Positions 1-64,000 of a stretch of 64,000 bases of DNA are shown piece after piece (within the stretch, counting starts at the first letter, position 1; each line of letters opens with the position of its first letter). The position numbers and the translations under genes are program-made. This stretch comes from Exiguobacterium aurantiacum (GTDB lineage: Bacteria > Bacillota > Bacilli > Exiguobacteriales > Exiguobacteriaceae). The DNA lies in contig NZ_CP101462.1 in assembly GCF_024362205.1 (NCBI RefSeq), forward strand, positions 2,700,001 through 2,764,000, given 5' to 3'. The notes beneath the pieces are model-generated. The model saw only the letters and a program-made list of their open reading frames with translations. It made no database searches and had not been told where the DNA came from.

Positions 1-22
1 TTAACCGCTTGACCAACGGGCC
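1..22 (-). tRNA. tRNA-Glu, 5' part only (cut by window edge)
   Basis: The complement of bases 22 to 1 reads GGCCCGTTGGTCAAGCGGTT, the acceptor and D-arm sequence typical of Bacillus tRNA-Glu(UUC). The anticodon lies outside the window, so the identity rests on the 5' third only. It follows tRNA-Ser by 27 bases on the same strand and is probably co-transcribed with it. Confidence 0.7.
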
Positions 23-49
23 AGATGTATGTGTTTTCTAAAAATTAAG

Positions 50-141
50 TGGCGGAGACGGAGGGATTCGAACCCTCGCACCGGTTTCCCAGCCTACTCC
101 CTTAGCAGGGGAGCCCCTTATAGCCTCTTGGGTACGTCTCC
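50..141 (-). tRNA. tRNA-Ser (anticodon GCU)
   Basis: This is a 92-nt class II tRNA. The acceptor strands GGAGACG and CGTCTCC pair, the 3' CCA is encoded (TGG at 50-52 on the plus strand), and the T arm reads GGTTCGAATCC. The anticodon stem CTCCC/GGGAG encloses the loop CTGCTAA, giving anticodon GCU, which reads AGC and AGU serine codons. The long variable arm expected of a serine tRNA is present. Confidence 0.95.
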
Positions 142-150
142 AAAATAAAA

Positions 151-225
151 TGGCTCCGCAAGTAGGATTTGAACCTACGACCTACCGGTTAACAGCCGGT
201 TGCTCTACCACTGAGCTATTGCGGA
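151..225 (-). tRNA. tRNA-Asn (anticodon GUU)
   Basis: This is a 75-nt tRNA with acceptor strands TCCGCAA/TTGCGGA, D arm AGCTCAGTGGTAGAGC and encoded CCA. The anticodon stem ACCGG/CCGGT encloses the loop CTGTTAA, so the anticodon is GUU. It is the first gene after the promoter at 258-286 in the order Asn, Ser, Glu. Confidence 0.95.
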
Positions 226-257
226 ACGTTGCTTGAATTATCGAAGTAACGATTTAA

Positions 258-286
258 ATTGTAACCGCAAACCAGAAACCTGTCAA
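258..286 (-). promoter_or_regulatory. Sigma-A promoter of the tRNA cluster
   Basis: On the minus strand there is a perfect -35 TTGACA (plus 281-286), a 17-bp spacer, and -10 TACAAT (plus 258-263). The predicted start lies about 25 bases before tRNA-Asn. The near-consensus match fits a strongly expressed stable-RNA operon. Confidence 0.85.
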
Positions 287-379
287 TCACTTTTTTAGAA
301 AAGCTTTAATATTCCATGTCGTCTCTCGGCGACTTCTATAAGATAGCACGGGCAGAAAAGACCGTCAACACTTTTTCAT

Positions 380-416
380 AAAAAAACCCGAGCAAAATGA
401 AAAACATTTTGCTCGG
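380..416 (-). terminator. Intrinsic terminator of tex
   Basis: A 12-bp stem, CCGAGCAAAATG with its complement around a loop of five bases, is followed on the minus strand by a run of T. It lies just downstream of the tex stop codon at 434. Confidence 0.85.
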
Positions 417-433
417 TGCTAGTTTCTTCTTAT

Positions 434-2560
434 TTAACGCTTCGGCTCCAGCATCGTAAGACTGATCCGTCCACGATTGGCGTCCACTTGTTCAATCCAT
501 ACGGTGACGATATCACCGACCGCAACGACATCAAGCGGATGTTTGACGTAGCGATTCGACAATTTTGAAATATGGACGAGTCCGTCTTGCTTAACCCCGA
601 TATCAACGAACGCACCAAAGTCGATGACGTTTCGCACCGTCCCTTGGAACTCCATCCCCACTTGAAGGTCTTCCAAGTTCATGACATCTGTCCGAAGTAA
701 TGGCTTTTGAATGTCTTCGCGCGGGTCACGTCCCGGTTTTGCGAGCGACTTCAAGATATCTTCGACTGTCGGCAATCCGGCATTTAGCTTCTCACTCAGC
801 GCTTTGGCATCGACGGTCTTCAATCGATCTCGTAGTTCAGCCGTACCGACTGCTTGCTTCGAAACACCGAGTTCCTTCAATAGAGAGAGCGTCAACTTAT
901 AGCTCTCCGGATGAATCTCCGTCTGGTCGAGCACATCGCTCCCGTTCGTGATCCGTAAAAAGCCGGCTGCTTGTTCATACGCCTTTGCTCCAAGACGCGG
1001 CACTTTCTTGATTTCTTTCCGTGTATCAAAGCGCCCGAACTCATCCCGATACGCGACGATGTTTTTGGCCGTCGTCTTATTCAACCCGGATACGTATGTC
1101 AGAAGTGACTCCGAGGCCCGGTTTACATCGACACCGACCATGTTGACGACACTCTCGACGACGAACTCGAGCGACCCTTTCAACTTGTTTTGACTGACGT
1201 CGTGCTGATATTGTCCGACCCCAACAGACTGCGGATCGACTTTTACGAGTTCCGCCATTGCATCTTGAATGCGTCGAGCGATCGAAACAGCCGAACGTTC
1301 TTCTACTTTCAATTCCGGGAATTCAGACCGGGCAATCTCCGAGGCCGAATAGACACTTGCCCCCGCCTCGTTGACGATGGCATAGGCAATCTCCCGTTCC
1401 GCTTTCTTCAACCAATTCGATACGAACTGTTCCGTCTCACGAGATGCGGTCCCGTTCCCGATGACGATGACAGAGATCGGGTAACGCTTCACGAGCGACG
1501 CCAACACTTTCTCCGAACCGGCGACATCATGTTTCGGTGCCGTCGGATAGAAGACACCGACCTCTTCGACTTTTCCAATCTCATTGACGACGGCCCATTT
1601 ACATCCGGTGCGGTAGGCTGGGTCAATCCCTAAGACGACGACCTCGCGAAGCGGCGGTTGCATATAGAGCTGCTTCAAGTTTTTCGAGAACACGTCGATT
1701 GCCTGCTCTTCGGCCGTCTCGGTCAACTCGCTCCGAATCTCACGTTCGATCGCCGGGAACACCGATTTCTTGAAGGCGTCCTTCACGGCGAGCGTGACAA
1801 GTTCACGTTTCTCCGTCGGCAAGCGGTCAAACTTGGCGAGCGCTTGCCGCATGAAGCCCGCTTCGTCGAAGGCGATTTTCACTTGCAACACATCCGTGCG
1901 CTCTCCACGGTTCAAGGCGAGGATTCGGTGCGGGACAATTCCCGCGATTTTTTCTTCATATTCATAATACTGGGCGAACACTTCTTTCTCATCTTCCGCC
2001 TGTTTTTTCTTCTGTGAACGAAGGAGTGCCTCTTTCCGGACTCGTGTTCGAAGTGATTGTCGAAGCGTCGCCACTTCGCCCCATTCCTCCCCGATGATCG
2101 ATTGCACGAACGGAAGTGCTTCTTCAAGCGAAAGGTCCCCGGCTAACGACTCCGCTTCTTTCACCGAATACGGTGTCGGTTGACGATACCAGTCGGCGAG
2201 GGCTTGGAGGCCTTTTTCCCGTCCTTGTTCGGCTTTCGTCCGTCGCTTCGGACGATACGGAAGGTAAATGTCATCGACTTGCTGCAGGCTTGTCGCCGCT
2301 TCAAGCGCACGGGTCAACTCCGGTGTCGCCTTCTCGAGTTCTTCGAGTTTGGCAAGGACGTCCGTCTTACGTTTGTGCAAACTCTCTTCATATTGTAAGG
2401 CGTCGAGGATCGCTTTGATTTCGACTTCATCGAGATTACCGGTCATTTCTTTACGATAACGGGCCATGAACGGAATCGTCGCTCCGTCAGCGGCAAGCTG
2501 TTGCACCGTCTCGACTTGACTCGGCTTTAACTTCAACTCTTTTGCGACTTTCGTAATCAA
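434..2560 (-). CDS. tex: Tex family RNA-binding transcription accessory protein
   Basis: Tex (YdcI in Bacillus) is a cytoplasmic nucleic-acid-binding protein linked to transcription and stress. The product has the full family layout: N-terminal helical Tex domain (about 1-190), YqgF/RNase H-like domain beginning at VVVLGIDPAYRTGCKW, helix-hairpin-helix region with GLNKTTAKNIVAYRDEFGRF, and a C-terminal S1 domain (about 632-703, GAFVDIGVKQDGLVHIS). I chose the TTG at 2560 (708 aa) because AAGGAAG lies eight bases before it and family members begin near ITKVAKELK. A longer reading to 2620 (728 aa) is possible, but it would start inside the likely promoter (TGCTACACT) and has no ribosome binding site. 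It follows sigB, as in Bacillus, but a terminator separates them. Confidence 0.93.
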   Translation of the reverse strand: MITKVAKELKLKPSQVETVQQLAADGATIPFMARYRKEMTGNLDEVEIKAILDALQYEESLHKRKTDVLAKLEELEKATPELTRALEAATSLQQVDDIYLPYRPKRRTKAEQGREKGLQALADWYRQPTPYSVKEAESLAGDLSLEEALPFVQSIIGEEWGEVATLRQSLRTRVRKEALLRSQKKKQAEDEKEVFAQYYEYEEKIAGIVPHRILALNRGERTDVLQVKIAFDEAGFMRQALAKFDRLPTEKRELVTLAVKDAFKKSVFPAIEREIRSELTETAEEQAIDVFSKNLKQLYMQPPLREVVVLGIDPAYRTGCKWAVVNEIGKVEEVGVFYPTAPKHDVAGSEKVLASLVKRYPISVIVIGNGTASRETEQFVSNWLKKAEREIAYAIVNEAGASVYSASEIARSEFPELKVEERSAVSIARRIQDAMAELVKVDPQSVGVGQYQHDVSQNKLKGSLEFVVESVVNMVGVDVNRASESLLTYVSGLNKTTAKNIVAYRDEFGRFDTRKEIKKVPRLGAKAYEQAAGFLRITNGSDVLDQTEIHPESYKLTLSLLKELGVSKQAVGTAELRDRLKTVDAKALSEKLNAGLPTVEDILKSLAKPGRDPREDIQKPLLRTDVMNLEDLQVGMEFQGTVRNVIDFGAFVDIGVKQDGLVHISKLSNRYVKHPLDVVAVGDIVTVWIEQVDANRGRISLTMLEPKR

Positions 2561-2618
2561 TCGAATCACTTCCTTTTCTCTTCTCTCTAGAAGTGTAGCA
2601 AACTCACGCCTAGACGAC

Positions 2619-2648
2619 AAAAAAACGATGACCGTTTAGTCATCGTTT
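2619..2648 (-). terminator. Terminator overlapping the end of sigB
   Basis: On the minus strand AACGATGAC and GTCATCGTT form a 9-bp stem followed by seven T. The sigB stop codon (2636-2638) lies in the loop, so the hairpin is made partly of coding sequence. It should end rsbV-rsbW-sigB transcripts before tex. Confidence 0.8.
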
Positions 2649-3436
2649 GAGAATACTTCATTGAGTGGGACTTTGATGGCTTCGCGTAATTTCTCGAGCG
2701 CACGTCGCTGCAAACGCGATACGTGCATCTGTGAAATCCCGAGGAGTTCACCCGTCTCTTTTTGACTCATGTTTTTGTAATAGGCGCATTCCAGAATCGC
2801 CTGTTCTCGTTCGTTCAAGACACTGAACGCTTTTTCAAGGATGAGACGCTGGTCGACCGATTCGTAGCCACGTTCTTGACTCCCGACAAGGTCGAGGAGC
2901 GTGACAGTCGAACCTTCGTTATCCGCTTCGATTGAGCTGTCGACAGAAAGCGCTTGATAGCTCTTACCCATCTCAAGCGTCTCGAGAATCTCTTCATCCG
3001 AAACACCGAGGTGATCGGCGATCTCATCGATGCGCGGTGAACGTTGTAACTCGGTCGTCAATTCTTCGACCGTCTTCTTGATTTTCGGTCCAAGCTCTTT
3101 AATCCGGCGTGGAACGTGGACGCTCCACGTCTTGTCCCGGATGAAACGCTTGATTTCCCCGATAATCGTCGGAACGGCGAACGATTCGAAACTGCGTCCG
3201 AACTCAGGGTCGAAACGGCGGAGGGCAGCAAGAAGTCCGATCATCCCGACTTGAACGAGATCGTCATGGATGGCTCGGCCCCGCGAAAACTTTCGTGCGA
3301 GCGCCTCAACGAGGTCCGAGTATCGGTTGATGAGGAGCATTTGGACTTCTTCATTTTGATCGTCCTGTTGATAACGCTCGATCCACTCTAATACTTCATC
3401 ATCACTGTGATGGCGTTGTTGAGATTTTGCTGGCAC
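2636..3436 (-). CDS. sigB: RNA polymerase sigma factor SigB (general stress)
   Basis: SigB directs RNA polymerase to general stress promoters. The 266-aa product has region 2 (DDLVQVGMIGLLAALRRFD, then FAVPTIIGEIKRFIRDK), region 3, and a region 4 helix-turn-helix (MSQKETGELLGISQMHVSRL). It starts at GTG 3436, preceded by GAGGTGG, and overlaps rsbW by 35 bases, which implies translational coupling. RsbW from the same operon is the expected anti-sigma partner. Downstream rsbX is absent. SigB is distinguished from SigF and SigG by its rsbV-rsbW context and its sigma-B promoter. Confidence 0.95.
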   Translation of the reverse strand: MPAKSQQRHHSDDEVLEWIERYQQDDQNEEVQMLLINRYSDLVEALARKFSRGRAIHDDLVQVGMIGLLAALRRFDPEFGRSFESFAVPTIIGEIKRFIRDKTWSVHVPRRIKELGPKIKKTVEELTTELQRSPRIDEIADHLGVSDEEILETLEMGKSYQALSVDSSIEADNEGSTVTLLDLVGSQERGYESVDQRLILEKAFSVLNEREQAILECAYYKNMSQKETGELLGISQMHVSRLQRRALEKLREAIKVPLNEVFSNDD

Positions 3437-3878
3437 TCTGATCCACCTCGTCCCTATTAAGGAGTTTCGTCATCGTCACCTTGACACCGTTGTCCTTGTT
3501 GATCGAGACGTCATCCATTAAGGCTTCAATGAGGAAAAGACCGAGTCCCCCTTCGTGAAGCGATTCGATTTCAGCCGTCTCTTCGACTGGCGCCGCTTGG
3601 CGTTTCACGTCGTCGGCAAATGTTTTGCCCGAGTCCTCGATCGTCATTTCGAGACGATCTTCATGGACGCCGCACGTGAGCTTCACTTCACCTTCTTGAT
3701 CTTCATAGGCATGTTGAACAGCATTGCCACAGGCTTCCGAGACCGCGATTTTAATATCTTCGATCTCGTCGTACGTATATCCCATACGGTTAGCGATTCC
3801 TGAGACGACTAAACGGACCACACCGACATACTCCGGTTTGGCCGGGAACGTCATCACCGTCTGTTCGATGTTACTCAT
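3402..3878 (-). CDS. rsbW: Anti-sigma-B factor and serine kinase RsbW
   Basis: RsbW binds SigB and keeps it inactive, and inactivates RsbV by phosphorylating it. The 158-aa protein is a GHKL-type ATPase: the N box is seen in EACGNAVQHAYED and the glycine-rich lid in GGLGLFLIEALMDDV. It overlaps rsbV by four bases (ATGA) and sigB by 35, so the three proteins are probably made in fixed ratio. The family is shared with SpoIIAB, but the neighbours decide for RsbW. Confidence 0.94.
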   Translation of the reverse strand: MSNIEQTVMTFPAKPEYVGVVRLVVSGIANRMGYTYDEIEDIKIAVSEACGNAVQHAYEDQEGEVKLTCGVHEDRLEMTIEDSGKTFADDVKRQAAPVEETAEIESLHEGGLGLFLIEALMDDVSINKDNGVKVTMTKLLNRDEVDQSASKISTTPSQ

Positions 3879-4201
3879 TGCGTGCCACCTCTTACGTTTG
3901 TATTGATCGAAAGCAACTTGTGCAGTCCTGTCAATTCAAAGAGACGGTTGACGCGGTCGGTGACGCCGACGAGCGACAACTCCTTCTCGTTACGTTTGGC
4001 TATTTTAAGGGCACCGACAAATACGCCGAGACCAGTTGAATCCATATAGTCGACTTCATCCAAATGAACGGTAACATCTTGTTCCGTAATGGCCGGGTGC
4101 AAGACTTCCTTCAATTTGGGTGCGGTATATGTATCCACTTCTCCGGATACGTAAAGGTGTAATTGTTCTCCAATGACTTGCTCGCGAATCGCTAAATCCA
4201 T
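3875..4201 (-). CDS. rsbV: Anti-anti-sigma factor RsbV
   Basis: RsbV is a STAS-domain protein which, when unphosphorylated, binds RsbW and frees SigB. The 108-aa product carries the signature DYMDSTGLGVFVGALK, with Ser55 as the likely residue phosphorylated by RsbW (Ser56 in Bacillus subtilis). It is the first gene of the operon and has GGAGGG eight bases before the ATG. None of the upstream partner-switch genes (rsbR, rsbS, rsbT, rsbU) is present, so the phosphatase that activates RsbV must be encoded elsewhere. Confidence 0.94.
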   Translation of the reverse strand: MDLAIREQVIGEQLHLYVSGEVDTYTAPKLKEVLHPAITEQDVTVHLDEVDYMDSTGLGVFVGALKIAKRNEKELSLVGVTDRVNRLFELTGLHKLLSINTNVRGGTQ

Positions 4202-4253
4202 CGTATATTCCCTCCTAATGTGCGTACAGAAAAATTGAGTACGATTAAACTAA

Positions 4254-4278
4254 ATTCCCGTTTTACAGAATTCTAAAC
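4254..4278 (-). promoter_or_regulatory. Sigma-B promoter of rsbV-rsbW-sigB
   Basis: On the minus strand GTTTAG (plus 4273-4278) and GGGAAT (plus 4254-4259) are separated by 13 bases. This matches the sigma-B consensus GTTTAA-N12-15-GGGWAW. It lies about 50 bases before the rsbV start codon and downstream of the ndoA terminator, so sigB is expected to drive its own operon. Confidence 0.85.
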
Positions 4279-4300
4279 TATTTTTTAAAGATTTTTTTGA

Positions 4301-4328
4301 AAAAAAACCGATACCCATGTATCGGTTT
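4301..4328 (-). terminator. Intrinsic terminator of ndoAI-ndoA
   Basis: The 10-bp perfect stem AAACCGATAC/GTATCGGTTT with a 4-base loop is followed on the minus strand by eight T. It isolates the toxin-antitoxin transcript from the sigB operon. Confidence 0.88.
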
Positions 4329-4341
4329 CCTTATATGTAAG

Positions 4342-4701
4342 CTAGAGAGGGATTAATCCCAGACTAATCTCTAGCGCTCGGTCAACTTTGTGCATCGTCT
4401 CATCATCGAGATGAGTGACTTTATCCGTCAGACGACGCTTATCAATCGTTCGAATCTGTTCAAGCAAAATCACGGAATCTCGTTCGAGACCATGTTTGAC
4501 TTGATATACCTCTACATGAGTCGGCAGTTTTGCTTTCTGGATCTGAGCCGTAATCGCAGCGACAATGACGGTCGGGCTAAAGCGATTGCCGATATCGTTT
4601 TGAATGACGAGAACCGGACGAACTCCACCTTGCTCTGAACCGACTACGGGCGACAGATTCGCATAAAACACGTCACCACGCTTTACGATCACTCCGCTCA
4701 C
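4342..4701 (-). CDS. ndoA: MazF-family mRNA endoribonuclease toxin (EndoA)
   Basis: EndoA cleaves single-stranded mRNA at a short specific site and is held in check by the antitoxin encoded just upstream. The 119-aa product is a complete PemK/MazF fold: [20 protein letters not shown], then [12 protein letters not shown] with Arg28, and IVAAITAQ with Thr51, which correspond to the catalytic Arg25 and Thr48 of the Bacillus enzyme. It overlaps the antitoxin gene by four bases. The position between alr and sigB is conserved in Bacillus. Confidence 0.94.
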
Positions 4702-4976
4702 ACCCCGCTTACTTGACGTAAGAGAGCATGTTCGGCTTCCGTCTCAATCATCAGCATCTCTTCTGCCATATTCAAATTAAACGCGGCCATCTCTTGATAG
4801 CCTCTCGCCAATTCTTCGCGCAGTGTTTGTTGTCGATCAGCAATTTCTTTGGACAAGTACGTCACTACATCGTTCAATGACAATGATTCACGGTCTTTCA
4901 TCGAAATCGGACCCACATGCTGCGAGAACCGATCTGGAACGGACGCTAAAGCACCCGCAGTTCGCTGTTTCAACAT
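4698..4976 (-). CDS. ndoAI: EndoAI-type antitoxin of NdoA
   Basis: The antitoxin binds and blocks the MazF toxin and normally autoregulates through a ribbon-helix-helix DNA-binding domain. The start ATG 4976 has GGAGGTG five bases upstream, giving 92 aa. The C-terminal half ([17 protein letters not shown], ending QVSGV) clearly matches the toxin-binding tail of Bacillus EndoAI. The N-terminal half shows little of the usual ribbon-helix-helix sequence, although one helix is visible ([17 protein letters not shown]). A palindrome between its promoter and start (5007-5022) is a candidate operator. Confidence 0.85.
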
Positions 4977-5006
4977 CTTACACCTCCAGAATCGTTTCAA
5001 TGACTG

Positions 5007-5038
5007 GCGGAAATATTCCCGCGTTCTTTACCAATATA
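5007..5038 (-). promoter_or_regulatory. Promoter -10 and palindrome before the antitoxin gene
   Basis: On the minus strand an extended -10 TGTTATATT (plus 5033-5038 is the core) is followed by the near-perfect palindrome GCGGGAATATTTCCGC (plus 5007-5022), centred at about +12. The 129-base gap after alr therefore appears to hold a separate promoter for the toxin-antitoxin pair, with a possible autoregulatory operator. No clear -35 was seen. Confidence 0.45.
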
Positions 5039-5105
5039 ACACGCGAGTTTGGGAAAATATAGAGAATTCCCGAAAGAATTCAGATAATTTCACACGTTTT
5101 CCGCT

Positions 5106-6182
5106 TTACACATAACGTCGCGGGAGGCGATTCGTTAATTGACAGACGACCTCGTAGTTGATCGTCTCGAGATGCGTGGCCAGTTCGTCAATCGCGACCG
5201 GTCCACCGATGAGGGTGACGACCGTCCCGACCGGCAGCTCTTCAGGAAGCCTCACCATGAAGCGGTCCATGCAGACACGACCGACGATCGGACAATGGTG
5301 TCCGTTGACGTCGACTTCGAATCCGCTCGCTTTGCGAATCCAACCGTCGGCATACCCGACCGGCACGGTGCCAATCCACTCATCCTCAGTCGTCGTATAC
5401 GTCGCCCCGTAGCTGATCGTCTGTCCGGCCTCAAGTCGCTTCACTTGCATGAGTTTGCTCTTCAACGTGAAGGCCGGACGTAAAAATGAATAGAAGGAAG
5501 CCATTTCAGCTGACGGGTAGAGCCCATAAATCGCAATTCCGACCCGTACCAAGTTATACGGCACATCTTCCCCGGCCATGCGAATCGCCCCGGCCGAGTT
5601 CGATGTATGGATGTAACGGAATCGCGAGTGGAGGCCATCCATCAACTGACCGAACCGCTCCTGTTGCTCATAATATAGCTGGCTGTCCGGCTCATCCGCC
5701 GTCGCGAAATGAGTATAGATCCCTTCAACGACGAAACGGTCATCGGCCGCCTCGAGAAGTGCATCAAGTTCAGCGCGGGTCCGCAGACCGAGGCGCCCCA
5801 TCCCGGTGTCGACTTTCACATGAACGGTCAGCGGACGGTCAGATAGATGCGTGCGCGCCTCACGTAACCAGTCGGCCGAAAAGACCGACAACGTCACATC
5901 ATGATCGGCCGCGACGCCCGCAGTTTCTGGGAACTGGGCCTCCATGACGAGAATCGGTGCTTCAATCCCAGCCTCTCGGAGCTCGATGGCTTCTTCAAGC
6001 AAGGCCACTCCGAGCATCGTTGCCCCGTTCTCGAGTGCGATTTTCGCGACTTCGACGGCTCCATGTCCGTAAGCGTTCGCTTTGACGACGGCCATGAGCG
6101 CTTGCGGGATCCGTTTTTTGATTTCGATTACGTTATGCTTGATCGCCGCCCGATCAATTTCAATCCAACTTGGACGAAACAT
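5106..6182 (-). CDS. alr: Alanine racemase
   Basis: The enzyme converts L-alanine to D-alanine for peptidoglycan, using pyridoxal phosphate. The 358-aa product has the PLP-lysine motif [11 protein letters not shown] (Lys34), the second-domain tyrosine region ISYGATYTT, and the conserved [11 protein letters not shown] and VCMDRFMV segments. The start at 6182 is chosen because GAGGGGG lies seven bases upstream. It overlaps the end of acpS by 23 bases. Alanine metabolism also appears in this window as ald (52044) and alsT (26170). Confidence 0.96.
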
Positions 6183-6537
6183 CGTGATCCCCCTCTTCAA
6201 TGATGACTTGTGCCACGGCGTATTGCTCGCTGTGGCTGATACTCATATGAATCCGGCCTGAGTAAGGCGCCGTCATATGTGGTCGCCCGGCCTCATCCGG
6301 TAAGATTTCGATTTGTTGCCACGACAGGCCCCGGGCAATCCCGGTCCCGACCGCTTTGGCATACGCTTCTTTCGCCGCGAACCGTCCAGCGACGAATTCG
6401 ATGCGGCGTTGTTCTGGATAGGCGTCGGCGAGCGCCCGCTCAGCTTCGGTCAACAGACGCGCGACGAAACGGTCATTCTTGATCGAGCGAGCAATCCGCT
6501 CGAGCTCGACGATATCGATTCCGATTCCCACAATCAC
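6160..6537 (-). CDS. acpS: Holo-[acyl-carrier-protein] synthase
   Basis: AcpS transfers the phosphopantetheine arm from CoA to acyl carrier protein in fatty acid synthesis. The GTG at 6537, ten bases after AAGGAG, gives 125 aa, the usual family length. Any longer frame would run through the divergent promoter region. The Mg-binding Asp8 sits in [11 protein letters not shown], and the second motif [16 protein letters not shown] carries the conserved Glu and Lys. It is first in the acpS-alr unit. The lipoprotein gene ydcC found between these genes in Bacillus is missing. Confidence 0.94.
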
Positions 6538-6600
6538 AGGACACTCGCTCCTTTCCTTTTTCACTCGTTTCCTTATACAATTAAGGAAAGAGGTGATGCT

Positions 6601-7326
6601 ATGTTTAGTCGTACTGAGAATGTTCAAACGTTCGTCCGGGCGTATCCGCTCGTAACGCTGTTCATTGTAATCCAACTGCTCGTGTTTGTCATCGATTCTT
6701 TGGTACCTGACCTCCGAATCGTCGCACTCGGCGGGTCGTTCCATCTCGCGCTCGCCCAAGGGGAATGGTACCGTCTCTTGACGGCCAACTTCATCCACTT
6801 AGGGCTCGGTCATTTGCTGTTCAACTCGTTCGCTTTGATCATCTTCGGACCCGCCATGGAACGCATGGTCGGTCACATCAAGTTCGCCGTGTTTTATATC
6901 GTGGCCGGTGTGCTTGCCAACTTGCTCACGTTCTTCACGGTGAGTGAGCTGTTCTACCTGCAAGCCGGTGCTTCAGGGGCGATTTTAGCGATTCTTGGCT
7001 TCTATGTGTACATCGGTCGGTTCCGCCGGACGCTCATCTATAGTCAGGATGCTCGACTCGTCTATATCTTCGTCGCCATCAGCGCCGTGTTCACGCTCAT
7101 CGGGGCGAACGTATCACTGTGGGGACACGTGTATGGCTTCCTTGCTGGGTTCTTGCTCGCGATTCCGCTTTCCCGGTTCGCGGTCCCATACTCGCGCCCG
7201 CTCCGTTACGGGAAGTACAAGCCTCGCAAGTATTCTCCGCCCATCATTCATACGGGTGAAGGCAAATGGATTTTCTACGTGATTGTCGGACTGGCCGTGT
7301 TCGGTTTGTTCGCCCGCTTCTTATGA
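6601..7326 (+). CDS. Rhomboid family intramembrane serine protease
   Basis: Rhomboids cleave membrane proteins within the bilayer. The 241-aa product has six or more hydrophobic segments. Motifs are [20 protein letters not shown] (oxyanion His and Asn), QAGASGAIL with nucleophile Ser125, and WGHVYGF with His176 as the dyad partner. A GAAAGAGGTG ribosome binding site precedes the ATG. It is divergent from acpS, as ydcA is in Bacillus subtilis. Confidence 0.92.
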
Positions 7327-7332
7327 CGGTAA

Positions 7333-7371
7333 AAAAGAGAGGATTCGCCAAAGCGGCGAGTCCTCTCTTTT
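7333..7371. terminator. Bidirectional terminator between the rhomboid gene and argF
   Basis: The stem AAAAGAGAGGATTCGCC pairs with GGCGAGTCCTCTCTTTT with one wobble, around a short loop. It ends in T runs on both strands and serves the two convergent genes. Confidence 0.85.
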
Positions 7372-7374
7372 CGT

Positions 7375-8301
7375 TTAGGTGAGCAAGGTGAGCATGAGCG
7401 CCTTTTGCGCGTGCAATCGATTCTCAGCTTGATCGAACACGACCGATTGCGGGCCGTCGATGACGTCAGCCGTCACTTCCTCACCACGGTGAGCCGGGAG
7501 GCAGTGCAAGAAAATCGCATCCGACTTCGCTTGTTGCATGAGGGTAGCATCAACTTGGAACGTCGCGAACTGCGTCAACCGTTCCGCCGCTTCCGCTTCT
7601 TGTCCCATGCTCGCGAACACATCTGTGTAAATGACGTCCGCTCCCTCGGCCGCAGCGACCGGGTCTTGCCACAACGTGACGCTGCCCCCCGTCGTCGCCG
7701 CGAGTTCGTTCGCCCGTTCAAAAATGTCGGTCTCGACCGTATACGCTTCCGGCGAGGCGATGCGGATGTGCATCCCGCTGAGCGCGCCCCCGATCATGAG
7801 CGAGTGGGCCATATTGTTCCCGTCTCCGATGTACGTCAACGTCTTCGCCGTTCTCGTGCCGAACACTTCCTCGACCGTCAACAAGTCGGCGAGTACTTGG
7901 CACGGGTGATGGGAATCGGTCAATCCGTTGATAATCGGAATCGACCCTGCCGAAGCGAGCGTCTCGACCGTCTCGTGGGCATACGTCCGAATCATGAGCG
8001 CGTCGACATAGCGGCTCATGACTTGAATCGTATCCGTCAGCGGTTCCCCGCGTCCGATCTGTAAGTCACTGCTGCTCAAGAACAGCGGATAACCGCCGAG
8101 TTCGACGACACCGACCTCGAACGACATCCGGGTCCGGGTCGAGGCCTTCTCGAACAAGAGCGCCACTTTCTTGCCGGCGAGTGCGGACTGGAACGCTTCC
8201 GGCTGTCGTTTCACCTCGGCCGCGAGTCCAAGCAAGTCGTCGAGCGCGGACGGAGTCAGTTCCTCGAGTGTCAGTAGATGATTGATCGTTTTCGTCGTCA
8301 T
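7375..8301 (-). CDS. argF: Ornithine carbamoyltransferase
   Basis: The enzyme joins carbamoyl phosphate and ornithine to make citrulline. The 308-aa product has the carbamoyl phosphate motif STRTR (from residue 54), DSHHPCQVLADLLT, and the ornithine-binding HCLPAHRG near the C-terminus. It is the last gene of the arginine operon and overlaps carB by four bases. The downstream hairpin at 7333-7371 ends the transcript. Confidence 0.96.
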   Translation of the reverse strand: MTTKTINHLLTLEELTPSALDDLLGLAAEVKRQPEAFQSALAGKKVALLFEKASTRTRMSFEVGVVELGGYPLFLSSSDLQIGRGEPLTDTIQVMSRYVDALMIRTYAHETVETLASAGSIPIINGLTDSHHPCQVLADLLTVEEVFGTRTAKTLTYIGDGNNMAHSLMIGGALSGMHIRIASPEAYTVETDIFERANELAATTGGSVTLWQDPVAAAEGADVIYTDVFASMGQEAEAAERLTQFATFQVDATLMQQAKSDAIFLHCLPAHRGEEVTADVIDGPQSVVFDQAENRLHAQKALMLTLLT

Positions 8302-11300
8302 AATGGTAGTCCCTCTCCTGTCTGCATCGTTTGAAGTGAACGGACCGGCATCGGTTCCGCTTGCATCGCTTGTTGATAGTACTCGGCAAGATGTGTCTCC
8401 GAGATGACGTGGACACCGTTTCGGACCGCCGTCTCACGTGCCGCTTGTTCTTCTGGTGCGTTCGAGAATAGGACCGACACGTTTTGGAACTCGGTCGTCT
8501 CATCAAGCGTTTGATCACTATATGACGACCAGCCTTTCCCGGCTACGGTCTCGGTCCGAATCATGACGCGCGTCGTCGTCGCATCGTAACAGAACCGTTC
8601 GGTCACGTAAGGGGTCATGCTGAATTGGAGCGTCTCCCCGGTCGAGCGCATGACGGGTCCGGTGAGTGGGTCGACGCCCGGCAATTTCAAACTTGAGAAT
8701 ACCGGTGTCTTGATGGCATATCCGTTCCATACCGGACGTTCGTCTGAGACGACGGTTGCCAACTCATGGCCGAACGCCGCGAGCGTCGCCCATTCGATAA
8801 GCGGTTCCCCGGTCACTTTACTAACGATCGGGACCGTCCGAGATGCACGCGGGTTGATCTCGAGCACGTAGATGACGTCGCCCTTCAAGACGAATTGGAT
8901 GTTGAGCGCCCCTCGGTACGCGAGCGCTTGTCCAATCGTTTGAACGATGGTTTCAATCTCCGCCTGTTGCGCGCGTGACGTCTTGACCGGTGGCAGAATC
9001 ATCGTCGAATCGCCCGAATGGACACCGGCGGCCTCAATCTGTTCGAGCAAGGCCGGGACGTAGACGGTTTTCCCGTCTGTCACACAGTCGACTTCGAGTT
9101 CACGTCCATCGACATACGCATCGACGAGGAGTGGGTAGTTCAAACTCGGGGCGATCCGCGCCAAGTCCTCATTCGTCCGAATGATGTACATCCCTTTCCC
9201 ACCGATGACGTAGGAGGGACGAACGACACATGGGTAGCCAAGACGATTGATTGCGGACGTCAACTCGTCTGCCGACCCGACCTCTTCTCCAGGGATGTGG
9301 GCCACACCGATACCATCGAGGAACTGATAGAAGCGATCCCGGTCTTCCATTTGATCGATGACATCAGCCGATGCACCGAGCAGGCGATATCCTTTGTCTT
9401 CTAACGCATGCGCGAGAGCGATGCCGGTCTGACCGCCGAACTGAATCAACACGTCCTGACAGCCTTCGGCCTCCAACACGTGGACGACATCTTCAATCGT
9501 CAACGGTTCGACGTACAGCTTGTCGGCGACCGTGAAATCGGTCGACACCGTCTCCGGGTTGTTGTTGATCATAATCGTCTCGACCCCGAGCTTTTGAAGC
9601 GCCCAGACGGCATGCACCGAACTGTAATCGAACTCGATGCCTTGCCCGATCCGAATCGGTCCGGACCCGATGACGGCGACTTTTGGACGCTCGCTCGGCA
9701 CGACTTCAGACGTCCCGTGCCACGTCCCATAAAAGTACGGCGTGCGACTCTCGAACTCAGCGGCACACGTATCTATCATCTGATAGACCGGATGGATGTC
9801 GTGTTCGAGCCGCATCGATACCACCGTTTCGGCCGTGACGTTCATCTGCTGCGCGATCTGGGCGTCGGTGAAGCCGAACCGTTTCGCCTGCAACAGGTTC
9901 GCTGGCGTGGACAGGTTCAGATGGATTGTCGTCACGAGTCGGTCGAACGTCATCATGAAGTGTGGGGCGATGCCCGTCAACGCTTCAAGTTGTGACGCCG
10001 TGGCGATTCCCTGGTCGAGTAGCGCGAGGCACGCCAGGAGACGACGGTCGGTCGGTGCCGATATTTCAGCGTATAGCGCGTCGGCATCAGCTGTCGCCAT
10101 CCAACTTGGATAGAGCGGACGCTGCTCGACACCGGCACCACGCCATGCTTTCTGTAGCGCTTCTTCGAGCGTTTTGCCCATCGCCATGCTCTCCCCGGTC
10201 GCTTTCATCTGCGGTCCGAGCGTCCGGTCCGTCCCATTGAACAAATCGAACGGGAACGTCGGCACTTTCGCCGTCACATAATCGAGGGCCGGTTCGAAGC
10301 TCGCCATCGTTCCGTTCGTGACGGGATTGATGCAATCGTCGAGTCGTTCCCCGAGCGCGAGACGGGTCGCAATCTTCGCAATCGGATACCCGGTCGCTTT
10401 TGAGGCGAGCGCCGAGCTACGCGAGACGCGCGGGTTCACTTCGATCACGTAGTAGGCGTCTTCCGTCGGATGGACGGCGAACTGGATGTTACATCCGCCG
10501 ATGACACCGAGAGCCGAGACGATTCGGAATGCGGCGCTCCGTAACGTCTGATGCATCGCATCCGATAACGTCTGGGCCGGGGCGAACACGACCGAGTCAC
10601 CCGTATGGACGCCGACCGGGTCGATGTTTTCCATGTTGCAGACGATGATGCACGTCCCGTTGGCGTCACGCATGACCTCATATTCGAACTCTTTATAGCC
10701 GGCGATGCTCTGCTCGATCAAACACTGCGAGATTGGACTCGCCTCGAGACCACGCTTCGCAAGCGTGTACGCCGCATCAATCGTCTCCGCAATCCCGCCG
10801 CCGGTACCGCCGAGCGTGAACGCCGGACGGACGATGAGCGGGACGCCTGTCTCGGCGATAAAGCCGTCAAGCGCCTCGATGGACTCGATGGTCGTGCTGA
10901 CCGGGAGCGGTTCCCCGAGTTCGTTCATCTTCTGCTTGAACCGTTCGCGGTCCTCCCCGTCACGAATCGTCTCGAGCGACGTCCCAAGGAGAGCGATGCC
11001 GTATTGATCAAGCACGCCGGCCTCGTCTAAAGCGAGCGCCAAGTTGAGGGCAGTCTGCCCGCCGACCGTGGCGAGCAAATGGGTCGGTCGTTCTGCCTCG
11101 ATAATCAACTCGGCCTTCTCTAACGTCATCGCCTCGATGTACGTGTGATCGGCCAAACCGGGATCGGTCATAATCGTGGCCGGGTTCGAGTTGAAGAGCA
11201 CGACCTCACATCCCGCTTCTCGAAGCGCTTGGCACGCCTGTGTGCCCGAATAGTCAAACTCGGCCGCCTGTCCGATGATAATTGGACCTGAACCGATGAC

Positions 11301-11318
11301 GAGTACTTTCTTATGCAT
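8298..11318 (-). CDS. carB: Carbamoyl-phosphate synthase large subunit, arginine pathway
   Basis: CarB makes carbamoyl phosphate from bicarbonate, ATP and the ammonia released by CarA. The 1006-aa protein has both homologous ATP-grasp halves, each opening with a GSGPI motif (GSGPIIIGQAAEFDYSG near residue 8; GSGPIRIGQGIEFDYSS in the second half). The C-terminal regulatory domain is short, and the whole protein is shorter than pyrimidine-type CarB (about 1070 aa), as in arginine-specific enzymes of Bacillus. It overlaps carA by eight bases and argF by four. Placement inside the arg operon argues for arginine-specific use. Confidence 0.95.
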   Translation of the reverse strand: MHKKVLVIGSGPIIIGQAAEFDYSGTQACQALREAGCEVVLFNSNPATIMTDPGLADHTYIEAMTLEKAELIIEAERPTHLLATVGGQTALNLALALDEAGVLDQYGIALLGTSLETIRDGEDRERFKQKMNELGEPLPVSTTIESIEALDGFIAETGVPLIVRPAFTLGGTGGGIAETIDAAYTLAKRGLEASPISQCLIEQSIAGYKEFEYEVMRDANGTCIIVCNMENIDPVGVHTGDSVVFAPAQTLSDAMHQTLRSAAFRIVSALGVIGGCNIQFAVHPTEDAYYVIEVNPRVSRSSALASKATGYPIAKIATRLALGERLDDCINPVTNGTMASFEPALDYVTAKVPTFPFDLFNGTDRTLGPQMKATGESMAMGKTLEEALQKAWRGAGVEQRPLYPSWMATADADALYAEISAPTDRRLLACLALLDQGIATASQLEALTGIAPHFMMTFDRLVTTIHLNLSTPANLLQAKRFGFTDAQIAQQMNVTAETVVSMRLEHDIHPVYQMIDTCAAEFESRTPYFYGTWHGTSEVVPSERPKVAVIGSGPIRIGQGIEFDYSSVHAVWALQKLGVETIMINNNPETVSTDFTVADKLYVEPLTIEDVVHVLEAEGCQDVLIQFGGQTGIALAHALEDKGYRLLGASADVIDQMEDRDRFYQFLDGIGVAHIPGEEVGSADELTSAINRLGYPCVVRPSYVIGGKGMYIIRTNEDLARIAPSLNYPLLVDAYVDGRELEVDCVTDGKTVYVPALLEQIEAAGVHSGDSTMILPPVKTSRAQQAEIETIVQTIGQALAYRGALNIQFVLKGDVIYVLEINPRASRTVPIVSKVTGEPLIEWATLAAFGHELATVVSDERPVWNGYAIKTPVFSSLKLPGVDPLTGPVMRSTGETLQFSMTPYVTERFCYDATTTRVMIRTETVAGKGWSSYSDQTLDETTEFQNVSVLFSNAPEEQAARETAVRNGVHVISETHLAEYYQQAMQAEPMPVRSLQTMQTGEGLPL

Positions 11319-12360
11319 AGACGTTCACCCCTTGCTGAATCATTTTGTCGAAGCGGTCAAAGATGGCTTGTGCTTCTTTCGGTCCCGGACTGGCCTCCGG
11401 ATGGAACTGGGCCGAGAGAATCGGGGCAGTGCGGTGCAACGTCCCTTCGACCGACAAATCGTTCACGTTCTCAAACAATAATTCGAGCGGCGTCTCTTCC
11501 AAACTGTCCCGTGTGACGACGTACCCATGATTTTGCGACGTCATCCACACTTCACCCGTCTGGACGTTCCGGACCGGATGGTTGGATCCGCGGTGTCCGT
11601 ACGTCTGTTTTTCAATTTCACAGCCGAACGCGAGCGCGAGCAGTTGATGGCCCATACAAATGCCGAGGGTCGGATATGCCAGCGCCACTTCACGCACATT
11701 GTCGAGGTAATCGACCAAATCACGCGGGTCTCCCGGACCGTTCGACACGAGAATCCCGGTCGGTGCGAGCGCTTGGACTTTTTCGGCCGTCGTATCGAAC
11801 GGAACGACTGTCACCGTGTACCCTCGCTCCACCATCGCTTGAACCATCGACGCCTTCACGCCGAAGTCGAGACAGACGATATGTCCGCTCGCCCCGTCGC
11901 CGTGACGCACATGCTCTGACGTCGAAACGGTCTCGGTGATTTGATGTAAGTCCCCGTCAAACGATGCCTCGATTTCAGAAGTCATCACACCCCATTGATC
12001 CCCGTGTTCACGGAGGGCATGGACGAGCGAGCGTGTATCGATGTCTGACAGTACCGGTACACCGGACTGTTCCAGCCAGTCTTTCAAATCGGTCGCCGCC
12101 CCGTTTCCAGCCAACGTCTGGACGAGCACGCCCGCCACTTGAATGTCCGCACTTTCAGATGCTGCGTCGGTCAACCCATATTGCCCGATGAGCGGATACG
12201 TGAAGGCGACGATTTGACCGGCGTACGACGGATCGGTCAACACTTCTTGGTAACCGGTCATGCCTGTGAAGAAGACGACCTCCCCTTTCGCCAAGCGCGC
12301 ACTCGTCTCCCACGTCCCGTTGAACTGTTGACCGCTTTGTAACGTCACTGTCCCCGTCAT
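11311..12360 (-). CDS. carA: Carbamoyl-phosphate synthase small subunit, arginine pathway
   Basis: CarA is the class I glutamine amidotransferase that delivers ammonia to CarB. The 349-aa product has the catalytic cysteine in LGICMGHQLLALAFG and the His/Glu pair in SAQFHPEASPGP. The N-terminal CPSase small-chain domain occupies about 1-130. It overlaps argD by four bases and carB by eight. Confidence 0.96.
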   Translation of the reverse strand: MTGTVTLQSGQQFNGTWETSARLAKGEVVFFTGMTGYQEVLTDPSYAGQIVAFTYPLIGQYGLTDAASESADIQVAGVLVQTLAGNGAATDLKDWLEQSGVPVLSDIDTRSLVHALREHGDQWGVMTSEIEASFDGDLHQITETVSTSEHVRHGDGASGHIVCLDFGVKASMVQAMVERGYTVTVVPFDTTAEKVQALAPTGILVSNGPGDPRDLVDYLDNVREVALAYPTLGICMGHQLLALAFGCEIEKQTYGHRGSNHPVRNVQTGEVWMTSQNHGYVVTRDSLEETPLELLFENVNDLSVEGTLHRTAPILSAQFHPEASPGPKEAQAIFDRFDKMIQQGVNVYA

Positions 12361-13502
12361 GACACCATCTCCTTTGTAATCACATGTTCAATGATTGCGA
12401 GTGCTTCATCCACTTCAGCTTCCGTGAGCAGCAAAGACGGCAAGAAGCGAATCACGTCCGGACCTGCCGCGACGACCAAGAGCCCCGCGTCTCGCAATTG
12501 TTCAATCCACGCCGCGACCGGTTGCGTCGCGACGAGCCCGAGCATCAACCCCAGCCCACGCACTTCAGTGAACGTCTCCCCGTCGACAAATTGTTCCAAG
12601 CCCGCTCGTAATCGCGCGCCCGTCGCATTGACATGGGCAAGTGCGTCCGCCTCGAACAAGATGTCGAGCGTCGCTTCCGCCGCGGCCATCGCAAGCGGAT
12701 TGCCGCCGAACGTCGAACCGTGACTTCCAGCCGTGAAGACATGCTCCGCACCCGTTGCTGTCAAAATCGCTCCGACAGGGAAACCGCTGCCGAGCCCTTT
12801 CGCGAGCGTGACGACGTCCGGTTGAAGCGGGGTCTGTTCGAACGCGAAACGGGTACCTGTGCGGGCAATCCCGGTCTGCACCTCATCGACGACGATTTTG
12901 ACACCATGCTCAGTCGCCTTCGCTTGAAGCGCTTCGAGCCAGGCCGAGTCAGCGACGACGACCCCGCCCTCGCCTTGGACGATTTCGAGCCAGACCGCAG
13001 CCGTCTCCTCATCGATCATGTTGAATGCGTCCATGTCATTGAACGGTGCGTGTACGAAATCAGCCACCATCGGGCCGAAACCGGCTTTGACCTTGTCTTG
13101 TCCGGTCGCCCCGAGCATCGCGAACGTGCGACCGTGGAACGATTTCGTGAACGTCACGATTTTTGTCTTGTTCGTCCATTTCCGAATCAATTTGAACGCC
13201 CCTTCGTTCGCCTCGGTCCCGCTGTTACAGAAGAACGCATGCGTCAAATGCGTCCCTGACATGAGCATCTCGGCGACGCGAGTTTGCCCGCTGATGTTGT
13301 AAAGGTTCGACGTGTGCCACACTTTTTGCAGCTGCGCCTCGAGCGCTTGGCTCACATGCGGATGACGATGGCCCGTCCCGCAGACGGCGATGCCCATGAC
13401 GAAGTCGAGATACCGGTTGCCGTCCGTATCGGTCACGTAAGAGCCGCTCGCCTGTTCAATCTCAATATGTCGTTGTCCGTATGTCGGTAGTAGTGAATGC
13501 AT
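12357..13502 (-). CDS. argD: Acetylornithine aminotransferase
   Basis: This PLP enzyme converts N-acetylglutamate semialdehyde to N-acetylornithine. ATG 13502 with AGGAGGTG five bases upstream gives 381 aa; the longer frame to 13571 has no such signal. Motifs include GTEANEGAFKLIRKW, the aspartate in VDEVQTGIARTG, and the PLP lysine in TLAKGLGSGFPVGA. The start lies 41 bases inside argB in another frame. Confidence 0.95.
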   Translation of the reverse strand: MHSLLPTYGQRHIEIEQASGSYVTDTDGNRYLDFVMGIAVCGTGHRHPHVSQALEAQLQKVWHTSNLYNISGQTRVAEMLMSGTHLTHAFFCNSGTEANEGAFKLIRKWTNKTKIVTFTKSFHGRTFAMLGATGQDKVKAGFGPMVADFVHAPFNDMDAFNMIDEETAAVWLEIVQGEGGVVVADSAWLEALQAKATEHGVKIVVDEVQTGIARTGTRFAFEQTPLQPDVVTLAKGLGSGFPVGAILTATGAEHVFTAGSHGSTFGGNPLAMAAAEATLDILFEADALAHVNATGARLRAGLEQFVDGETFTEVRGLGLMLGLVATQPVAAWIEQLRDAGLLVVAAGPDVIRFLPSLLLTEAEVDEALAIIEHVITKEMVS

Positions 13503-14241
13503 GGTGCACCTCCTGTAGTGTTGTCCCGGGATGAGCCGGTTGCTTGCCGTCACGGATGACCGCGACTTCAATCCCTCCTGTTAGAGCACCTAGGAGCGCC
13601 TCAGTCTTCGGGATCATGCCCCCATAGATTTGACCCGAAGCGATGGCCGTTTCGACGTCTTCACGCGTGAGCGTTTGACGGAACGTCCCATCGATGCGAA
13701 TACCCGGTACGTCGGTGATCATTTCAAAACGGTTGGCCCGCAACGCGACCGCGACCGCGATCGCACAGTCATCCCCGTTACAGTTCAACGTGCCTTCCGG
13801 TCCTTGTAAGAGTGATGTCACGACGGGCACGTAGCGACTCGCGAGCAACAGCTCGAACAAGTCCGTCTCGACACGGTCGACTTCACCGACCGCCCCGAGT
13901 TCCACCAATTGCTTTCCTGTCAGCGTCTGTCCGTCCACACCCGAGAGACCGACCGCTTGAATATGATGACGACCGAGGGCAGCGACGATTTCGGTCTGCA
14001 TCTCTCCCGCGAGCACACGCTCGGCCCCTGTCAACACGTCTGCGGTCGTGACACGACGACCGTCTTGAAACACCGGTTCGATTTGTTGCCGTTCGCAATA
14101 GGCCGACAAGGCAGGTCCACCCCCATGGATGAGCACGAGCTCATGTCCCGCCTCGAGCCACGCCCGCCACTCGTTAAAATAGTCCGGATGGAGCGTGTCC
14201 CAAACGCTCCCGCCGAGTTTGACGATTTTTCGTTGTTTCAT
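13462..14241 (-). CDS. argB: Acetylglutamate kinase
   Basis: The enzyme phosphorylates N-acetylglutamate, the second step of ornithine synthesis. The 259-aa protein is an amino-acid kinase fold with KLGGSVW, the loop LIHGGGPALS, and NCNGDDCAIAVAVALRA. It starts within ATGA shared with the argJ stop codon and has only a weak ribosome binding site, so translation is probably coupled to argJ. Confidence 0.95.
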   Translation of the reverse strand: MKQRKIVKLGGSVWDTLHPDYFNEWRAWLEAGHELVLIHGGGPALSAYCERQQIEPVFQDGRRVTTADVLTGAERVLAGEMQTEIVAALGRHHIQAVGLSGVDGQTLTGKQLVELGAVGEVDRVETDLFELLLASRYVPVVTSLLQGPEGTLNCNGDDCAIAVAVALRANRFEMITDVPGIRIDGTFRQTLTREDVETAIASGQIYGGMIPKTEALLGALTGGIEVAVIRDGKQPAHPGTTLQEVHHAFTTTDIRTTTY

Positions 14242-15455
14242 GTCCGGTAACTCGCATTGATTTTGACGTAATCGTAGGTCAAATCGCAGCCATACGCCTG
14301 ACCTTGTCCGGTGCCGTCTTGCAACCGGATTTGAATCGGGACGATGTCTTGTCCCATCTCTGCTGTCGCGAGTGTCTCATCGAACCAGACCGGCGCACTT
14401 TCCATCAATACATGCTGTGATCCGATACGGATATCGACATGGTTCACGTCAATCGGTTGCTCACTGGCACCGATGGCGGCGATGATGCGTCCCCAGTTCG
14501 CATCTTGTCCATAGACGGCCGTTTTCACGAGCGAGGAGCCGACGACTTGTTTCGCGATCATCCGGGCCGCCTCATCGGTCTTCGCCCCGACGACCTCGAC
14601 TTCAATCAGTTTCGTCGCCCCTTCCCCGTCCCGGGCGATCGCCTTGGCGAGATTCGTGCATACGTCGGTCAACGCTTGGCGAAAGCGGTCATAGGCTGGC
14701 GTGCCTTCGATGATTTCGTCCATCTCGGTCAGCCCGCTCGCCAAAGCGAGCACCATATCGTTCGTCGAGCTGTCCCCATCGACGGTGATGCTGTTAAACG
14801 AGGCATCGACACTCTGTTTCAGCGCCCGTTGCAAGACGTCTGGTGCGATGACGGCATCGGTCGTGATGAAGCCGAGCATCGTCGCCATGTTCGGATGAAT
14901 CATACCCGAGCCTTTGGCCACGCCCGCAATCGTGACGGCGGCGTCGCCTTCGGCGTACTCGACCCCCGTACATTTTGTCCCCGTATCGGTCGTCAAAATC
15001 GCTTCTGCGAACGACTCCGCCCCCGTCTCCTCCTGGATTGGTTCAAGCAAATCGATTCCATTCAAGAGCGTGTCCATCGGCAACAGTTGGCCGATGACAC
15101 CTGTCGAGGCGATTGCCACTTCTTCCGGTTTGACCCCGATATGTTCGGCCGCCTTATCGCGCATCACATACGCGTCCTCGAGCCCTTGCGGCCCGGTGCA
15201 GGCGTTGGCGTTCCCACTGTTGATCAACACGGCACGAATCTTTCCGTGCGACGCGTGTAGCGTTTCTTTCGTCACTTGGATCGGGGCCGCTTGGAACTGG
15301 TTCGTCGTATAGACCGCGGCGGCACTGGCCGCATGTTCACAGACGAGCAGCGCCAAATCCTTGCGCTTTCGTTTCAGTCCGGCGTGAACACCGCACGCTT
15401 GAAACCCTTTCGGCGTGACGACGTGGATGACAGGGCTGATCATTGTTTCAATCAT
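14238..15455 (-). CDS. argJ: Bifunctional ornithine acetyltransferase / N-acetylglutamate synthase
   Basis: ArgJ recycles the acetyl group between acetylornithine and glutamate. ATG 15455 follows AAGGAGG by eight bases and gives 405 aa. The self-cleavage site is visible as HPNMATMLGF: the Ala-Thr bond breaks and Thr becomes the nucleophile of the beta chain. The family signature DGDSSTNDM and a conserved C-terminus ending INASYRT are present. Whether this copy makes acetylglutamate from acetyl-CoA cannot be read from sequence. No separate argA was seen in the window. Confidence 0.95.
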   Translation of the reverse strand: MIETMISPVIHVVTPKGFQACGVHAGLKRKRKDLALLVCEHAASAAAVYTTNQFQAAPIQVTKETLHASHGKIRAVLINSGNANACTGPQGLEDAYVMRDKAAEHIGVKPEEVAIASTGVIGQLLPMDTLLNGIDLLEPIQEETGAESFAEAILTTDTGTKCTGVEYAEGDAAVTIAGVAKGSGMIHPNMATMLGFITTDAVIAPDVLQRALKQSVDASFNSITVDGDSSTNDMVLALASGLTEMDEIIEGTPAYDRFRQALTDVCTNLAKAIARDGEGATKLIEVEVVGAKTDEAARMIAKQVVGSSLVKTAVYGQDANWGRIIAAIGASEQPIDVNHVDIRIGSQHVLMESAPVWFDETLATAEMGQDIVPIQIRLQDGTGQGQAYGCDLTYDYVKINASYRT

Positions 15456-15468
15456 CCGTTCTACCTCC

Positions 15469-16494
15469 TTATATGTACTGGGGCTGTTCATTCAACCCGG
15501 CTGTCTCATTTAATCCGAAGCGGACGTTGGCGTTTTGAATCGCTTGTCCGGCCGCACCTTTTTGCATATTGTCGATAACCGATACGATGGTCAATCGATT
15601 CGTCCGTGTATCGGCGTACACCCAGATGTCACAGTAATTCGAGCCGACGGCCGTCCGAATCTCCGGTTCGCCTTGTTGCACCCGGATGAACGGTTCGCCC
15701 GCATACGCCTCGGTCAAGACGTGCACCCAGTCCGCCTCGCTCTGCTCAATCGTCGGCACGACGCTCATCGTCGCCATGATGCCTCGATTGATGGGCAACA
15801 GATGTGTCGAGAGTGACACGGTCGCTTGCGTCCCGCTCACTGCATAAAGCGTCTGTTCAATCTCCGGGATGTGTTGATGGGTATGGACTTTATACAGTTG
15901 CACGTTTTCATTGGAACGGGCATGGTGCGTTTTGGCGCTGAGCCCTTTTCCGGCACCCGTGATGCCGGAGCACGCCGAGACGATGATTTCGTTCGGGTCG
16001 ATCCAACCGCCGTTCACGAACGGCAACAAACCGAGCGCGACCGCCGTGGCGTAACACCCGGGATTGGCAATCCAGTCAGCCGTCTTCACGGCGTCTCGAT
16101 TCCATTCCGTCAATCCATACACTGCCTGCGCTTGAAGCGACGCCGGTACGGCCGGTTTGCCGTACCACGTCTCGTAGCTCGATGCCGGCAGGCGTAAGTC
16201 TCCACTCAAATCGATGACGACTCCTTCATACCCCGTCAACTGCGCCACATATTGTGCTGACACCCCGCTCGGCGTCGCTAAAAAGATGACGTCAATTTGG
16301 TTCAATGCGTCCACCTGGAAAGGCTCAAGCGTCAAATTGCCGATCTCTAACCATGGATACAATTCCGCGAGTGTCGACCCGGCGCTCGAATCGCTCATCG
16401 CCCGGACGAGCGTGAATTCGGGATGTTTCCCGATGAGCTTTAACAGCTCCATCCCGGCGTACCCCGTGACGCCGACGATTCCACAAGTGATCAT
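15469..16494 (-). CDS. argC: N-acetyl-gamma-glutamyl-phosphate reductase
   Basis: This NADPH enzyme makes N-acetylglutamate semialdehyde. The 341-aa product has the Rossmann start GIVGVTGYAGMELLK and the active-site cysteine in ANPGCYATAVALGLLPF. It is the first gene of the operon, with AAGGAGG before its ATG, and argJ starts 13 bases after its stop. Its promoter carries two ARG boxes. Confidence 0.96.
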   Translation of the reverse strand: MITCGIVGVTGYAGMELLKLIGKHPEFTLVRAMSDSSAGSTLAELYPWLEIGNLTLEPFQVDALNQIDVIFLATPSGVSAQYVAQLTGYEGVVIDLSGDLRLPASSYETWYGKPAVPASLQAQAVYGLTEWNRDAVKTADWIANPGCYATAVALGLLPFVNGGWIDPNEIIVSACSGITGAGKGLSAKTHHARSNENVQLYKVHTHQHIPEIEQTLYAVSGTQATVSLSTHLLPINRGIMATMSVVPTIEQSEADWVHVLTEAYAGEPFIRVQQGEPEIRTAVGSNYCDIWVYADTRTNRLTIVSVIDNMQKGAAGQAIQNANVRFGLNETAGLNEQPQYI

Positions 16495-16524
16495 CTATCG
16501 AACCTCCTTAAAAGAATAAACTGA

Positions 16525-16553
16525 TTAAAACATACGTATATTTATACTGTCAA
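16525..16553 (-). promoter_or_regulatory. Sigma-A promoter of the arginine operon
   Basis: On the minus strand -35 TTGACA (plus 16548-16553) is separated by 17 bases from -10 TTTTAA (plus 16525-16530). The spacer holds one ARG box and the other lies directly upstream of the -35, so a bound repressor would block RNA polymerase. Confidence 0.75.
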
Positions 16554-16569
16554 TTGTATTTTTATACAA
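16536..16569 (-). promoter_or_regulatory. Paired ARG boxes (ArgR/AhrC operator)
   Basis: Two palindromes occur: TTGTATTTTTATACAA (16554-16569) and GTATATTTATAC (16536-16547). Their centres are 20 bp apart, about two helical turns, as expected for a hexameric ArgR bound to two boxes. The first resembles the Bacillus ARG box with its central A/T run. This predicts arginine-dependent repression of the operon. Confidence 0.75.
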
Positions 16570-16666
16570 AATGTTCATATCTTTCTCTTTCAACCTGTAA
16601 AAATAGAGTAAAAGCATGGCGGGACGGGAACTTAAGGATTATGTGAGAAAATTGGAGGGATTGTAG

Positions 16667-17113
16667 ATGAAACGACTAAAATGGGCTTTACCTGTGACGG
16701 CCTCTTTATTTTTAATGGCTGGGTGTGGTGACTCTGACGAAGTGACAAACCAACCGAGCGAGGCACCTGTCGAGGATGAGGCAAATTCAGATAACAACTC
16801 GATGTATACGTTTGATAAGTTCGAACTCGATGTTGATTACACAGATGTCAACGACGCGATCAAAGTCGATTACGAGACAGAAGCAAATTCGACAGAGGCC
16901 TCATATGAGCGTAAAGAAGACGATTTGAATTTGAGTGGGGATGAAGCGATGCAAGAACTCGATTCATTATTTGGCCAGTTAAACTTTGATAAAGATACAC
17001 CTGACGAAGAAGTCTTGAATCAGATTAAAGCCACGTTCAATGTGGAAGATGCGCAAAGCATCGAGGCTGATGTGACGTTCACCGACGGCACGGAAAAAGA
17101 ATACAAAGAGTAA
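16667..17113 (+). CDS. YusW-like lipoprotein
   Basis: The 148-aa product is a probable secreted lipoprotein: a basic N-terminus, a hydrophobic segment and a lipobox MAGC with Cys20. An acidic Ser/Asn-rich linker follows. The remainder (YTFDKFELDVDY onward) resembles the YusW domain of Bacillus, whose function is unknown. TTGGAGGG precedes the start. It is divergent from argC and alone in its transcript. Confidence 0.65.
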   Translation: MKRLKWALPVTASLFLMAGCGDSDEVTNQPSEAPVEDEANSDNNSMYTFDKFELDVDYTDVNDAIKVDYETEANSTEASYERKEDDLNLSGDEAMQELDSLFGQLNFDKDTPDEEVLNQIKATFNVEDAQSIEADVTFTDGTEKEYKE

Positions 17114-17116
17114 TCA

Positions 17117-17150
17117 AAAATGGCCAAGCGCTGAGCGCTTGGCCATTTAA
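17117..17150. terminator. Bidirectional terminator after the YusW-like gene
   Basis: The 14-bp perfect stem AAATGGCCAAGCGC/GCGCTTGGCCATTT has a 3-base loop. It lies between two convergent genes, with T-rich tails on both sides. Confidence 0.8.
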
Positions 17151-17151
17151 A

Positions 17152-17469
17152 TTAGATTTGGTTTTTATGACGAGCGTCTTGAAGCGCATCGACCAAGTCT
17201 TTCACGTCTTCGACAAGATTTTGAATCGTATCTTGGTTCTCTTCGTAGAGCGCCTTCAAATCCATGACACGATCTTTCAAGCTCCCTTTCGACGAGGCTT
17301 GAAGGCCGACCGAATGGCTTTGTGTTGACGCATCCTTCGACTTGAGTCGTGATTTCATATGCTTGAGCTGTCTAACTTGTTGCTCACGCGTCTCTCTGTG
17401 GAGAAGCGATGCCCCGGCTCCGATGACGGCACCTGCGGCCAAACCCATCCAGAAGTAGTTCTTGTTCAT
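17152..17469 (-). CDS. YtxH-like small membrane protein
   Basis: The 105-aa product begins with one membrane helix rich in small residues (FWMGLAAGAVIGAGASLL), followed by a basic, charged region predicted to be helical or coiled coil. That layout is typical of YtxH-family general stress proteins, whose role is unknown. It ends the three-gene unit PCD / ABM-like / YtxH-like, 33 bases after its neighbour. Identification is by layout only. Confidence 0.5.
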   Translation of the reverse strand: MNKNYFWMGLAAGAVIGAGASLLHRETREQQVRQLKHMKSRLKSKDASTQSHSVGLQASSKGSLKDRVMDLKALYEENQDTIQNLVEDVKDLVDALQDARHKNQI

Positions 17470-17502
17470 AAAAAATCCTCCCCTAACATGACGTTATGTT
17501 TA

Positions 17503-17976
17503 TTATAGGTCATCCGCTTCATCGACGACATAGTGTTTTATGATTGGACCGGCTCCTTTTTGTTCAACGGCTTCTTTCAGCCATTCTTGGAACAAGACGT
17601 AATCGGTCGAATCACGGAAACGATTTCCGCCCTCGGTGAATTGGATGAAGATAATCCCGTGGTTATCGTCCGGGTCGACACCGAGCCGATAGGCGGCAAA
17701 ACCGCTATGGCTGGACCCGAGACGTGATTTGTCTTTCAACAAGCGATGGAACAAGAGCGACCGGGCGTTCGAATCGACTGGGATGTTCGCATAGACAATA
17801 TTCCCTTTCGAGACGAATTGTCCTTCTGCCTCTTCGATTTGAAACGTCTTTCCGCTTTGGAACGGAGACTTGTCGCCTTCTGCGAGCAAAATCGTCTCGG
17901 TCCCGTTCGCGACGATGACGCCGGTTTGTTGACGCAATCGGTCGGCGACAGTTCCTGAGGCGAACGTCATGAACAA
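17503..17976 (-). CDS. HmoB-like ABM-domain protein (possible heme monooxygenase)
   Basis: The best start is TTG 17976, ten bases after GGAG and immediately after the preceding stop, giving 157 aa. The pattern GFAAYRLGVDPDD.HGIIFIQFTE and the final YVVDE resemble the C-terminal antibiotic-biosynthesis-monooxygenase domain of Bacillus HmoB (YhgC), which degrades heme; the N-terminal region also aligns loosely (ETILLAEG). Similarity is modest and no heme ligand can be assigned, so the enzymatic role is inferred. Confidence 0.45.
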   Translation of the reverse strand: MFMTFASGTVADRLRQQTGVIVANGTETILLAEGDKSPFQSGKTFQIEEAEGQFVSKGNIVYANIPVDSNARSLLFHRLLKDKSRLGSSHSGFAAYRLGVDPDDNHGIIFIQFTEGGNRFRDSTDYVLFQEWLKEAVEQKGAGPIIKHYVVDEADDL

Positions 17977-17977
17977 T

Positions 17978-18253
17978 TTAGACAAACTCCTCACACCCTT
18001 TCGCGAGCATGATGTCTTTCTCCGTGATCCCACCTTCATCATGCGTGGACACGGTCAACGTGACGTTCCGATACTCGATTAAAATGTTCGGATGATGATT
18101 GAGCGTCTCCGCCAAATCGGCGACGAGATGGACGAATTGAATCGCCTCCGGAAATGTCTCGAGCCGATACGTCTTTTGTAATTCCCCTTCGACAACGTCC
18201 CAGCCATCTAAGCGGGATAGTTGCTCTGACAGTTCGGTTGATGACAGCAGCAT
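17978..18253 (-). CDS. Pterin-4a-carbinolamine dehydratase family protein
   Basis: The family dehydrates 4a-hydroxytetrahydrobiopterin. The 91-aa product carries the signature ETLNHHPNI (His53, His54, Pro55) and a third conserved histidine (His71, in VSTHDEGG). ATG 18253 follows AAAGGGG. No aromatic amino acid hydroxylase is visible nearby, so its substrate here may be another pterin or a molybdopterin compound. Confidence 0.85.
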   Translation of the reverse strand: MLLSSTELSEQLSRLDGWDVVEGELQKTYRLETFPEAIQFVHLVADLAETLNHHPNILIEYRNVTLTVSTHDEGGITEKDIMLAKGCEEFV

Positions 18254-18395
18254 GTGCTGATTCCCCTTTCGCAAACGGTTCTTCTTACACCTAGTACCCG
18301 ACCCCGATCAAAAATAATCTTTTTCGCATCACGCAAAATGATTTAGAATAAGAAGGATAGCCAATTATTCTTTATATGAGAGAGGAGAGCTCCCC

Positions 18396-18929
18396 ATGCG
18401 TGCATTGATCGTTATCGATTACACGTTTGATTTTATCGCAGATACGGGTCGTTTGACTTGTGGAAAACCAGGGCAAGACATAGAAGAACGAATCGTCCAA
18501 TTGATTGAGGAGTTCGCGGACAAGGACTATGTTGTCGTCGCGAACGACGTCCACGATGCCGGCGACACGTATCATCCTGAGACGACGCTCTTCCCGCCAC
18601 ACAATATTCGCGGGACGGATGGCCGTGAGTTATACGGTGCCGTCAAAACTGCGGCGAGCCGGGCCGATCATTGGATCGATAAGACACGGTATAGTGCCTT
18701 CGCCGGAACGGACCTCGACTTGCGCTTGCGCGAACGGGCCATCACAGAGATTCATCTCGTCGGTGTGTGCACAGACATCTGTGTGCTCCATACCGCTGTC
18801 GACGCGTACAACCTCGGCTATACAATCGTCGTCCACGCCGATGCCGTCCAAAGCTTCAACTCAGTCGGACACGCTTGGGCGCTCGAACATTTTGTCACGA
18901 CCCTCGGAGCAACAGTGACCGGAAAGTGA
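18396..18929 (+). CDS. pncA: Nicotinamidase / isochorismatase-family cysteine hydrolase
   Basis: The likely reaction is deamidation of nicotinamide to nicotinate in NAD salvage. The 177-aa protein has the catalytic triad of the family: Asp8 in LIVIDYT, Lys96 in IDKTRYSAF and Cys125 in LVGVCTDICV. GAGAGGAGAG precedes the start. The nicotinate phosphoribosyltransferase gene follows 22 bases later, which makes the nicotinamidase assignment strong. Confidence 0.9.
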   Translation: MRALIVIDYTFDFIADTGRLTCGKPGQDIEERIVQLIEEFADKDYVVVANDVHDAGDTYHPETTLFPPHNIRGTDGRELYGAVKTAASRADHWIDKTRYSAFAGTDLDLRLRERAITEIHLVGVCTDICVLHTAVDAYNLGYTIVVHADAVQSFNSVGHAWALEHFVTTLGATVTGK

Positions 18930-18951
18930 CGTAAAACAGAAAGGAACGATT

Positions 18952-20397
18952 ATGTTACATCGCAACCTAGCACTTCACACAGACCTATACCTCCCACGTT
19001 GGATGTATATCTATTGGAAACAAGGCCGTCACAACGAACAAGTCGTGTTCGACCTGTATTATCGATCGAACCCGTTCAGCGGAGGATACGTCGTCTTCGC
19101 CGGCCTGCAAAATATCGTGCATTACTTAGAGAACGTCTCGTTCACGGAAGAAGATATCCGCTACTTGAAACAACAGCTCGACTTTGAGGACGAGTTCGCG
19201 GACGTGCTCCGCAACTTCAAGTTCACTGGCTCGCTCTATAGCGTCCGTGAAGGAGAAGTCATCTTCCCGAACGAACAAGTCGTCCGCATCGAATCGACGA
19301 TTTTTGAGGCGAAGCTGTTCCAAACGGCGCTCCTTAACATCGCCAACCACGAGTCACTCATCGCGACGAAATACGCGCGAATCCGCCAAGCCGCACCGAA
19401 CGAGACGCTGCTCGAAGGCGGAGCCCGCCGTGCCCAAGGCGTCGATGCTGCGTACTACGGAACACGGGCCGCCTATATCGCCGGTTTCGACGTAACAAGT
19501 TTAGTATCGGCCGGACGCGATTTTGATGTCCCGACCGGCGGGACGATGGAGCACGCCGACATCCAATTCCACGATGAGGAACTCGAGGCGTTCCGCTCGT
19601 TCGCCGAGATGTATCCGGACAACACGAGCCTGTTGATCGACACGTATGACACGCTGAAGTCGGGTCTTCCGAACGCGATCACGGTCGCCAAGGAACTCGA
19701 GGCGAAAGGCTATCGCTTGAAGTCGGTCCGACTCGACTCGGGTGACTTGGCCTACTTGTCGAAAAGGGCCCGAAAAGCATTGAACGCGGCCGGACTCGAT
19801 TACGTCAAAATCGTTGTCTCGGGCGACCTCGATGAGTACGTCATTCAAGACTTGCGGATGCAAGGTGCTGAAGCCGACACGTTCCTCGTCGGGACACGCG
19901 GCATCACGGCCTACGAGCAGCCTGCTCTCGGCATGGTGTACAAACTCGTCGCCCGCGAAGGCGCCGACGGGAAGCTGAAGCCGGTCATCAAAGTCTCGTC
20001 TTCGAAAGTGAAGACGACGACGCCGCACAAGAAAGAATTGTATCGCATCATCGATAACGAGACCGGGAAATTCAAAGGCGACTATATCGCCTTGGCCGAC
20101 GAACCGGTCGAGACGTATAACGAGATTGATTTGATTGACGTGCGCGACCCGGCGTTCCGAATCAAGACACGTAACTTTAGCGTCAAACGTTTGCTCGTCC
20201 CGATTTTCCAAGACGGCGAACGCGTGTATGAGTTACCAAATGCGACAGAGATCCGTTCGTATCATCACGATCAGATGAACGGTCTGTGGGAAGAGTACAA
20301 ACGTCTCCGCTTGCCGGAAGTGTACTCGGTCACGTTCAGTAAACCGCTCTGGGACTTGAAACTCGAGATGATTCGTCAAACACGGATTCCGAAATAA
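18952..20397 (+). CDS. pncB: Nicotinate phosphoribosyltransferase
   Basis: The enzyme makes nicotinate mononucleotide from nicotinate and PRPP, feeding NAD synthesis. The 481-aa product shows family segments FRGxxx-type phosphoribosyl binding in SVRLDSGDLAYLSKRARK and GTRGITAYEQPALGMVYKL, and EGGARRAQGVDAA near residue 155. It is the second gene of pncA-pncB, so nicotinamide is converted in two linked steps. A terminator follows at once. Confidence 0.93.
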   Translation: MLHRNLALHTDLYLPRWMYIYWKQGRHNEQVVFDLYYRSNPFSGGYVVFAGLQNIVHYLENVSFTEEDIRYLKQQLDFEDEFADVLRNFKFTGSLYSVREGEVIFPNEQVVRIESTIFEAKLFQTALLNIANHESLIATKYARIRQAAPNETLLEGGARRAQGVDAAYYGTRAAYIAGFDVTSLVSAGRDFDVPTGGTMEHADIQFHDEELEAFRSFAEMYPDNTSLLIDTYDTLKSGLPNAITVAKELEAKGYRLKSVRLDSGDLAYLSKRARKALNAAGLDYVKIVVSGDLDEYVIQDLRMQGAEADTFLVGTRGITAYEQPALGMVYKLVAREGADGKLKPVIKVSSSKVKTTTPHKKELYRIIDNETGKFKGDYIALADEPVETYNEIDLIDVRDPAFRIKTRNFSVKRLLVPIFQDGERVYELPNATEIRSYHHDQMNGLWEEYKRLRLPEVYSVTFSKPLWDLKLEMIRQTRIPK

Positions 20398-20399
20398 AA

Positions 20400-20432
20400 C
20401 AAGAGGCTGCGGATTTTTTCCGTAGCCTCTCG
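20400..20432. terminator. Bidirectional terminator after pncB
   Basis: The stem AGAGGCTGCGG/CCGTAGCCTCT (one wobble) around a T-rich loop is followed by CGTTTTA on the plus strand, with AAAAC on the other side. It separates convergent genes. Confidence 0.75.
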
Positions 20433-20434
20433 TT

Positions 20435-20737
20435 TTATGCCGTCGTCATCTCATTCGCATGGATTTTATCTTCTTTTCTCCGAAAGTAAAGGGCGATTGA
20501 AAGAGAGATCAAAATCAATATGAAGTACACGGTCCGCTGCCAAAACGTCGCTTCCGTATCCCCTCGGAACAACGCGATGATATAGTCACTCCCGCTCACG
20601 AAGAACAACCCCGCGAGCAAGAGGAAGATTCGATATCCGGCCCGACTCCGCTCCTGCTTTACTTTGAAGAAAAGGACACCATAATAACCGATTGCTAGAA
20701 TCGCGATATACCCGATTATGCCAACAACCCAACTCAT
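20435..20737 (-). CDS. Small three-helix membrane protein, unknown
   Basis: I do not recognise this 100-aa protein. It has three hydrophobic segments: GIIGYIAILAIGYYGVLFF, IFLLLAGLFFVSG, and TVYFILILISLSIALYF, followed by a charged tail. It has a clear ribosome binding site (AAGGAGG). It is divergent from a ywpF-like gene, with an imperfect 29-bp palindrome between them. Confidence 0.6.
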   Translation of the reverse strand: MSWVVGIIGYIAILAIGYYGVLFFKVKQERSRAGYRIFLLLAGLFFVSGSDYIIALFRGDTEATFWQRTVYFILILISLSIALYFRRKEDKIHANEMTTA

Positions 20738-20785
20738 CTTGATGCCTCCTTGTCCTCTATTTTTTACGTCGCTTCCCCGCTATCG

Positions 20786-20814
20786 TAACACAATCTTCGA
20801 ATCAGACTGTGTTA
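20786..20814. promoter_or_regulatory. Imperfect palindrome between divergent genes
   Basis: TAACACA and TGTGTTA flank a 15-base centre that is itself partly symmetric (TCTTCGAATCAGA). The element sits where the -10 regions of both divergent genes would lie. No regulator is known to me for this sequence. Confidence 0.35.
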
Positions 20815-20850
20815 AGATGAGTTAAAGAAAATGTGGAAGGGATCGATACG

Positions 20851-21324
20851 ATGAAAACGTTCCGCCTAGTCCAAGTTCGCCTCGTCCAAGACGAGTACGG
20901 TAACGAGTTGAACCTCCCCGTCGAACTGCTCGATGGGTTGATTATCTCGAAAGAGCACGACAACGAATGGCTCCTCGAGATGCTCGTTCCGACTGAATTT
21001 GCCGTCACGCTTCATCATTACTTGAATAAACGAATCCTGCTCCTCGCCGAGGCCGTCATCACGTCTCCGGCGAACCGGCCGGCCGCCCTCGCGCTGACGT
21101 TCACGAGCGAACGGTCGCTCAGCGACCATCACACGTTCGTCGCGGAAGGGCTCATGCTGATGCCGAAACAAGATCCAACGAAGCAAGTGCTCGATTCGTT
21201 GATTTCTGAAGGCGTGGCCAACGCCGAACTCAAACCGTCCTTCTTCGAAAAACAAATGGAGCAACAGCAATCGTTCAGCCGCTCCGCCTTCACCCAGCTC
21301 GTTAAGACAGGATCGTTCGAATAA
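20851..21324 (+). CDS. YwpF-like protein
   Basis: The 157-aa cytoplasmic protein begins MKTFRLVQVRLVQDEYG and continues LLDGLIISKEHDNEWLLE, resembling Bacillus YwpF, a conserved protein of unknown function. GGAAGGG precedes ATG 20851. The last bases of the gene form the left arm of its own terminator. Confidence 0.6.
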   Translation: MKTFRLVQVRLVQDEYGNELNLPVELLDGLIISKEHDNEWLLEMLVPTEFAVTLHHYLNKRILLLAEAVITSPANRPAALALTFTSERSLSDHHTFVAEGLMLMPKQDPTKQVLDSLISEGVANAELKPSFFEKQMEQQQSFSRSAFTQLVKTGSFE

Positions 21325-21348
21325 ATCGAACGGTCTTGTTTTTCTTTC
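21303..21348 (+). terminator. Terminator of the ywpF-like gene
   Basis: CGTTCGA and TCGAACG form the upper stem around a loop holding the stop codon. AAGAC and GTCTT extend it below a bulge, and a T-rich tract follows. Confidence 0.65.
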
Positions 21349-21373
21349 CCCGTTTTTACAAATCTCTCAACCC

Positions 21374-21400
21374 AAAAAGGCGAAGAAATTTCTCCGCCTC
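21374..21400 (-). terminator. Terminator of the DUF456 gene
   Basis: An 11-bp stem AGGCGGAGAAA/TTTCTTCGCCT (one wobble) is followed by five T on the minus strand and overlaps the stop codon at 21399. Confidence 0.7.
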
Positions 21401-21875
21401 AAATGTAGATGAAAAACAAGATGACCATCATCGTCATCCCGACAACTTTGAGCATCGTGCTACCGAGGAAAGCGAGTACGGTACCGACACCGATACTCCA
21501 CGCCTCACGCGTCGACTTACCGAGCGTGAGCTCGGCTAGAAACGCGAAGATGAACGGGAAGATGAGCACCCCGACGAGCGGGAAGATGAACGGACCGGCA
21601 ATCAATCCGATCGTCGCCCCCCATTTCGCCCGTTCAGAACCGCCCCGCTTATCGACCGTAGCCCGGGTGACGATGTAGTCGACCACGAACAAGAAGATTA
21701 AGAACAAAATCTGCCACAGCCAAAACGTCCACGTGAGCGGCTCGAATGAGAAGCCGAAGCCGTAAATCACATAACCGATGAATAAGAACAAGACGCTCGG
21801 GATGACCGGATAGATCAAACCTGCGAACGCGACAACAAATGATGCGATGATGAAAATCCAGAGCAATGTCGTCAT
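21399..21875 (-). CDS. DUF456 family membrane protein
   Basis: The 158-aa product has four to five hydrophobic stretches with the DUF456 pattern: LIYPVIPSVLFLFIGYVIYGFG near the start, DYIVTRATVDKRGGSERAKW in a central loop, and GPFIFPLVGVLIFPFIFAFL. Function unknown. It starts 10 bases after the phosphatase gene on the same strand, so they are co-transcribed. Confidence 0.8.
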   Translation of the reverse strand: MTTLLWIFIIASFVVAFAGLIYPVIPSVLFLFIGYVIYGFGFSFEPLTWTFWLWQILFLIFLFVVDYIVTRATVDKRGGSERAKWGATIGLIAGPFIFPLVGVLIFPFIFAFLAELTLGKSTREAWSIGVGTVLAFLGSTMLKVVGMTMMVILFFIYI

Positions 21876-21885
21876 GAGCTTCTCC

Positions 21886-22485
21886 TCACTTTGCGACGAT
21901 CACATTCGTAATATGGTCGGCGACATTGACCGCCTTGACCACGAACCGACCGTCTTGATGTTCGATATAGTTCGAGCAGGCGTTGCGCATGGCATGTCGG
22001 AACGTGTACGTGTCGTCGATTGCCGATAGCGCTGCTTTAATCGCATGTGAATGACAGACGACGATGACACGTTTACCGGCATGCGCCTCAACGATGTCTT
22101 CCATGCCGCTCAAGACACGGGCTCGCATCTCTTCTTCTGACTCAAGACCGGGTACGCGGTCTTGGTCATCGGCTTGGACAGCCTCATAGATGCCCGGTAC
22201 CGGTTTTCCCGACGCGGCTCCGAATTCACGCTCGATGAAGCGTTCGTCACGGATGATGTGTGCTTCGTCGATGCCGCACGCCTCCGCGATGTAACGCGCC
22301 GTGTCGACGGCCCGTGACAACGGGCTCGCTACGATGACGTCCCACGATTCTTGACTTAAAAAGGCCGCACTCTCTTCGGCCTGCCGATGTCCGAGCGCGT
22401 TGAGCGGGATATCTTCCCGTCCTTGAATGATTTCTTGAAAGTTCCAATCGGTCTGACCATGTCGGACCAAGCAAAGTTCTGTCAC
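21886..22485 (-). CDS. Histidine phosphatase family protein (phosphoglycerate mutase-like)
   Basis: The 199-aa protein has the phosphohistidine motif LVRHGQTDWN near its N-terminus, ASPLSRAVDTA, and the second histidine in VVCHSHAIKAAL, so it is probably an active phosphatase of the branch-1 superfamily with unknown substrate. GTG 22485 is preferred because AAGGAG lies eight bases before it; the earlier GTG at 22494 overlaps that site. Confidence 0.85.
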   Translation of the reverse strand: MTELCLVRHGQTDWNFQEIIQGREDIPLNALGHRQAEESAAFLSQESWDVIVASPLSRAVDTARYIAEACGIDEAHIIRDERFIEREFGAASGKPVPGIYEAVQADDQDRVPGLESEEEMRARVLSGMEDIVEAHAGKRVIVVCHSHAIKAALSAIDDTYTFRHAMRNACSNYIEHQDGRFVVKAVNVADHITNVIVAK

Positions 22486-22551
22486 GCGAGTCACTCCTTT
22501 TTGATTCCTAAATCCTTCCCCATCGTACCATCTTTGCGAAAAAGCGCAACG

Positions 22552-23487
22552 TCACATCATCGCGTCATCGATGAAACGATCGATGCGAGCCATAAGTTGC
22601 GTCTCTTTGATCGGGTTATCGGATTGGAGGAAACTCGCTAACGAGTGGGTTCCGTTCGGGAAAGAGATCAATTGCACGTTCGCACCGACTTCACTGGCAT
22701 GTTCGACGAAATGGAGTGCCTGTCCGAACGGGACGATGGGATCTTTTTTCCCGTGCAAAAGGAGAATCGGTGGAGCATCATCGTACAGATGCGTGACCGG
22801 AGAACACTTTACCATCAGTTCGCGCCACGCCTCGCGACTACCTTCATAAAACTTCAAATGGGCGAGCCACGTCTGAATGAACTTGAACAATAAGAAGTTC
22901 GTCGGCGGATAGAGCGCGATGACCCCTTTAATCAGCGGGACGTCATCCCCAAGTTCACCGGTGAACTGTTTGCTTCGATCGAGCGCCGTCGCGAGGACGA
23001 GGGCCGCACCTGCCGAGTCGCCCCAGACGAGCAACTTGTCGATATCAAGATTGAGCAGACCGTCGTGTTGCTTGAGGTAGCAAAGCGCATCGGAAACGTC
23101 GATGATGTTGTCCGGGAAATAGACGCCGTCCTCGAACAGACGATAGTCGATACTGATGACCGCGAATCCTTTGGCGAGGAAGTGGTCGAGCAACGGATGG
23201 AACAACGTCACCATGCCGCGGTTCCCTCGAACGAACGCTCCCCCATGGGCATATACCGCGACCGGGAACGGTCCCTCCCCTGGCGGATAGTACACGTCAA
23301 ACTGGAGCGGACGGTCATCGACAATCTTGTACGTGTGAGTCCGGCGTTTACGGGTCGAAGGACGCGCCGGCAATTCAGGCTCTTGCCAACGCACGAGCGA
23401 TCCATACTGGTTCCACACGCTGGCCCCGGCTGCCGTCGCTGCCGCGAGCGCTGCACCACCAACGAACCAGGCGGTCTCCTTTCTCAT
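22552..23487 (-). CDS. Membrane-anchored alpha/beta hydrolase (esterase/lipase)
   Basis: The 311-aa product begins with a probable signal anchor (TAWFVGGAALAAATAAGA). The hydrolase core has the oxyanion motif YAHGGAFVRGNRG, nucleophile serine in VWGDSAGAALVLA, the acid in GKKDPIVPFG, and His in FPNGTHSLASF, the pattern of hormone-sensitive-lipase-like carboxylesterases. The N-terminal helix suggests an active site outside the cytoplasm. It is upstream of the phosphatase gene on the same strand, with a 66-base gap. Confidence 0.82.
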   Translation of the reverse strand: MRKETAWFVGGAALAAATAAGASVWNQYGSLVRWQEPELPARPSTRKRRTHTYKIVDDRPLQFDVYYPPGEGPFPVAVYAHGGAFVRGNRGMVTLFHPLLDHFLAKGFAVISIDYRLFEDGVYFPDNIIDVSDALCYLKQHDGLLNLDIDKLLVWGDSAGAALVLATALDRSKQFTGELGDDVPLIKGVIALYPPTNFLLFKFIQTWLAHLKFYEGSREAWRELMVKCSPVTHLYDDAPPILLLHGKKDPIVPFGQALHFVEHASEVGANVQLISFPNGTHSLASFLQSDNPIKETQLMARIDRFIDDAMM

Positions 23488-23559
23488 ATACATCCACTCC
23501 TCGTTCTTTTTTTAATCATATTCCCTTTTTCTCGAAAAACCATCCATCTGAAGTCGGAC

Positions 23560-23588
23560 TTGACGTGCACGGATTCGCCCCCTATAAT
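23560..23588 (+). promoter_or_regulatory. Sigma-A promoter of znuA
   Basis: -35 TTGACG (23560-23565), a 17-base spacer, and a perfect -10 TATAAT (23583-23588). The predicted start is near 23595, and the Zur-like box follows 13 bases later. Confidence 0.85.
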
Positions 23589-23607
23589 ATAACTCGCAGT
23601 CACAGAA

Positions 23608-23620
23608 CGTAACGGTTACG
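23608..23620 (+). promoter_or_regulatory. Zur box in the znuA leader
   Basis: CGTAACGGTTACG is a perfect inverted repeat flanked by AA and ATTT. It is very similar to the Bacillus Zur operator (core CGTAAT-N-ATTACG). Lying at about +13 to +25, a bound repressor would act as a roadblock, giving zinc-dependent repression. Confidence 0.75.
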
Positions 23621-23659
23621 ATTTAAAGGTTCACATAGAGAGGACAGGTGGAAGAGTTT

Positions 23660-24700
23660 ATGAATAAGAAGTTATTGAGTGTCGCCGCTGCCGGCACACT
23701 TTTATTAGGTGGATGTGCCAGTAATGAAGAGGGCGGAGCGACGGAGGAGACGAGCGACCAGTTGACGGTGTATGCGTCAACGTTCGCCTTGAAATCGTTC
23801 GCTGAGGAGATCGGGGGCGACCGTGTCCGCGTCGAGATGGTCATCCCGCCTGGCGCTGATCCCCATACGTACGAGCCGACCTCGAAGCAGATGACCGAGA
23901 TCGCTGAGGCGGACTTATTCTTGACGGTCGGCCATGACCTCGAGCCATACGTCGAGTCGATGGAGAAAAGCTTGGCCAACGAGAACGTCACGTTCGTAAA
24001 GACGGCTGAAGACGTCACGCTCCTTTCTGCTGAAGACACGGTCCACGTCCACGGCGAAGATGAGCATGGGCATGAAGAAAACGAAGACGAGCACGCGCAC
24101 GAAGAGGACGAGCACGGTCATGAGGAAGATGAGCATGCCGAGGAAGAAGCCGGTCACAGCGAAGATGACGGTCATAACCACGGACAGTATGACCCACACG
24201 TCTGGCTCGATCCAATGAATGCCGTCTCAATGGCCGAAGCGGTCGAAGCGGCCTTCAGCGAACAGGCCCCTGACTATAAAGACGAGTTCGCGGATCGCTT
24301 GAGCGCATTCAAAGAAGAAGCCGACACACTCGACGCCGAGCTCAAAGTGGCAGTCGACGCCGGCTCGAAGTCAGAGTTGCTCGTGACACATGCAGCTTAC
24401 GGTTACTTGGCAGAGCGCTATGGATTTGATCAACTCCCAATCGCAGGTCTCACGCCTTCGGAAGAACCGTCACAACAGGCATTGAAGCGCGTCATCGAAG
24501 AGGCACAACTTCATGATTTGAAATACATCGCCTTTGAAGACACGGTGACACCGAAAGTTGCCCAAGTCGTTCAAAGCGAGATTGGCGCGGAGACGGTGAC
24601 GATTTACAACTTAGAATCCGTCACGAAAGAACAGATGGACAAGAGCTACTTCGATCTCATGCGCGAGAACGTCAAAGCGCTTGAGACGGCATTGAAATAA
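23660..24700 (+). CDS. znuA: Zinc ABC transporter substrate-binding lipoprotein (ZnuA/AdcA type)
   Basis: This extracellular lipoprotein should capture Zn(II) and pass it to an ABC permease. The 346-aa product has a signal peptide with lipobox LLGGCAS. It belongs to cluster A-I binding proteins: PPGADPHTYEPTSKQM, the second ligand region DPHVWLDPMNAV, LLVTHAAYGYLAERYG, and the final acidic ligand in FEDTVTPKVAQ. A His/Glu/Asp-rich stretch (about residues 128-174) lies just before DPHVWLDP, typical of zinc-specific members. No ATPase or permease gene is adjacent, so it is an orphan binding protein here. Confidence 0.92.
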   Translation: MNKKLLSVAAAGTLLLGGCASNEEGGATEETSDQLTVYASTFALKSFAEEIGGDRVRVEMVIPPGADPHTYEPTSKQMTEIAEADLFLTVGHDLEPYVESMEKSLANENVTFVKTAEDVTLLSAEDTVHVHGEDEHGHEENEDEHAHEEDEHGHEEDEHAEEEAGHSEDDGHNHGQYDPHVWLDPMNAVSMAEAVEAAFSEQAPDYKDEFADRLSAFKEEADTLDAELKVAVDAGSKSELLVTHAAYGYLAERYGFDQLPIAGLTPSEEPSQQALKRVIEEAQLHDLKYIAFEDTVTPKVAQVVQSEIGAETVTIYNLESVTKEQMDKSYFDLMRENVKALETALK

Positions 24701-24701
24701 G

Positions 24702-24738
24702 AAAAAAATCTCGGCGCTACGGCGTCGAGATTTTTTTG
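24702..24738 (+). terminator. Terminator of znuA
   Basis: The arms AAAAAATCTCG and CGAGATTTTTTT surround a GC-rich apex. It begins right after the stop codon. Confidence 0.85.
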
Positions 24739-24772
24739 AATGGTATGACACGCTTTAGAGCCGTCCCGCTTA

Positions 24773-25054
24773 CTAGCGTTTGGTGTGAGCGGCTTTGTCC
24801 TGTAGCAGTCGTTCCGCGACCAGGACGTAGACGAGAGCGACCAAGACTCCCACGGCACCTGGTAGAACGGCCACGATCGGGTCGGCCAAATATGAGGCGG
24901 GGATTAGATAAGTGAATAAGGACTTCACACCATAAAGTGCCAGTAGCGCCGTAAGGAGAATGACGATTCTAGTTGTTTTCTTCACATTCCCAAAAAACTG
25001 ACGTTCAGTTTGATCTGCTTGATTTGTATTCGTTATGCCTAACCAAGATAACAT
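24773..25054 (-). CDS. Two-helix membrane protein, unknown
   Basis: I do not recognise this 93-aa protein. It has a polar N-terminus (about 25 residues) and two membrane segments (IVILLTALLALYGVKSLFTYLI and IVAVLPGAVGVLVALVYVLVA). GGGGG stands seven bases before the ATG and a TATAAT lies further upstream. The gene is short but its codon use matches its neighbours. Confidence 0.5.
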   Translation of the reverse strand: MLSWLGITNTNQADQTERQFFGNVKKTTRIVILLTALLALYGVKSLFTYLIPASYLADPIVAVLPGAVGVLVALVYVLVAERLLQDKAAHTKR

Positions 25055-25135
25055 TCAGCGAACCCCCATTGAATTATAAATACTTTGCCATTTAATCAGG
25101 TCACAGCACCGCTCGACGCTACGACGTCGGGCTGT

Positions 25136-25585
25136 TTACATGTCCGGCTGACGATTGATTTGTCGCAACCGAATCCAGATGACGCTTGTGACAAACAGTA
25201 CGACCGTCACCATACTCGCTTGTAACAAATTCTCACCCAGTACTTTACGTGAGTCGAGACTATAAGTGACTAGCAAGCTTCCTAAAAAGAAAATGATCGC
25301 CACGGCACCGATACGCAACAAAGAACGATTTGGCCAACGTTCATATAGAAACATCGCGCTATTCATCATAGTCAATAAAAGATTTAGGAACAGCAAGACG
25401 CCCCAAAGTATCGAGACAAGATGGTCGGAAGGCGTCCCCGCAACAAGGACATATCCCCAACTCACGATATAAAGCAAGAGCGTTATCATATTCAGCCTTG
25501 CAACGCGTTTTCGACCGATTCGATATGCAAACGCGGGACTAACCAGCATATAGAATAAAGCCAAATTAACAAGGAAATTACCCAC
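25136..25585 (-). CDS. Four-helix membrane protein, unknown
   Basis: This 149-aa hydrophobic protein has four predicted helices or more (LALFYMLVSPAFAYRIG, MITLLLYIVSWGYVLVAG, VSILWGVLLFLNLLLTMM, VAIIFFLGSLLVTYSL, MVTVVLFVTSVIWIRL). No family is recognised. It starts at GTG 25585 with GGTGGG upstream and a TATAAT-like -10 within 40 bases. Confidence 0.5.
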   Translation of the reverse strand: MGNFLVNLALFYMLVSPAFAYRIGRKRVARLNMITLLLYIVSWGYVLVAGTPSDHLVSILWGVLLFLNLLLTMMNSAMFLYERWPNRSLLRIGAVAIIFFLGSLLVTYSLDSRKVLGENLLQASMVTVVLFVTSVIWIRLRQINRQPDM

Positions 25586-25629
25586 TTAGCCCACCGCCAT
25601 TTTTTCAATATTATACCATTTAGGCGATG

Positions 25630-26085
25630 TCATTCATAATAAATCAACACGAGCTCATCCCGTTCAATCGCTTCTTCGCAGAATCGTTTCAGCAGCGTCC
25701 ATTTGAGCCAGACATCATCAAGCCCCTCATGGTCGACGAACGCCATGTCAGCCACATCTTCTTTCGTGAACGCGTTCATCGCATCTTTGACGATATGGAG
25801 CAGTTGCGGCGTCAAAATTCCGACCACGACCGCCTGCTTCTCGTTGACGATCAATTCTTCACCGATGACGGCCATTTCCAAGTTATATGTGTCATCCCCA
25901 TCGATGTATACCTCGATTTGCCCCAAGATTTTTTGGAATCGTTCGATATTCGGGAGCGTCAACGTCTCATACGTGTCACGTTGTTGAGCGTGCACGTGCA
26001 ACAGCCAATCTAAAATCATTTCCGGGTCTTGCCCGAACGAGACCCATACCTCTGGGGAAATGCGTATATAATGTGTCGTCTCCAT
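25630..26085 (-). CDS. Soluble protein, possibly DUF1877-like
   Basis: The 151-aa acidic protein shows no signal peptide or membrane segment. The C-terminal pattern (helix DVWLKWTLLKRFCEEAIERD followed by strand ELVLIYYE) and the central VVGILTPQLLHIVKDAMNAF recall the YfbM/DUF1877 family of about 160 aa, but the match is from memory and weak. It is transcribed alone downstream of the alsT terminator. Confidence 0.4.
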   Translation of the reverse strand: METTHYIRISPEVWVSFGQDPEMILDWLLHVHAQQRDTYETLTLPNIERFQKILGQIEVYIDGDDTYNLEMAVIGEELIVNEKQAVVVGILTPQLLHIVKDAMNAFTKEDVADMAFVDHEGLDDVWLKWTLLKRFCEEAIERDELVLIYYE

Positions 26086-26130
26086 GATTGAACGCCCCCC
26101 TTTTCTTCAGTTTACCCATCTTTTAGGCGC

Positions 26131-26165
26131 AAAAAAACCGTCTACATGCTTTCGTAGACGGTTTG
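26131..26165 (-). terminator. Terminator of alsT
   Basis: The 11-bp perfect stem AAACCGTCTAC/GTAGACGGTTT with an 8-base loop runs into seven T on the minus strand. Confidence 0.88.
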
Positions 26166-26169
26166 TCGT

Positions 26170-27618
26170 TTATGAACGAATCGTGCCTGTTTTGACTTCT
26201 TCCTCTTCTGCTGTTTCCCAAGCCTCGATGTACTCGCGGCCCGGCAAGTTATCGATCGAATCGGCGTAGAAGACCGGATCGTCACCTTGACGGCGTTGCT
26301 CCAAGTAATCGTCGAGGACGAGACGAGCGACTTTCGCGAGACGGAAGATCGCATACAAGTTAACGAGCGCCATGAGGCCCATGAACACGTCCGCGATTGA
26401 CCAGACGAGACCGGCCGAACGGACGGCACCGAAGAGAACCATGCCGACGACACCGATACGGTAGAGCGTGACGTAAATCTTTTTATCCGAGATGAACTGG
26501 ATGTTCGTCTCGCCATAGTAGTAGTTTCCAAGAATCGAGCTGAATGCGAACAAGAAAATCGCAATCGTCAGGAACGAGGTCGCCATTGGACCGATTTCAG
26601 CCGTAAGCGCCGCTTGTGTCAATTCGACACCTGCGAATGACTCTGAACCAGCCACACCTGACAGCAAGATGATCATCGCCGTCGATGTACAAATGATGAG
26701 CGTATCAACGAAGACACTGAACGATTGAATCAAACCTTGCTTGACCGGGTGTGATACCTCCGCCGTCGCCGCCGCGTTCGGGGCTGAACCCATCCCAGCT
26801 TCGTTCGAGAAGAGACCGCGACGAATTCCTTGGAGCACCATCGCTCCGATGGCACCGCCGAACAATTGTTGGATACCGAACACACCTTCCGAGAAGATCA
26901 AGCCGAACACTTCCGGCAACAACGAAACGTTCGAAATCATAATCCACATCGCAAGTAAGATGTAACCGCCAGCCATGATTGGAACGATGATACTCGAGAG
27001 CATGGCGATCGACTGAATCCCACCGAAGATAACGATTGCTGTGACAACTGCCAAGACGAGGCCGACTGTCGTCGTGCTCACACCGAACTGGTTACTCATC
27101 GAGAGCGAAATTGTGTTCGATTGAACCGAGTTGAAGGCGAATCCGAACGAGAACGTGATGAGGATCGCGAACAAGATCCCGAGCCAACGTTGACCAAGGG
27201 CACGTTCCATATAGTAAGCCGGGCCACCGCGCCATGTGCGGCCGTCCCGAATTTTATAGACCTGTGCGAGCGTGCTTTCCACGAACGCCGAAGCCGATCC
27301 GATGAGGGCGATGAGCCACATCCAAAAGACGGCTCCTGGACCACCTAACGCGATCGCTGTCGCGACACCGGCGATGTTCCCCGTTCCGACACGGGCTGCT
27401 GTCCCGATTGCGAACGCTTGGAATGACGAGACTTGGCCTTTTTCACGTTTCATGCCGTCTTTGAACAAGAGGCGGAACATTTCAGGCAACATCCGGAACT
27501 GGACGAATCCCATGCGGACGGTAAAGTACAAACCTAAGGCGACAAGGACAACGATTAGCACTGACGACCAAAGCAAGTCGTTGGCTGATGAAACGAGACC
27601 TTCTACGAATTTCTCCAT
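26170..27618 (-). CDS. alsT: Sodium:alanine/glycine symporter (AGCS family)
   Basis: AGCS proteins import alanine, glycine or related amino acids with sodium. The 482-aa product is an integral membrane protein with about 11 helices and the family motifs GGPGAVFWMWLIALIGSASAF, GGPAYYMERALG and GLFSNEAGMGSAPNAAAT. Bacillus AlsT was named for alanine, though other substrates such as glutamine are discussed for some members. It is transcribed alone from the promoter at 27686-27714. Confidence 0.9.
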   Translation of the reverse strand: MEKFVEGLVSSANDLLWSSVLIVVLVALGLYFTVRMGFVQFRMLPEMFRLLFKDGMKREKGQVSSFQAFAIGTAARVGTGNIAGVATAIALGGPGAVFWMWLIALIGSASAFVESTLAQVYKIRDGRTWRGGPAYYMERALGQRWLGILFAILITFSFGFAFNSVQSNTISLSMSNQFGVSTTTVGLVLAVVTAIVIFGGIQSIAMLSSIIVPIMAGGYILLAMWIMISNVSLLPEVFGLIFSEGVFGIQQLFGGAIGAMVLQGIRRGLFSNEAGMGSAPNAAATAEVSHPVKQGLIQSFSVFVDTLIICTSTAMIILLSGVAGSESFAGVELTQAALTAEIGPMATSFLTIAIFLFAFSSILGNYYYGETNIQFISDKKIYVTLYRIGVVGMVLFGAVRSAGLVWSIADVFMGLMALVNLYAIFRLAKVARLVLDDYLEQRRQGDDPVFYADSIDNLPGREYIEAWETAEEEEVKTGTIRS

Positions 27619-27685
27619 CTTTAAATCCTCCGTGTATGTATGAGTTATAAGAAAAAGTTATGTCAACTTTCTTTACATGAGTAGA

Positions 27686-27714
27686 ATTATAGGAAAAACA
27701 TCTAAGAAATGCAA
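27686..27714 (-). promoter_or_regulatory. Sigma-A promoter of alsT
   Basis: On the minus strand -35 TTGCAT (plus 27709-27714), a 17-base spacer and a perfect -10 TATAAT (plus 27686-27691). The leader is about 60 bases long. A second TTGACA at plus 27661-27666 lies within it, with no good -10 behind it. Confidence 0.75.
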
Positions 27715-27800
27715 TCCTTTTCGACAAATTTTACACAGGCTGTCGAACAACAGAAAAAGCGACCGGTCAAGTGACCGGTCGCTTATCTTACATCATTTGA

Positions 27801-30269
27801 TTAGATGAAGAGGTTCAAGTTGCCACCTTCAGCCGCCCCGAGGTATGCTGCCACACCACCGAGATCGATGCCGTCGATCAACTCTTCTTCCTTGATGCCC
27901 ATGACGTCCATCGACATCGTACAAGCGACCATTTTGACGCCTGCTTCTTGAGCCGATTTGATCATTTCGTCAAGTGATGGCACGTTTTTGTCGCTCATCA
28001 CTTTTTTCATCATCTTTTGACCAACTCCACCGAAGTTCATGTTCGAGAGCGGAAGTTCACCCGCATGTGATGGCATCATCATGCCGAACATCTTCTCGAG
28101 ACCTTGTTTCTTCACTTCCGGTGCATCTGGCTTACGGATGACGTTGAGTCCCCAGAATGTGAAGAACATCGTCACGTCTTTGCCCATCGCCGCCGCACCT
28201 TGGGCGATGATGAACGAAGCGAGCGCGCGGTCGAGGTCTCCGCTGAAGACGACCATCGATGCGCCGTCTGTCGCTGGTGCCCCTGCTTGTACAGCCGCAG
28301 GACCATTACCTTTTTGCAGGATTGCTTCCACGCGACCGTTCACGAACTGTTTCGAGACAAGCTTGTTGCCGGTCTTCTTCGCCCATGCTTCGATGTCTGC
28401 AAAGAAACCTGGGTCACTCGCGAGGACACGAAGCGTCTCGCCTTCGCCGAGCTCGGCTACTTTTTTATTTACTTCTAAAATTGGTCCCGGGCATTGCAGA
28501 CCGCACGTATCTAGGAAAATCGGTTCCCCGACTGGTTCATTCGTCATTGCTGATGGTGCCTCCTCCGTTACTGTTACGGCAGTCTCACTCTCTGCCTTCG
28601 TGCCTGCCTCGATGGCATCGAAATCACGTTTTACTTGTGACCATGTTTTGTAGCCACCGCTCAAGTTTTTCACCTTGAAGCCGTTTTGACGCAAGATACG
28701 GGATGCGAGATATCCGCGGAGCCCGACTTGGCACGTCACATAAATCGTTTCGTCTTTGCTGTAGTTGTCCAAGTGATCGCGTAGCGAGTTGAGCGGAACG
28801 TTGATCGAGCCCGGGATTTTACCGAGCTCGTGTTCCGACTCGTCACGGACGTCGAGCAATGTCGCGCCGTTTTGGACCAACTCGTCAATCTCGTTCCAGT
28901 GCACGACTTCGTTATCGCCGAGGACGACGTTCGATGCGACGTAGCCGATCATGTTGACTGGATCTTTCGCTGAGCTGAACGGTGGTGCGTAGCTGAGTTC
29001 AAGGTCTGGAAGGTCAAGGACCGTCAAGCCGCCTTTCATCGCTGTCGCAATCACGTCGATGCGTTTATCGACACCGTTCATCCCGACGCCTTGCGCGCCG
29101 TAGATTTCACCGGTCGTCGGATGGAACAAGAGCTTGAGTGACACGGGCGTCGATCCTGGGTAGTAACCCGCATGTGAACCAGGATGCACGTGGACGGCTT
29201 CGAACTCTTTACCAGCCGCTGTCAAACGCTTCTCGTTCCAACCAGTCGAAGCGACAGTCATATCGAATACTTTGGCGATGCCTGTTCCCATCGTTCCGTT
29301 GTATTTGACGTCTCGTCCGTTGATGATATCGGCGACGAGTCGGCCTTGGCGGTTGGCCGGCCATGCGAGTGGAACGACTGTCGGCTCTTTAAAGATATAA
29401 TCGAGTACCTCAACAGCATCTCCGATCGCGTAGATGTTCGGGTCTGACGTGAGCATCTTCTCATTGACGCGGATGGCGCCACGGATGCCTGTCTCAAGTC
29501 CCGCTTCTGTTGCGATTGACGATTCTGGCACGACTCCAATCGACAAGACGACCATATCCGTCTCGATGACGCGTCCGCTCTTCAAGTGGACACGTTTCCC
29601 TTTCTCAGAGAACGAATCAACACCGTCAGAAAGCTGAAGGTCGACGCCATGGAGGCGCATGTGCTCGTGAACCGGTGATACCATCTCACGATCGAGCGGT
29701 GTCATGACTTGGTCTGCCATCTCAACAAGCGTGACATCGACGCCGCGCTCACGTAAGTTTTCAGCCATTTCGATTCCGATGAAGCCGCCACCGATGACCG
29801 TTGCGTGCTTAGGCGCTTTGTCATCGACGTAGCTGCGGATTTTGTCCGTGTCCGGAATGTTACGGAGTGTGAAGATATCTTCTGCTTCTTCAATCCCTGG
29901 GATGTTCGGACGAATTGGTTTCGCACCTGGCGACAAGACGAGTACGTCATATGACTCCTCATACGTCTCACCCGTCTTGACGTTTTTCACCGATACCGTC
30001 TTGTCGGCACGGTTGATTTTTGTTACTTCCGTCAAGTTGCGGATATCAAGTTGGAAACGTTTGTTCATGCCTTCGACCGTTTGGACGAGCAATTTTTGAC
30101 GATCTTGAATCACGTCACCGATGTAATAGGGAAGGCCACAGTTCGCGAACGAGATATACTCGCCCCGGTCGAACATGACAATATGGTTCTCTTCATTTAA
30201 ACGGCGAAGACGTGCGGCCGCTGAAGCGCCACCGGCTACCCCACCGACGATTACGATTTTTTTACTCAT
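27801..30269 (-). CDS. CoA-disulfide reductase fused to rhodanese, TusA and DsrE-type domains
   Basis: This 822-aa fusion probably handles per- and polysulfides. Domains in order: pyridine nucleotide-disulfide oxidoreductase of the CoADR class (about 1-450; FAD motif IVGGVAGGASAAARLRR, redox Cys44 in FANCGLPYYIGD); rhodanese (about 460-550; Cys in YVTCQVGLRGYLA); TusA/SirA (about 580-655; CGLQCPGPILEVNKK); and a DsrE-type domain (about 665-822; MVVFSGDLDRALASFIIAQG, Cys in VACTMSMDVMGI). Sulfur could pass between four cysteine sites in one chain. It overlaps the small rhodanese gene by four bases and is under CstR-like operators. Confidence 0.92.
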   Translation of the reverse strand: MSKKIVIVGGVAGGASAAARLRRLNEENHIVMFDRGEYISFANCGLPYYIGDVIQDRQKLLVQTVEGMNKRFQLDIRNLTEVTKINRADKTVSVKNVKTGETYEESYDVLVLSPGAKPIRPNIPGIEEAEDIFTLRNIPDTDKIRSYVDDKAPKHATVIGGGFIGIEMAENLRERGVDVTLVEMADQVMTPLDREMVSPVHEHMRLHGVDLQLSDGVDSFSEKGKRVHLKSGRVIETDMVVLSIGVVPESSIATEAGLETGIRGAIRVNEKMLTSDPNIYAIGDAVEVLDYIFKEPTVVPLAWPANRQGRLVADIINGRDVKYNGTMGTGIAKVFDMTVASTGWNEKRLTAAGKEFEAVHVHPGSHAGYYPGSTPVSLKLLFHPTTGEIYGAQGVGMNGVDKRIDVIATAMKGGLTVLDLPDLELSYAPPFSSAKDPVNMIGYVASNVVLGDNEVVHWNEIDELVQNGATLLDVRDESEHELGKIPGSINVPLNSLRDHLDNYSKDETIYVTCQVGLRGYLASRILRQNGFKVKNLSGGYKTWSQVKRDFDAIEAGTKAESETAVTVTEEAPSAMTNEPVGEPIFLDTCGLQCPGPILEVNKKVAELGEGETLRVLASDPGFFADIEAWAKKTGNKLVSKQFVNGRVEAILQKGNGPAAVQAGAPATDGASMVVFSGDLDRALASFIIAQGAAAMGKDVTMFFTFWGLNVIRKPDAPEVKKQGLEKMFGMMMPSHAGELPLSNMNFGGVGQKMMKKVMSDKNVPSLDEMIKSAQEAGVKMVACTMSMDVMGIKEEELIDGIDLGGVAAYLGAAEGGNLNLFI

Positions 30270-30571
30270 TGCTCATTTCCTCCTTTGACGACTTCACCAG
30301 GCCAGCTCATCAAGCCATCTTCTATATTGACCACTTTATAACCTTTCGCTTCCATTTGCCAAGTCGCCTGCGTGCTGCGAGCACCTGAGCGACAAAGGAC
30401 GATGTACTCTTCTTCAGGAGCGAGTGTCTCAATCCATTCCGAAATTTCCGACAGCGGATAATTTGTCGCGCCAGCAATGTGCGCTTCTTGGAACTCGTCA
30501 CGTTCACGAACGTCGACGATGTTTACCGGTACTTCAAAATCCATTTGACGTTTTAAAGCAGATGCTTTCAT
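30266..30571 (-). CDS. Single-domain rhodanese-like protein
   Basis: The 101-aa protein is one complete rhodanese domain: VNIVDVRERDEFQEAHIAGA and an active-site loop VLCRSGARSTQ whose Cys would carry persulfide sulfur. ATG 30571 follows AAAGGATGG. It is first in a two-gene operon with the CoADR fusion and divergent from cstR, so it is part of the same persulfide response. Sulfur donor and acceptor are unknown. Confidence 0.9.
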   Translation of the reverse strand: MKASALKRQMDFEVPVNIVDVRERDEFQEAHIAGATNYPLSEISEWIETLAPEEEYIVLCRSGARSTQATWQMEAKGYKVVNIEDGLMSWPGEVVKGGNEQ

Positions 30572-30683
30572 GTTATTTACCCATCCTTTTAATCTATGAT
30601 GTTTCACTTATTTATTCGCCATCTTGGTAGCGGGCGTCCGACGAAAGTTTGTGATTCGTTGAACATATCGCTTCCACGTCATT

Positions 30684-30712
30684 AATATACCCCCTATGGT
30701 ATTCGATTGCAA
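30684..30712 (-). promoter_or_regulatory. Promoter and CstR-like operator of the persulfide operon
   Basis: On the minus strand -35 TTGCAA (plus 30707-30712), a 17-base spacer and -10 TATATT (plus 30684-30689). The operator-like palindrome ATACCCCCTATGGTAT (30687-30702) covers the spacer and part of the -10, so repressor binding would exclude polymerase. The ATACC-C-run-GGTAT pattern is that of CsoR/CstR sites. Confidence 0.75.
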
Positions 30713-30769
30713 GGGATTTGTTTGACGAAATGGTAAACTTTCAAAAATCTTCACTTCAAACGTTGTGGC

Positions 30770-30798
30770 TCGACACATACTCCCCCACGTATTAAGAT
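30770..30798 (+). promoter_or_regulatory. Promoter and second CstR-like operator before cstR
   Basis: -35 TCGACA (30770-30775), a 17-base spacer, and -10 TAAGAT (30793-30798). The spacer contains ATACTCCCCCACGTAT (30777-30792), a second ATAC-C-run-GTAT element, which suggests that the repressor also controls its own gene. Confidence 0.6.
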
Positions 30799-30855
30799 GA
30801 GACTACACAATAAATAGTTGGGTTACTGAACGATTTGAATATAGAGGTGAATCTA

Positions 30856-31122
30856 ATGGAACAGTATCAATACGATGCAAAAGTGTTGAACCGGATGAAA
30901 CGGGTCGAAGGTCAAATCCGGGCCATCATCCGAATGATGGAAGAAGGTAAAGAGTGCCGCGACGTCGTGACACAGTTGAGCGCGGCTCGATCAGCGCTCG
31001 ACCGGGCCTCGACGATCATCGTCGCGAAGAACTTGGAGCAGTGTATCATCACCGCTCAACAAGATGGCGAAGATACGTCGGAAACCGTTGAAGAAGCCAT
31101 CAAAATGTTGATGAAACGCTAG
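30856..31122 (+). CDS. cstR: CstR-type persulfide-sensing repressor (CsoR family)
   Basis: CsoR-family repressors are small all-helical proteins that bind C-rich palindromes. The 88-aa product has RMKRVEGQIRAIIRMMEEGKEC, then a second cysteine in AKNLEQCI. At the position where copper-sensing CsoR has a histidine ligand, this protein has Asn (KNLEQC), as in staphylococcal CstR, whose two cysteines react with persulfides. The divergent rhodanese/CoADR operon supports that reading. AGAGGTG precedes ATG 30856. Confidence 0.87.
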   Translation: MEQYQYDAKVLNRMKRVEGQIRAIIRMMEEGKECRDVVTQLSAARSALDRASTIIVAKNLEQCIITAQQDGEDTSETVEEAIKMLMKR

Positions 31123-31188
31123 TTCCCCTTGCTTTCCCTCCGCAAATGGGCGAAAGTTAGAGTAACGACTTTTAAGGGGGACTTGTTT

Positions 31189-31620
31189 GTGAACTTCGAA
31201 GAAAAAGTAGAATCATTTAAAGCGCTCGTCGCTGAACGCAATATGACGTTCAAAGAGAGCGAGACCGAAACGCATGTCACATTTTTGACGCGTGAAACGA
31301 CTAAATCCGGGGCACAGCCCGTTATGATTATCGCCTTCAACAAAAAGACGACAGATGCGGAACTGTATGCCGCGACGGTCACACACGTGCCGGATTACGT
31401 CGAAGACCTACCGATTCTGAACGCCTTGAACGAGTTCAACCAAGAGTTCAAATACTTCCGCTGCGTACTCGACAGCGACCGTGATGTCACGCTCGCCTCG
31501 ACGCTCGACCTCGACCTCGGCTTCTCACCAGAGATCATCTTGCAACATTCATTCATGATGTTCCAAGCGGCCGATGAAGTGAACGAGTATATGCAGAAGT
31601 TGTATACGCAAGTCCAATAA
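31189..31620 (+). CDS. YbjN-domain protein
   Basis: The 143-aa cytoplasmic protein resembles the YbjN superfamily (type III secretion chaperone-like fold): an N-terminal helix FEEKVESFKALVAERN, alternating strands, LNEFNQEFKYFRCVLDSDRDVTLASTLDLDL, and a final helix. Function unknown. GTG 31189, eight bases after GGGGG, is the likely start. It is transcribed alone or by read-through from cstR. Confidence 0.6.
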   Translation: MNFEEKVESFKALVAERNMTFKESETETHVTFLTRETTKSGAQPVMIIAFNKKTTDAELYAATVTHVPDYVEDLPILNALNEFNQEFKYFRCVLDSDRDVTLASTLDLDLGFSPEIILQHSFMMFQAADEVNEYMQKLYTQVQ

Positions 31621-31636
31621 GTACAGTGCATGAGAC

Positions 31637-31682
31637 GAAAAGGACGATCCTCCCGCTACAAGCGGGTGGATCGTCCTTTTTG
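31637..31682. terminator. Strong bidirectional terminator
   Basis: A 19-bp stem beginning AAAAGGACGATCC and ending GGATCGTCCTTTTT surrounds the loop TACAA, with T runs on both strands. It separates the YbjN gene from ctaG. Confidence 0.9.
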
Positions 31683-31690
31683 ATAAGCAA

Positions 31691-32476
31691 TCATGTGTTG
31701 TCGCCTGTGGTCAAGAGCCGTGGCGCCGTCGCTTTATACCATTGGGCACAGAGAATCACAATCAAGAATATATCAACCACATCGCCGCCGTAATACATCC
31801 ACATCGCCCCTGCCTCCGCCTCCGCTCTTGCCACTCCTGCCGGCGGACTCGCATAAATTAACTTTGCCAAAATCTTATGGGCCGCCAATGCGGCGATCAA
31901 CACAAGTGATCGATAGAGATGGCTGTAGCGATGCGAAGTGACGTCTACATAAATTAAAGAAACGGTGAATAAGTACCCCGCCGCAAACACATGAAAATGA
32001 ATCAATGCATATAAAAAGATGGACTGATGCATGAGTGTATACAAATCCGTCATATAGAGCAGGTATAGTCCCCCTATATTGAGAATGGCTGCCGTCATCG
32101 GATTCGTGAGAAATTGGAGGGGCCGACTTTTTAAGACGTTCGTCACTTTTCTTGCGGTACGAACGTCGAGCGTCCGTAATAATAGCGTCATCGGCGCAGA
32201 CAAGGCAATCAGTAGCGGTGCCAACATCCCGAGCAAGAGATGACCCATCATATGTCCAACAAAATTGAGATGAGCGAAAGCGGCCAGTGGACCAATCAAT
32301 GTGAGCCCCACACACGCAATTCCTGTCATCCAAAACAAGTAACGACGGATCGGCCATGATTTATACGTGCGACTCGTGACCATCGCGGCGAACGGATAAA
32401 CCAGGAAGGCCACCAGCAACAAGATCATGACAACGACCTCGTCGGCGCTTCCCGTCGTTTGGCCGTGGGTATGCAT
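31691..32476 (-). CDS. ctaG: CtaG/Caa3-type cytochrome c oxidase assembly factor
   Basis: CtaG-family membrane proteins help assemble the caa3 oxidase, probably in delivering copper to it. The 261-aa product has about seven helices and His-rich membrane motifs (AFAHLNFVGHMMGHLLLGMLA; LIHFHVFAAGYLF; TSHRYSHLYR), as in the family. No oxidase genes are in the window. It is preceded by a DUF2243 gene six bases upstream and the pair has a sigma-B promoter. Confidence 0.87.
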   Translation of the reverse strand: MHTHGQTTGSADEVVVMILLLVAFLVYPFAAMVTSRTYKSWPIRRYLFWMTGIACVGLTLIGPLAAFAHLNFVGHMMGHLLLGMLAPLLIALSAPMTLLLRTLDVRTARKVTNVLKSRPLQFLTNPMTAAILNIGGLYLLYMTDLYTLMHQSIFLYALIHFHVFAAGYLFTVSLIYVDVTSHRYSHLYRSLVLIAALAAHKILAKLIYASPPAGVARAEAEAGAMWMYYGGDVVDIFLIVILCAQWYKATAPRLLTTGDNT

Positions 32477-32482
32477 GCTCGC

Positions 32483-32956
32483 TTATCCCCCCTCCGTCAC
32501 AAGACGTTTTTGTTTCTGCGTTTGATTCAACAAGATTAAACCACCCAATAGAATGATGAAGGCCGTAATATTCCAAACAAGATCGTATGGAAGAATCTCG
32601 ACGCCGTAACGGATTTGATGGATTCGAAGCAGTTTGTGATGGATGATCCCGTCATATAACTGAAAGAAACCAACACCAATTAAAAGACCACTCATCCATC
32701 GCTTCATCCAAAAGGAATCTCTCCGCCGCAGATCGGCCAGTAAGAACAGTGAGGCCACTGTTGCAAACCAGCTGAACGCATGGAACAGCCCGTCTGAGAA
32801 TAAGCCGACAGCGGATGTCGATCGATCATAAAAATGGTGCCAGGCCAACAATTGATGAAACACCGTTTCATCAATAAAGGCGATGAGGCCCAACCCGAAA
32901 AGAAATCCCGAACCAAAGTTGCGAGACGCATAGGCGTATGGTCGCTGTTCTCCCAT
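32483..32956 (-). CDS. DUF2243 family membrane protein
   Basis: The 157-aa protein has four membrane helices. Its DUF2243 hallmarks are FGLGLIAFIDETVFHQLLAWHHFYD near the N-terminus and FFQLYDGIIHHKLLRIHQIRY in the second half. The conserved histidines in helices suggest metal or heme contact, but function is unknown. GGGAGGG precedes the start. It is the first gene of the DUF2243-ctaG pair. Confidence 0.87.
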   Translation of the reverse strand: MGEQRPYAYASRNFGSGFLFGLGLIAFIDETVFHQLLAWHHFYDRSTSAVGLFSDGLFHAFSWFATVASLFLLADLRRRDSFWMKRWMSGLLIGVGFFQLYDGIIHHKLLRIHQIRYGVEILPYDLVWNITAFIILLGGLILLNQTQKQKRLVTEGG

Positions 32957-33005
32957 GTCTCCATCCCTCCCTATCTAAAGACGTAAACTTTCGGACAACA
33001 TTTCA

Positions 33006-33030
33006 ATTCCCTTATATTTCCCAATTAAAC
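33006..33030 (-). promoter_or_regulatory. Sigma-B promoter of the DUF2243-ctaG pair
   Basis: On the minus strand GTTTAA (plus 33025-33030), a 13-base spacer, and GGGAAT (plus 33006-33011) give a full match to the sigma-B consensus with the same spacing as the rsbV promoter at 4254-4278. It is about 50 bases before the start codon. Confidence 0.8.
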
Positions 33031-33115
33031 TAAGGCATAATAAGAGAGAAGGCGAATCTTTTTTGAAACATCTAGTCCAATGTTTTCGTACGAGTAGGAA
33101 AAGGAGGAGTTGCTG

Positions 33116-34060
33116 ATGCTGACACGATACACCCGTTACCTCGAATCCCTCGAAGGAATCAGGGGAGCGACAAAGTGGTTCACTGACGATTTCCGACGTT
33201 TGATGGCCATCAATTACGCTATTCACGATACACCATTCGATTCGGAACGGTTCGAACACGCTCAAGCGGTTCTGAAACAAAAGACTGGCATATTCTCGAA
33301 ATTTCGCGGCAGCAATAACTTCGTCTGGCTGTCGTTCCTCGATGCCAAATACGAAGACATCGAACCTGCCATCGACGAGGCACTCCGGCTTGATACGCTA
33401 CTCGACCGGAAGCACTTCCGTTTCAGTATGTTGCGGCCCTTTATCGCGAGTCAACTGATCAACGTCGATGAGCCCGAACGCCGGCTCGACGAGGCGAGTG
33501 CCCTTTATCAGACATTCAAACGAAACCACCCTTGGCTCACGAGTGAAGAAGACCTCTTGTCCGCCCTCGTCCTCGTCCAAGCGTTCGATGACCACGATGC
33601 GTTGAATGAACGGATTGAGACGTATTACGAAGCGTTGAAAGCCGAGCTGCCCCGTTCGAACGAGCTCCAACTCGTCTCACACTTGCTCGCCTTTAGCGAC
33701 GCTTCTCCAGACGAGGTCGTCACCCGCTTCCTCGATTGGCGCACATGGCTCCAAGGACAAGCGATCACTGTCAAAAACGAGCATTTACCTCCGCTCGCCC
33801 TATTAGCCATCGTCGCGGCACCAAATGAAGACGATCAACGTGATCTGATTGACATCACGAACGCCGAGAAAGAGCAGCATCGATGGTTCCACACCCATGC
33901 GTTGACGGTCGCCTTGCAACTCGTCGCGGCAAACAACATCACGGAAGACGCGAGCGATTTACTGTTGCACGGTACGTTCGCCCATCTGCTCGCCATGCAA
34001 CAAGCTGCGACAGCCGCGACGACTGTCGCCATTGTTTCGAGCACTTCCTCGAGCAACTAA
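33116..34060 (+). CDS. DUF4003-like protein
   Basis: The 314-aa soluble, mostly helical protein appears to belong to the DUF4003 family of Bacillales (WFTDDFRRLMAINYAI; LKQKTGIFSKFRGSNNFVW; LRPFIASQLI). Function unknown. Its C-terminus is Ala/Thr/Ser-rich. ATG 33116 lies eight bases after AAGGAGG; an upstream TTG at 33110 is less well placed. It stands alone between two minus-strand units. Confidence 0.6.
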   Translation: MLTRYTRYLESLEGIRGATKWFTDDFRRLMAINYAIHDTPFDSERFEHAQAVLKQKTGIFSKFRGSNNFVWLSFLDAKYEDIEPAIDEALRLDTLLDRKHFRFSMLRPFIASQLINVDEPERRLDEASALYQTFKRNHPWLTSEEDLLSALVLVQAFDDHDALNERIETYYEALKAELPRSNELQLVSHLLAFSDASPDEVVTRFLDWRTWLQGQAITVKNEHLPPLALLAIVAAPNEDDQRDLIDITNAEKEQHRWFHTHALTVALQLVAANNITEDASDLLLHGTFAHLLAMQQAATAATTVAIVSSTSSSN

Positions 34061-34083
34061 AAAAAGAAGGGTTGCCCCTTCTT
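34060..34083 (-). terminator. Terminator of the ywiC-like gene
   Basis: The 8-bp stem AAGAAGGG/CCCTTCTT with loop of four is followed by seven T on the minus strand. It overlaps the stop codon region at 34082. Confidence 0.75.
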
Positions 34084-34804
34084 AAGAAAATAAATACCAG
34101 CTGAGACAACCGAGCACGAACACCGAGTTGACGATTTCGACGATCCCGATCTTCATGATGGGGATCTTTTTGCCGTAGAACGCCACCGCCCGGACGAGAC
34201 TTGGTGCGTAAGCGAGTGCCAAAACCGGATAGCCGAACGCGATGAAGATGGCGACAAGCAAGGAGTGATACCCCCATGATACGTTTCGATAAAACAGGCT
34301 CTTCTTCTCTCGAATCATCGTCTTGACGAAAAAGATACTGCCGAGGAAATATAAGTACGGCAAAGCGAACATCCACATCATCGTCCCGTCCAAGGCACGT
34401 GCTCCGAGATAATAACTCGCCATCCCGCCGATACAAAATGAGGTGACGGCGCTGACGTCGTTCCAGACGTTGCGCTCGTCTTTGATTTTGGCGAAATAGG
34501 CGTTGACGAGTCCGAACGGGATCATGGCGAGGACGAACCAGACGAGACGCCACTCGGACAGAAACACCGGGACGGCTGAGACGGTGGCAATCGTCAAATA
34601 CGTCACGACCGTACGCAACAGTTCCTTAGACTTCTTCCGTTGCTTGATGTATTGGAACAAGAAAAACGTGCCCATATAAACGAACAACCAAGCGATCGCG
34701 AACGGGATGTGCGCGAGCGTCCATCCTCCGACAATGCCGCCGAGTAAGAACGGTAAAATCAACATCGACCAGGCGCCGTGCTGTTTTGGAATCATCCATG
34801 TCAT
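34082..34804 (-). CDS. YwiC-like membrane protein
   Basis: The 240-aa integral membrane protein has about eight helices and the family start PKQHGAWSMLILPFLLGG, with a helix pattern reminiscent of UbiA-type prenyltransferases but without their aspartate-rich motifs. In Bacillus the gene is near anaerobic nitrate genes; no such context is present here. GAAGGAGGG precedes the start. Function unknown. Confidence 0.8.
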   Translation of the reverse strand: MTWMIPKQHGAWSMLILPFLLGGIVGGWTLAHIPFAIAWLFVYMGTFFLFQYIKQRKKSKELLRTVVTYLTIATVSAVPVFLSEWRLVWFVLAMIPFGLVNAYFAKIKDERNVWNDVSAVTSFCIGGMASYYLGARALDGTMMWMFALPYLYFLGSIFFVKTMIREKKSLFYRNVSWGYHSLLVAIFIAFGYPVLALAYAPSLVRAVAFYGKKIPIMKIGIVEIVNSVFVLGCLSWYLFS

Positions 34805-34977
34805 GTGACTCCCTCCTTCTATGTTTAGTGTAGAGCAAAAGCTCCAGAAGGCGATGTGACGTTTGTTACTGTTCTCTGCAGATTCGATTTCTCATGTCCC
34901 TGTTACATAAAACGATCGTCTATTAAGACGTTCATTTCGGTATGCTAGAAGTGATTCGAATGTGAGGAGGTAGAACA

Positions 34978-35430
34978 GTGACCTATCAACCAAATCAAAG
35001 AACCAGCCGTCCCATATTCAAAATCATTTTTGGCTTGATTTTTATTCTTCTGATTGCCGGAAGGGCTCCATTACCACTCACATTCACGACATCGTTTGTT
35101 CCGTTCGAAGTCAATGAACCTACTTATCTCCCAATCGAAACAACGAATCACTACTCCAATCTCGTCAATTTGAGTCAAGTCAAACTTGTATACGAGAACG
35201 ACGTCGAATCGTTGACGATATGGGCCACGACAAACCTCGGCTGGAATCACGTCACTGGTTGGGACGAGTCGATCAAGTTATCGGATGGCTCGAGCGGACA
35301 TTATACAGAAGTTGATCAAACAAAAATGGTCAGTTGGCAATACGAAAATGTTGAATACGCAATCGACTATTCAGGGAGTCGTCTTTCAAAAGAAGAGTTA
35401 CTAAAGATTGCGAGTTCAATCGAAAAGTAA
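34978..35430 (+). CDS. Membrane-anchored DUF4367-like protein
   Basis: The 150-aa product has one N-terminal membrane helix (IIFGLIFILLIAG) and an extracellular domain starting PFEVNEPTYLPIE, the usual opening of DUF4367 domains found on anti-sigma-like and lipoprotein-type proteins. Start is GTG 34978 after GAGGAGG. No sigma factor gene is adjacent, so a regulatory role cannot be claimed. Confidence 0.55.
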   Translation: MTYQPNQRTSRPIFKIIFGLIFILLIAGRAPLPLTFTTSFVPFEVNEPTYLPIETTNHYSNLVNLSQVKLVYENDVESLTIWATTNLGWNHVTGWDESIKLSDGSSGHYTEVDQTKMVSWQYENVEYAIDYSGSRLSKEELLKIASSIEK

Positions 35431-35460
35431 GTAATGACAAGCTCCTTTAAATACGCCATT

Positions 35461-35494
35461 AAAAAAAACGATCTCACGCGAGATCGTTTTTTGG
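35461..35494. terminator. Bidirectional terminator holding the yitT-like stop codon
   Basis: ACGATCTC and GAGATCGT pair around a 4-base loop, with A/T runs on both sides. The minus-strand stop codon (35474-35476) lies inside the hairpin. Confidence 0.85.
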
Positions 35495-36115
35495 TGCAAG
35501 CTTAGGTTTGATTACTGCCGGTGCCGGCTGTTCGACTACGTCGTCCGTCAACATTTTCGTAACGACACGACCCGCAATCGAGACCGCGAGAAGCGTATAG
35601 AGTGCGTTCGAGAGCGGTAAATAGATGAGCGAGATCGCCAAGACGATGACATCAAACATGATGAGAATCGTCCCGACCGATACGCCGGTCCATTTTGATA
35701 GGCCGAGGGCGAATAAATCATCGCCCCCGGTCGCCCCGCCTGACTTTAAGACGAGACCGAGACCGTAGCCGGTCAGAATCCCGCTCGCGATGGCAGCGAA
35801 CAACGTCGCCGGCCAGACTTGGATGTCAAACGTGAGCAAGTCCAAGCGGTCCCACATCGCGTAGCTGAGCGACAGTGACGCCGCGGCAAGCACGGCTTGC
35901 CCGACGAAACGCCAGCCTTTCCACCAAAGCGCGATTAAAAAGAAGGGGATATCGAGCACGATCATCGAGATCGCCGGATCGATATCAAATAAATAGCGGC
36001 CGAGTAATGCTAACCCGACGAAGCCTCCTTCTGCCAAACCAAACTGTTCATTCAAATAATAATAACCGAACGCCATAATCAGCGTTCCGAGCAATATGGT
36101 AGCAACTCGTTTCAT
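35474..36115 (-). CDS. YitT/YczE-family membrane protein
   Basis: The 213-aa protein has about five helices and the family segments GGFVGLALLGRYLFDIDPA and GLVLKSGGATGGDDLFALGLS. It lacks the C-terminal cytoplasmic DUF2179 domain of longer YitT proteins. Substrate or role is unknown. ATG 36115 follows GGGGAGG by nine bases, but that Shine-Dalgarno lies wholly in a 10-bp hairpin, so translation is probably controlled by the leader RNA. Confidence 0.8.
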   Translation of the reverse strand: MKRVATILLGTLIMAFGYYYLNEQFGLAEGGFVGLALLGRYLFDIDPAISMIVLDIPFFLIALWWKGWRFVGQAVLAAASLSLSYAMWDRLDLLTFDIQVWPATLFAAIASGILTGYGLGLVLKSGGATGGDDLFALGLSKWTGVSVGTILIMFDVIVLAISLIYLPLSNALYTLLAVSIAGRVVTKMLTDDVVEQPAPAVIKPKLAPKNDLA

Positions 36116-36345
36116 TCCGATTGTCCTCCCCGTTTTCAACGGAGAGGAGGATCCTCAGTCGTAGCCGCGGTTCCATCTGTTCCATCTCCGATCTTCCGTT
36201 TGTTGATTTTTTACATTGATGTCGCTTGTAAAAAACTCAACGCTAGAAGTCCGGCAATTGAAACAGAGGCCATGTCCTCTCGGTATCCATAAAGACCTTC
36301 CTTTCCCAAATTGCGCGTAATCATGAAATTATTTTAACACATTTT
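36116..36345 (-). promoter_or_regulatory. Structured leader RNA of the yitT-like gene, T-box-like
   Basis: The 230-base leader holds four visible elements on the minus strand. A 10-bp hairpin (plus 36125-36147, one G-U pair, GAA loop) buries the Shine-Dalgarno. A T-box-like motif TGGAACCGCGG ends at plus 36165. The hexamer CGGAGA (plus 36185-36190) can pair with TCTCCG (plus 36140-36145), the 5' arm of the sequestering hairpin, giving a mutually exclusive fold. Upstream is a 15-codon reading frame with a ribosome binding site. The design fits a translational switch; the ligand is unknown. Confidence 0.45.
36243..36290 (-). CDS. Possible leader peptide (15 codons) before the yitT-like gene
   Basis: ATG 36290 follows GGAAGG by five bases and opens MDTERTWPLFQLPDF, ending in TAG at 36243. 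It lies about 130 bases before the yitT-like start. It could be a real leader peptide or just part of a structured RNA stem. No repeated codon that would suggest attenuation by one amino acid is seen. Confidence 0.2.
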   Translation of the reverse strand: MDTERTWPLFQLPDF

Positions 36346-36370
36346 CACGACTATTTCATTAAATGTATAT

Positions 36371-38494
36371 TTAGTGTAGATTACGTTTCGGTAAATCTTT
36401 CTTCCCGAACCACCACCAGTTCCAGTCCCCGAACATTTTCATCAAAGACGGTACGAGCAAAATGCGGATGATGGTCGCATCGATGAAGATGGCGAGCGCG
36501 ATCCCGACCCCGAGCTGTTTGATTGGGCTGACGCCAGTAAAGGCGAACGCTCCCGTGACGACAATCATGATGACCGCGGCCGACGTGATGATTTTACTCG
36601 TCTTCGCCAGTCCCATCTCCGTCGCATAGTCGTTATCTCCGGTCTCTCGGTAATATTCCTCGATTCGTGACACGAGGAACACCTCGTAGTCCATCGACAG
36701 GCCGAACACGAGCGAGAAGATGAACACCGGGGTCAAAATACTAATCGTCTCGGCGTCGTACACGTAACCCGACTCGAAGATGATGACGAGCAGCCCAAAC
36801 GTCGCCCCGAGACCGAGCACGTTCATGATGATCGCTTTAATCGGAATCAAGACCGAGCGGAACGCCCACATGAGGATAATCATCGTCGCCATGATGACGG
36901 TCACGACCGCATACGGGATGCTGTCATAAATCTCTTCGTAGATTTCTTCGTTGAACGCGGCCGGTCCCCCGACGTCAAAACCGCTCTCGCGCCAATCTCG
37001 GACGAACGCCTGCGCGTCTTTGTCACTCGGCGGGACGTTGAAACTGACGTTGACGAGGGCGAGGTCGGTATTCCCTTCGAGCGTGACGAGACGTTCGAAC
37101 GCCTCGAGTTGCTCCGGTGCCGCTTCAGCGAGTTGTTGGAATTCGACCGGTTCGAGCCCGGATGCAGTCAAGAACGTCGTGACATTGTCAACGATTGGAT
37201 CATCAGACAGCTCATCGGTGAGTGCCGTCAACTCGTCAAGAATCATCGAATCGGTCAAATCATTCGTCTCAAATAACAGTACCGCATCGGTCGACGTCTC
37301 ACCAAACACGTCGTCCCAACGTTCGAGGGCGGCCCGTGACTCGTACGAGGTCGGGAGCGCATCGGCGTCAGGGATGTTCAGTTCAAGGTCGCGGACGAAC
37401 CAGAGACTCGGTAGTAACAACAAGAGTGCGACGAGCGTCATCGTGACAGGACGTCTCATGACGAAGCGGGCCAACTTCTGCCACCGCACCTCGGAACGCG
37501 TCTCATTCGTCTTGACGAGACGCCCTTTATTGATGGCGTCTCCGACGATGTAGAGGGCAGACGGCAACAACGTAAGCGCGGACAAGACCGCACCTGCGAC
37601 GGCAATCAACGCACCGAGGGCGATTGCTTGGAACACATCGACTTGGATGAATAGCAACCCGGCCAGTCCGACAAAGACACAAAGTCCTGAGAACAGAATC
37701 GAGCGTCCGGCCGTCGCGACCGTTCGGACGATGGCGGCTTCACGTGACTTCCCTTTCGCGAGCTCTTCCCGGTACCGGTTGACGAGCAATAAGGAGAAAT
37801 CAATGCCGAGCGCGATCGCAATCATCGCGACCGCATTCAACACGAAAATAGACAGTTCCATCGTTTGGGCAAAGAAGAACAACGAGCCCGCCGCCACGAT
37901 GAACGTGATTAAACCGACGAATAATGGCATGAATGCGGCGAGAGGAGTCCCGAAGACGAGCAAGAGCACGAGCAGCGCGACTGGGATCCCAATCAGCTCG
38001 GCCCGAATCAAGTCATTCTTTGACGCCTCGTTCAAGTCATCCGCGAAGACCGGCTCTCCGGTCAGTCGCACGTCTGTATCCGTATCTCGAATTAAGGCGC
38101 CGCGAACGTCCTCAATCGATGCTTCGGCCGTATCGTAGTCCTCGAACTCGAGCAATAAGTAGGCGACGTCCCCAGAGCGGGCGTCCGGATTTTCGGCTGG
38201 CCTGATCACGCCGTCGACTCCATCGATCTCGACGAGTCGATCGCGTTGCTGTTCGATGACCGTTTCTAAATCCCCACCTTCAAGCAAGACGATCATCGAG
38301 GCACCGGCCCGATCGAATCGGTCGTTCAACGTGTCCTCTACTTGGGCGAAACGCCCGTCTTGAATTGCGAAGCCGTTGCCACGTAATTCACTTGGTAACT
38401 GCAATCCGAAATATACCGACACGGCGAGTAACACCGTCCAAATCAACACGACAGCGTAGCGCCATCGGACTAACGCTTGTCCTAATCGTTCCAT
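36371..38494 (-). CDS. MMPL-family RND transporter
   Basis: The 707-aa product is a complete MMPL/YdfJ-type exporter: two repeats, each one helix, a large extracellular domain, then five helices. Signature segments are IALGIDFSLLLVNRYREEL and VFGLSMDYEVFLVSRIEEYY, both with the charged residues used for proton coupling. Family members export lipids or hydrophobic compounds; the substrate here is unknown. No TetR regulator is adjacent. GGAG stands nine bases before the ATG. Confidence 0.9.
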   Translation of the reverse strand: MERLGQALVRWRYAVVLIWTVLLAVSVYFGLQLPSELRGNGFAIQDGRFAQVEDTLNDRFDRAGASMIVLLEGGDLETVIEQQRDRLVEIDGVDGVIRPAENPDARSGDVAYLLLEFEDYDTAEASIEDVRGALIRDTDTDVRLTGEPVFADDLNEASKNDLIRAELIGIPVALLVLLLVFGTPLAAFMPLFVGLITFIVAAGSLFFFAQTMELSIFVLNAVAMIAIALGIDFSLLLVNRYREELAKGKSREAAIVRTVATAGRSILFSGLCVFVGLAGLLFIQVDVFQAIALGALIAVAGAVLSALTLLPSALYIVGDAINKGRLVKTNETRSEVRWQKLARFVMRRPVTMTLVALLLLLPSLWFVRDLELNIPDADALPTSYESRAALERWDDVFGETSTDAVLLFETNDLTDSMILDELTALTDELSDDPIVDNVTTFLTASGLEPVEFQQLAEAAPEQLEAFERLVTLEGNTDLALVNVSFNVPPSDKDAQAFVRDWRESGFDVGGPAAFNEEIYEEIYDSIPYAVVTVIMATMIILMWAFRSVLIPIKAIIMNVLGLGATFGLLVIIFESGYVYDAETISILTPVFIFSLVFGLSMDYEVFLVSRIEEYYRETGDNDYATEMGLAKTSKIITSAAVIMIVVTGAFAFTGVSPIKQLGVGIALAIFIDATIIRILLVPSLMKMFGDWNWWWFGKKDLPKRNLH

Positions 38495-38560
38495 CCCTGT
38501 CCACTCCTCTCCATCTAAGAAGACTGTTCCCGTTTTTTTCGGGATTCACCAAGTCTTCGC

Positions 38561-38592
38561 AAAAAAATCCTGAACCATGGTCTGGTCCAGGA
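38561..38592 (-). terminator. Terminator upstream of the MMPL gene
   Basis: TCCTGGACCA and TGGTTCAGGA pair (one wobble) around a 5-base loop and run into seven T on the minus strand. It ends the 38596-39387 gene. Confidence 0.82.
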
Positions 38593-38595
38593 GCG

Positions 38596-39387
38596 TCAAC
38601 GCTCGAACACTTGAAGCCAACTATGGCAAAAGCGGCGTGGCGTTGACAGGACGACAAGTCGGTCGCCCGGTTCGTCCAATAAGACGACTTTCAGTAATTC
38701 AGTTTCGGCACACACTTCAGACGAGAACACTTCACAATCGCGTTCAAACAGTTGGAACGACGTCATCGATGTGATTGCGGTCGTCTCGCCGATTTGATCG
38801 ACGATGACCATATCGCGGTCACCTCCGTATGGAATCGTCCATCTCGCGTTCGCCGCGACGTCCTCGACCATGAACTGTTGATTCAGTTCATCGTACAACG
38901 TCACGAGGCCAGGTGCCGTGAATCGTTCGAAATCATACGTCGGCTGATAAGCGAGTTCGATGATATTTCCGAACTCCGGGATCTCTTCGTAGCGGCTATA
39001 CCGGAACGTGTGGTCATTCACGTTCAAGGCCACGATATCTGATTCGGCCGAGTAAAGAAACAGGTCGTCTCCTGACCAGTGGTGCAGGTTACTGAACCAA
39101 TCGTCATGAAACGTCCGTGGGATCGGATGACGTTCCATCGTCCCGTTTGTTAAATCCATGACTCCGTATGTCTGTAAATCCCGAAACAGCGCGACGGCTC
39201 GTCTGCCATGTGGTTCAATATATAGTGCGCACGGTGCCCATTTCCACTCGAGTTCCCATCGGATTTGGAACGTCTCGTCGAAAAACAGAAAACCGGTTTG
39301 CGCCAAATACAACATCCATCCTCCACCAACGCGCTCCAACCATTCAACCGTTTGATGAAATTGATAGTCTGCTACTTGTTTGTACAT
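38596..39387 (-). CDS. Hypothetical soluble protein
   Basis: I do not recognise this 263-aa protein. It has no signal or membrane segment and is rich in Trp, Phe and Tyr with short alternating hydrophobic strands (GWMLYLAQTGFLFFDE; DLFLYSAESDIVALNV; RLVVLSTPRRFCHSW), as in a beta-rich, propeller-like fold. AGGAAGTG precedes its start. It is transcribed alone. Confidence 0.6.
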   Translation of the reverse strand: MYKQVADYQFHQTVEWLERVGGGWMLYLAQTGFLFFDETFQIRWELEWKWAPCALYIEPHGRRAVALFRDLQTYGVMDLTNGTMERHPIPRTFHDDWFSNLHHWSGDDLFLYSAESDIVALNVNDHTFRYSRYEEIPEFGNIIELAYQPTYDFERFTAPGLVTLYDELNQQFMVEDVAANARWTIPYGGDRDMVIVDQIGETTAITSMTSFQLFERDCEVFSSEVCAETELLKVVLLDEPGDRLVVLSTPRRFCHSWLQVFER

Positions 39388-39527
39388 TTGATCACTTCCT
39401 AGTTTCAGCTTAGCAACGCCCGACGCATTTATCGATTTTGAATGTGTTCACAGAACACATTCTCCATGCGCTTGATTTTCCTGTATACTGGCAATAGCAT
39501 ACCCTTAATGTGAGAGGAGGAACCTGA

Positions 39528-39692
39528 ATGCGTCCACTACAACTCTCTCCCGAGACAGCGGTCGAGCTTGCCAAAAAGCTGAACGTCCCGCTCGAGGAGC
39601 TCATGCATATGCCAAAACATATCATCGTGAAGAAGATGATGGAACTCGAGGCAGCCAAAACTGAAACAAACGAGGAAAAGGAGACGGAATGA
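39528..39692 (+). CDS. yycC: YycC-like small protein
   Basis: The 54-aa protein begins MRPLQLSPETAVELAKKLNV and continues PLEELMHMPKHIIVKKMMEL, very close to Bacillus YycC, a small conserved protein of unknown function; a charged tail follows. GAGGAGG lies eight bases before the ATG. It is easily missed because of its size and because the minus strand is open across it. Its stop codon lies in the loop of its terminator. Confidence 0.85.
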   Translation: MRPLQLSPETAVELAKKLNVPLEELMHMPKHIIVKKMMELEAAKTETNEEKETE

Positions 39693-39707
39693 CGTCTCCT
39701 TTTTTGT
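39676..39707 (+). terminator. Terminator of yycC
   Basis: AAAAGGAGACG and CGTCTCCTTTT pair perfectly around a 6-base loop that contains the stop codon, followed by more T. Confidence 0.85.
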
Positions 39708-41702
39708 TTACTGCTGTTTGTTCTTACGTTTTTTCGCGACGTACCAGAGGCCGAGGATGGCAAGGGCAGCCCCACCGGCGACAGCGTATTTGCTGTAATC
39801 CGGGCGGCGTTCCGTCACGACGAGTGTCGAAAGTGGCGCAATCATGACGTGCCGATCTTCAAGTAGGCGCGGCGCCGTCAAATTGACGGTATGGTCTTCG
39901 ACATGCACCTCGAACTTACCGGCCGGCAGTTTCACTTCGACCTCTTTCTCGAGTCCGTTATGGTACACGAGATGACGTTCGACGTACCCTTCGACGTGGC
40001 GACTGAGTTCAAAGGCAATCACACCTTCTTCTTCATCGAAGAAGCGCAAATGTTTGCGAATCTGCTCCGTGTTCTCGAGACGGAACAGCGGATATTGTTT
40101 CCGCAAACTGATCAATCCTTTCACGTATTCGACGCTCGGTGTCTCTTGCTCGGCCCGTGTCCAGTCCAAGCGGTTGACGACCTCACCCGAGTTAAAGCTG
40201 TTCTCGTCTCCGTCTTTTGTCCGGAAGAACTCTTGACCGCTATGCAAGAACGGGATGCCTTGACCGAGCATGACGATTGTTGTCGCGAGGCGATGCCGAC
40301 GGCGGCGTGTCGTCTCATCGTCATCCGGGTTCGTGATGGCCAGCTTGTCCCAGAGCGTCAAATTGTCATGACACTCGACGTAGTTCACGACTTGGTTCGG
40401 CTCATCGGCAAAACTCTGACTCGTGACCGCGCCGGCAATGCCGCGCTTGACGTCCGCCGTCATGTCGGTGTTGCCGCTGATCCAGCCCGGCAAGTCCTCG
40501 ATGAACACATCCCCACGGACGCCGTCGCGAATTGCGTCGTTGAACTGGGCGATGCGTGGCATCTTGTGGGCGTTGTGTTGGTTCGCTTTTTTACGGACCG
40601 AGAGCGGCGTATCGAGATTCCAACCTTCTCCGGTCACAAGGATCGACGGATCGATGCGATCGAGTGCTTTCCGGACTTGGTTCATCGTCTTGACGTCATG
40701 GAGGCCCATCAAATCGAAGCGGAAACCATCGATCATGAACTCTTTTGCCCAGTACGAAACACATTCGACGATCAATTTACGCATCATCGCACGTTCTGAA
40801 GCGGTATCGTTCCCACACGCCGAACCATCGGCGAGCGTTCCGTCCTCGTTCAACCGGTAATAGTAATCCGGCACGAACTGGCCGAGTGGTGTCGTCAAAG
40901 CGTCGTACGTGTGGTTGAACACGACGTCCATGATGACACGGATCCCGCGGTCGTGAAGTGCCTGAATCATCGCCTTCAACTCGACGATGCGAGCGGCCGG
41001 ATCGTCGGCGGACGAGGCGTACGAACCTTCAACGGCAAAATAATGGACCGGGTCATAACCCCAGTTATAATTCGCCTCGCTCTCGCGGGACTCGTTCACC
41101 GAACCGTAATCGAAGAACGGCATGAGTTGGAGATGTGTGACGCCGAGCGCGGTGATATAGTCGAGTGCGGTCGGATAACCGTTCGACGTTTTCGTGCCAG
41201 CCTCGGTCATGCCGAGGAATTTTCCGCGATGCATGACGCCGCTATCCGGATGGCTCGTCAAATCACGGACGTGCGCCTCATAAATGACCGCCTCTTGTGA
41301 AGAGTGGAAGAGCGGACGTTCTTTGACCCAATGGTCCGGGTTGAGCGCTGACGGGTCGAGCAGACACCCGCGCTTCCCATTGACCCCAACGACTTTCGCA
41401 TACGGATCGAGCGACTCGACGCGTTTGCCATCGACGACAGCTTCAAACACGTAAAAATATCCTTCGAATGAGGCACGGTCGAGTTCGGTGACCCACGTCC
41501 CTTTCTCAGCCCGTTCGAGTTCAATCCGTTCGAACTTTCGTGCCCGCGGTGTGCGGAAAAGTTTCACGGTCATCTCTTCGGCGACAGGCGACCAGACCCG
41601 CAACCGGATGATATCACCTTTAAACGTCACCCCGAGGTCTTTGCCGTGATACGCCATATGGTCTAAATCTACATTTGTCTGTTGATCGATAGTATGTTCC
41701 AT
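39708..41702 (-). CDS. pulA: Type I pullulanase with a C-terminal membrane helix
   Basis: Type I pullulanases cut alpha-1,6 links in pullulan, glycogen and limit dextrins. The 664-aa protein has an N-terminal CBM48 domain (RVWSPVAEEMTVKLF) and a GH13 core: the hallmark YNWGYDP, VIMDVVFNHTY, nucleophile Asp in DGFRFDLMGLHD, acid Glu in VTGEGWNLD, and VECHDN. There is no signal peptide. Unusually, the end has a hydrophobic helix (YAVAGGAALAILGLWYVA) followed by a basic tail KKRKNKQQ, predicting a membrane-tethered enzyme. ATG 41702 has AAGGAG eight bases upstream. Confidence 0.92.
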   Translation of the reverse strand: MEHTIDQQTNVDLDHMAYHGKDLGVTFKGDIIRLRVWSPVAEEMTVKLFRTPRARKFERIELERAEKGTWVTELDRASFEGYFYVFEAVVDGKRVESLDPYAKVVGVNGKRGCLLDPSALNPDHWVKERPLFHSSQEAVIYEAHVRDLTSHPDSGVMHRGKFLGMTEAGTKTSNGYPTALDYITALGVTHLQLMPFFDYGSVNESRESEANYNWGYDPVHYFAVEGSYASSADDPAARIVELKAMIQALHDRGIRVIMDVVFNHTYDALTTPLGQFVPDYYYRLNEDGTLADGSACGNDTASERAMMRKLIVECVSYWAKEFMIDGFRFDLMGLHDVKTMNQVRKALDRIDPSILVTGEGWNLDTPLSVRKKANQHNAHKMPRIAQFNDAIRDGVRGDVFIEDLPGWISGNTDMTADVKRGIAGAVTSQSFADEPNQVVNYVECHDNLTLWDKLAITNPDDDETTRRRRHRLATTIVMLGQGIPFLHSGQEFFRTKDGDENSFNSGEVVNRLDWTRAEQETPSVEYVKGLISLRKQYPLFRLENTEQIRKHLRFFDEEEGVIAFELSRHVEGYVERHLVYHNGLEKEVEVKLPAGKFEVHVEDHTVNLTAPRLLEDRHVMIAPLSTLVVTERRPDYSKYAVAGGAALAILGLWYVAKKRKNKQQ

Positions 41703-41772
41703 CTCTTTCACTCCTTCACTACTTCAAATCTGCTATCATTATAACAAAACCCTTGTAAAGGATGGATGAAAC

Positions 41773-42264
41773 ATGGCAAAAGACAATTCTTTTGATATCG
41801 TGTCAGAAATGAACCTCGAAGAAGTGAAGAACGCGATTCAAATCGCGGAGAAAGAAATTTTGAACCGTTACGACTTCAAAGGATCGAAGAGTGAGATGTC
41901 ACTCGATAACGGGGATCTCGTCCTCGTCTCAGATGACGACTATAAACTCGAGCAATTGAAGGACGTCATGATCACGAAATTGATCAAGCGCGGCGTACCG
42001 ACCAAAAACCTCGACTATCAAAAAGTCGAGCGCGCCCTCGGTGGCACCGTCCGCCAACGCGTCAAGCTGAAGAGCGGCATCGATAAAGACGATGCGAAAA
42101 AAATCAACAACGCCATCAAAGAATCGAAATTAAAAGTGAAGTCGCAAATCCAAGACGATCAAATCCGAGTGACGGCCAAGTCACGCGATGACCTCCAAGC
42201 CGTCATGCAACTCGTTCGTGAGCTCGAATTGTCCGTCGATGCCCAATTCACGAACTACCGATGA
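41773..42264 (+). CDS. yajQ: YajQ family nucleotide-binding protein
   Basis: The 163-aa protein matches the YajQ family along its length: [31 protein letters not shown], and [20 protein letters not shown]. It has two ferredoxin-like domains. Family members have been reported to bind cyclic di-GMP, which would suit a genome with a diguanylate cyclase (44979), though binding cannot be judged from sequence. It overlaps the phosphoesterase gene by four bases. Confidence 0.93.
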
Positions 42265-42839
42265 AACTCGCCATCATCAGTGACCCGCATGGTTCGTTTG
42301 ATGATTTGAAGGCCGTCCTCGATTCGGTCCGGCGTGAGACGGAGCATATCCTCTGCCTCGGCGACTTGTATGAATGTCATATCGGTAAAAAGCGGCGCAA
42401 CGAACGGTTCCACGAAGTATCCGACGTCGTGTCGTACGACCCGGACTACGAGGCGCTGCTCACGTTCCCGAGCCTGCGTGGCAATCAAGAGGAACGGATT
42501 GACGAGGTGCTCGTCGTGTCGCATCCGGTCAAGACCCGGATTTCGTTATTGCCGGAACAGACGACGCTCGATGAGGCGCTATTCTTGCATGGCCATCAAG
42601 TGAACTGGAGCCCGGACTGGGAACCGATCGTCGAGAAAGGCAAGTATCCGCTCGTCTTTATCGGACATAGTCATATCCCGGGGATTTACCGAAAAGGTCG
42701 CTCGATTCCCTGGGAAATCGGCAAGCCGTTCACCTTGAAGAAAAAACGGTACGTCATCAACGTCGGCGCCGTCATCTTTGACCGTGAGTGGTGTTTGTAT
42801 GACACGAAAGCTCGGACAGTCACACGCATGAAGGCATAA
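42261..42839 (+). CDS. Calcineurin-like metallophosphoesterase
   Basis: The 192-aa protein has the metal-binding motifs of the superfamily in order: [11 protein letters not shown] (Asp, His), CLGDLYE (Asp), LRGNQEE (Asn in place of GNHD), LHGHQ, and FIGHSHIPG. It is similar to YfcE/MJ0936-type small phosphodiesterases. The substrate is unknown. Its start lies within the yajQ stop (ATGA). Confidence 0.85.
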
Positions 42840-42869
42840 GAAAAGGGACCCCTCGATCGGGTCCCTTTT
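42840..42869. terminator. Bidirectional terminator between the phosphoesterase gene and argS
   Basis: AAAAGGGACCC and GGGTCCCTTTT pair perfectly around a 7-base loop. It serves convergent genes. Confidence 0.88.
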
Positions 42870-42876
42870 GTCGTCC

Positions 42877-44559
42877 TTACATTTCTTCTGGAGCTTGAAC
42901 GCCGATCAAACGGAGTCCTTCCGTCAACACGATCGTCACCGCTTTGACGAGGGCGAGACGTGACTGTTTGCCTGCATCTTCTTCGAGGACACGGACATGC
43001 CCGTAATACTTGTTAAACGCTTGTGCCAAGTCAAGGACGTAACGGCTGATGATCGACGGTTCACGGCGCTCATGGGCACGCGTGATCACGTGCGGGAACG
43101 CGTTGAGCATCGTTACGACGCCCCACGTGTGATCGTCGTCTGCACCAGTGAACGTCGAGCCGTCGTAGTTGCCTTTACGGAGGAGTGAGTTCGCACGCGC
43201 GTTCGTGTACTGCACGTAAGGGCCCGTCTCCCCTTCGAATTTGAGCATGCTGTCGAGGTCGAACTCGATGTTGTTGATGCGCTCGTTCTTCAAATCGTGG
43301 AAGATGACCGCGCCGACACCGACCATGCGAGCCACGTCGTCCGCGTTCGCAAGTTCCGGGTTCTTCTGGGCGATGTTGCCTTGAGCTTTCTCGATTGCTT
43401 CTTTCAGCACTTCCTCGAGCAAGACGATGCGGCCTTTACGTGTCGACATCTTCTTCCCTTCTTGCAAAATCAAGCCGAACGGCACGTGGTGCATGCCATC
43501 GACGAAGTCGTAGCCGAGTTTACGAAGGACTGAGAACAGTTGCTTGAAGTGAAGCGCCTGTTCGCCACCGACGACGTAGTTCGCTTGGACGAAGTTATAC
43601 GTCTCATGACGATAGACGGCAGCTGCCAAGTCACGAGTCGCATAGAGCGTCGCGCCATCTTTCTTTTTGATTAAGCATGGCGGCAAGTTCTCGTCCTCGA
43701 GCGAGACGACCATCGCCCCTTCACTTTCGACGAGAAGGTTCTTCTCTTCGAGCATGGCGACGACGCGGTCCATCTTGTCGTTATAGAACGCTTCCCCGTT
43801 AAAGCTGTCGAATTCGACGCCGAGCAGGTCGTACACTTTTTGGAACTCTTTGAGCGACTCTTCACGGAACCATGTCCAAAGTTCAGTCGCTTCCTCGTTG
43901 CCGTCTTCAAGTTTCTTGAACCACGCACGGCCCTCGTCTTCGAGTTCCGGTTGTGTCTTCGCTTCTTCGTGGAAGTGCACGTATAACTTCAACAGTTCAG
44001 CAATCGGATGCTCACGGACCGCTTCCTCGTTGCCCCACTTCTTGTAGGCGACCATCAGTTTCCCGAACTGTGTTCCCCAGTCTCCGAGGTGGTTGACCCC
44101 GACGACGTCGTAGCCGTTTTTACGGGCGATTTGGTTGATGGCGTTCCCGATTACCGTCGAACGGAGGTGTCCCATCGAGAACGGTTTGGCGATGTTCGGT
44201 GACGAGAAGTCGGTCACGATCGTCTCGTTTCGTGTCGCGTGCGTCGCATAATCCGCTTTTTCGTCGAGTACCATGTTGATGATTTCTTGCGATACGACGT
44301 CACGGCTCAAGAAGACGTTCACATACGGTCCGGCCGCCTCGACTTTTGTGAACAATTCGTCGTTCAAGTCGTTTGCGATATCCGTCGCGATCATGACCGG
44401 CGCTTTCCGGTAAGCTTTCGCAAGTTGGAAACAAGGGAAAGCAAGATCCCCATGCGCCTCATGTTTTGGTTTTTCAATCAACGCTTCGATTTGGTCGAGC
44501 GTCAACTCGTCCCCGATGACACGGGACAAGGCTTCTGCATATTTGCGTTCATAACTCAT
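42877..44559 (-). CDS. argS: Arginyl-tRNA synthetase
   Basis: ArgS charges tRNA-Arg. The 560-aa protein has the class I HIGH-equivalent SSPNIAKPFSMGHLRS and the KMSKS-equivalent KKMSTRKGRIVLLEE, plus a C-terminal DALR anticodon-binding domain. ATG 44559 follows AAGGAGG; longer frames run into the T-box leader. Expression should rise when uncharged tRNA-Arg accumulates, through the T-box just upstream. Confidence 0.96.
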   Translation of the reverse strand: MSYERKYAEALSRVIGDELTLDQIEALIEKPKHEAHGDLAFPCFQLAKAYRKAPVMIATDIANDLNDELFTKVEAAGPYVNVFLSRDVVSQEIINMVLDEKADYATHATRNETIVTDFSSPNIAKPFSMGHLRSTVIGNAINQIARKNGYDVVGVNHLGDWGTQFGKLMVAYKKWGNEEAVREHPIAELLKLYVHFHEEAKTQPELEDEGRAWFKKLEDGNEEATELWTWFREESLKEFQKVYDLLGVEFDSFNGEAFYNDKMDRVVAMLEEKNLLVESEGAMVVSLEDENLPPCLIKKKDGATLYATRDLAAAVYRHETYNFVQANYVVGGEQALHFKQLFSVLRKLGYDFVDGMHHVPFGLILQEGKKMSTRKGRIVLLEEVLKEAIEKAQGNIAQKNPELANADDVARMVGVGAVIFHDLKNERINNIEFDLDSMLKFEGETGPYVQYTNARANSLLRKGNYDGSTFTGADDDHTWGVVTMLNAFPHVITRAHERREPSIISRYVLDLAQAFNKYYGHVRVLEEDAGKQSRLALVKAVTIVLTEGLRLIGVQAPEEM

Positions 44560-44584
44560 TACAATTCCTCCTTGTAAATTCTTC

Positions 44585-44842
44585 ATAAAAAAAACGCCCT
44601 TTGCACAGATGCAAAGAGACGGGATGACCCGCGGTACCACTCTTCTTGCCTGCTTGACACAGACCGCTTTATCGGTGATAACGGGGGTCCCCCGGCTACG
44701 CCTACTCAGGTTCGGATAGCATCTCAAAAGTGCGTTTCGCGATGTCTGTCAGCCCAGGCTCTCACCAATCCCTAGGTCGCTTTGTTGACGGAACGATCGT
44801 TACTCTCTTTTTCATCGACTTTCGTCTATGTGGTTGAAAAGC
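44585..44842 (-). promoter_or_regulatory. T-box riboswitch of argS
   Basis: On the minus strand the leader has the T-box core AGAGTGGTACCGCG (plus 44630-44643), an S-turn AGTA, AGCGA and GGTGAGAGCC in stem I, and a terminator stem (plus 44586-44622) followed by eight T. A CGC arginine codon (plus 44732-44734) sits where the specifier is expected and fits argS. Uncharged tRNA would stabilise the antiterminator. This accounts for most of the 420 bases between argS and the next gene. Confidence 0.93.
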
Positions 44843-44848
44843 AATTTC

Positions 44849-44877
44849 ATTATAGAGGATATTTCATATAGACTCAA
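44849..44877 (-). promoter_or_regulatory. Sigma-A promoter of argS
   Basis: On the minus strand -35 TTGAGT (plus 44872-44877), a 17-base spacer, and perfect -10 TATAAT (plus 44849-44854). The start near 44842 yields a T-box leader of about 280 bases. Confidence 0.85.
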
Positions 44878-44978
44878 TGCTAGAATTCCTCCATTATGAT
44901 GGATAGGCAGGACTACGGCGCGCTAGTGCCGAATCTCCTACCATACATAATTGAATTTTTCCCACATAGGAGGGAACC

Positions 44979-46658
44979 ATGAACCATTTCCGCAAGATGT
45001 CCGTCCTTGGTTGGAGTATTTGGAGTATGTTATTCGGTTTGACGCTCATCTTGTTCGCGACAGGCGTATTGAACATGCCCGCGATCGAGCCATTGCCATT
45101 CATTTTAATCGCGCTGCTCGTCATCATTTTTCAAATGGACTCCATCGAACGGAAAGGTGTCTATTTCACGTTTTCTGAAAGTATCGTCCTCATCATTTTC
45201 TTGTTTTTCGATTTCGAGACAGCATTGTTCGTCAACCAAATCGGTCTGCTCGTCTTTCAGTTCGTCAACTTGAAACCGCGCGTCGCGCTTCGACGCTTCC
45301 GTTTCACGTATCCTTGGAATGCCATCACGTCATTTTTAGAAATCGCCATCCCGGCCAGCGTGTACTTGGCACTCGGCGGTGAGACCGGTCTCGGTTTCTA
45401 TTCCCAAGACTCATTTCTTCCCCTTGCCGGCTTGATTGTTGCCATCATCTTGAACACGGTCGTCCAAAAGTATCAAGTCGGTTGGTGGTTCCGCGTCGAC
45501 ATCCCGGTCCGCGACTTTTTAAGCATCGCGTTTTACACGTATATCGTCAGTCTCGTCTTCATTTTGGCGGCCTCGCTCTTCCGGGAGACGAACTTGCTCG
45601 TCGTCAGCAGCATCGCCGCCGCGCTCACGTTCTTTATCAAGCGGCTCATCATCCAGAAAGGGCGGCAAGACGCTTTCAAGACACTGATTGAACAATATGA
45701 TGAGGCAAAAGAAGCCGTGTCGTTATCGCAGAGCGAGGCGCAAGCAATCGAAGTGTTCCTCAGTCAATGTGAGCGGCTCAACCACTATGATGAAGGGTTC
45801 GTCGAGTTCAAACTGTTTGACCGCACGTTATACTTCGATTTGAAGACGCGCCAACCGATTGACCGTCACATCGTGTTTGATTTACTCGATCACGCTTATC
45901 CGAACGGAGCTTCGGTCGAGTATGAGATGCGCTTCGAATGGGACGCCCCGCTGTCGAACGAATTCAACGACGACTATCATAGTTTCATCTCGGTTCGGTC
46001 CGAGGAGATTGAAGGGATTCGCACGTGGCTCGTCATGACCGGCGAGCACGTCTACGGCTACCCTCCGATCATTCAACGCGAGATCGTCAAACTGCTCAAA
46101 TCGTTCAACCGGACGATCAGTCGTTGCCACGAACGTGACCGCCTCTACACGGAGAGCCGGACGGACAGCTTGACGCTACTCGCCAATGCACGCGCCTTTT
46201 ACGAATATGGGATTCAACAGATCTCGGACGGTTCGATGTATCCGATCTCGGTTGCGATGCTCGACATCGACTTCTTCAAAAAAATCAATGACACGCACGG
46301 CCATCAAGTCGGGGACAGTGTGCTGCAAGAGTTCGGACGACGAATTCGCCAAGTATTGCGTACCGACGACTTTGCCGCCCGTTACGGCGGCGAAGAGTTC
46401 ATCTTGCTGTTGAACCGGTGCGATGTCGAAACTGCCGTCGAGATTGCCGAACGAATCCGTCAACAAATCGAGAACAAACCGTTCCATGTCGACGGGATCG
46501 ACATCTCGGTGACCGCTTCGATCGGTGTCGATACGATCCAGGCGTTCGGTGACAAACGTCTCGACGATACAATCCGTAACGCTGACCGGGCCCTTTACGT
46601 CGGCGGGAAGTACGCCGGACGCAACCGCGTCGCCCATTACAACTTCTTAACGACCTGA
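44979..46658 (+). CDS. Membrane-bound diguanylate cyclase
   Basis: The enzyme should make cyclic di-GMP from two GTP. The 559-aa protein has six to seven N-terminal helices (about 10-215) of a sensor-like membrane domain, a cytoplasmic linker with a coiled segment (about 225-260) and a partly conserved middle domain, then a GGDEF domain with the active GGEEF motif at residues 470-474. An inhibitory I-site RTDD lies five residues before it, suggesting product feedback. TAGGAGGG precedes the ATG. No phosphodiesterase is nearby. Confidence 0.9.
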   Translation: MNHFRKMSVLGWSIWSMLFGLTLILFATGVLNMPAIEPLPFILIALLVIIFQMDSIERKGVYFTFSESIVLIIFLFFDFETALFVNQIGLLVFQFVNLKPRVALRRFRFTYPWNAITSFLEIAIPASVYLALGGETGLGFYSQDSFLPLAGLIVAIILNTVVQKYQVGWWFRVDIPVRDFLSIAFYTYIVSLVFILAASLFRETNLLVVSSIAAALTFFIKRLIIQKGRQDAFKTLIEQYDEAKEAVSLSQSEAQAIEVFLSQCERLNHYDEGFVEFKLFDRTLYFDLKTRQPIDRHIVFDLLDHAYPNGASVEYEMRFEWDAPLSNEFNDDYHSFISVRSEEIEGIRTWLVMTGEHVYGYPPIIQREIVKLLKSFNRTISRCHERDRLYTESRTDSLTLLANARAFYEYGIQQISDGSMYPISVAMLDIDFFKKINDTHGHQVGDSVLQEFGRRIRQVLRTDDFAARYGGEEFILLLNRCDVETAVEIAERIRQQIENKPFHVDGIDISVTASIGVDTIQAFGDKRLDDTIRNADRALYVGGKYAGRNRVAHYNFLTT

Positions 46659-46668
46659 CTCGCCCCCA

Positions 46669-46690
46669 CGTTCACCGCGTGGGGGTTTGC
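46669..46690 (+). terminator. Terminator of the diguanylate cyclase gene
   Basis: CCCCCACG and CGTGGGGG pair around a short loop, followed by TTTGCTATT; the T run is short. Confidence 0.65.
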
Positions 46691-46692
46691 TA

Positions 46693-46721
46693 TTGACAAG
46701 CGGATTTGAAACAGGTACGTT
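46693..46721 (+). promoter_or_regulatory. Promoter of the SAM riboswitch-metT unit
   Basis: Perfect -35 TTGACA (46693-46698), 17-base spacer, -10 TACGTT (46716-46721). The -10 overlaps the inverted repeat ACGTTAGGGAACGT (46717-46730), which could be a further operator. Confidence 0.65.
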
Positions 46722-46756
46722 AGGGAACGTGTCTTATAACTAAATATCACAACTTT

Positions 46757-46899
46757 TTTATCAAGAGAGACTGAGGGACTGGCCCAGTGACGTCTCGGCA
46801 GCGGGTAACCTGTGCCAAATCCAGCGAGCGGACCGCTCGAAAGATGAAAAAAGTGTTTTCTTGTAGAGAGAGCCTTTTTTCAGAAGGCTCTCTTTTTTA
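46757..46899 (+). promoter_or_regulatory. SAM-I riboswitch (S-box) with terminator
   Basis: The core ATCAAGAGAGACTGAGGGAC, then TGGCCC, GACGTCTCGGCAGCGGGTAACC, GTGCCAAATCCAGC and GAAAGATGA follow the S-box consensus. A terminator stem AGAGAGCCTT/AAGGCTCTCT (46867-46893) with T run follows. High S-adenosylmethionine should stop transcription before metT. Confidence 0.95.
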
Positions 46900-46923
46900 T
46901 TTTAATCAAATGAGGTGAATCGA

Positions 46924-48207
46924 TTGGAACAACCAACAGCTAACAAATGGGCTCTTTTGCCTTTGCTCGTCTTCCTCGTCTTCTTTATCGGGGCAGGCAT
47001 CTACTATAACGACTTTTATAAATTTCCGGTCCTGATCGCGGCGTTGATTGCGGTCATCGTCGCGGCGATGATGACGAAAGGCAGCGTCACTCAGACGGTC
47101 GAGCGCGTCGCCCAAGGCGCGGGCAATCCCGGTATTTTGATCATGGTCTTCATCTTCTTGCTCGCTGGGGCGTTCTCGAGCGTCGCGGAAGCGATTGGCG
47201 CGATTGATGCGACCGTCAATGCGGCGCTGACGTTTTTACCGTCCTCACTTCTACTGAGCGGTTTATTCGTCATCGCGGCTTTCATCTCGATGGCGATGGG
47301 AACGTCGACGGGCACGATTGCCGCCCTCGCCCCGATCGCGCTCGGTATCCATGAAGAAAGTGGCGTCAATATCGCCATCGCGGCGGCTGCCGTCGTCGGG
47401 GGTGCCATGTTCGGGGATAACTTGTCGTTCATCTCGGACACGACGATTGCTGCCGTTCGGACCCAGCGTACGAATATGCGTGACAAGTTCCGGACCAACT
47501 TTTGGATTGTCCTCCCGGCCGCTCTCATCACAATCGTTCTGTTATCGGTCCTGTCGAGCGGAGAATCGACTGTCGATGCAGCCGCGTTCGAATGGTATAA
47601 ACTCATTCCATATCTCGCCGTCATCGCTCTCGCCTTGACCGGGCTGAACGTCATTCTCGTCTTGCTTGGCGGGATTGCCTTGACCGGCATCATCGGACTG
47701 ATTGATGGGAGTTTGGCTGTCACTTCATACGTCACGGCTATGGCGGACGGCATGATGGGCATGGCCGAGATTTCACTCTTGACGCTGCTCATGGGCGGAC
47801 TCGTCGGACTCATCTCGCATAACGGCGGGCTCACGTACTTGCGTGACGCGCTCACGTCGCGGATTCAAAAACGGGCCGGCGCCGAATGGAGCATCGCCGG
47901 ACTCGTCAGTGCGACCAACGTCGCCACGGCGAACAATACAATTTCGATTCTCGTGGCCGGCCCACTCGCGGCGAACATCGCCGACACGTATGAGATCGAG
48001 CGAAAGAAATCAGCGAGTGTGCTCGATATCTTCTCATGTGGCGTGCAAGGGCTTCTCCCATACGGAGCCCAATTGCTCATCGCCGCTGAGTTGACGAACA
48101 CGGCGTCACCGGCGCTCGTGCCGTATATGTTCTACCCGTTCCTCCTCTTCATTTGTGGCGGACTGGCAATCGTCTTTAACTTCCCACGTTTCAAAAAGCG
48201 CGCTTAA
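46924..48207 (+). CDS. metT: NhaC-superfamily transporter, probable methionine importer MetT
   Basis: The 427-aa membrane protein has about 11 helices and belongs to the NhaC antiporter superfamily (AMGTSTGTIAALAPIALGIH; GGAMFGDNLSFISDTTIAAVRTQ). Members placed under S-box control have been predicted to import methionine (MetT), and the SAM-I riboswitch directly upstream places it in that group. TTG 46924 is preferred: AGGTG lies six bases before it. A GTG at 46915 is inside that ribosome binding site. Function is predicted by family and riboswitch, not by substrate residues. Confidence 0.85.
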   Translation: MEQPTANKWALLPLLVFLVFFIGAGIYYNDFYKFPVLIAALIAVIVAAMMTKGSVTQTVERVAQGAGNPGILIMVFIFLLAGAFSSVAEAIGAIDATVNAALTFLPSSLLLSGLFVIAAFISMAMGTSTGTIAALAPIALGIHEESGVNIAIAAAAVVGGAMFGDNLSFISDTTIAAVRTQRTNMRDKFRTNFWIVLPAALITIVLLSVLSSGESTVDAAAFEWYKLIPYLAVIALALTGLNVILVLLGGIALTGIIGLIDGSLAVTSYVTAMADGMMGMAEISLLTLLMGGLVGLISHNGGLTYLRDALTSRIQKRAGAEWSIAGLVSATNVATANNTISILVAGPLAANIADTYEIERKKSASVLDIFSCGVQGLLPYGAQLLIAAELTNTASPALVPYMFYPFLLFICGGLAIVFNFPRFKKRA

Positions 48208-48210
48208 CCA

Positions 48211-48246
48211 AAACGACCCTTTGAAGCATTAGCTTCGAAGGGTCGC
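48211..48246. terminator. Hairpin between metT and the VTT gene
   Basis: CGACCCTTTGAAGC and GCTTCGAAGGGTCG pair (one wobble) around ATTA. On the minus strand it is followed by TTTT and contains the last codons of the VTT gene. Confidence 0.65.
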
Positions 48247-48879
48247 TTGACGTTTCGTTTCACGTTCACGTTGAAGTTGTTCGTTGCGTTTTTTGAAGGC
48301 GCGCCGCTTGAGCAGTTCTTCAAGACCACGGCTGATCGCCCAAAGGACAAACAGCAACAGTCCAAGCATCGATAAGCGGAACGGGCTTTGGATGAACTCT
48401 TCCCACTGATCGCCGATGACTGAAAAAATCAAGACGACAAGCAGCTTCCCGAACCCTGCCGCCATGATGAACGTCCGGAGCGGCATTTGGATCAGGGCAA
48501 GTAAGTAAGTGATCAAGCTGACCGGGATGAACGGGAGCGAATACAGAAAACCGAGCGAAATCGGGCTCATATGGTTAATCCGTTCGAGCCAATATACGCC
48601 TTGTTTATGTTTCTCAAGCCAACGCGTCATTGGTTTTCGGAAGATGTAACGGACAGCCGCGAACACAAAAATCGTTCCAAGTAAACTCCCGACCCAAGAC
48701 AATAACGTCCCAAGCAAGAACCCGTATGTGGCCGCGTTCGCCGAGATGATGAGGACGAGCGGAAGAAATGGAAAAATCGCTTCAAGGAACGGGGCGCCGA
48801 GTCCCGCCCAAGGGCCACCCGGAAGCTCTTGAAGCCATTCAATCAGTTGGATAATCCATTGTTGGAGTGATGTGAGCAT
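48229..48879 (-). CDS. VTT-domain (DedA/TVP38-like) membrane protein
   Basis: The 216-aa product is a VTT/SNARE-associated family membrane protein: LGAPFLEAIFPFLPLVLIIS, a glycine-rich GTLLSWVGSLLGTIFVF, and FLYSLPFIPVSLITYLLAL, with a basic C-terminal tail. The family is implicated in lipid scrambling or undecaprenyl phosphate traffic, but this member is unassigned. ATG 48879 follows GGTGG. Confidence 0.85.
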   Translation of the reverse strand: MLTSLQQWIIQLIEWLQELPGGPWAGLGAPFLEAIFPFLPLVLIISANAATYGFLLGTLLSWVGSLLGTIFVFAAVRYIFRKPMTRWLEKHKQGVYWLERINHMSPISLGFLYSLPFIPVSLITYLLALIQMPLRTFIMAAGFGKLLVVLIFSVIGDQWEEFIQSPFRLSMLGLLLFVLWAISRGLEELLKRRAFKKRNEQLQRERETKRQATLRS

Positions 48880-48976
48880 ATCAGTTTCCACCTTCGACTT
48901 TCATTAATACCCTTTTACCCGATTTCGCTCAGGAAGACGCATCCCCCTGCCCGCCGGTAAAAAAAATAAAAAGTAT

Positions 48977-49010
48977 TTGCGAAATTTTGCTGTGATATCT
49001 ATCATATAAT
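48977..49010 (+). promoter_or_regulatory. Promoter region of trhO
   Basis: -35 TTGCGA (48977-48982) is 17 bases from -10 TATCAT (49000-49005). A perfect TATAAT (49005-49010) overlaps it but has no good -35. The start is thus near 49012 or 49017. Confidence 0.55.
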
Positions 49011-49011
49011 A

Positions 49012-49102
49012 TGGACTTGTGGTTGCAGGCAAGTCCGCTCGTCGAACGACACAACCCAACGTTCGTTTTCCTGCAAAAAACTGAACACAGGGGAGTAATA
49101 AC
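49012..49102 (+). promoter_or_regulatory. Structured leader of trhO
   Basis: Three perfect pairings fit in this short leader: GGACTTG/CAAGTCC (49013-49019 with 49030-49036), CGAACG/CGTTCG (49043-49048 with 49060-49065), and TTGCAGG/CCTGCAA (49023-49029 with 49070-49076). The last joins the loop of the first hairpin to downstream sequence, so a pseudoknot or alternative fold is possible. No known riboswitch class is recognised. Confidence 0.35.
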
Positions 49103-50044
49103 ATGGAAACAACACCAATGCGGGTCTTGCTGTACTATAAGTACGTCAATATCGAAGACCCAGAAACGCTCACACAAGAGCACCTCAAGTATTGCAAGGA
49201 CCTCGGCATCAAAGGACGCATCTTGATTTCTTCCGAAGGAATCAACGGTACGTGCTCTGGAACTTGGGAACAGACCGAGCAGTACATGAACGACTTGAAA
49301 GCGAACCCGCTATTCAGCGACATCGAGTTCAAAATCGATGAAGTCGAAGAGCATGCGTTCTCGAAAATTTTTGTCCGTCATAAGAAAGAGCTTGTGACGT
49401 GGCGCTTTGATGGTGAGTTCGACGTGCCTAAACAGCACGGTGCGTACCTCGAACCGGCTGAATGGAAAGAGATGATGAATCGCGACGATGTCGTCATCCT
49501 CGATGTTCGTAACAACTACGAGTACGATCTTGGCCATTTCAAAAATGCGATCAAAATCGATGTAGAGGCTTCTCGTTACATGCCAGATTGGCTCGAAGAG
49601 AACAAGGACCTCTACGAAGGGAAAACGTTACTCACGTACTGTACCGGAGGCGTCCGTTGCGAGAAATTTACCGCATATATGCGTGACCAAGGTCACGACA
49701 ACATTTTCCACCTAAAAGGCGGCGTCGCCATGTATGGCAAAGACGACGCCACGAAAGGCGAAGATTGGGAAGGCGAGCTCTACGTCTTTGACGAGCGCAT
49801 CAACGTCCCAGTCAACACGGTCAATCCGTCGGTCGTTTCCGAGTGCATGCACTGCGGGACGAAAACGGTCCGTTATGTTAATTGTGCCAACCCGGTGTGT
49901 AATGCTCAACACTTCTGTTGTGAAGAGTGTGAACCGAAACAAATGCGTTCATGCTCGAAAGAGTGCCAGGAGCATCCACGTAACCGCTATATCATCGAGA
50001 ATATCGCGGACAAACTTCAGGAGACTGAAGGCGTCGTCGGGTAA
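49103..50044 (+). CDS. trhO: tRNA uridine(34) hydroxylase TrhO (rhodanese family)
   Basis: TrhO (YbfQ/YceA) uses oxygen to form 5-hydroxyuridine at the wobble base of some tRNAs. The 313-aa product has the N-terminal acylphosphatase-like domain (LGIKGRILISSEGINGTCSG), a rhodanese domain with catalytic Cys180 in LTYCTGGVRCEKF, and a Cys-rich C-terminal zinc-ribbon-like segment (ECMHCGTKT, CANPVCNAQHFCCEECE). GGGGAG precedes the ATG. It is a single-gene unit ending at the terminator 50061-50093. Confidence 0.92.
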   Translation: METTPMRVLLYYKYVNIEDPETLTQEHLKYCKDLGIKGRILISSEGINGTCSGTWEQTEQYMNDLKANPLFSDIEFKIDEVEEHAFSKIFVRHKKELVTWRFDGEFDVPKQHGAYLEPAEWKEMMNRDDVVILDVRNNYEYDLGHFKNAIKIDVEASRYMPDWLEENKDLYEGKTLLTYCTGGVRCEKFTAYMRDQGHDNIFHLKGGVAMYGKDDATKGEDWEGELYVFDERINVPVNTVNPSVVSECMHCGTKTVRYVNCANPVCNAQHFCCEECEPKQMRSCSKECQEHPRNRYIIENIADKLQETEGVVG

Positions 50045-50060
50045 CAAAAATCGACCAGAA

Positions 50061-50093
50061 AGCACTTCGAGCCTACGCTCGGGGTGCTTTTTT
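50061..50093 (+). terminator. Terminator of trhO
   Basis: AGCACTTCGAGC pairs with GCTCGGGGTGCT (wobbles inside) around CTAC and is followed by six T. Confidence 0.85.
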
Positions 50094-50169
50094 GACAAAA
50101 ACTTTACGTCTAGTGCCTGACAGAATCGGGTATAGTGTAGATACCATTGTCAGACAGGAAGTGAATCGA

Positions 50170-50586
50170 TTGCTCTTTAACGAACCTTTACTCGCCGCCT
50201 TGCTCGCGTGGTTCATCGCTCAAGCGGCCAAGCTCGTAACCGAACTCATTAAAACACGAGATTTTGAACTTGAAATCATGTTTGCCTCAGGTGGGATGCC
50301 AAGTTCCCACTCCTCGACCGTCGTCGCGCTGACGACCGTCATCGGGCGCATCGAAGGACTCGACTCCAGCATGTTCGCGCTCGCCTTGATTTTCGCGACG
50401 ATCGTCATGTACGACGCGACCGGTGTCCGTCAAGCGGTCGGATTCCAAGCCCGTTTGTTGAACGACTATTTCAAAGGAATCAAACATGAGACGCCGATTT
50501 TAAATGAGTTGGTCGGTCACACCCCGTTCCAAGTCATTGTCGGTGCTTTGCTCGGTCTCGTGATTGGACTATTTTTCCCGATTTAA
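50170..50586 (+). CDS. Divergent PAP2 family membrane protein (YuiD-like)
   Basis: The 138-aa protein has three to four helices and the DUF212/YuiD pattern: LAWFIAQAAKLVTELI, FASGGMPSSHSSTVVALTT (the SGGMPSSHS phosphatase-like motif), MYDATGVRQAVG and GHTPFQVIVGALLG. It is related to acid phosphatase PAP2, but much smaller. TTG 50170 follows AGGAAG by eight bases. A longer frame to 50092 would begin within the promoter region. Confidence 0.85.
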   Translation: MLFNEPLLAALLAWFIAQAAKLVTELIKTRDFELEIMFASGGMPSSHSSTVVALTTVIGRIEGLDSSMFALALIFATIVMYDATGVRQAVGFQARLLNDYFKGIKHETPILNELVGHTPFQVIVGALLGLVIGLFFPI

Positions 50587-50637
50587 TATGAAACTAGAAG
50601 GCATGTCGCCCCCTTTTCTAAAAACGACACCATCTTT

Positions 50638-50668
50638 TTGTGAACTTTCACAACAGAGACGGTATAGT
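50638..50668 (+). promoter_or_regulatory. Promoter and palindrome before adeR
   Basis: TTGTGAACTTTCACAA (50638-50653) is a perfect TTGTGA-N4-TCACAA palindrome positioned where the -35 should be, ahead of -10 TATAGT (50663-50668). The same palindrome occurs before ald (51921-51936). It suggests that AdeR represses its own gene. Confidence 0.6.
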
Positions 50669-50688
50669 GAAAGAGAGGAGGAATCGAC

Positions 50689-51912
50689 ATGCCTTTTTTG
50701 CAGAAATCTTATGAGTCACTCGATACGCTCGCCGAGGCGATTGGACAAGCCATCCGCGCCCCGATCACGATTGAAAATCGACACCACCAGTTACTTGCCT
50801 ATAGTACCCACCCTGACTCGACCGATCCCGCACGAATCGCGACAATTATCGGTCGCCGTGTCCCCGAAGCGGTCATCGAGGACTTGTGGGAAAGCCGGAT
50901 TCTTCAAGAAGTGATTGATCGCGACGAGCCGGTCGTCATACCAGCCCGAATGGCCGTCGGTTTAGGCGAACGTGCGGCCATCGTCATCAAGCAACAAGGG
51001 GACGTGCTCGGTTATATTTGGAGCCTGGCCCGGACGACCCCGTTCTCAGAACAAGAACTCACAGTTTTGCAGGAAGGGGCGAACATCGCCAAAAAATTGC
51101 TCATGACCATCGCCATGCACGAGCGGCGCATCGATGCAGAACTCGAGCGTTTCTTTTTAGAAGTGCTGGCCACTCCCGTTTTGTCACCTTCTCATCGCGA
51201 TCGCTTGAATGAGCTCGCGCCGATCGCGGTTGCTAGCCGACTGAGTATTATCGAATGCAGTCAACCGATCACCCCGCAACTGGCGGAACGATTGTTTTAT
51301 GTGTTGGCAACACAACAAGCCATCGAAGTTGTGCTGCATGCTATTGATGGCCAGCAATTGCTCGTCTGGCATTATATGAAATCGGACTTGGCTGAGGAAG
51401 AGACGGCGCTTTTACATTGGGCCGACCGCTTTGAAAGCCAGCTCCGTGACAAGTTCATCGACGCTGAGCCACGTCTCGGCATTAGTCGTCGTTTCTTCGA
51501 GAGCGACATGCTGTATGCGGCGATGGAAGAAGCACGACGCGTCACGTCGCTCCGTCGAAAGTTCCCATATGAGCTCGCGACGACGCACACGTTCGAACAA
51601 ATCGGGATTTATCAACTCGTCCCAGAGCTGGCTCGCCGAATCGGACTTCGACTCGAGACGCATCCGACCATCGAGCGCCTGCAGGCATACGACGTCGCCC
51701 ATCATACCGAACTCGTGACGACGCTCGAATGGTATTTCTATTTTGACGGGAACGTCAAACGTGTCGCCGCCCATCTTCACATTCACCCGAACACCGTACT
51801 CTACCGGATTCGCCGGATCGAGGAACTGACGAATATTACTCAAGTCTCATTGCCCGAACGAGCCGCTGTCTATCTCGCCATCAAGGCGGGACAATACCGC
51901 CAAGACGACTGA
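50689..51912 (+). CDS. adeR: PucR-family regulator AdeR, probable activator of ald
   Basis: The 407-aa protein has an N-terminal sensory region (GAF-like, about 10-150), a central domain, and the C-terminal PucR helix-turn-helix (NVKRVAAHLHIHPNTVLYRIRRIEELT). In Bacillus subtilis the PucR-type AdeR gene lies next to ald and activates it; the same arrangement is seen here. GAGAGGAGG precedes the ATG. The ald promoter has a weak -35, as expected for an activated promoter. Confidence 0.87.
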   Translation: MPFLQKSYESLDTLAEAIGQAIRAPITIENRHHQLLAYSTHPDSTDPARIATIIGRRVPEAVIEDLWESRILQEVIDRDEPVVIPARMAVGLGERAAIVIKQQGDVLGYIWSLARTTPFSEQELTVLQEGANIAKKLLMTIAMHERRIDAELERFFLEVLATPVLSPSHRDRLNELAPIAVASRLSIIECSQPITPQLAERLFYVLATQQAIEVVLHAIDGQQLLVWHYMKSDLAEEETALLHWADRFESQLRDKFIDAEPRLGISRRFFESDMLYAAMEEARRVTSLRRKFPYELATTHTFEQIGIYQLVPELARRIGLRLETHPTIERLQAYDVAHHTELVTTLEWYFYFDGNVKRVAAHLHIHPNTVLYRIRRIEELTNITQVSLPERAAVYLAIKAGQYRQDD

Positions 51913-51950
51913 CGCCCACCTTGTGATTTTTCACAAAGGGGGCGTTGTCA
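51911..51950 (+). terminator. Hairpin after adeR, containing the AdeR-like palindrome
   Basis: ACGCCC-ACC-TTGTGA and TCACAA-AGG-GGGCGT form a long stem around TTTT, followed by a weak T-rich run. Its core (51921-51936) equals the adeR palindrome, so this element may be both the adeR terminator and an AdeR site centred about 75 bases before the ald start. Confidence 0.55.
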
Positions 51951-51968
51951 TTTTTAGAATCCATGCTA

Positions 51969-51997
51969 AAGACAGCGTTTTCGGATGGGTCTATACT
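51969..51997 (+). promoter_or_regulatory. Promoter of ald
   Basis: -35 AAGACA (51969-51974; poor), 17-base spacer, -10 TATACT (51992-51997; good). The weak -35 and the palindrome upstream fit activation by AdeR. Confidence 0.65.
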
Positions 51998-52043
51998 AGA
52001 AGTGTGAACAAATTGTGTCAGTAGAGAGAAAGGGGAGCTATAC

Positions 52044-53174
52044 ATGAAAATCGGGGTATTGAAAGAGATTAAGAATAACGAAAACCGCGTCGCCTTGACG
52101 CCGATGGGTGCAGCCGTGTTAACAGAACTTGGACATGAGGTGCTCGTCGAGACCGAAGCTGGAGTCGGGAGTAGCTTCACAAATATGGAATATGTCGATG
52201 CTGGAGCGACGATTGTTGATACGGCGGCCGACGTTTGGGGAAACGTCGAGTTGGCGTTGAAAGTCAAAGAACCGCAACCGTCTGAATATCGTTATTTCCG
52301 TCCTGACTTGACGCTCTTCACGTATTTGCATTTGGCGGCCGAACCAGAACTCACGAAAGCACTCGTCGATTCTGGAATGACGGCGATCGCTTACGAGACG
52401 GTCGAAATTGACCGCACGTTGCCGCTCCTCACACCGATGAGTGAAGTCGCTGGACGCATGGCCGCACAAATCGGCGCCCAAATCCTTGAAAAACCGCACG
52501 GCGGAAAAGGAATTCTCTTGTCTGGCCTGCCTGGCGTACCGCGTGCGAACGTCACCGTCATCGGGGGCGGTGTCGTTGGGATGAACGCAGCCCGCATCGC
52601 TATCGGTCTCGGTGCCAACGTCACGATCATGGACATCAGTCCAGCCCGCCTGCGCCAAATCGACGACCAATTCGGTAATACGATTAACACGCTGATCTCA
52701 AACAGCTACAATATCGCCAAACAAGTAGCCGAGAGTGACCTCGTCATCGGGGCCGTGCTCATCCCGGGCGCGAAAGCACCAAAACTCGTCACGAAAGAAA
52801 TGGTCCAACAGATGTCACCAGGATCGGTCATCGTCGATGTCGCCATCGATCAAGGCGGAATCTGCGAAACGATCGATCACATCACGACGCATGACGCACC
52901 GACGTATGAGCGCTATGGCGTGCAACACTATGCCGTCGCCAACATGCCTGGTGCCGTCCCACGCACATCGACACTCGGTTTGACGAACGCCACGATGCCG
53001 TATATCGTCGAATGCGCCCAAAAAGGGATTTTCCCCGCGCTAAGCGAGAACGCAGCCTTACTCAAAGGTCTGAACGTCGTCGATGGGACGGTCACGTATG
53101 AAGCCGTCGCCCGTGACCTCGGTTACACATTCGTCGCGCCTGCTGAAGCGATCACGAAGCAACTACAAGCATAA
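52044..53174 (+). CDS. ald: Alanine dehydrogenase
   Basis: Ald interconverts L-alanine and pyruvate plus ammonia with NAD, mainly for alanine catabolism. The 376-aa product has Lys75 in VKEPQPSEY and His96 in [12 protein letters not shown] as substrate-binding catalytic residues, the Rossmann motif [19 protein letters not shown], and [12 protein letters not shown]. It is preceded by its likely activator adeR. Together with alr and alsT the window holds uptake, racemisation and oxidation of alanine. Confidence 0.96.
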
Positions 53175-53178
53175 ACGT

Positions 53179-53212
53179 AAAGCCGCCAGCTATGATACTG
53201 GCGGCTTTTTTG
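53179..53212 (+). terminator. Terminator of ald
   Basis: AAAGCCGCCAG and CTGGCGGCTTT pair perfectly around an 8-base loop, followed by T. Confidence 0.88.
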
Positions 53213-53226
53213 ATGTCGTCTCCCAT

Positions 53227-53262
53227 TAAAAAACGCTCGAACCGATTGGTTCGAGCGTTTGC
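53227..53262 (-). terminator. Terminator of murB
   Basis: The 13-bp perfect stem AAACGCTCGAACC/GGTTCGAGCGTTT with a 4-base loop is followed by T on the minus strand. Confidence 0.85.
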
Positions 53263-53266
53263 GTGT

Positions 53267-54187
53267 TTAGGCGTTCTCGACAGCGATGTCCTCACCGATG
53301 ATTTTCACTTCAGGTTCAAGCTCAATCTTGAACTTCTCCTTCACGGTCGCTTGGACGTGACGGATGAGCGAGATGTACTCGGTCGCCGTCGCCGCGTCGA
53401 TATTGACGATGAATCCAGCGTGCTTGAGCGAGACTTCCGCGCCGCCAATCCGCTTCCCTTGCAGGCCGCAGTCTTGAATCAACTTACCGGCGAAATAACC
53501 CGGCGGTCGTTTGAAGACGCTGCCGCATGACGGATATTCGAGTGGTTGTTTCGACTCGCGCTTATACGTCAAGTCATCCATCACTTCTTTGATCGCCTCA
53601 TAGCCGAGCGGTTCGAGTTCGAACGTCGCTTCAAGCACGATCAAGCCATCTTTCGAAATCCGGCTCGTCCGATAGTCGAGATCGAGTTCATCTTTCGTGA
53701 GCGTCATGAGTTTGCCTTCAGGCGACAACACGACCGCACTTGTGATGACGTCTTTCGTCTCTCCGCCGTAAGCACCTGCGTTCATATACACCGCACCACC
53801 GACCGTTCCTGGGATGCCACAGGCGAATTCTAAGCCTGATAACTCCTCGGTGAGTGCTTGACGCGACACGTCGATGATGGCCGCGCCAGCTTGGGCAATC
53901 AATTGATTCCCGTCTCGACGAATCGTTTTCAACTCGTTCAAGTTCAAGACGATGCCGCGGAGACCGCCGTCACGGACGATCAAATTTGATCCGAACCCGA
54001 GAATCATGAACGGGACGTGTTCACGATGAGCGAGTTCAAGCACGGCTTGCACTTCCTCATACGTGTGCGGGGCCACGAAATAATCAGCTTTCCCGCCTAA
54101 CTTTGTATACGTGTGTGCCGAAAGTGGTTCGTCTTGGTTGACGCGATCGGCCGGAATGATAGTAAGTAGTTGATCTAAAAAGCTCAT
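53267..54187 (-). CDS. murB: UDP-N-acetylenolpyruvoylglucosamine reductase
   Basis: MurB reduces the enolpyruvyl group to make UDP-MurNAc for peptidoglycan. The 306-aa product is a type IIa-like FAD enzyme: [60 protein letters not shown], and [18 protein letters not shown] with the catalytic serine region. ATG 54187 has GAGG upstream; the longer frame to 54310 runs through the promoter. Confidence 0.95.
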
Positions 54188-54281
54188 GCGTTGCCTCAAT
54201 CCTTTACGTTCTATTTTAAGCATGCCTCGGTTCGTCAAGAGAGAGGCAGACACGTCACTGAATGATTTCAGTACGAAACAC

Positions 54282-54310
54282 AGTATACAAATCTTTGCCA
54301 AGGGTGACAA
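54282..54310 (-). promoter_or_regulatory. Sigma-A promoter of murB
   Basis: On the minus strand -35 TTGTCA (plus 54305-54310), 17-base spacer, -10 TATACT (plus 54282-54287). A perfect inverted repeat ACTGAATGATTTCAGT (54257-54272) begins at about the transcription start. Confidence 0.75.
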
Positions 54311-54341
54311 GCAACGTTTTCTTTACAATGGAGCAATTAGT

Positions 54342-54992
54342 TTATAGCAATAATGATGTAGCCACTGCCACCACGATAGGAATTGTGAAATTATCCCAAT
54401 CACGATACGAAATCGCCTCTGTCAACGTAGCAATGATGGAAATGATGAATCCATATGTTACCACTTGCCACAGCGGAATATCATCCCACAAAAATAATAA
54501 AAAGAGGACAGCGTACGAACTGAGGAACATGGCCATACTGCCTTGGAACGAGCGCTTCTGTCCGTATAGGTCATACGTCACTGTTCCGTACTTCCGTCCG
54601 ATGAGCGCGGCCAGGCCATCCCCCCAGGCCAAAACGAGCGATCCCGCCAAAAAGGCGAGCGGCTCCGATTCGAAGAAAAAGTACAGGATGACGAGCAAGG
54701 CGATCGGATAATAGACCGTACCGAGTGATTTGCGCTCCGTCTGGTGGACCGGTGACGGACTCTTATAAAGAAGCAATGCGTTCGCAAACGTGAAAAAGAC
54801 GAGCGGGACGGCTGCGACGTACCAAGTCTCCATTAACCAGACTGCGAGCAGCGACCAATGGCCGACCGCGATATGTACACTCTTTCGAATTGTCTCATCC
54901 GTCCAGCCGAGGCGTTTGCCAATCTGTTCAAGACCGACGAGAAACACCAGGACAATGACGATGGACAGGATGGAACTGACCCATTCATTCAT
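54342..54992 (-). CDS. Diacylglycerol/polyprenol kinase-like (DGK1/VTE5 type) membrane protein
   Basis: The 216-aa protein has about seven helices and resembles the CTP-dependent SEC59/DGK1/VTE5 group, close to phosphatidate cytidylyltransferases: TIRKSVHIAVGHWSLLA, LVLAWGDGLAALIGRKYG, and GQKRSFQGSMAMFLSSY. It is therefore likely to phosphorylate a lipid alcohol; the substrate is unknown. AAGGTGG precedes its start and TATAAT lies about 40 bases upstream. Confidence 0.75.
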   Translation of the reverse strand: MNEWVSSILSIVIVLVFLVGLEQIGKRLGWTDETIRKSVHIAVGHWSLLAVWLMETWYVAAVPLVFFTFANALLLYKSPSPVHQTERKSLGTVYYPIALLVILYFFFESEPLAFLAGSLVLAWGDGLAALIGRKYGTVTYDLYGQKRSFQGSMAMFLSSYAVLFLLFLWDDIPLWQVVTYGFIISIIATLTEAISYRDWDNFTIPIVVAVATSLLL

Positions 54993-55140
54993 CTTTGGAC
55001 CACCTTTATCTACATTTTTTATATGTATCCATTATACCTTAATCAGGCGATAGCCTAGCTTCCTTTTCAAACATTTGGTAGAATGAGGTCAAATGACTGT
55101 ATAGCCAACGGACGTAGGAGGCTATAGAAAGGATGCCTGT

Positions 55141-55764
55141 ATGCGCGACGCAATTTCGATTCAAACTTTGGCTGATTGCCTTCATTATATGCGGGTTGGC
55201 GACGTAGACCGGGCCATCTCTCTCTTCCCGGAGGACGTGCGCGAGCATTTCCCGAAAGAACTTCGTAAAATCCATTTGTTCCATATTGAAAAGAACGGAT
55301 TATCGATCAATCAAATCGTCGCTTTGGCGAACACGTTGACGGGCGAACACTTATCCGCCACCACGATTCAAAACTGGACGAAACGAGAAGTCCGAAAAAT
55401 CATCGGCGTGCCCCGGGTCGGCAAGAAGTATTCGCTCCAACAAGCGGCTATCATTTATTTACTGGATGATTTGAAGCACTTGTTCTCGCTAGAAGAGACG
55501 AGTTCACTCCTCGCGCTCATCTTCAACAACCCTGACCGTGATGAAGACGACCTTATCTCACCAATCGACTTTTATCGTCTCTACGCCGAGTATGCCAAAT
55601 CGACGAGCCCGATCGAGCTTCTCGACACCCGTGCGAAGCGTTCGATCGAGAAGATGGGCTATACCCATCCGAACATCTTGCACGTCCTTAAACTCTGTTT
55701 ATACGCGCACCGCGTGACGACACTCGAGATCGAGGCGAAACATTATTTGAACCGCTTCATTTGA
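55141..55764 (+). CDS. DUF1836 family protein with MerR-like helix-turn-helix
   Basis: The 207-aa protein appears to be a DUF1836 member: FHIEKNGLSINQIVALANTL, SATTIQNWTKREVRKIIG, and a KKYSLQQAAIIYLLDDLK segment like the winged helix of MerR regulators. A DNA-binding role is plausible but not shown. AAAGGATG precedes its ATG. An inverted repeat TATAGCC/GGCTATA (55100-55126) lies just upstream of the ribosome binding site. Confidence 0.7.
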   Translation: MRDAISIQTLADCLHYMRVGDVDRAISLFPEDVREHFPKELRKIHLFHIEKNGLSINQIVALANTLTGEHLSATTIQNWTKREVRKIIGVPRVGKKYSLQQAAIIYLLDDLKHLFSLEETSSLLALIFNNPDRDEDDLISPIDFYRLYAEYAKSTSPIELLDTRAKRSIEKMGYTHPNILHVLKLCLYAHRVTTLEIEAKHYLNRFI

Positions 55765-55789
55765 CCTCGTCGAATGGAGCTTTTTTTCA

Positions 55790-55820
55790 TAAAAAAACAC
55801 CAGTCGCCGTGACTGGTGTT
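55790..55820 (-). terminator. Terminator of the 55832-56311 gene
   Basis: AACACCAGTC and GACTGGTGTT pair perfectly around a 5-base loop, with seven T on the minus strand. Confidence 0.85.
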
Positions 55821-55831
55821 CGTCATATTGG

Positions 55832-56311
55832 TCACACCGATACCGCGATTGGCATCCGTGATTTGACTGTCAACGTTTTAAGGACAGACAACAACTCGAA
55901 CATCGAGAGTTGGTCGGCCTCTTTCGTCAAACAGAAGCAGTCATCGTCTTGTTTGCGAAGTTCCGCCACAAGCTTGCCTGCTTTGTCTCGAACGCTGAAC
56001 TTGTAGCGCTCGACATCGTATTGAATCGTATAGAGACCGCGTTCATAGACGTTGTACTCACACTTTTTCCCGAATAACGAGAATTTGTCCTTCAACTGAC
56101 CAATCGCTTGCCCGTCGTGGTTCATGACGACCCACTTTTGACAGTTTGGGATGTACTTCCCATGAGCGATTTGACGGCCTGACAAGTTGTGCACTTGAAC
56201 ACTGCCCTCCGCGTCGCGGTGAACAGATCCGATCGCATCATTTGTCTCGTCATAAATGGTTGCTTCGCCTTGCGTAAAGACGCAACCTTTTACATAAATT
56301 AATTTGCGCAC
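55832..56311 (-). CDS. Hypothetical protein, possibly tubby/LURP-one-like
   Basis: This 159-aa protein is rich in short beta strands and charged turns (ATIYDETNDAIGSVHRD; QKWVVMNHDGQAIGQLKDKFSLFGKKCEYNVYE; RYKFSVRDKAGKLVAELRKQDDDCFCL). The repeated strand-turn-strand pattern with a final helix recalls LURP-one/tubby-like barrels such as YxjI, but I cannot confirm a family. It has five cysteines. The 217 bases upstream hold a plausible -35/-10 (TTGTCT, AATAAT) and nothing else recognisable. Confidence 0.55.
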   Translation of the reverse strand: MRKLIYVKGCVFTQGEATIYDETNDAIGSVHRDAEGSVQVHNLSGRQIAHGKYIPNCQKWVVMNHDGQAIGQLKDKFSLFGKKCEYNVYERGLYTIQYDVERYKFSVRDKAGKLVAELRKQDDDCFCLTKEADQLSMFELLSVLKTLTVKSRMPIAVSV

Positions 56312-56528
56312 CGCTTTTCCTCCTAATACGTTCCAACCTTGGATTTGTGTGTGTTTGGTTGGTCTTTCTATGAAACCCCCAAATTGGTACTGCTAGCCGC
56401 CGTTTCTCGTTTCAGCGACTACATATTTCATATGACGAAGATGATTATTGCATCGATTGATGAAAAAGACAACCCCTTTTTCTTCGACACAATCCGCCAT
56501 TCTGTCAAAGTTGTGAACACGCCTGATG

Positions 56529-57029
56529 TTATCGCTTAAAACCGGCTTGTTTCAGTATCTCTTCGAGCTCCATTCTTGCAATCAGACGAACTTGATTCGG
56601 TTCCGCCAATTCGTACGCACTATCGGTATAAGATGAGTTTGTCACGACCCAGCCTTCGTTCACGCCATAGTACGGAACTGACGCCGCCACTTGTTGGACC
56701 GCTTCAAGTCCGACTGCCTTTTCATAGCGTTTCGCCTGGACCGCGATTGACCATCCGTCTTCTGCTTCAAGGAGCAAATCCGCCCCGAAGTCACGCGACG
56801 CCGGTGTCACTGTGACGGTGTAACCGAGCGCGGTGAACACTTCCTCCAAAAACAATTCAAACTCTCGGCCGTCCATCCGATCGATGCGGTGGATGGTCGA
56901 AAGACGCATCCGCCAAATGAGCCAAAGCAGACCGGCGCCTACGCATGCAATGATGCTCCATACCGGCGCATCCCACCACCATAACCCGAGGGCAATCAAC
57001 AAGCTGAGCCCCATTCCTTTCACGTCCAT
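56529..57029 (-). CDS. Membrane-anchored Mrr-like restriction endonuclease-fold protein
   Basis: The 166-aa protein begins with two hydrophobic segments (about 8-20 and 24-40), then a charged linker, then a compact Mrr-type nuclease domain: MDGREFELFLEEVFTALGYTV, catalytic Asp in ASRDFGADLLLE, and QAK in SIAVQAKRYEKAVGLEAVQQ. These form the D-(D/E)xK-like site of the type IV Mrr family. In known Mrr proteins the domain degrades modified DNA. Here a membrane tether and lack of methylase or partner gene leave the target unknown. Confidence 0.8.
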   Translation of the reverse strand: MDVKGMGLSLLIALGLWWWDAPVWSIIACVGAGLLWLIWRMRLSTIHRIDRMDGREFELFLEEVFTALGYTVTVTPASRDFGADLLLEAEDGWSIAVQAKRYEKAVGLEAVQQVAASVPYYGVNEGWVVTNSSYTDSAYELAEPNQVRLIARMELEEILKQAGFKR

Positions 57030-57148
57030 CGCCCTCTCTATGTGTTCTTGTCTTCACTTTACCGTTTGAAGGCAGGAAAACAAAGGGGGAGCTGTCGAAT
57101 GTATTGAAGATGTACCCGTTTGATATAGAGAAGGAGGGATTATCGTTA

Positions 57149-59323
57149 ATGGAGAACCGAGGATATCTCCAAAACGAACTGCTGCACGCCTTGCCTTACG
57201 GTGTAGCGTTAATCACGACGGATGGGACGATCGTCCAAGCAAACCGTCCGTTTTTAGAGCAATTCCCTGAAGACTTACAAACGCGATCGAACATCTTTCA
57301 TATGGTCAATCAGTCACCGATTACGATGGAGCTGTCACGACGGATGGAGCAAGGGTTGTCTTGGACGTATGAGATGCCGACGATCCGGATTCACGCCATC
57401 CCCAATGGCGATGTCTACATCCTCTCGATTGAGCCGCTCCCGCTCGATACGCGGGTGACGGTGCAACACAACGCGTTTGAGGCGATGATGCACACCGAAC
57501 TCGATATGGCGATGATCATGACCGATGCCAATCTGTTAATCAATCGCTTCAATAAAGGGGCGACCGAGCTGTTCGGCTACGCGCCGCACGAAGTACTCTA
57601 TGAGATGACCCCGTTCGGTCTGTTCGAGTCAAGAGAATTGAGCGAGAAGCGGACCCATTACCAAGACGAGACGGAGCGGCTCTTGTCATTCGAACAGATG
57701 CTGCGTGTGGCGTTAGACCAAGGCGACCGTGAATGGAAGTTCCAACGAAAAGACCGGACCCATTTCGTCGGAAAACTGTTCATGCACCCTGTCTATGAAC
57801 AGGCACGCGTCATCGGCTTTTTCTTTTTCGTGTTCGATGTCAGTCCTGAAATTGCGCTGAAAGGCGAGTTGCTTCATAAAGAACAGCGCTATCGCATGTT
57901 TGCCGAATCGGTCATCGAAGCCGTCCTATTCCATGAAGGCGGGACGATCTTAGATGCGAACAAGGCCGCCGAGACGATTTTCCGAATCCCGGCCGAACAG
58001 ATGGTCGGTCGCCAAACGATCGAATTCATCGCCGAAGGATACCGGGCCGACGTGTTGCGCCGAATCCGGAACCATATCCAGACACCTTATGAGGTCATCG
58101 GTCGTCGTGAGGACGGGACGTTCCTCGAGATGGAAGTGTACCCGAAAGAAGTGACGTTCCAAGGCCAGACGCTCCGTGTCGCCGTCATGCGTGACATCAG
58201 CGACCGGAAGAAAGTCGAGCGCATGCTCGAGCGGGAGAAGAACGCCATCGCCCGGCAACGAGATATCATCCAATCGATTCTACAAGCGTCCAATGAAGCG
58301 TTCGTCTTGACGGAATCGAACGGCAGCGTCCTGTTCATGAACGTGCACGCCCGCCGTCTGCTCGATTTACCTGGTATCGCCCCGAACAAGATGCAAGAGC
58401 GAATCCCGCTCCTGACGACGTTCCGCGCGCGTGACCGTACCGAGATGTTGAAAAAAATCGATTTATTGCTCGACGGCTCGGCCCGAGAAGTGTCGATGCG
58501 CTTCTCGATTCCGCAACCGAACGACCGGGACGAACAGTATTACGAGATGTATGGGACGGGCATGGACACCAAACGCCAAATCGGAATGGATAGTGGCTTC
58601 TTATTCGTGTTCCGCAATCGGACCGAGGAAGAGCGGATGGACCAAATCAAAAATGAACTGGTCAGCACAGTCTCACACGAACTCCGTACCCCGCTCTCGT
58701 CACTGTCGGGATATATCGAGCTGATGCTCACTCGCGACTTGAACCCGGAGAAGCGTGAACGCTACTTAAAAACGATGGCGAAAGAAGCGAAACGTCTGAC
58801 CGACCTGTTGAACGATTTTCTCGACATTCAACGGATGGAAGACGGCAATCAAGAGTATAAAAAAGACCACTTCATCTTGAACGAACTCGTCCGCGATGTC
58901 GTCGAACGCTTCCGCGAGACGAGCAATCACTCGATTCATTTCGATGATGCCGATGAACCGCTTCACCTCATCGCCGACAAAGACCGCATCGAGCAAGTCG
59001 TCATCAACCTGCTCTCGAACGCGATCAAGTATTCGCCCCATCACCATGAGGTCGAGGTACGGGTCCGCCATGAACGCAACCAAGCCCACGTTTCGATTCA
59101 AGACTTCGGTATCGGGATTCCCGAGCATGCGTTCGAAGAGCTGTTTAAAAAGTTTTATCGCGTCGATAATTCAGACACGCGTCAAATCGGTGGAACCGGC
59201 CTCGGTTTATCGATTTGTAAGGAAATCATCGAATCACACGGCGGTAGTATCGAAGTCGAGTCGAGCGTAGGAGTTGGCTCGACATTCACGTTCACGTTGG
59301 ACTTAGCGGAGGAGACGTCATGA
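57149..59323 (+). CDS. Multi-PAS sensor histidine kinase
   Basis: This 724-aa cytoplasmic kinase has no membrane helices. Three to four PAS-like domains occupy about 1-490 (LITTDGTIVQANRPFLEQFP; LINRFNKGATELFGYAPHEV; GTILDANKAAETIFRIPAEQ; VLFMNVHARRLLDLPG). The phosphoacceptor is His510 in TVSHELRTPLSSLSGY, followed by the ATPase domain with VVINLLSNAIKYSP, DFGIGIPE and GGTGLGLSICKEII. GGAGG precedes ATG 57149 by about ten bases. No response regulator gene is adjacent; instead an SDR gene overlaps it by four bases. Confidence 0.92.
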   Translation: MENRGYLQNELLHALPYGVALITTDGTIVQANRPFLEQFPEDLQTRSNIFHMVNQSPITMELSRRMEQGLSWTYEMPTIRIHAIPNGDVYILSIEPLPLDTRVTVQHNAFEAMMHTELDMAMIMTDANLLINRFNKGATELFGYAPHEVLYEMTPFGLFESRELSEKRTHYQDETERLLSFEQMLRVALDQGDREWKFQRKDRTHFVGKLFMHPVYEQARVIGFFFFVFDVSPEIALKGELLHKEQRYRMFAESVIEAVLFHEGGTILDANKAAETIFRIPAEQMVGRQTIEFIAEGYRADVLRRIRNHIQTPYEVIGRREDGTFLEMEVYPKEVTFQGQTLRVAVMRDISDRKKVERMLEREKNAIARQRDIIQSILQASNEAFVLTESNGSVLFMNVHARRLLDLPGIAPNKMQERIPLLTTFRARDRTEMLKKIDLLLDGSAREVSMRFSIPQPNDRDEQYYEMYGTGMDTKRQIGMDSGFLFVFRNRTEEERMDQIKNELVSTVSHELRTPLSSLSGYIELMLTRDLNPEKRERYLKTMAKEAKRLTDLLNDFLDIQRMEDGNQEYKKDHFILNELVRDVVERFRETSNHSIHFDDADEPLHLIADKDRIEQVVINLLSNAIKYSPHHHEVEVRVRHERNQAHVSIQDFGIGIPEHAFEELFKKFYRVDNSDTRQIGGTGLGLSICKEIIESHGGSIEVESSVGVGSTFTFTLDLAEETS

Positions 59324-60390
59324 ACCATTATGCTTTCACCGGTTTCCCAGGTTTTTTGGCCGGGAAACTGATCACACACCTCGCAACCTTGCCGAATCAA
59401 ATCGGGACGATTTACGCACTCCACCTCCCGACCGAACGTTCTGGTGCACTCGCTTTGAAACAGGAGCTATTGGATGCCACGTCGTTACGGGACGATCAGC
59501 TCGTGCTCGTCGAGGCCGATATCACGCTGCCGGAAGTCGTGCTCGACCCGATTATGCGCTCGGTCATCGAACGCGAAGTGAATTACGTGTTTCATCTGGC
59601 CGCCGCGTACGATTTGAGCATCCCTTACGACGTCGGGTATCGCATCAACCTGCTCGGGACGAAACACATCACCTCGCTCGCGAAACGGGCGCCGCACTTG
59701 AAGCGCTATGTCTATTTCAGCACGGCCTATGTGTCCGGACGCCGCCAAGGCACCGTCTATGAGAACGAGTTATGGCACCGTGTCCGCTTCAAAAATCATT
59801 ACGAGGCGACAAAATATGAAGCCGAGGCCATCGTCTCGCGCGAGCTCGGCTCGATGCCGGTGACCATCATCCGTCCCGGCATTGTCATCGGCCATAGTCA
59901 GACCGGCGAGACGAAAAAGTTTGACGGGGTCTACTTCGTCTTGAAGCTGATGGACCAGCTCCGCCAAGCCGCCCCGCTGCCGTACATTGGACGACAGAAT
60001 ATCGAAGTGAACCTCGTCCCATACGATTATGTCGTCGAGGCGACCGCTTATCTCGCCCACGCCCCCGTCGGTTTAAAACGGACGTTTCATTTGACGGACC
60101 CGTTCCCGCACGGCGCCCGGGAAGTGTACCGGATGATTCATGAAGAGATGTTCGGACGGCCACCACGCGGGACGATTCCGCATGCGGTCGCCGAGACCGG
60201 ATTCTCGGCATTACAGCTATCGGAACGTTACGGCGTTCCTCGCGAACTGCTCACTTACTTTAAGCATCAAGTCCACTTTGATACGACCCAGACGTTACGG
60301 GCACTGAGCGGGACGGACATCGTCTGCCCCGACTTGAAAGACTACTTGCCGAAAGTCGTCGCCTATTACGAGACACACAAAAAGCCCTGA
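59320..60390 (+). CDS. SDR-family oxidoreductase related to fatty acyl reductases
   Basis: The 356-aa protein is an extended SDR / NAD_binding_4 (male-sterility type) domain: the N-terminal Rossmann turn FTGFPGFLAGKLITHLA, NYVFHLAAAYDLS, STAYVSG, and the catalytic Tyr-Lys in NHYEATKYEAEA (YxxxK = YEATK). Such domains reduce acyl thioesters in fatty acyl reductases and carboxylate reductases, but other sugar-type substrates are possible. It overlaps the histidine kinase by four bases, so the two are co-translated. The C-terminal third is unassigned. Confidence 0.8.
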   Translation: MNHYAFTGFPGFLAGKLITHLATLPNQIGTIYALHLPTERSGALALKQELLDATSLRDDQLVLVEADITLPEVVLDPIMRSVIEREVNYVFHLAAAYDLSIPYDVGYRINLLGTKHITSLAKRAPHLKRYVYFSTAYVSGRRQGTVYENELWHRVRFKNHYEATKYEAEAIVSRELGSMPVTIIRPGIVIGHSQTGETKKFDGVYFVLKLMDQLRQAAPLPYIGRQNIEVNLVPYDYVVEATAYLAHAPVGLKRTFHLTDPFPHGAREVYRMIHEEMFGRPPRGTIPHAVAETGFSALQLSERYGVPRELLTYFKHQVHFDTTQTLRALSGTDIVCPDLKDYLPKVVAYYETHKKP

Positions 60391-60409
60391 CCAGGGCTTT
60401 TTGTGTGTC
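60372..60409. terminator. Bidirectional terminator after the SDR gene
   Basis: The long palindrome GACACACAAAAAGCCCTG/CAGGGCTTTTTGTGTGTC spans the ends of two convergent genes and includes both stop codon regions. Confidence 0.8.
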
Positions 60410-61787
60410 ATCCGATTAACAACTTCTCTTTTGGATAGCGAATCTTCCGGTCCATTTGTCGTGCGACCGTGAACAAAATCGTCAACGATCCGACGCGGCC
60501 GAGCAACATCATGAACATGATGAAGCTTTTTCCGGCATCATTCAGTTCTGCCGTGATCCCAAGCGATAACCCGACCGTGCCGAACGCCGACACCGTCTCA
60601 AATAAGAGCGCGGTCGCCGAAATATGACCGTTCGTCAAAATCGTTAACGCCGTGATCGATAAAATAAAGAAGAAACTGGTGATGGCCACCATATACGCTT
60701 TTTTGATTTGGAACGCATCGATCGTTCGTTCGAGAATGACCGTCTCTTTCTTCCCGACGATGAACGCCCACATGTCGGCCAAGATGACGGCCACGGTCGT
60801 CACTTTAATCCCGGACCCGGTAGAAGCGGCCCCTGCCCCGATGTACATGAGAATCAAGACGACGCCGATGGAGACAGGCGCCATCGTAGAGATATCGATT
60901 GTGTTGAAACCGGCCGTCCGGGTCGTCACTGCCTGAAAGAAAGTGACATGGAGTGCTTCACCGAACGAACGTCCATATAAGCTCCCTTCAGCCGACACCC
61001 ATTCAAACAGCATGAGCGCGAACCAGGCGATCCCGTTGACGATGGCGAGCGACGCGATCATGATTTTCGAATGGAGCGCGAGCCGTTTCCAACGCTTCAC
61101 CTCGGTCGCGTCCGCAATCGTCGTGAAGCCGAGACCTCCAATCATCAAGAGGACAGCAATCGTGACGACGATGGCCGTGTTCTGCTCGAACTGCATCAAG
61201 CTATCCGGCCACAGGGAGAATCCCGCGTTGTTGAACGCCGAGACCGCGTGGAAAAAGCCGTAATAAAGCGCCTCGCCGAAGCGATAATCGCCAGTGCTGT
61301 ACAGTTCGAACGTCAAAAACAGCATGCCGATGAACTGAACGATGAGCGTCGTGAAGACAATGTTGCGGACGAGACGGACCGTACCGCCTGGCCCTGACAA
61401 GTTGAGCGATTCTTGAAGGAGAATCCGTTGTTTCAAGCCGATTTTCTTCCCGAGCACACTGAGCAACATGAGGGCGACCGTCATGAAGCCAAGACCGCCG
61501 ATTTGAATCAGTGCGACGATGACGAGTTCACCGAACGTGTTGAAGGAGGATCCGATATCAATCGTCGACAACCCTGTTACCGTGCCGGCCGACGTCGCAA
61601 TAAATAGACAGTCGATCCACGACACCGGCTGCGTCTGTGCGAACGGCATATAGAGTAATGTCGCTCCCGTCAAGATGGCGAGCAAAAATCCTGTCGCAAT
61701 AAAACGGGCCGGCTTTTCAAACACAAGCCGGTAGAGTGCTTCAATCCGCTTCAAGCGCATTTCCCGCACGGTCAATCGATGTCGCAT
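60408..61787 (-). CDS. ktrB: TrkH/KtrB-type potassium transporter, membrane subunit
   Basis: KtrB/KtrD forms the potassium channel-like subunit that works with a KtrA/C regulator. The 459-aa protein has four M-P-M repeats with selectivity glycines visible in ATSAGTVTGLSTID, HAVSAFNNAGFSLWP, AVTTRTAGFNTIDIS and ETVSAFGTVGLSLGIT, and the gate loop GAGAASTGSGIKVTT. No ktrA-like gene is nearby. AAGGAG precedes the ATG. KtrB and KtrD cannot be told apart here. Confidence 0.9.
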   Translation of the reverse strand: MRHRLTVREMRLKRIEALYRLVFEKPARFIATGFLLAILTGATLLYMPFAQTQPVSWIDCLFIATSAGTVTGLSTIDIGSSFNTFGELVIVALIQIGGLGFMTVALMLLSVLGKKIGLKQRILLQESLNLSGPGGTVRLVRNIVFTTLIVQFIGMLFLTFELYSTGDYRFGEALYYGFFHAVSAFNNAGFSLWPDSLMQFEQNTAIVVTIAVLLMIGGLGFTTIADATEVKRWKRLALHSKIMIASLAIVNGIAWFALMLFEWVSAEGSLYGRSFGEALHVTFFQAVTTRTAGFNTIDISTMAPVSIGVVLILMYIGAGAASTGSGIKVTTVAVILADMWAFIVGKKETVILERTIDAFQIKKAYMVAITSFFFILSITALTILTNGHISATALLFETVSAFGTVGLSLGITAELNDAGKSFIMFMMLLGRVGSLTILFTVARQMDRKIRYPKEKLLIG

Positions 61788-61823
61788 CTCGCTATCTCCT
61801 TCGCATCAAGTTTTCTAAGGCTC

Positions 61824-61852
61824 ATATTACTCCTCACTAGCAAAATTGCCAA
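61824..61852 (-). promoter_or_regulatory. Sigma-A promoter of the K+ transporter gene
   Basis: On the minus strand -35 TTGGCA (plus 61847-61852), a 17-base spacer, and -10 TAATAT (plus 61824-61829), 37 bases before the ATG. Confidence 0.7.
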
Positions 61853-61940
61853 CTAGAAAAATGTATCGCTAACCGTTCGTCCGATTTTTTGGTAATATGA
61901 TAGGTAGACTTTATGAATGTTGAGGAGGTTGAATGAAACC

Positions 61941-62180
61941 GTGGACCCTAGTACGGTAGATCATTCGCTAACGGATGTCTCGCGAAGGTTGGCGCGTCAA
62001 TCACAATGCATGCCCGCCCATCTCTATTTCCAGCTTGAAGAACTGCTACATTGGTCCCTCGATCAAGAAGTTGTGAATCAATTGTACGCATTATTAAAAA
62101 AATACGACGTGTTAACCGATATAGAGCGTGAAGAACGAAATATCAGCATTCAACTGCTGATTGACGAAAACGGCGCTTAA
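61941..62180 (+). CDS. Small helical protein upstream of motA, unknown
   Basis: I do not recognise this protein. A start at GTG 61941 gives 79 aa; the frame is open back to 61917. It is acidic and helical (AHLYFQLEELLHWSLDQEVVNQLYALLKKYDVL), perhaps a coiled coil. The best-spaced ribosome binding site (GAGGAGGTTGA) actually serves an overlapping eight-codon frame at 61930 (MKPWTLVR), which ends just after this start. That could couple or limit translation. A terminator follows before motA. Confidence 0.5.
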   Translation: MDPSTVDHSLTDVSRRLARQSQCMPAHLYFQLEELLHWSLDQEVVNQLYALLKKYDVLTDIEREERNISIQLLIDENGA

Positions 62181-62196
62181 CCATCGGGAACGCATT

Positions 62197-62230
62197 TGCG
62201 GGAGACGAGTTAAGTCTCTCGCTTTTTTTG
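62197..62230 (+). terminator. Terminator-like hairpin between the small gene and motA
   Basis: GCGGGAGAC and GTCTCTCGC pair around GAGTTAA (one wobble) and are followed by seven T. It ends only 37 bases before the motA start, leaving little room for a separate promoter. Confidence 0.75.
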
Positions 62231-62266
62231 TCTCCCGATCTCTTTAGAAAGGTGGAAAACATAGAC

Positions 62267-63049
62267 ATGGATGTCGTCACTTTAATAGGACTTTTACTCG
62301 GTTTCTTCACGCTTATAGGTGGAATGATTTTGAAAGGAGCGGGGGTCGCCCCGCTCATCAACCCGGCAGCACTCGTCATTATTTTCGTCGGGACAGCTGC
62401 AGCGGTCAGTATCGCCGTCTCGAAAGAACAGTTACAAACGGTGCCCCAACTCTTTAAAATCTTATTCAAGAAGCAAGAGCTACCAAGTAAATCGGGCCTA
62501 TTGACACAATTCGTCGATTTGTCGACGCAAGCACGTAAAGAAGGATTACTATCGTTAGAAACCGCACTCGAACAAGTCGAAGAACCGTTTTTGAAGCAAG
62601 GCATGATGATGGTCATCGACGGCCAACCGTCGGAGTACATCGCCGAAGTCATGTCTCGTGATATCGAGAACATGGAAATACGCCATAAGGCGAACGCCGA
62701 TGTGTTCACGCAAGCGGGGACATACGCCCCGACACTCGGTGTACTCGGGGCCGTTATCGGACTCGTCGCCGCATTAAAAGATTTATCGGATATCGACAAA
62801 CTCGGATACGCCATCTCAGCTGCCTTTGTCGCGACGTTGTTCGGGATTTTCAGTGGTTATGTCTTGTGGTTCCCGTTCGCCAACAAGTTGAAGCAGTATT
62901 CGAAGAGCGAAGTCGTCGTCAAAGAAATGATGATCGAAGGGATTTTATCCATTCAAGGCGGAGAATCGCCAAAGACGCTAGAAGATAAGTTAGCCGTGTA
63001 TTTGTCTCCAAAGGAGCGAGCGAACTATGAAGCGCAAAAAGAAGCATGA
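62267..63049 (+). CDS. motA: Flagellar motor stator protein MotA
   Basis: MotA forms the ion channel of the flagellar stator with MotB. The 260-aa product has four helices and matches Bacillus MotA closely: VVTLIGLLLGFFTLIGGMILKG, the cytoplasmic loop with ARKEGLLSLE, and TQAGTYAPTLGVLGAVIGLV with the helix-3/4 proline regions. It overlaps motB by 23 bases. AAGGTGG lies eleven bases before ATG 62267. With proton-type MotB it predicts a proton-driven motor. Confidence 0.93.
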   Translation: MDVVTLIGLLLGFFTLIGGMILKGAGVAPLINPAALVIIFVGTAAAVSIAVSKEQLQTVPQLFKILFKKQELPSKSGLLTQFVDLSTQARKEGLLSLETALEQVEEPFLKQGMMMVIDGQPSEYIAEVMSRDIENMEIRHKANADVFTQAGTYAPTLGVLGAVIGLVAALKDLSDIDKLGYAISAAFVATLFGIFSGYVLWFPFANKLKQYSKSEVVVKEMMIEGILSIQGGESPKTLEDKLAVYLSPKERANYEAQKEA

Positions 63050-63803
63050 TCATGAAGAACATATCCCTGAAGGCTGGCTCATTCCTTATGCCGATCTCCT
63101 GACGCTTCTGCTCGCTTTGTTCATCGTCTTGTTCGCCTCGAGTAACGTCGATCAGACGAAGCTCGAAAAGATGTCCCAATCCTTTAATCAAGTGTTTTCA
63201 GGCGGGACGAGCGTGTTTCAAGCCTCGACCGCCTCGAACAGTGACATCAGCCGCACGGACAAAACAGATACGACGGCGAATCCTCGGACATACGAGCTCG
63301 CCAAACTCGATGAGTTGAAAGAAGAGGTCAATCAATACATCAAAAAAAATGGCCTCGAGGATGAAATCGAAGCGACCATCAATTCGAGTGGTCTCGTCTT
63401 AACGATTCAAGACCGGGCTTTGTTCAGTATGGGAGAAGCGACGCTTGACGCTGATGCCAGGACGGTCGCCCGTTCCATCAGTGGTATTCTCGAACAGGCC
63501 GGCAATCGTGAAATCGTCGTTTCAGGTCACACGGACAATATTCCAATCAACACGGCTCGCTTCCCATCGAACTGGGAACTCAGCTCGGCCCGGGCCACGG
63601 CTTTCATGCGCGGCTTGTTGACGAACGACGCCTTGAACCCTGGCCAATTCACACTGGCGAGCTACGGAGAATATAAACCGATTGCGACGAACGACACGGA
63701 AGCCGGACGTTCCAAAAACCGCCGCGTCGAAGTGTTGATCAAACCGCTCGTCGACTTGTCAGAAGGATCACCTAAAATGATTGAGACGATCGTCTTGCCA
63801 TGA
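63027..63803 (+). CDS. motB: Flagellar motor stator protein MotB (proton type)
   Basis: MotB anchors the stator to peptidoglycan. The 258-aa protein has a basic N-terminus, one helix with the proton-carrying Asp23 in WLIPYADLLTLLLALFIVLF, a plug/linker, and a C-terminal OmpA domain (VSGHTDNIPI; NWELSSARATAFMRGL; SKNRRVEVLI). The helix sequence is like MotB of Bacillus and unlike sodium-type MotS, arguing for proton drive. A terminator follows directly. Confidence 0.93.
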   Translation: MKRKKKHDHEEHIPEGWLIPYADLLTLLLALFIVLFASSNVDQTKLEKMSQSFNQVFSGGTSVFQASTASNSDISRTDKTDTTANPRTYELAKLDELKEEVNQYIKKNGLEDEIEATINSSGLVLTIQDRALFSMGEATLDADARTVARSISGILEQAGNREIVVSGHTDNIPINTARFPSNWELSSARATAFMRGLLTNDALNPGQFTLASYGEYKPIATNDTEAGRSKNRRVEVLIKPLVDLSEGSPKMIETIVLP

Positions 63804-63838
63804 AAAAATCCCACTCTGGATAGAGTGGGATTTTCAGA
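63804..63838 (+). terminator. Terminator of motA-motB
   Basis: AAAATCCCACTCT and AGAGTGGGATTTT pair perfectly around GGAT, one base after the motB stop. Confidence 0.88.
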
Positions 63839-63843
63839 TTGTA

Positions 63844-63884
63844 GACAAAGTCACGTTTCAGGCGAACTGAAACGTGATTTTGTC
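63844..63884. repeat. Inverted repeat at the probable end of an insertion sequence
   Basis: GACAAAGTCACGTTTCAG and CTGAAACGTGATTTTGTC are inverted copies (one wobble) around GCGAA. It lies between the motB terminator and the transposase stop codon, so it could be the IS terminal region and/or its transcription stop. Confidence 0.5.
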
Positions 63885-63921
63885 GTTTTCGGGCCTTTAG
63901 GCGCTCTGCCCGATCCCCTTT

Positions 63922-64000
63922 TCAGGCGGGCTGGGCGTTCTTCCATGCCCAGCCCGCCATCTTCTTGAGATTGAGGGCAGCAAAAGTAAGCATCGCCTGC
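63922..64000 (-). mobile_element. 3' end of a transposase gene (IS1182-like), cut by window edge
   Basis: The minus strand encodes QAMLTFAALNLKKMAGWAWK followed by NAQPA and a stop (63922-63924). The segment TFAALNLKKMA is typical of the C-terminus of IS1182/IS5-group DDE transposases. Its last codons contain a 12-bp perfect inverted repeat (GGCGGGCTGGGC/GCCCAGCCCGCC, 63925-63958). Integrity of the rest cannot be judged. Confidence 0.65.

Follow-up and report, generated by a model that had tools for sequence, protein, structure and literature searches.

A conserved small reading frame and a candidate relayed translational attenuator ahead of yitT-type genes in Bacilli

What sets the translation of the yitT-type gene of Exiguobacterium aurantiacum, and which part of its leader could act as the sensor? 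The gene lies on the minus strand of the window, by which we mean the whole stretch of 64,000 nucleotides analyzed here, and an initial annotation made from the letters of the sequence had described its leader as a translational T-box-like switch.

The yitT leader and the T-box question

The elements of the locus relevant to this question are the following (coordinates of the window):

35474 to 36115, minus strand: yitT-type gene of 213 amino acids, start at 36115, thought to be the gene controlled
36331 to 36359, minus strand: promoter-like site, ATGAAA and TG-TAAAAT with a spacing of 17
36125 to 36131, minus strand: yitT Shine-Dalgarno GGGGAGG, read from the sequence
36124 to 36148, minus strand: hairpin 3:4, with 11 pairs and a GAA loop, masking the yitT Shine-Dalgarno

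The assignment of the gene to the YitT type was borne out by Pfam, in which the product matched PF02588 only (E 7.2e-37, 127.2 bits vs a cut-off of 24.3), a family labelled there as uncharacterized. The NCBIfam matches all fell far under their cut-offs and no PDB match at E ≤ 1 was found, and among eight yitT loci, compared by eye with no domain search, no neighbor genes were common to different families. According to the available excerpts of the respective reports, very little was known as of 2016 about the YczE proteins, which are related to YitT (PMC4944035), and YitT genes were among several genes mutated in drug-selected Mycoplasma (PMC10240068, PMC13148045), a weak lead at most.

To follow the leader beyond the window, we compared 76 distinct related leaders, far from independent of each other, of which 17 are from the window's genus (g1) and 59 from elsewhere, with 15 distinct ones in the sister genus (g2). 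The sample of the window's family comprised 38 genomes, 19 for each genus; the leader was matched in 19 of the 19 genomes of the window's genus, and in named records the loci with the yitT protein were from Exiguobacterium in 15 of 15 cases. Families outside the window's family are labelled f4, f12, f17, f22, and f28, with f22g23 and f22g50 denoting clades. A class-wide protein search (299 genomes) detected yitT relatives at E ≤ 1e-30 in 60 genomes outside the family: 46 at E ≤ 1.4e-44, a line placed at a gap in the E-values after inspection of the table, with open frames of 215–288 aa, and 14 with a more distant YitT (E 4.4e-34 to 8.1e-31, frames of 291–352 aa). A phylum-wide sample, also of 299 genomes, yielded five yitT matches at E ≤ 1e-38, all inside the class.

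The transcript probably starts near 36324, as predicted from the −10-like box TG-TAAAAT ending at 36331; an extended TG together with at least five of the six −10 hexamer positions was found in 46 of the 76 related leaders vs 3% of base-shuffled copies. A start downstream of 36190, which the initial annotation had named as an observation that would speak against a switch, is not what this box suggests, since the inferred start lies upstream.

The likeness to a T-box had been drawn from the string TGGAACCGCGG, situated close to an arm that may compete for the Shine-Dalgarno. The string is indeed present but is not conserved, being found in 12 of the 76 distinct leaders and missing from 64, and the TGGNACCGCG string likewise occurs in 12 of the 17 distinct leaders of the window's genus and in none of the 59 others. 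The covariance search that the initial annotation had proposed as a check was run with Rfam and returned no T-box (RF00230) for the yitT leader, whether the gathering score or E ≤ 5 was taken as the limit, although the same model detected 19 T-boxes elsewhere in the genome at E ≤ 0.001, with 14 exceeding the curated cut-off; nor was a stem I with a specifier loop seen by eye in the leader folds. The yitT leader thus resembles T-box leaders in being a leader in Bacilli and in carrying, among some members of one genus, the TGGNACCGCG string, and differs from them in giving no covariance match and in not conserving that string, and we consider a translational T-box binding uncharged tRNA to be an almost negligible prospect here. 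Translational T-boxes as such are already on record, according to the available text of PMC10651847. Two RNA elements were found elsewhere in the window: an ordinary T-box, one of the 19 counted above (44612–44824, minus strand; 112.2 bits, over the Rfam cut-off), ahead of the gene for an arginyl-tRNA synthetase (PF00750; ORF 42877–44727), and a SAM riboswitch (46755–46850, plus strand; 81.4 bits) preceding a gene for a transporter of the Na+/H+ antiporter family (46915–48207; PF03553).

Another part of the initial proposal fared better, as the predicted folds do give the leader the look of translational control, its Shine-Dalgarno being enclosed in a hairpin. The 10-bp hairpin that had been described over GGGGAGG exists with its GAA loop and its masking role, but it is longer than stated, its strands UCCUCUCCGUU-GAA-AACGGGGAGGA forming 11 pairs, one of which is U-G. 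The unpaired probability of the yitT Shine-Dalgarno in the free leader averaged 0.02 in g1 and 0.00 in g2 (genus means) and 0.14–0.21 in four clade groups elsewhere, the site being half masked (0.48) in f22g50. The ribosome-binding site of yitT is therefore predicted to be masked by the hairpin, as an attenuator of the erm type requires.

A small frame conserved ahead of yitT

Comparison of the leaders before yitT homologs, a further check suggested at the outset, revealed a small frame as the conserved element:

36243 to 36290, minus strand: uORF1, 15 codons, MDTERTWPLFQLPDF, TAG then C

This 15-codon frame, which the initial annotation had mentioned with its own ribosome binding site as a second possible sensor, proved to be the most conserved and informative part of the leader. 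Its DNA, ATGGATACC...TTCTAG, is preceded by AAAGGAAGG. In the window's family uORF1 was found in 38 of 38 genomes, always with 15 codons and the consensus MDTER[TAI]xxLFxLPDF*, starting 163–176 nt upstream of yitT. Outside the family, a uORF1 with an ending close to [IV]WK[RQ][YFC]DLSx[TI]* was present in all 46 sampled Bacilli genomes with a yitT relative at E ≤ 1.4e-44. The upstream DNA of 23 of these 46 was read, and in all 23 the frame closes with some version of TIWKRYDLSYT, as exemplified by MCPRRTIPQRTIWKRYDLSYT, MLPRRTIWKRFDLSDT, and MGPYKTVWKRYDLSYI. A search with the WK..DLS pattern produced 65 matches in 64 of 398 genomes, with 0 of 398 for the reversed control pattern. In 43 of the 46 genomes the match was on the strand of yitT, 165–231 nt before the protein match, and in the other three (L119, L120, L128) uORF1 was recognized by reading, not by the pattern. 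The context was established for 60 of the 65 matches: 43 lie before yitT by coordinates and 14 more by reading, and three (L172, L175, L176) fall by chance inside unrelated stretches. Among these 60, the three chance matches aside, the uORF1-type peptide occurred only before yitT, and the pattern gave no match in the 14 genomes with the distant YitT.

When aligned at the stop codon, WPLFQLPDF of g1 and WKRYDLSYT of the other leaders exhibit W, F/Y, and L at equal distances, from which, together with their shared position ahead of yitT, we infer that both are members of one peptide family. Judged from substitution patterns, uORF1 is under selection at the peptide level: outside the family, pN/pS computed on the last 10 codons of 24 distinct sequences was 0.11 in frame vs 4.26 and 0.74 in the other frames, and within the window's family it was 0.21 (18 distinct sequences). 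The proposed switch before yitT looks old.

The stop codon of uORF1 together with the next base reads TAGC in 76 of the 76 distinct leaders; the stops of yitT itself, at the 56 loci reaching the gene end, are TGA in 32, TAA in 22, and TAG in two. Since clades differ in how UAGC is predicted to pair, we take the invariant UAG-C as a sign of arrest at termination, and in combination with the conserved peptide it suggests that the ribosome is arrested during termination. Amino-acid starvation sensed through codon runs was considered and set aside: no run of a single codon is kept, the uORF1 of g2 contains no Trp, and Lys takes the place of the Arg of RT in L123 and L129. The +X+ motif associated with macrolides was not seen in the uORF1 consensus.

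An RNA-only riboswitch or RNA thermometer, for which uORF1 would be secondary, could draw on the stable structure of the leader, which folds better than its shuffles (z −5.0, with 0 of 200 shuffles as good), and on nucleotide-invariant stretches, namely ACCGAGAGG in the uORF1 of the family and ATGAATACCCAAACGG in g2. The strong coding signal of uORF1 stands against it, as does the Rfam search of the window leader, in which a plasmodium snoRNA (E 1.3) was the sole match at E ≤ 5; across the window leader and 11 relatives, no known RNA family reached its gathering score. We regard an RNA-only sensor as very improbable.

Additional features were observed in the DNA of this frame. The codons ACC GAG AGG (36276–36284, minus strand) are invariant in the 38 family genomes despite synonymous options. 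Most g2 leaders contain GAGAGGAC again at their yitT Shine-Dalgarno, where it could pair with arm 3, a possible further alternative pairing. In seven f4 leaders (L121, L124, L127, L128, L131, L173, L178), CGAAGGA, read as Arg-Arg codons, is common to uORF1 and to the second small frame introduced below, and by eye it is complementary to downstream TCCT segments.

Pairing in the leader and a second small frame

Between uORF1 and yitT, the following elements were delimited:

36243 to 36266, minus strand: arm 1, the last codons of uORF1, which pairs with arm 2 in the folds
36200 to 36242, minus strand: apex of the uORF1 hairpin, a variable stem-loop in which one sub-clade shows compensatory changes
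36177 to 36197, minus strand: arm 2, GGAAGATCGGAGATGGAACAG, containing the Shine-Dalgarno of uORF2 (CGGAG)
36048 to 36176, minus strand: uORF2, ATG at 36176, 42 codons, ending 68 nt inside yitT

The duplex 1:2 has a mean z of −6.7 against shuffles in the 17 leaders of the window's genus. By eye, the end of uORF1 varies synonymously between genera along with its partner strand, CCGGACTTC standing opposite GAAGATCGG with one A-A mismatch in g1 and CCTGATTTTT opposite AAAAATCAGG in g2. In the apical stem-loop, a T-A pair is replaced by A-T in 6 of 17 leaders and the neighboring T-A by G-C in 6 of 17, with one row non-pairing. Double-compensated pairs within clades numbered 0 to 11 per clade, some of them outside the four arms, and we consider the covariation support for the arms moderate.

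The second frame, uORF2, overlaps the start of yitT in another frame and has a further in-frame ATG at 36185. When chosen automatically, the best ATG with a Shine-Dalgarno lay 52–77 nt past the uORF1 stop in 74 of the 76 leaders, the exceptions being two f17 leaders (L170, L171) with a poor Shine-Dalgarno; in L125 the Shine-Dalgarno is too near its ATG. With the start set by hand in five leaders, the spacing became 52–73 nt in 76 of 76. Such a start was equalled by 7% of shuffles on average, ranging from 0 to 43% (the worst being L129). The frame relative to yitT is identical in 68 leaders and differs in eight, and is thus not fixed, and the uORF2 peptide appears, by eye, unlike between families. 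In the f22g23 clade, pN/pS over the first 15 codons (17 distinct sequences) was 0.39 vs 0.98 and 1.78 in the other frames. In all 76 leaders the uORF2 frame crosses the strand hiding the yitT Shine-Dalgarno, and all partners of that Shine-Dalgarno in local folds are reachable by a ribosome on uORF2. In g2 the uORF2 ATG is itself paired with uORF1, so that the constraints of an ATG and of pairing overlap there. At the same start, ATGAATACCCAAACGG is invariant in the 15 distinct g2 leaders (L097–L115), and beyond the ATG this invariance is unaccounted for by the uORF1 hairpin. L069 and L070 match arm 2 and the uORF2 start over 26 bases of DNA; the match in L069, when read, looked accidental and within coding sequence, and this lead was rejected.

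Taken together, these features make the yitT leader, in our assessment, probably a leader-peptide translational attenuator relayed from uORF1 to uORF2 to yitT. This reading builds on the conservation, the coding selection on uORF1, the pairing potential, and the position of uORF2, which are properties of the aligned sequences; the stalling or arrest, the signal or ligand, the direction of the switch, and the relay are what we infer. At rest, the end of uORF1 would pair with the region of the uORF2 ribosome-binding site, and the second hairpin would hide the yitT Shine-Dalgarno, keeping yitT off. Upon a signal, a ribosome would stall at the end of uORF1 or close to it, arrest during termination being the candidate event, and would keep the first hairpin open, allowing ribosomes to initiate at uORF2. 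Translation of uORF2 through the masking strand would then leave the yitT Shine-Dalgarno free and yitT translated.

The switching was modelled by folds in which the codons covered by a ribosome were masked, with unpaired probabilities given as clade means (32 leaders in the window's family). With a ribosome on the last uORF1 codons, the uORF2 Shine-Dalgarno rose from 0.21 to 0.60–0.67 in g1 and from 0.34 to 0.57–0.69 in g2, the yitT Shine-Dalgarno remaining at 0.00–0.03 in both genera; with a ribosome on uORF2 codon 7, the yitT Shine-Dalgarno reached 0.60 (g1) and 0.41 (g2). Other clades gave mixed results. In f22g23 a ribosome on uORF2 raised the yitT site from 0.15 to 0.36–0.45, and masking of uORF1 opened the uORF2 site at one codon only, to 0.63 at best from 0.45 in the free leader, the value for the last codons being 0.33. 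The uORF2 ribosome barely shifted the yitT site in f4 (0.14 free, 0.18–0.20), the site of f22g50 was half open regardless (0.48 free, 0.48–0.53), and the uORF2 site of f17 remained closed under uORF1 masking (0.00 to 0.14). It is thus in the window's own group that the relay finds its best support.

A shorter route is offered by a plain erm-type attenuator, in which a stall on uORF1 frees arm 2, pairing 2:3 frees the yitT site, and the likeness of arm 2 to a Shine-Dalgarno yields uORF2 as a by-product. The initial annotation had anticipated such an exchange, with CGGAGA (36190–36185) capturing TCTCCG; both sequences are there, but the exchange is not favored in the window's genus, where the duplex 2:3 (−9.3 kcal/mol, 17 leaders) is weaker than that of shuffled arms (z +1.3), and it is also weak in g2 (−12.2 kcal/mol, z −0.8). 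In line with this, the yitT Shine-Dalgarno stayed paired with the uORF1 end masked in 10 of 10 family leaders tried, that is, masking uORF1 leaves the site closed within the window's family. Outside it, the 2:3 duplex has clade means of −19 to −29 kcal/mol (z −1.1 to −3.1), comparable to 1:2 and 3:4. In 7 of 9 clade representatives, arms 2 and 3 of the same leader surpass the mean of swapped arms in pairing; in L116, by eye, CTAACTACGAAAG in arm 2 stands opposite CTTCGTAGTTAG in arm 3. Masking near the uORF1 end brought the yitT site to 0.31 in f22g23 (0.15 free) and to 0.29 in f4 (0.14 free). Complementarity between a Shine-Dalgarno-like arm and an anti-Shine-Dalgarno arm is expected under any function, and the coding selection on uORF2 in one clade speaks against a mere by-product. 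As a general explanation the erm-type exchange appears unlikely, though it is the most serious competitor; outside the window's family, a direct 2:3 exchange may operate alongside or in place of the relay.

The geometry by which each frame opens the next site would also need no stall, as in constitutive translational coupling, where uORF1 and uORF2 merely set the level of yitT with no sensing. Coupling alone leaves unexplained both a peptide conserved across families, with the in-frame pN/pS given above, and the TAG-C found without exception, and we judge it improbable.

Meaning of the leader and comparison with known systems

Going beyond the relayed attenuator, uORF1 might represent a new and ancient family of arrest peptides, stalling at UAG in response to one small molecule and passing the event on via uORF2. 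We advance this more specific reading only tentatively; the molecule could be a substrate of YitT or a ribosome-binding compound that YitT removes. If true, the family would provide a handle on the function of the widespread YitT membrane proteins, and a conserved peptide of this sensor-like kind would permit a direct assay of the signal, namely a screen of compounds for stalling on a frame of 15 to 21 codons.

In the open-access literature searched, we recognized no paper reporting a leader peptide or attenuator for yitT. Short peptides conserved up to the stop codon, of the TnaC and SpeFL type, suggest arrest during termination, and uORF1 is likewise short and conserved up to its stop. It differs from them in that those are other peptides and act on transcription termination.

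Mechanistically, the nearest systems by analogy are ermA/ermB and mgtQ/mgtB. As described in the available text of PMC8092293, the mgtQ frame before Salmonella mgtB overlaps stem-loops 1:2 and 3:4, alternative to 2:3, with 3:4 hiding the ribosome-binding site of the transporter gene. The likeness to the yitT leader, drawn from that description only, consists of a small frame overlapping stem-loops that may be alternative and of predicted masking by 3:4; unlike the yitT leader, mgtQ is described there as a single frame that works through ribosome-destabilizing acidic residues.

For the erm genes, the available text of PMC8274638 reports two leader peptides each, ermAL1 and ermAL2 before ermA and ermBL and ermBL2 before ermB. 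In one of two models cited there, a stall on ermAL1 activates ermAL2, and a stall on ermAL2 leads to ermA translation, which comes close to the relay proposed here. In ermB, induction is impaired when a non-start codon replaces the start codon of ermBL2, and an ermBL-ermBL2 fusion is not inducible by erythromycin, which disfavors a simple relay in that system; the same text describes the interplay of the two small frames in ermA and ermB as not understood (PMC8274638). So far as these excerpts go, the differences from the yitT leader lie in the leader peptides and in the gene served, an rRNA methyltransferase vs an uncharacterized membrane protein, and for yitT no drug is known as a signal. 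What the systems have in common is two small frames ahead of a gene with a masked start site, and the yitT leader would add to ermA and ermB a natural case of two small frames preceding one gene.
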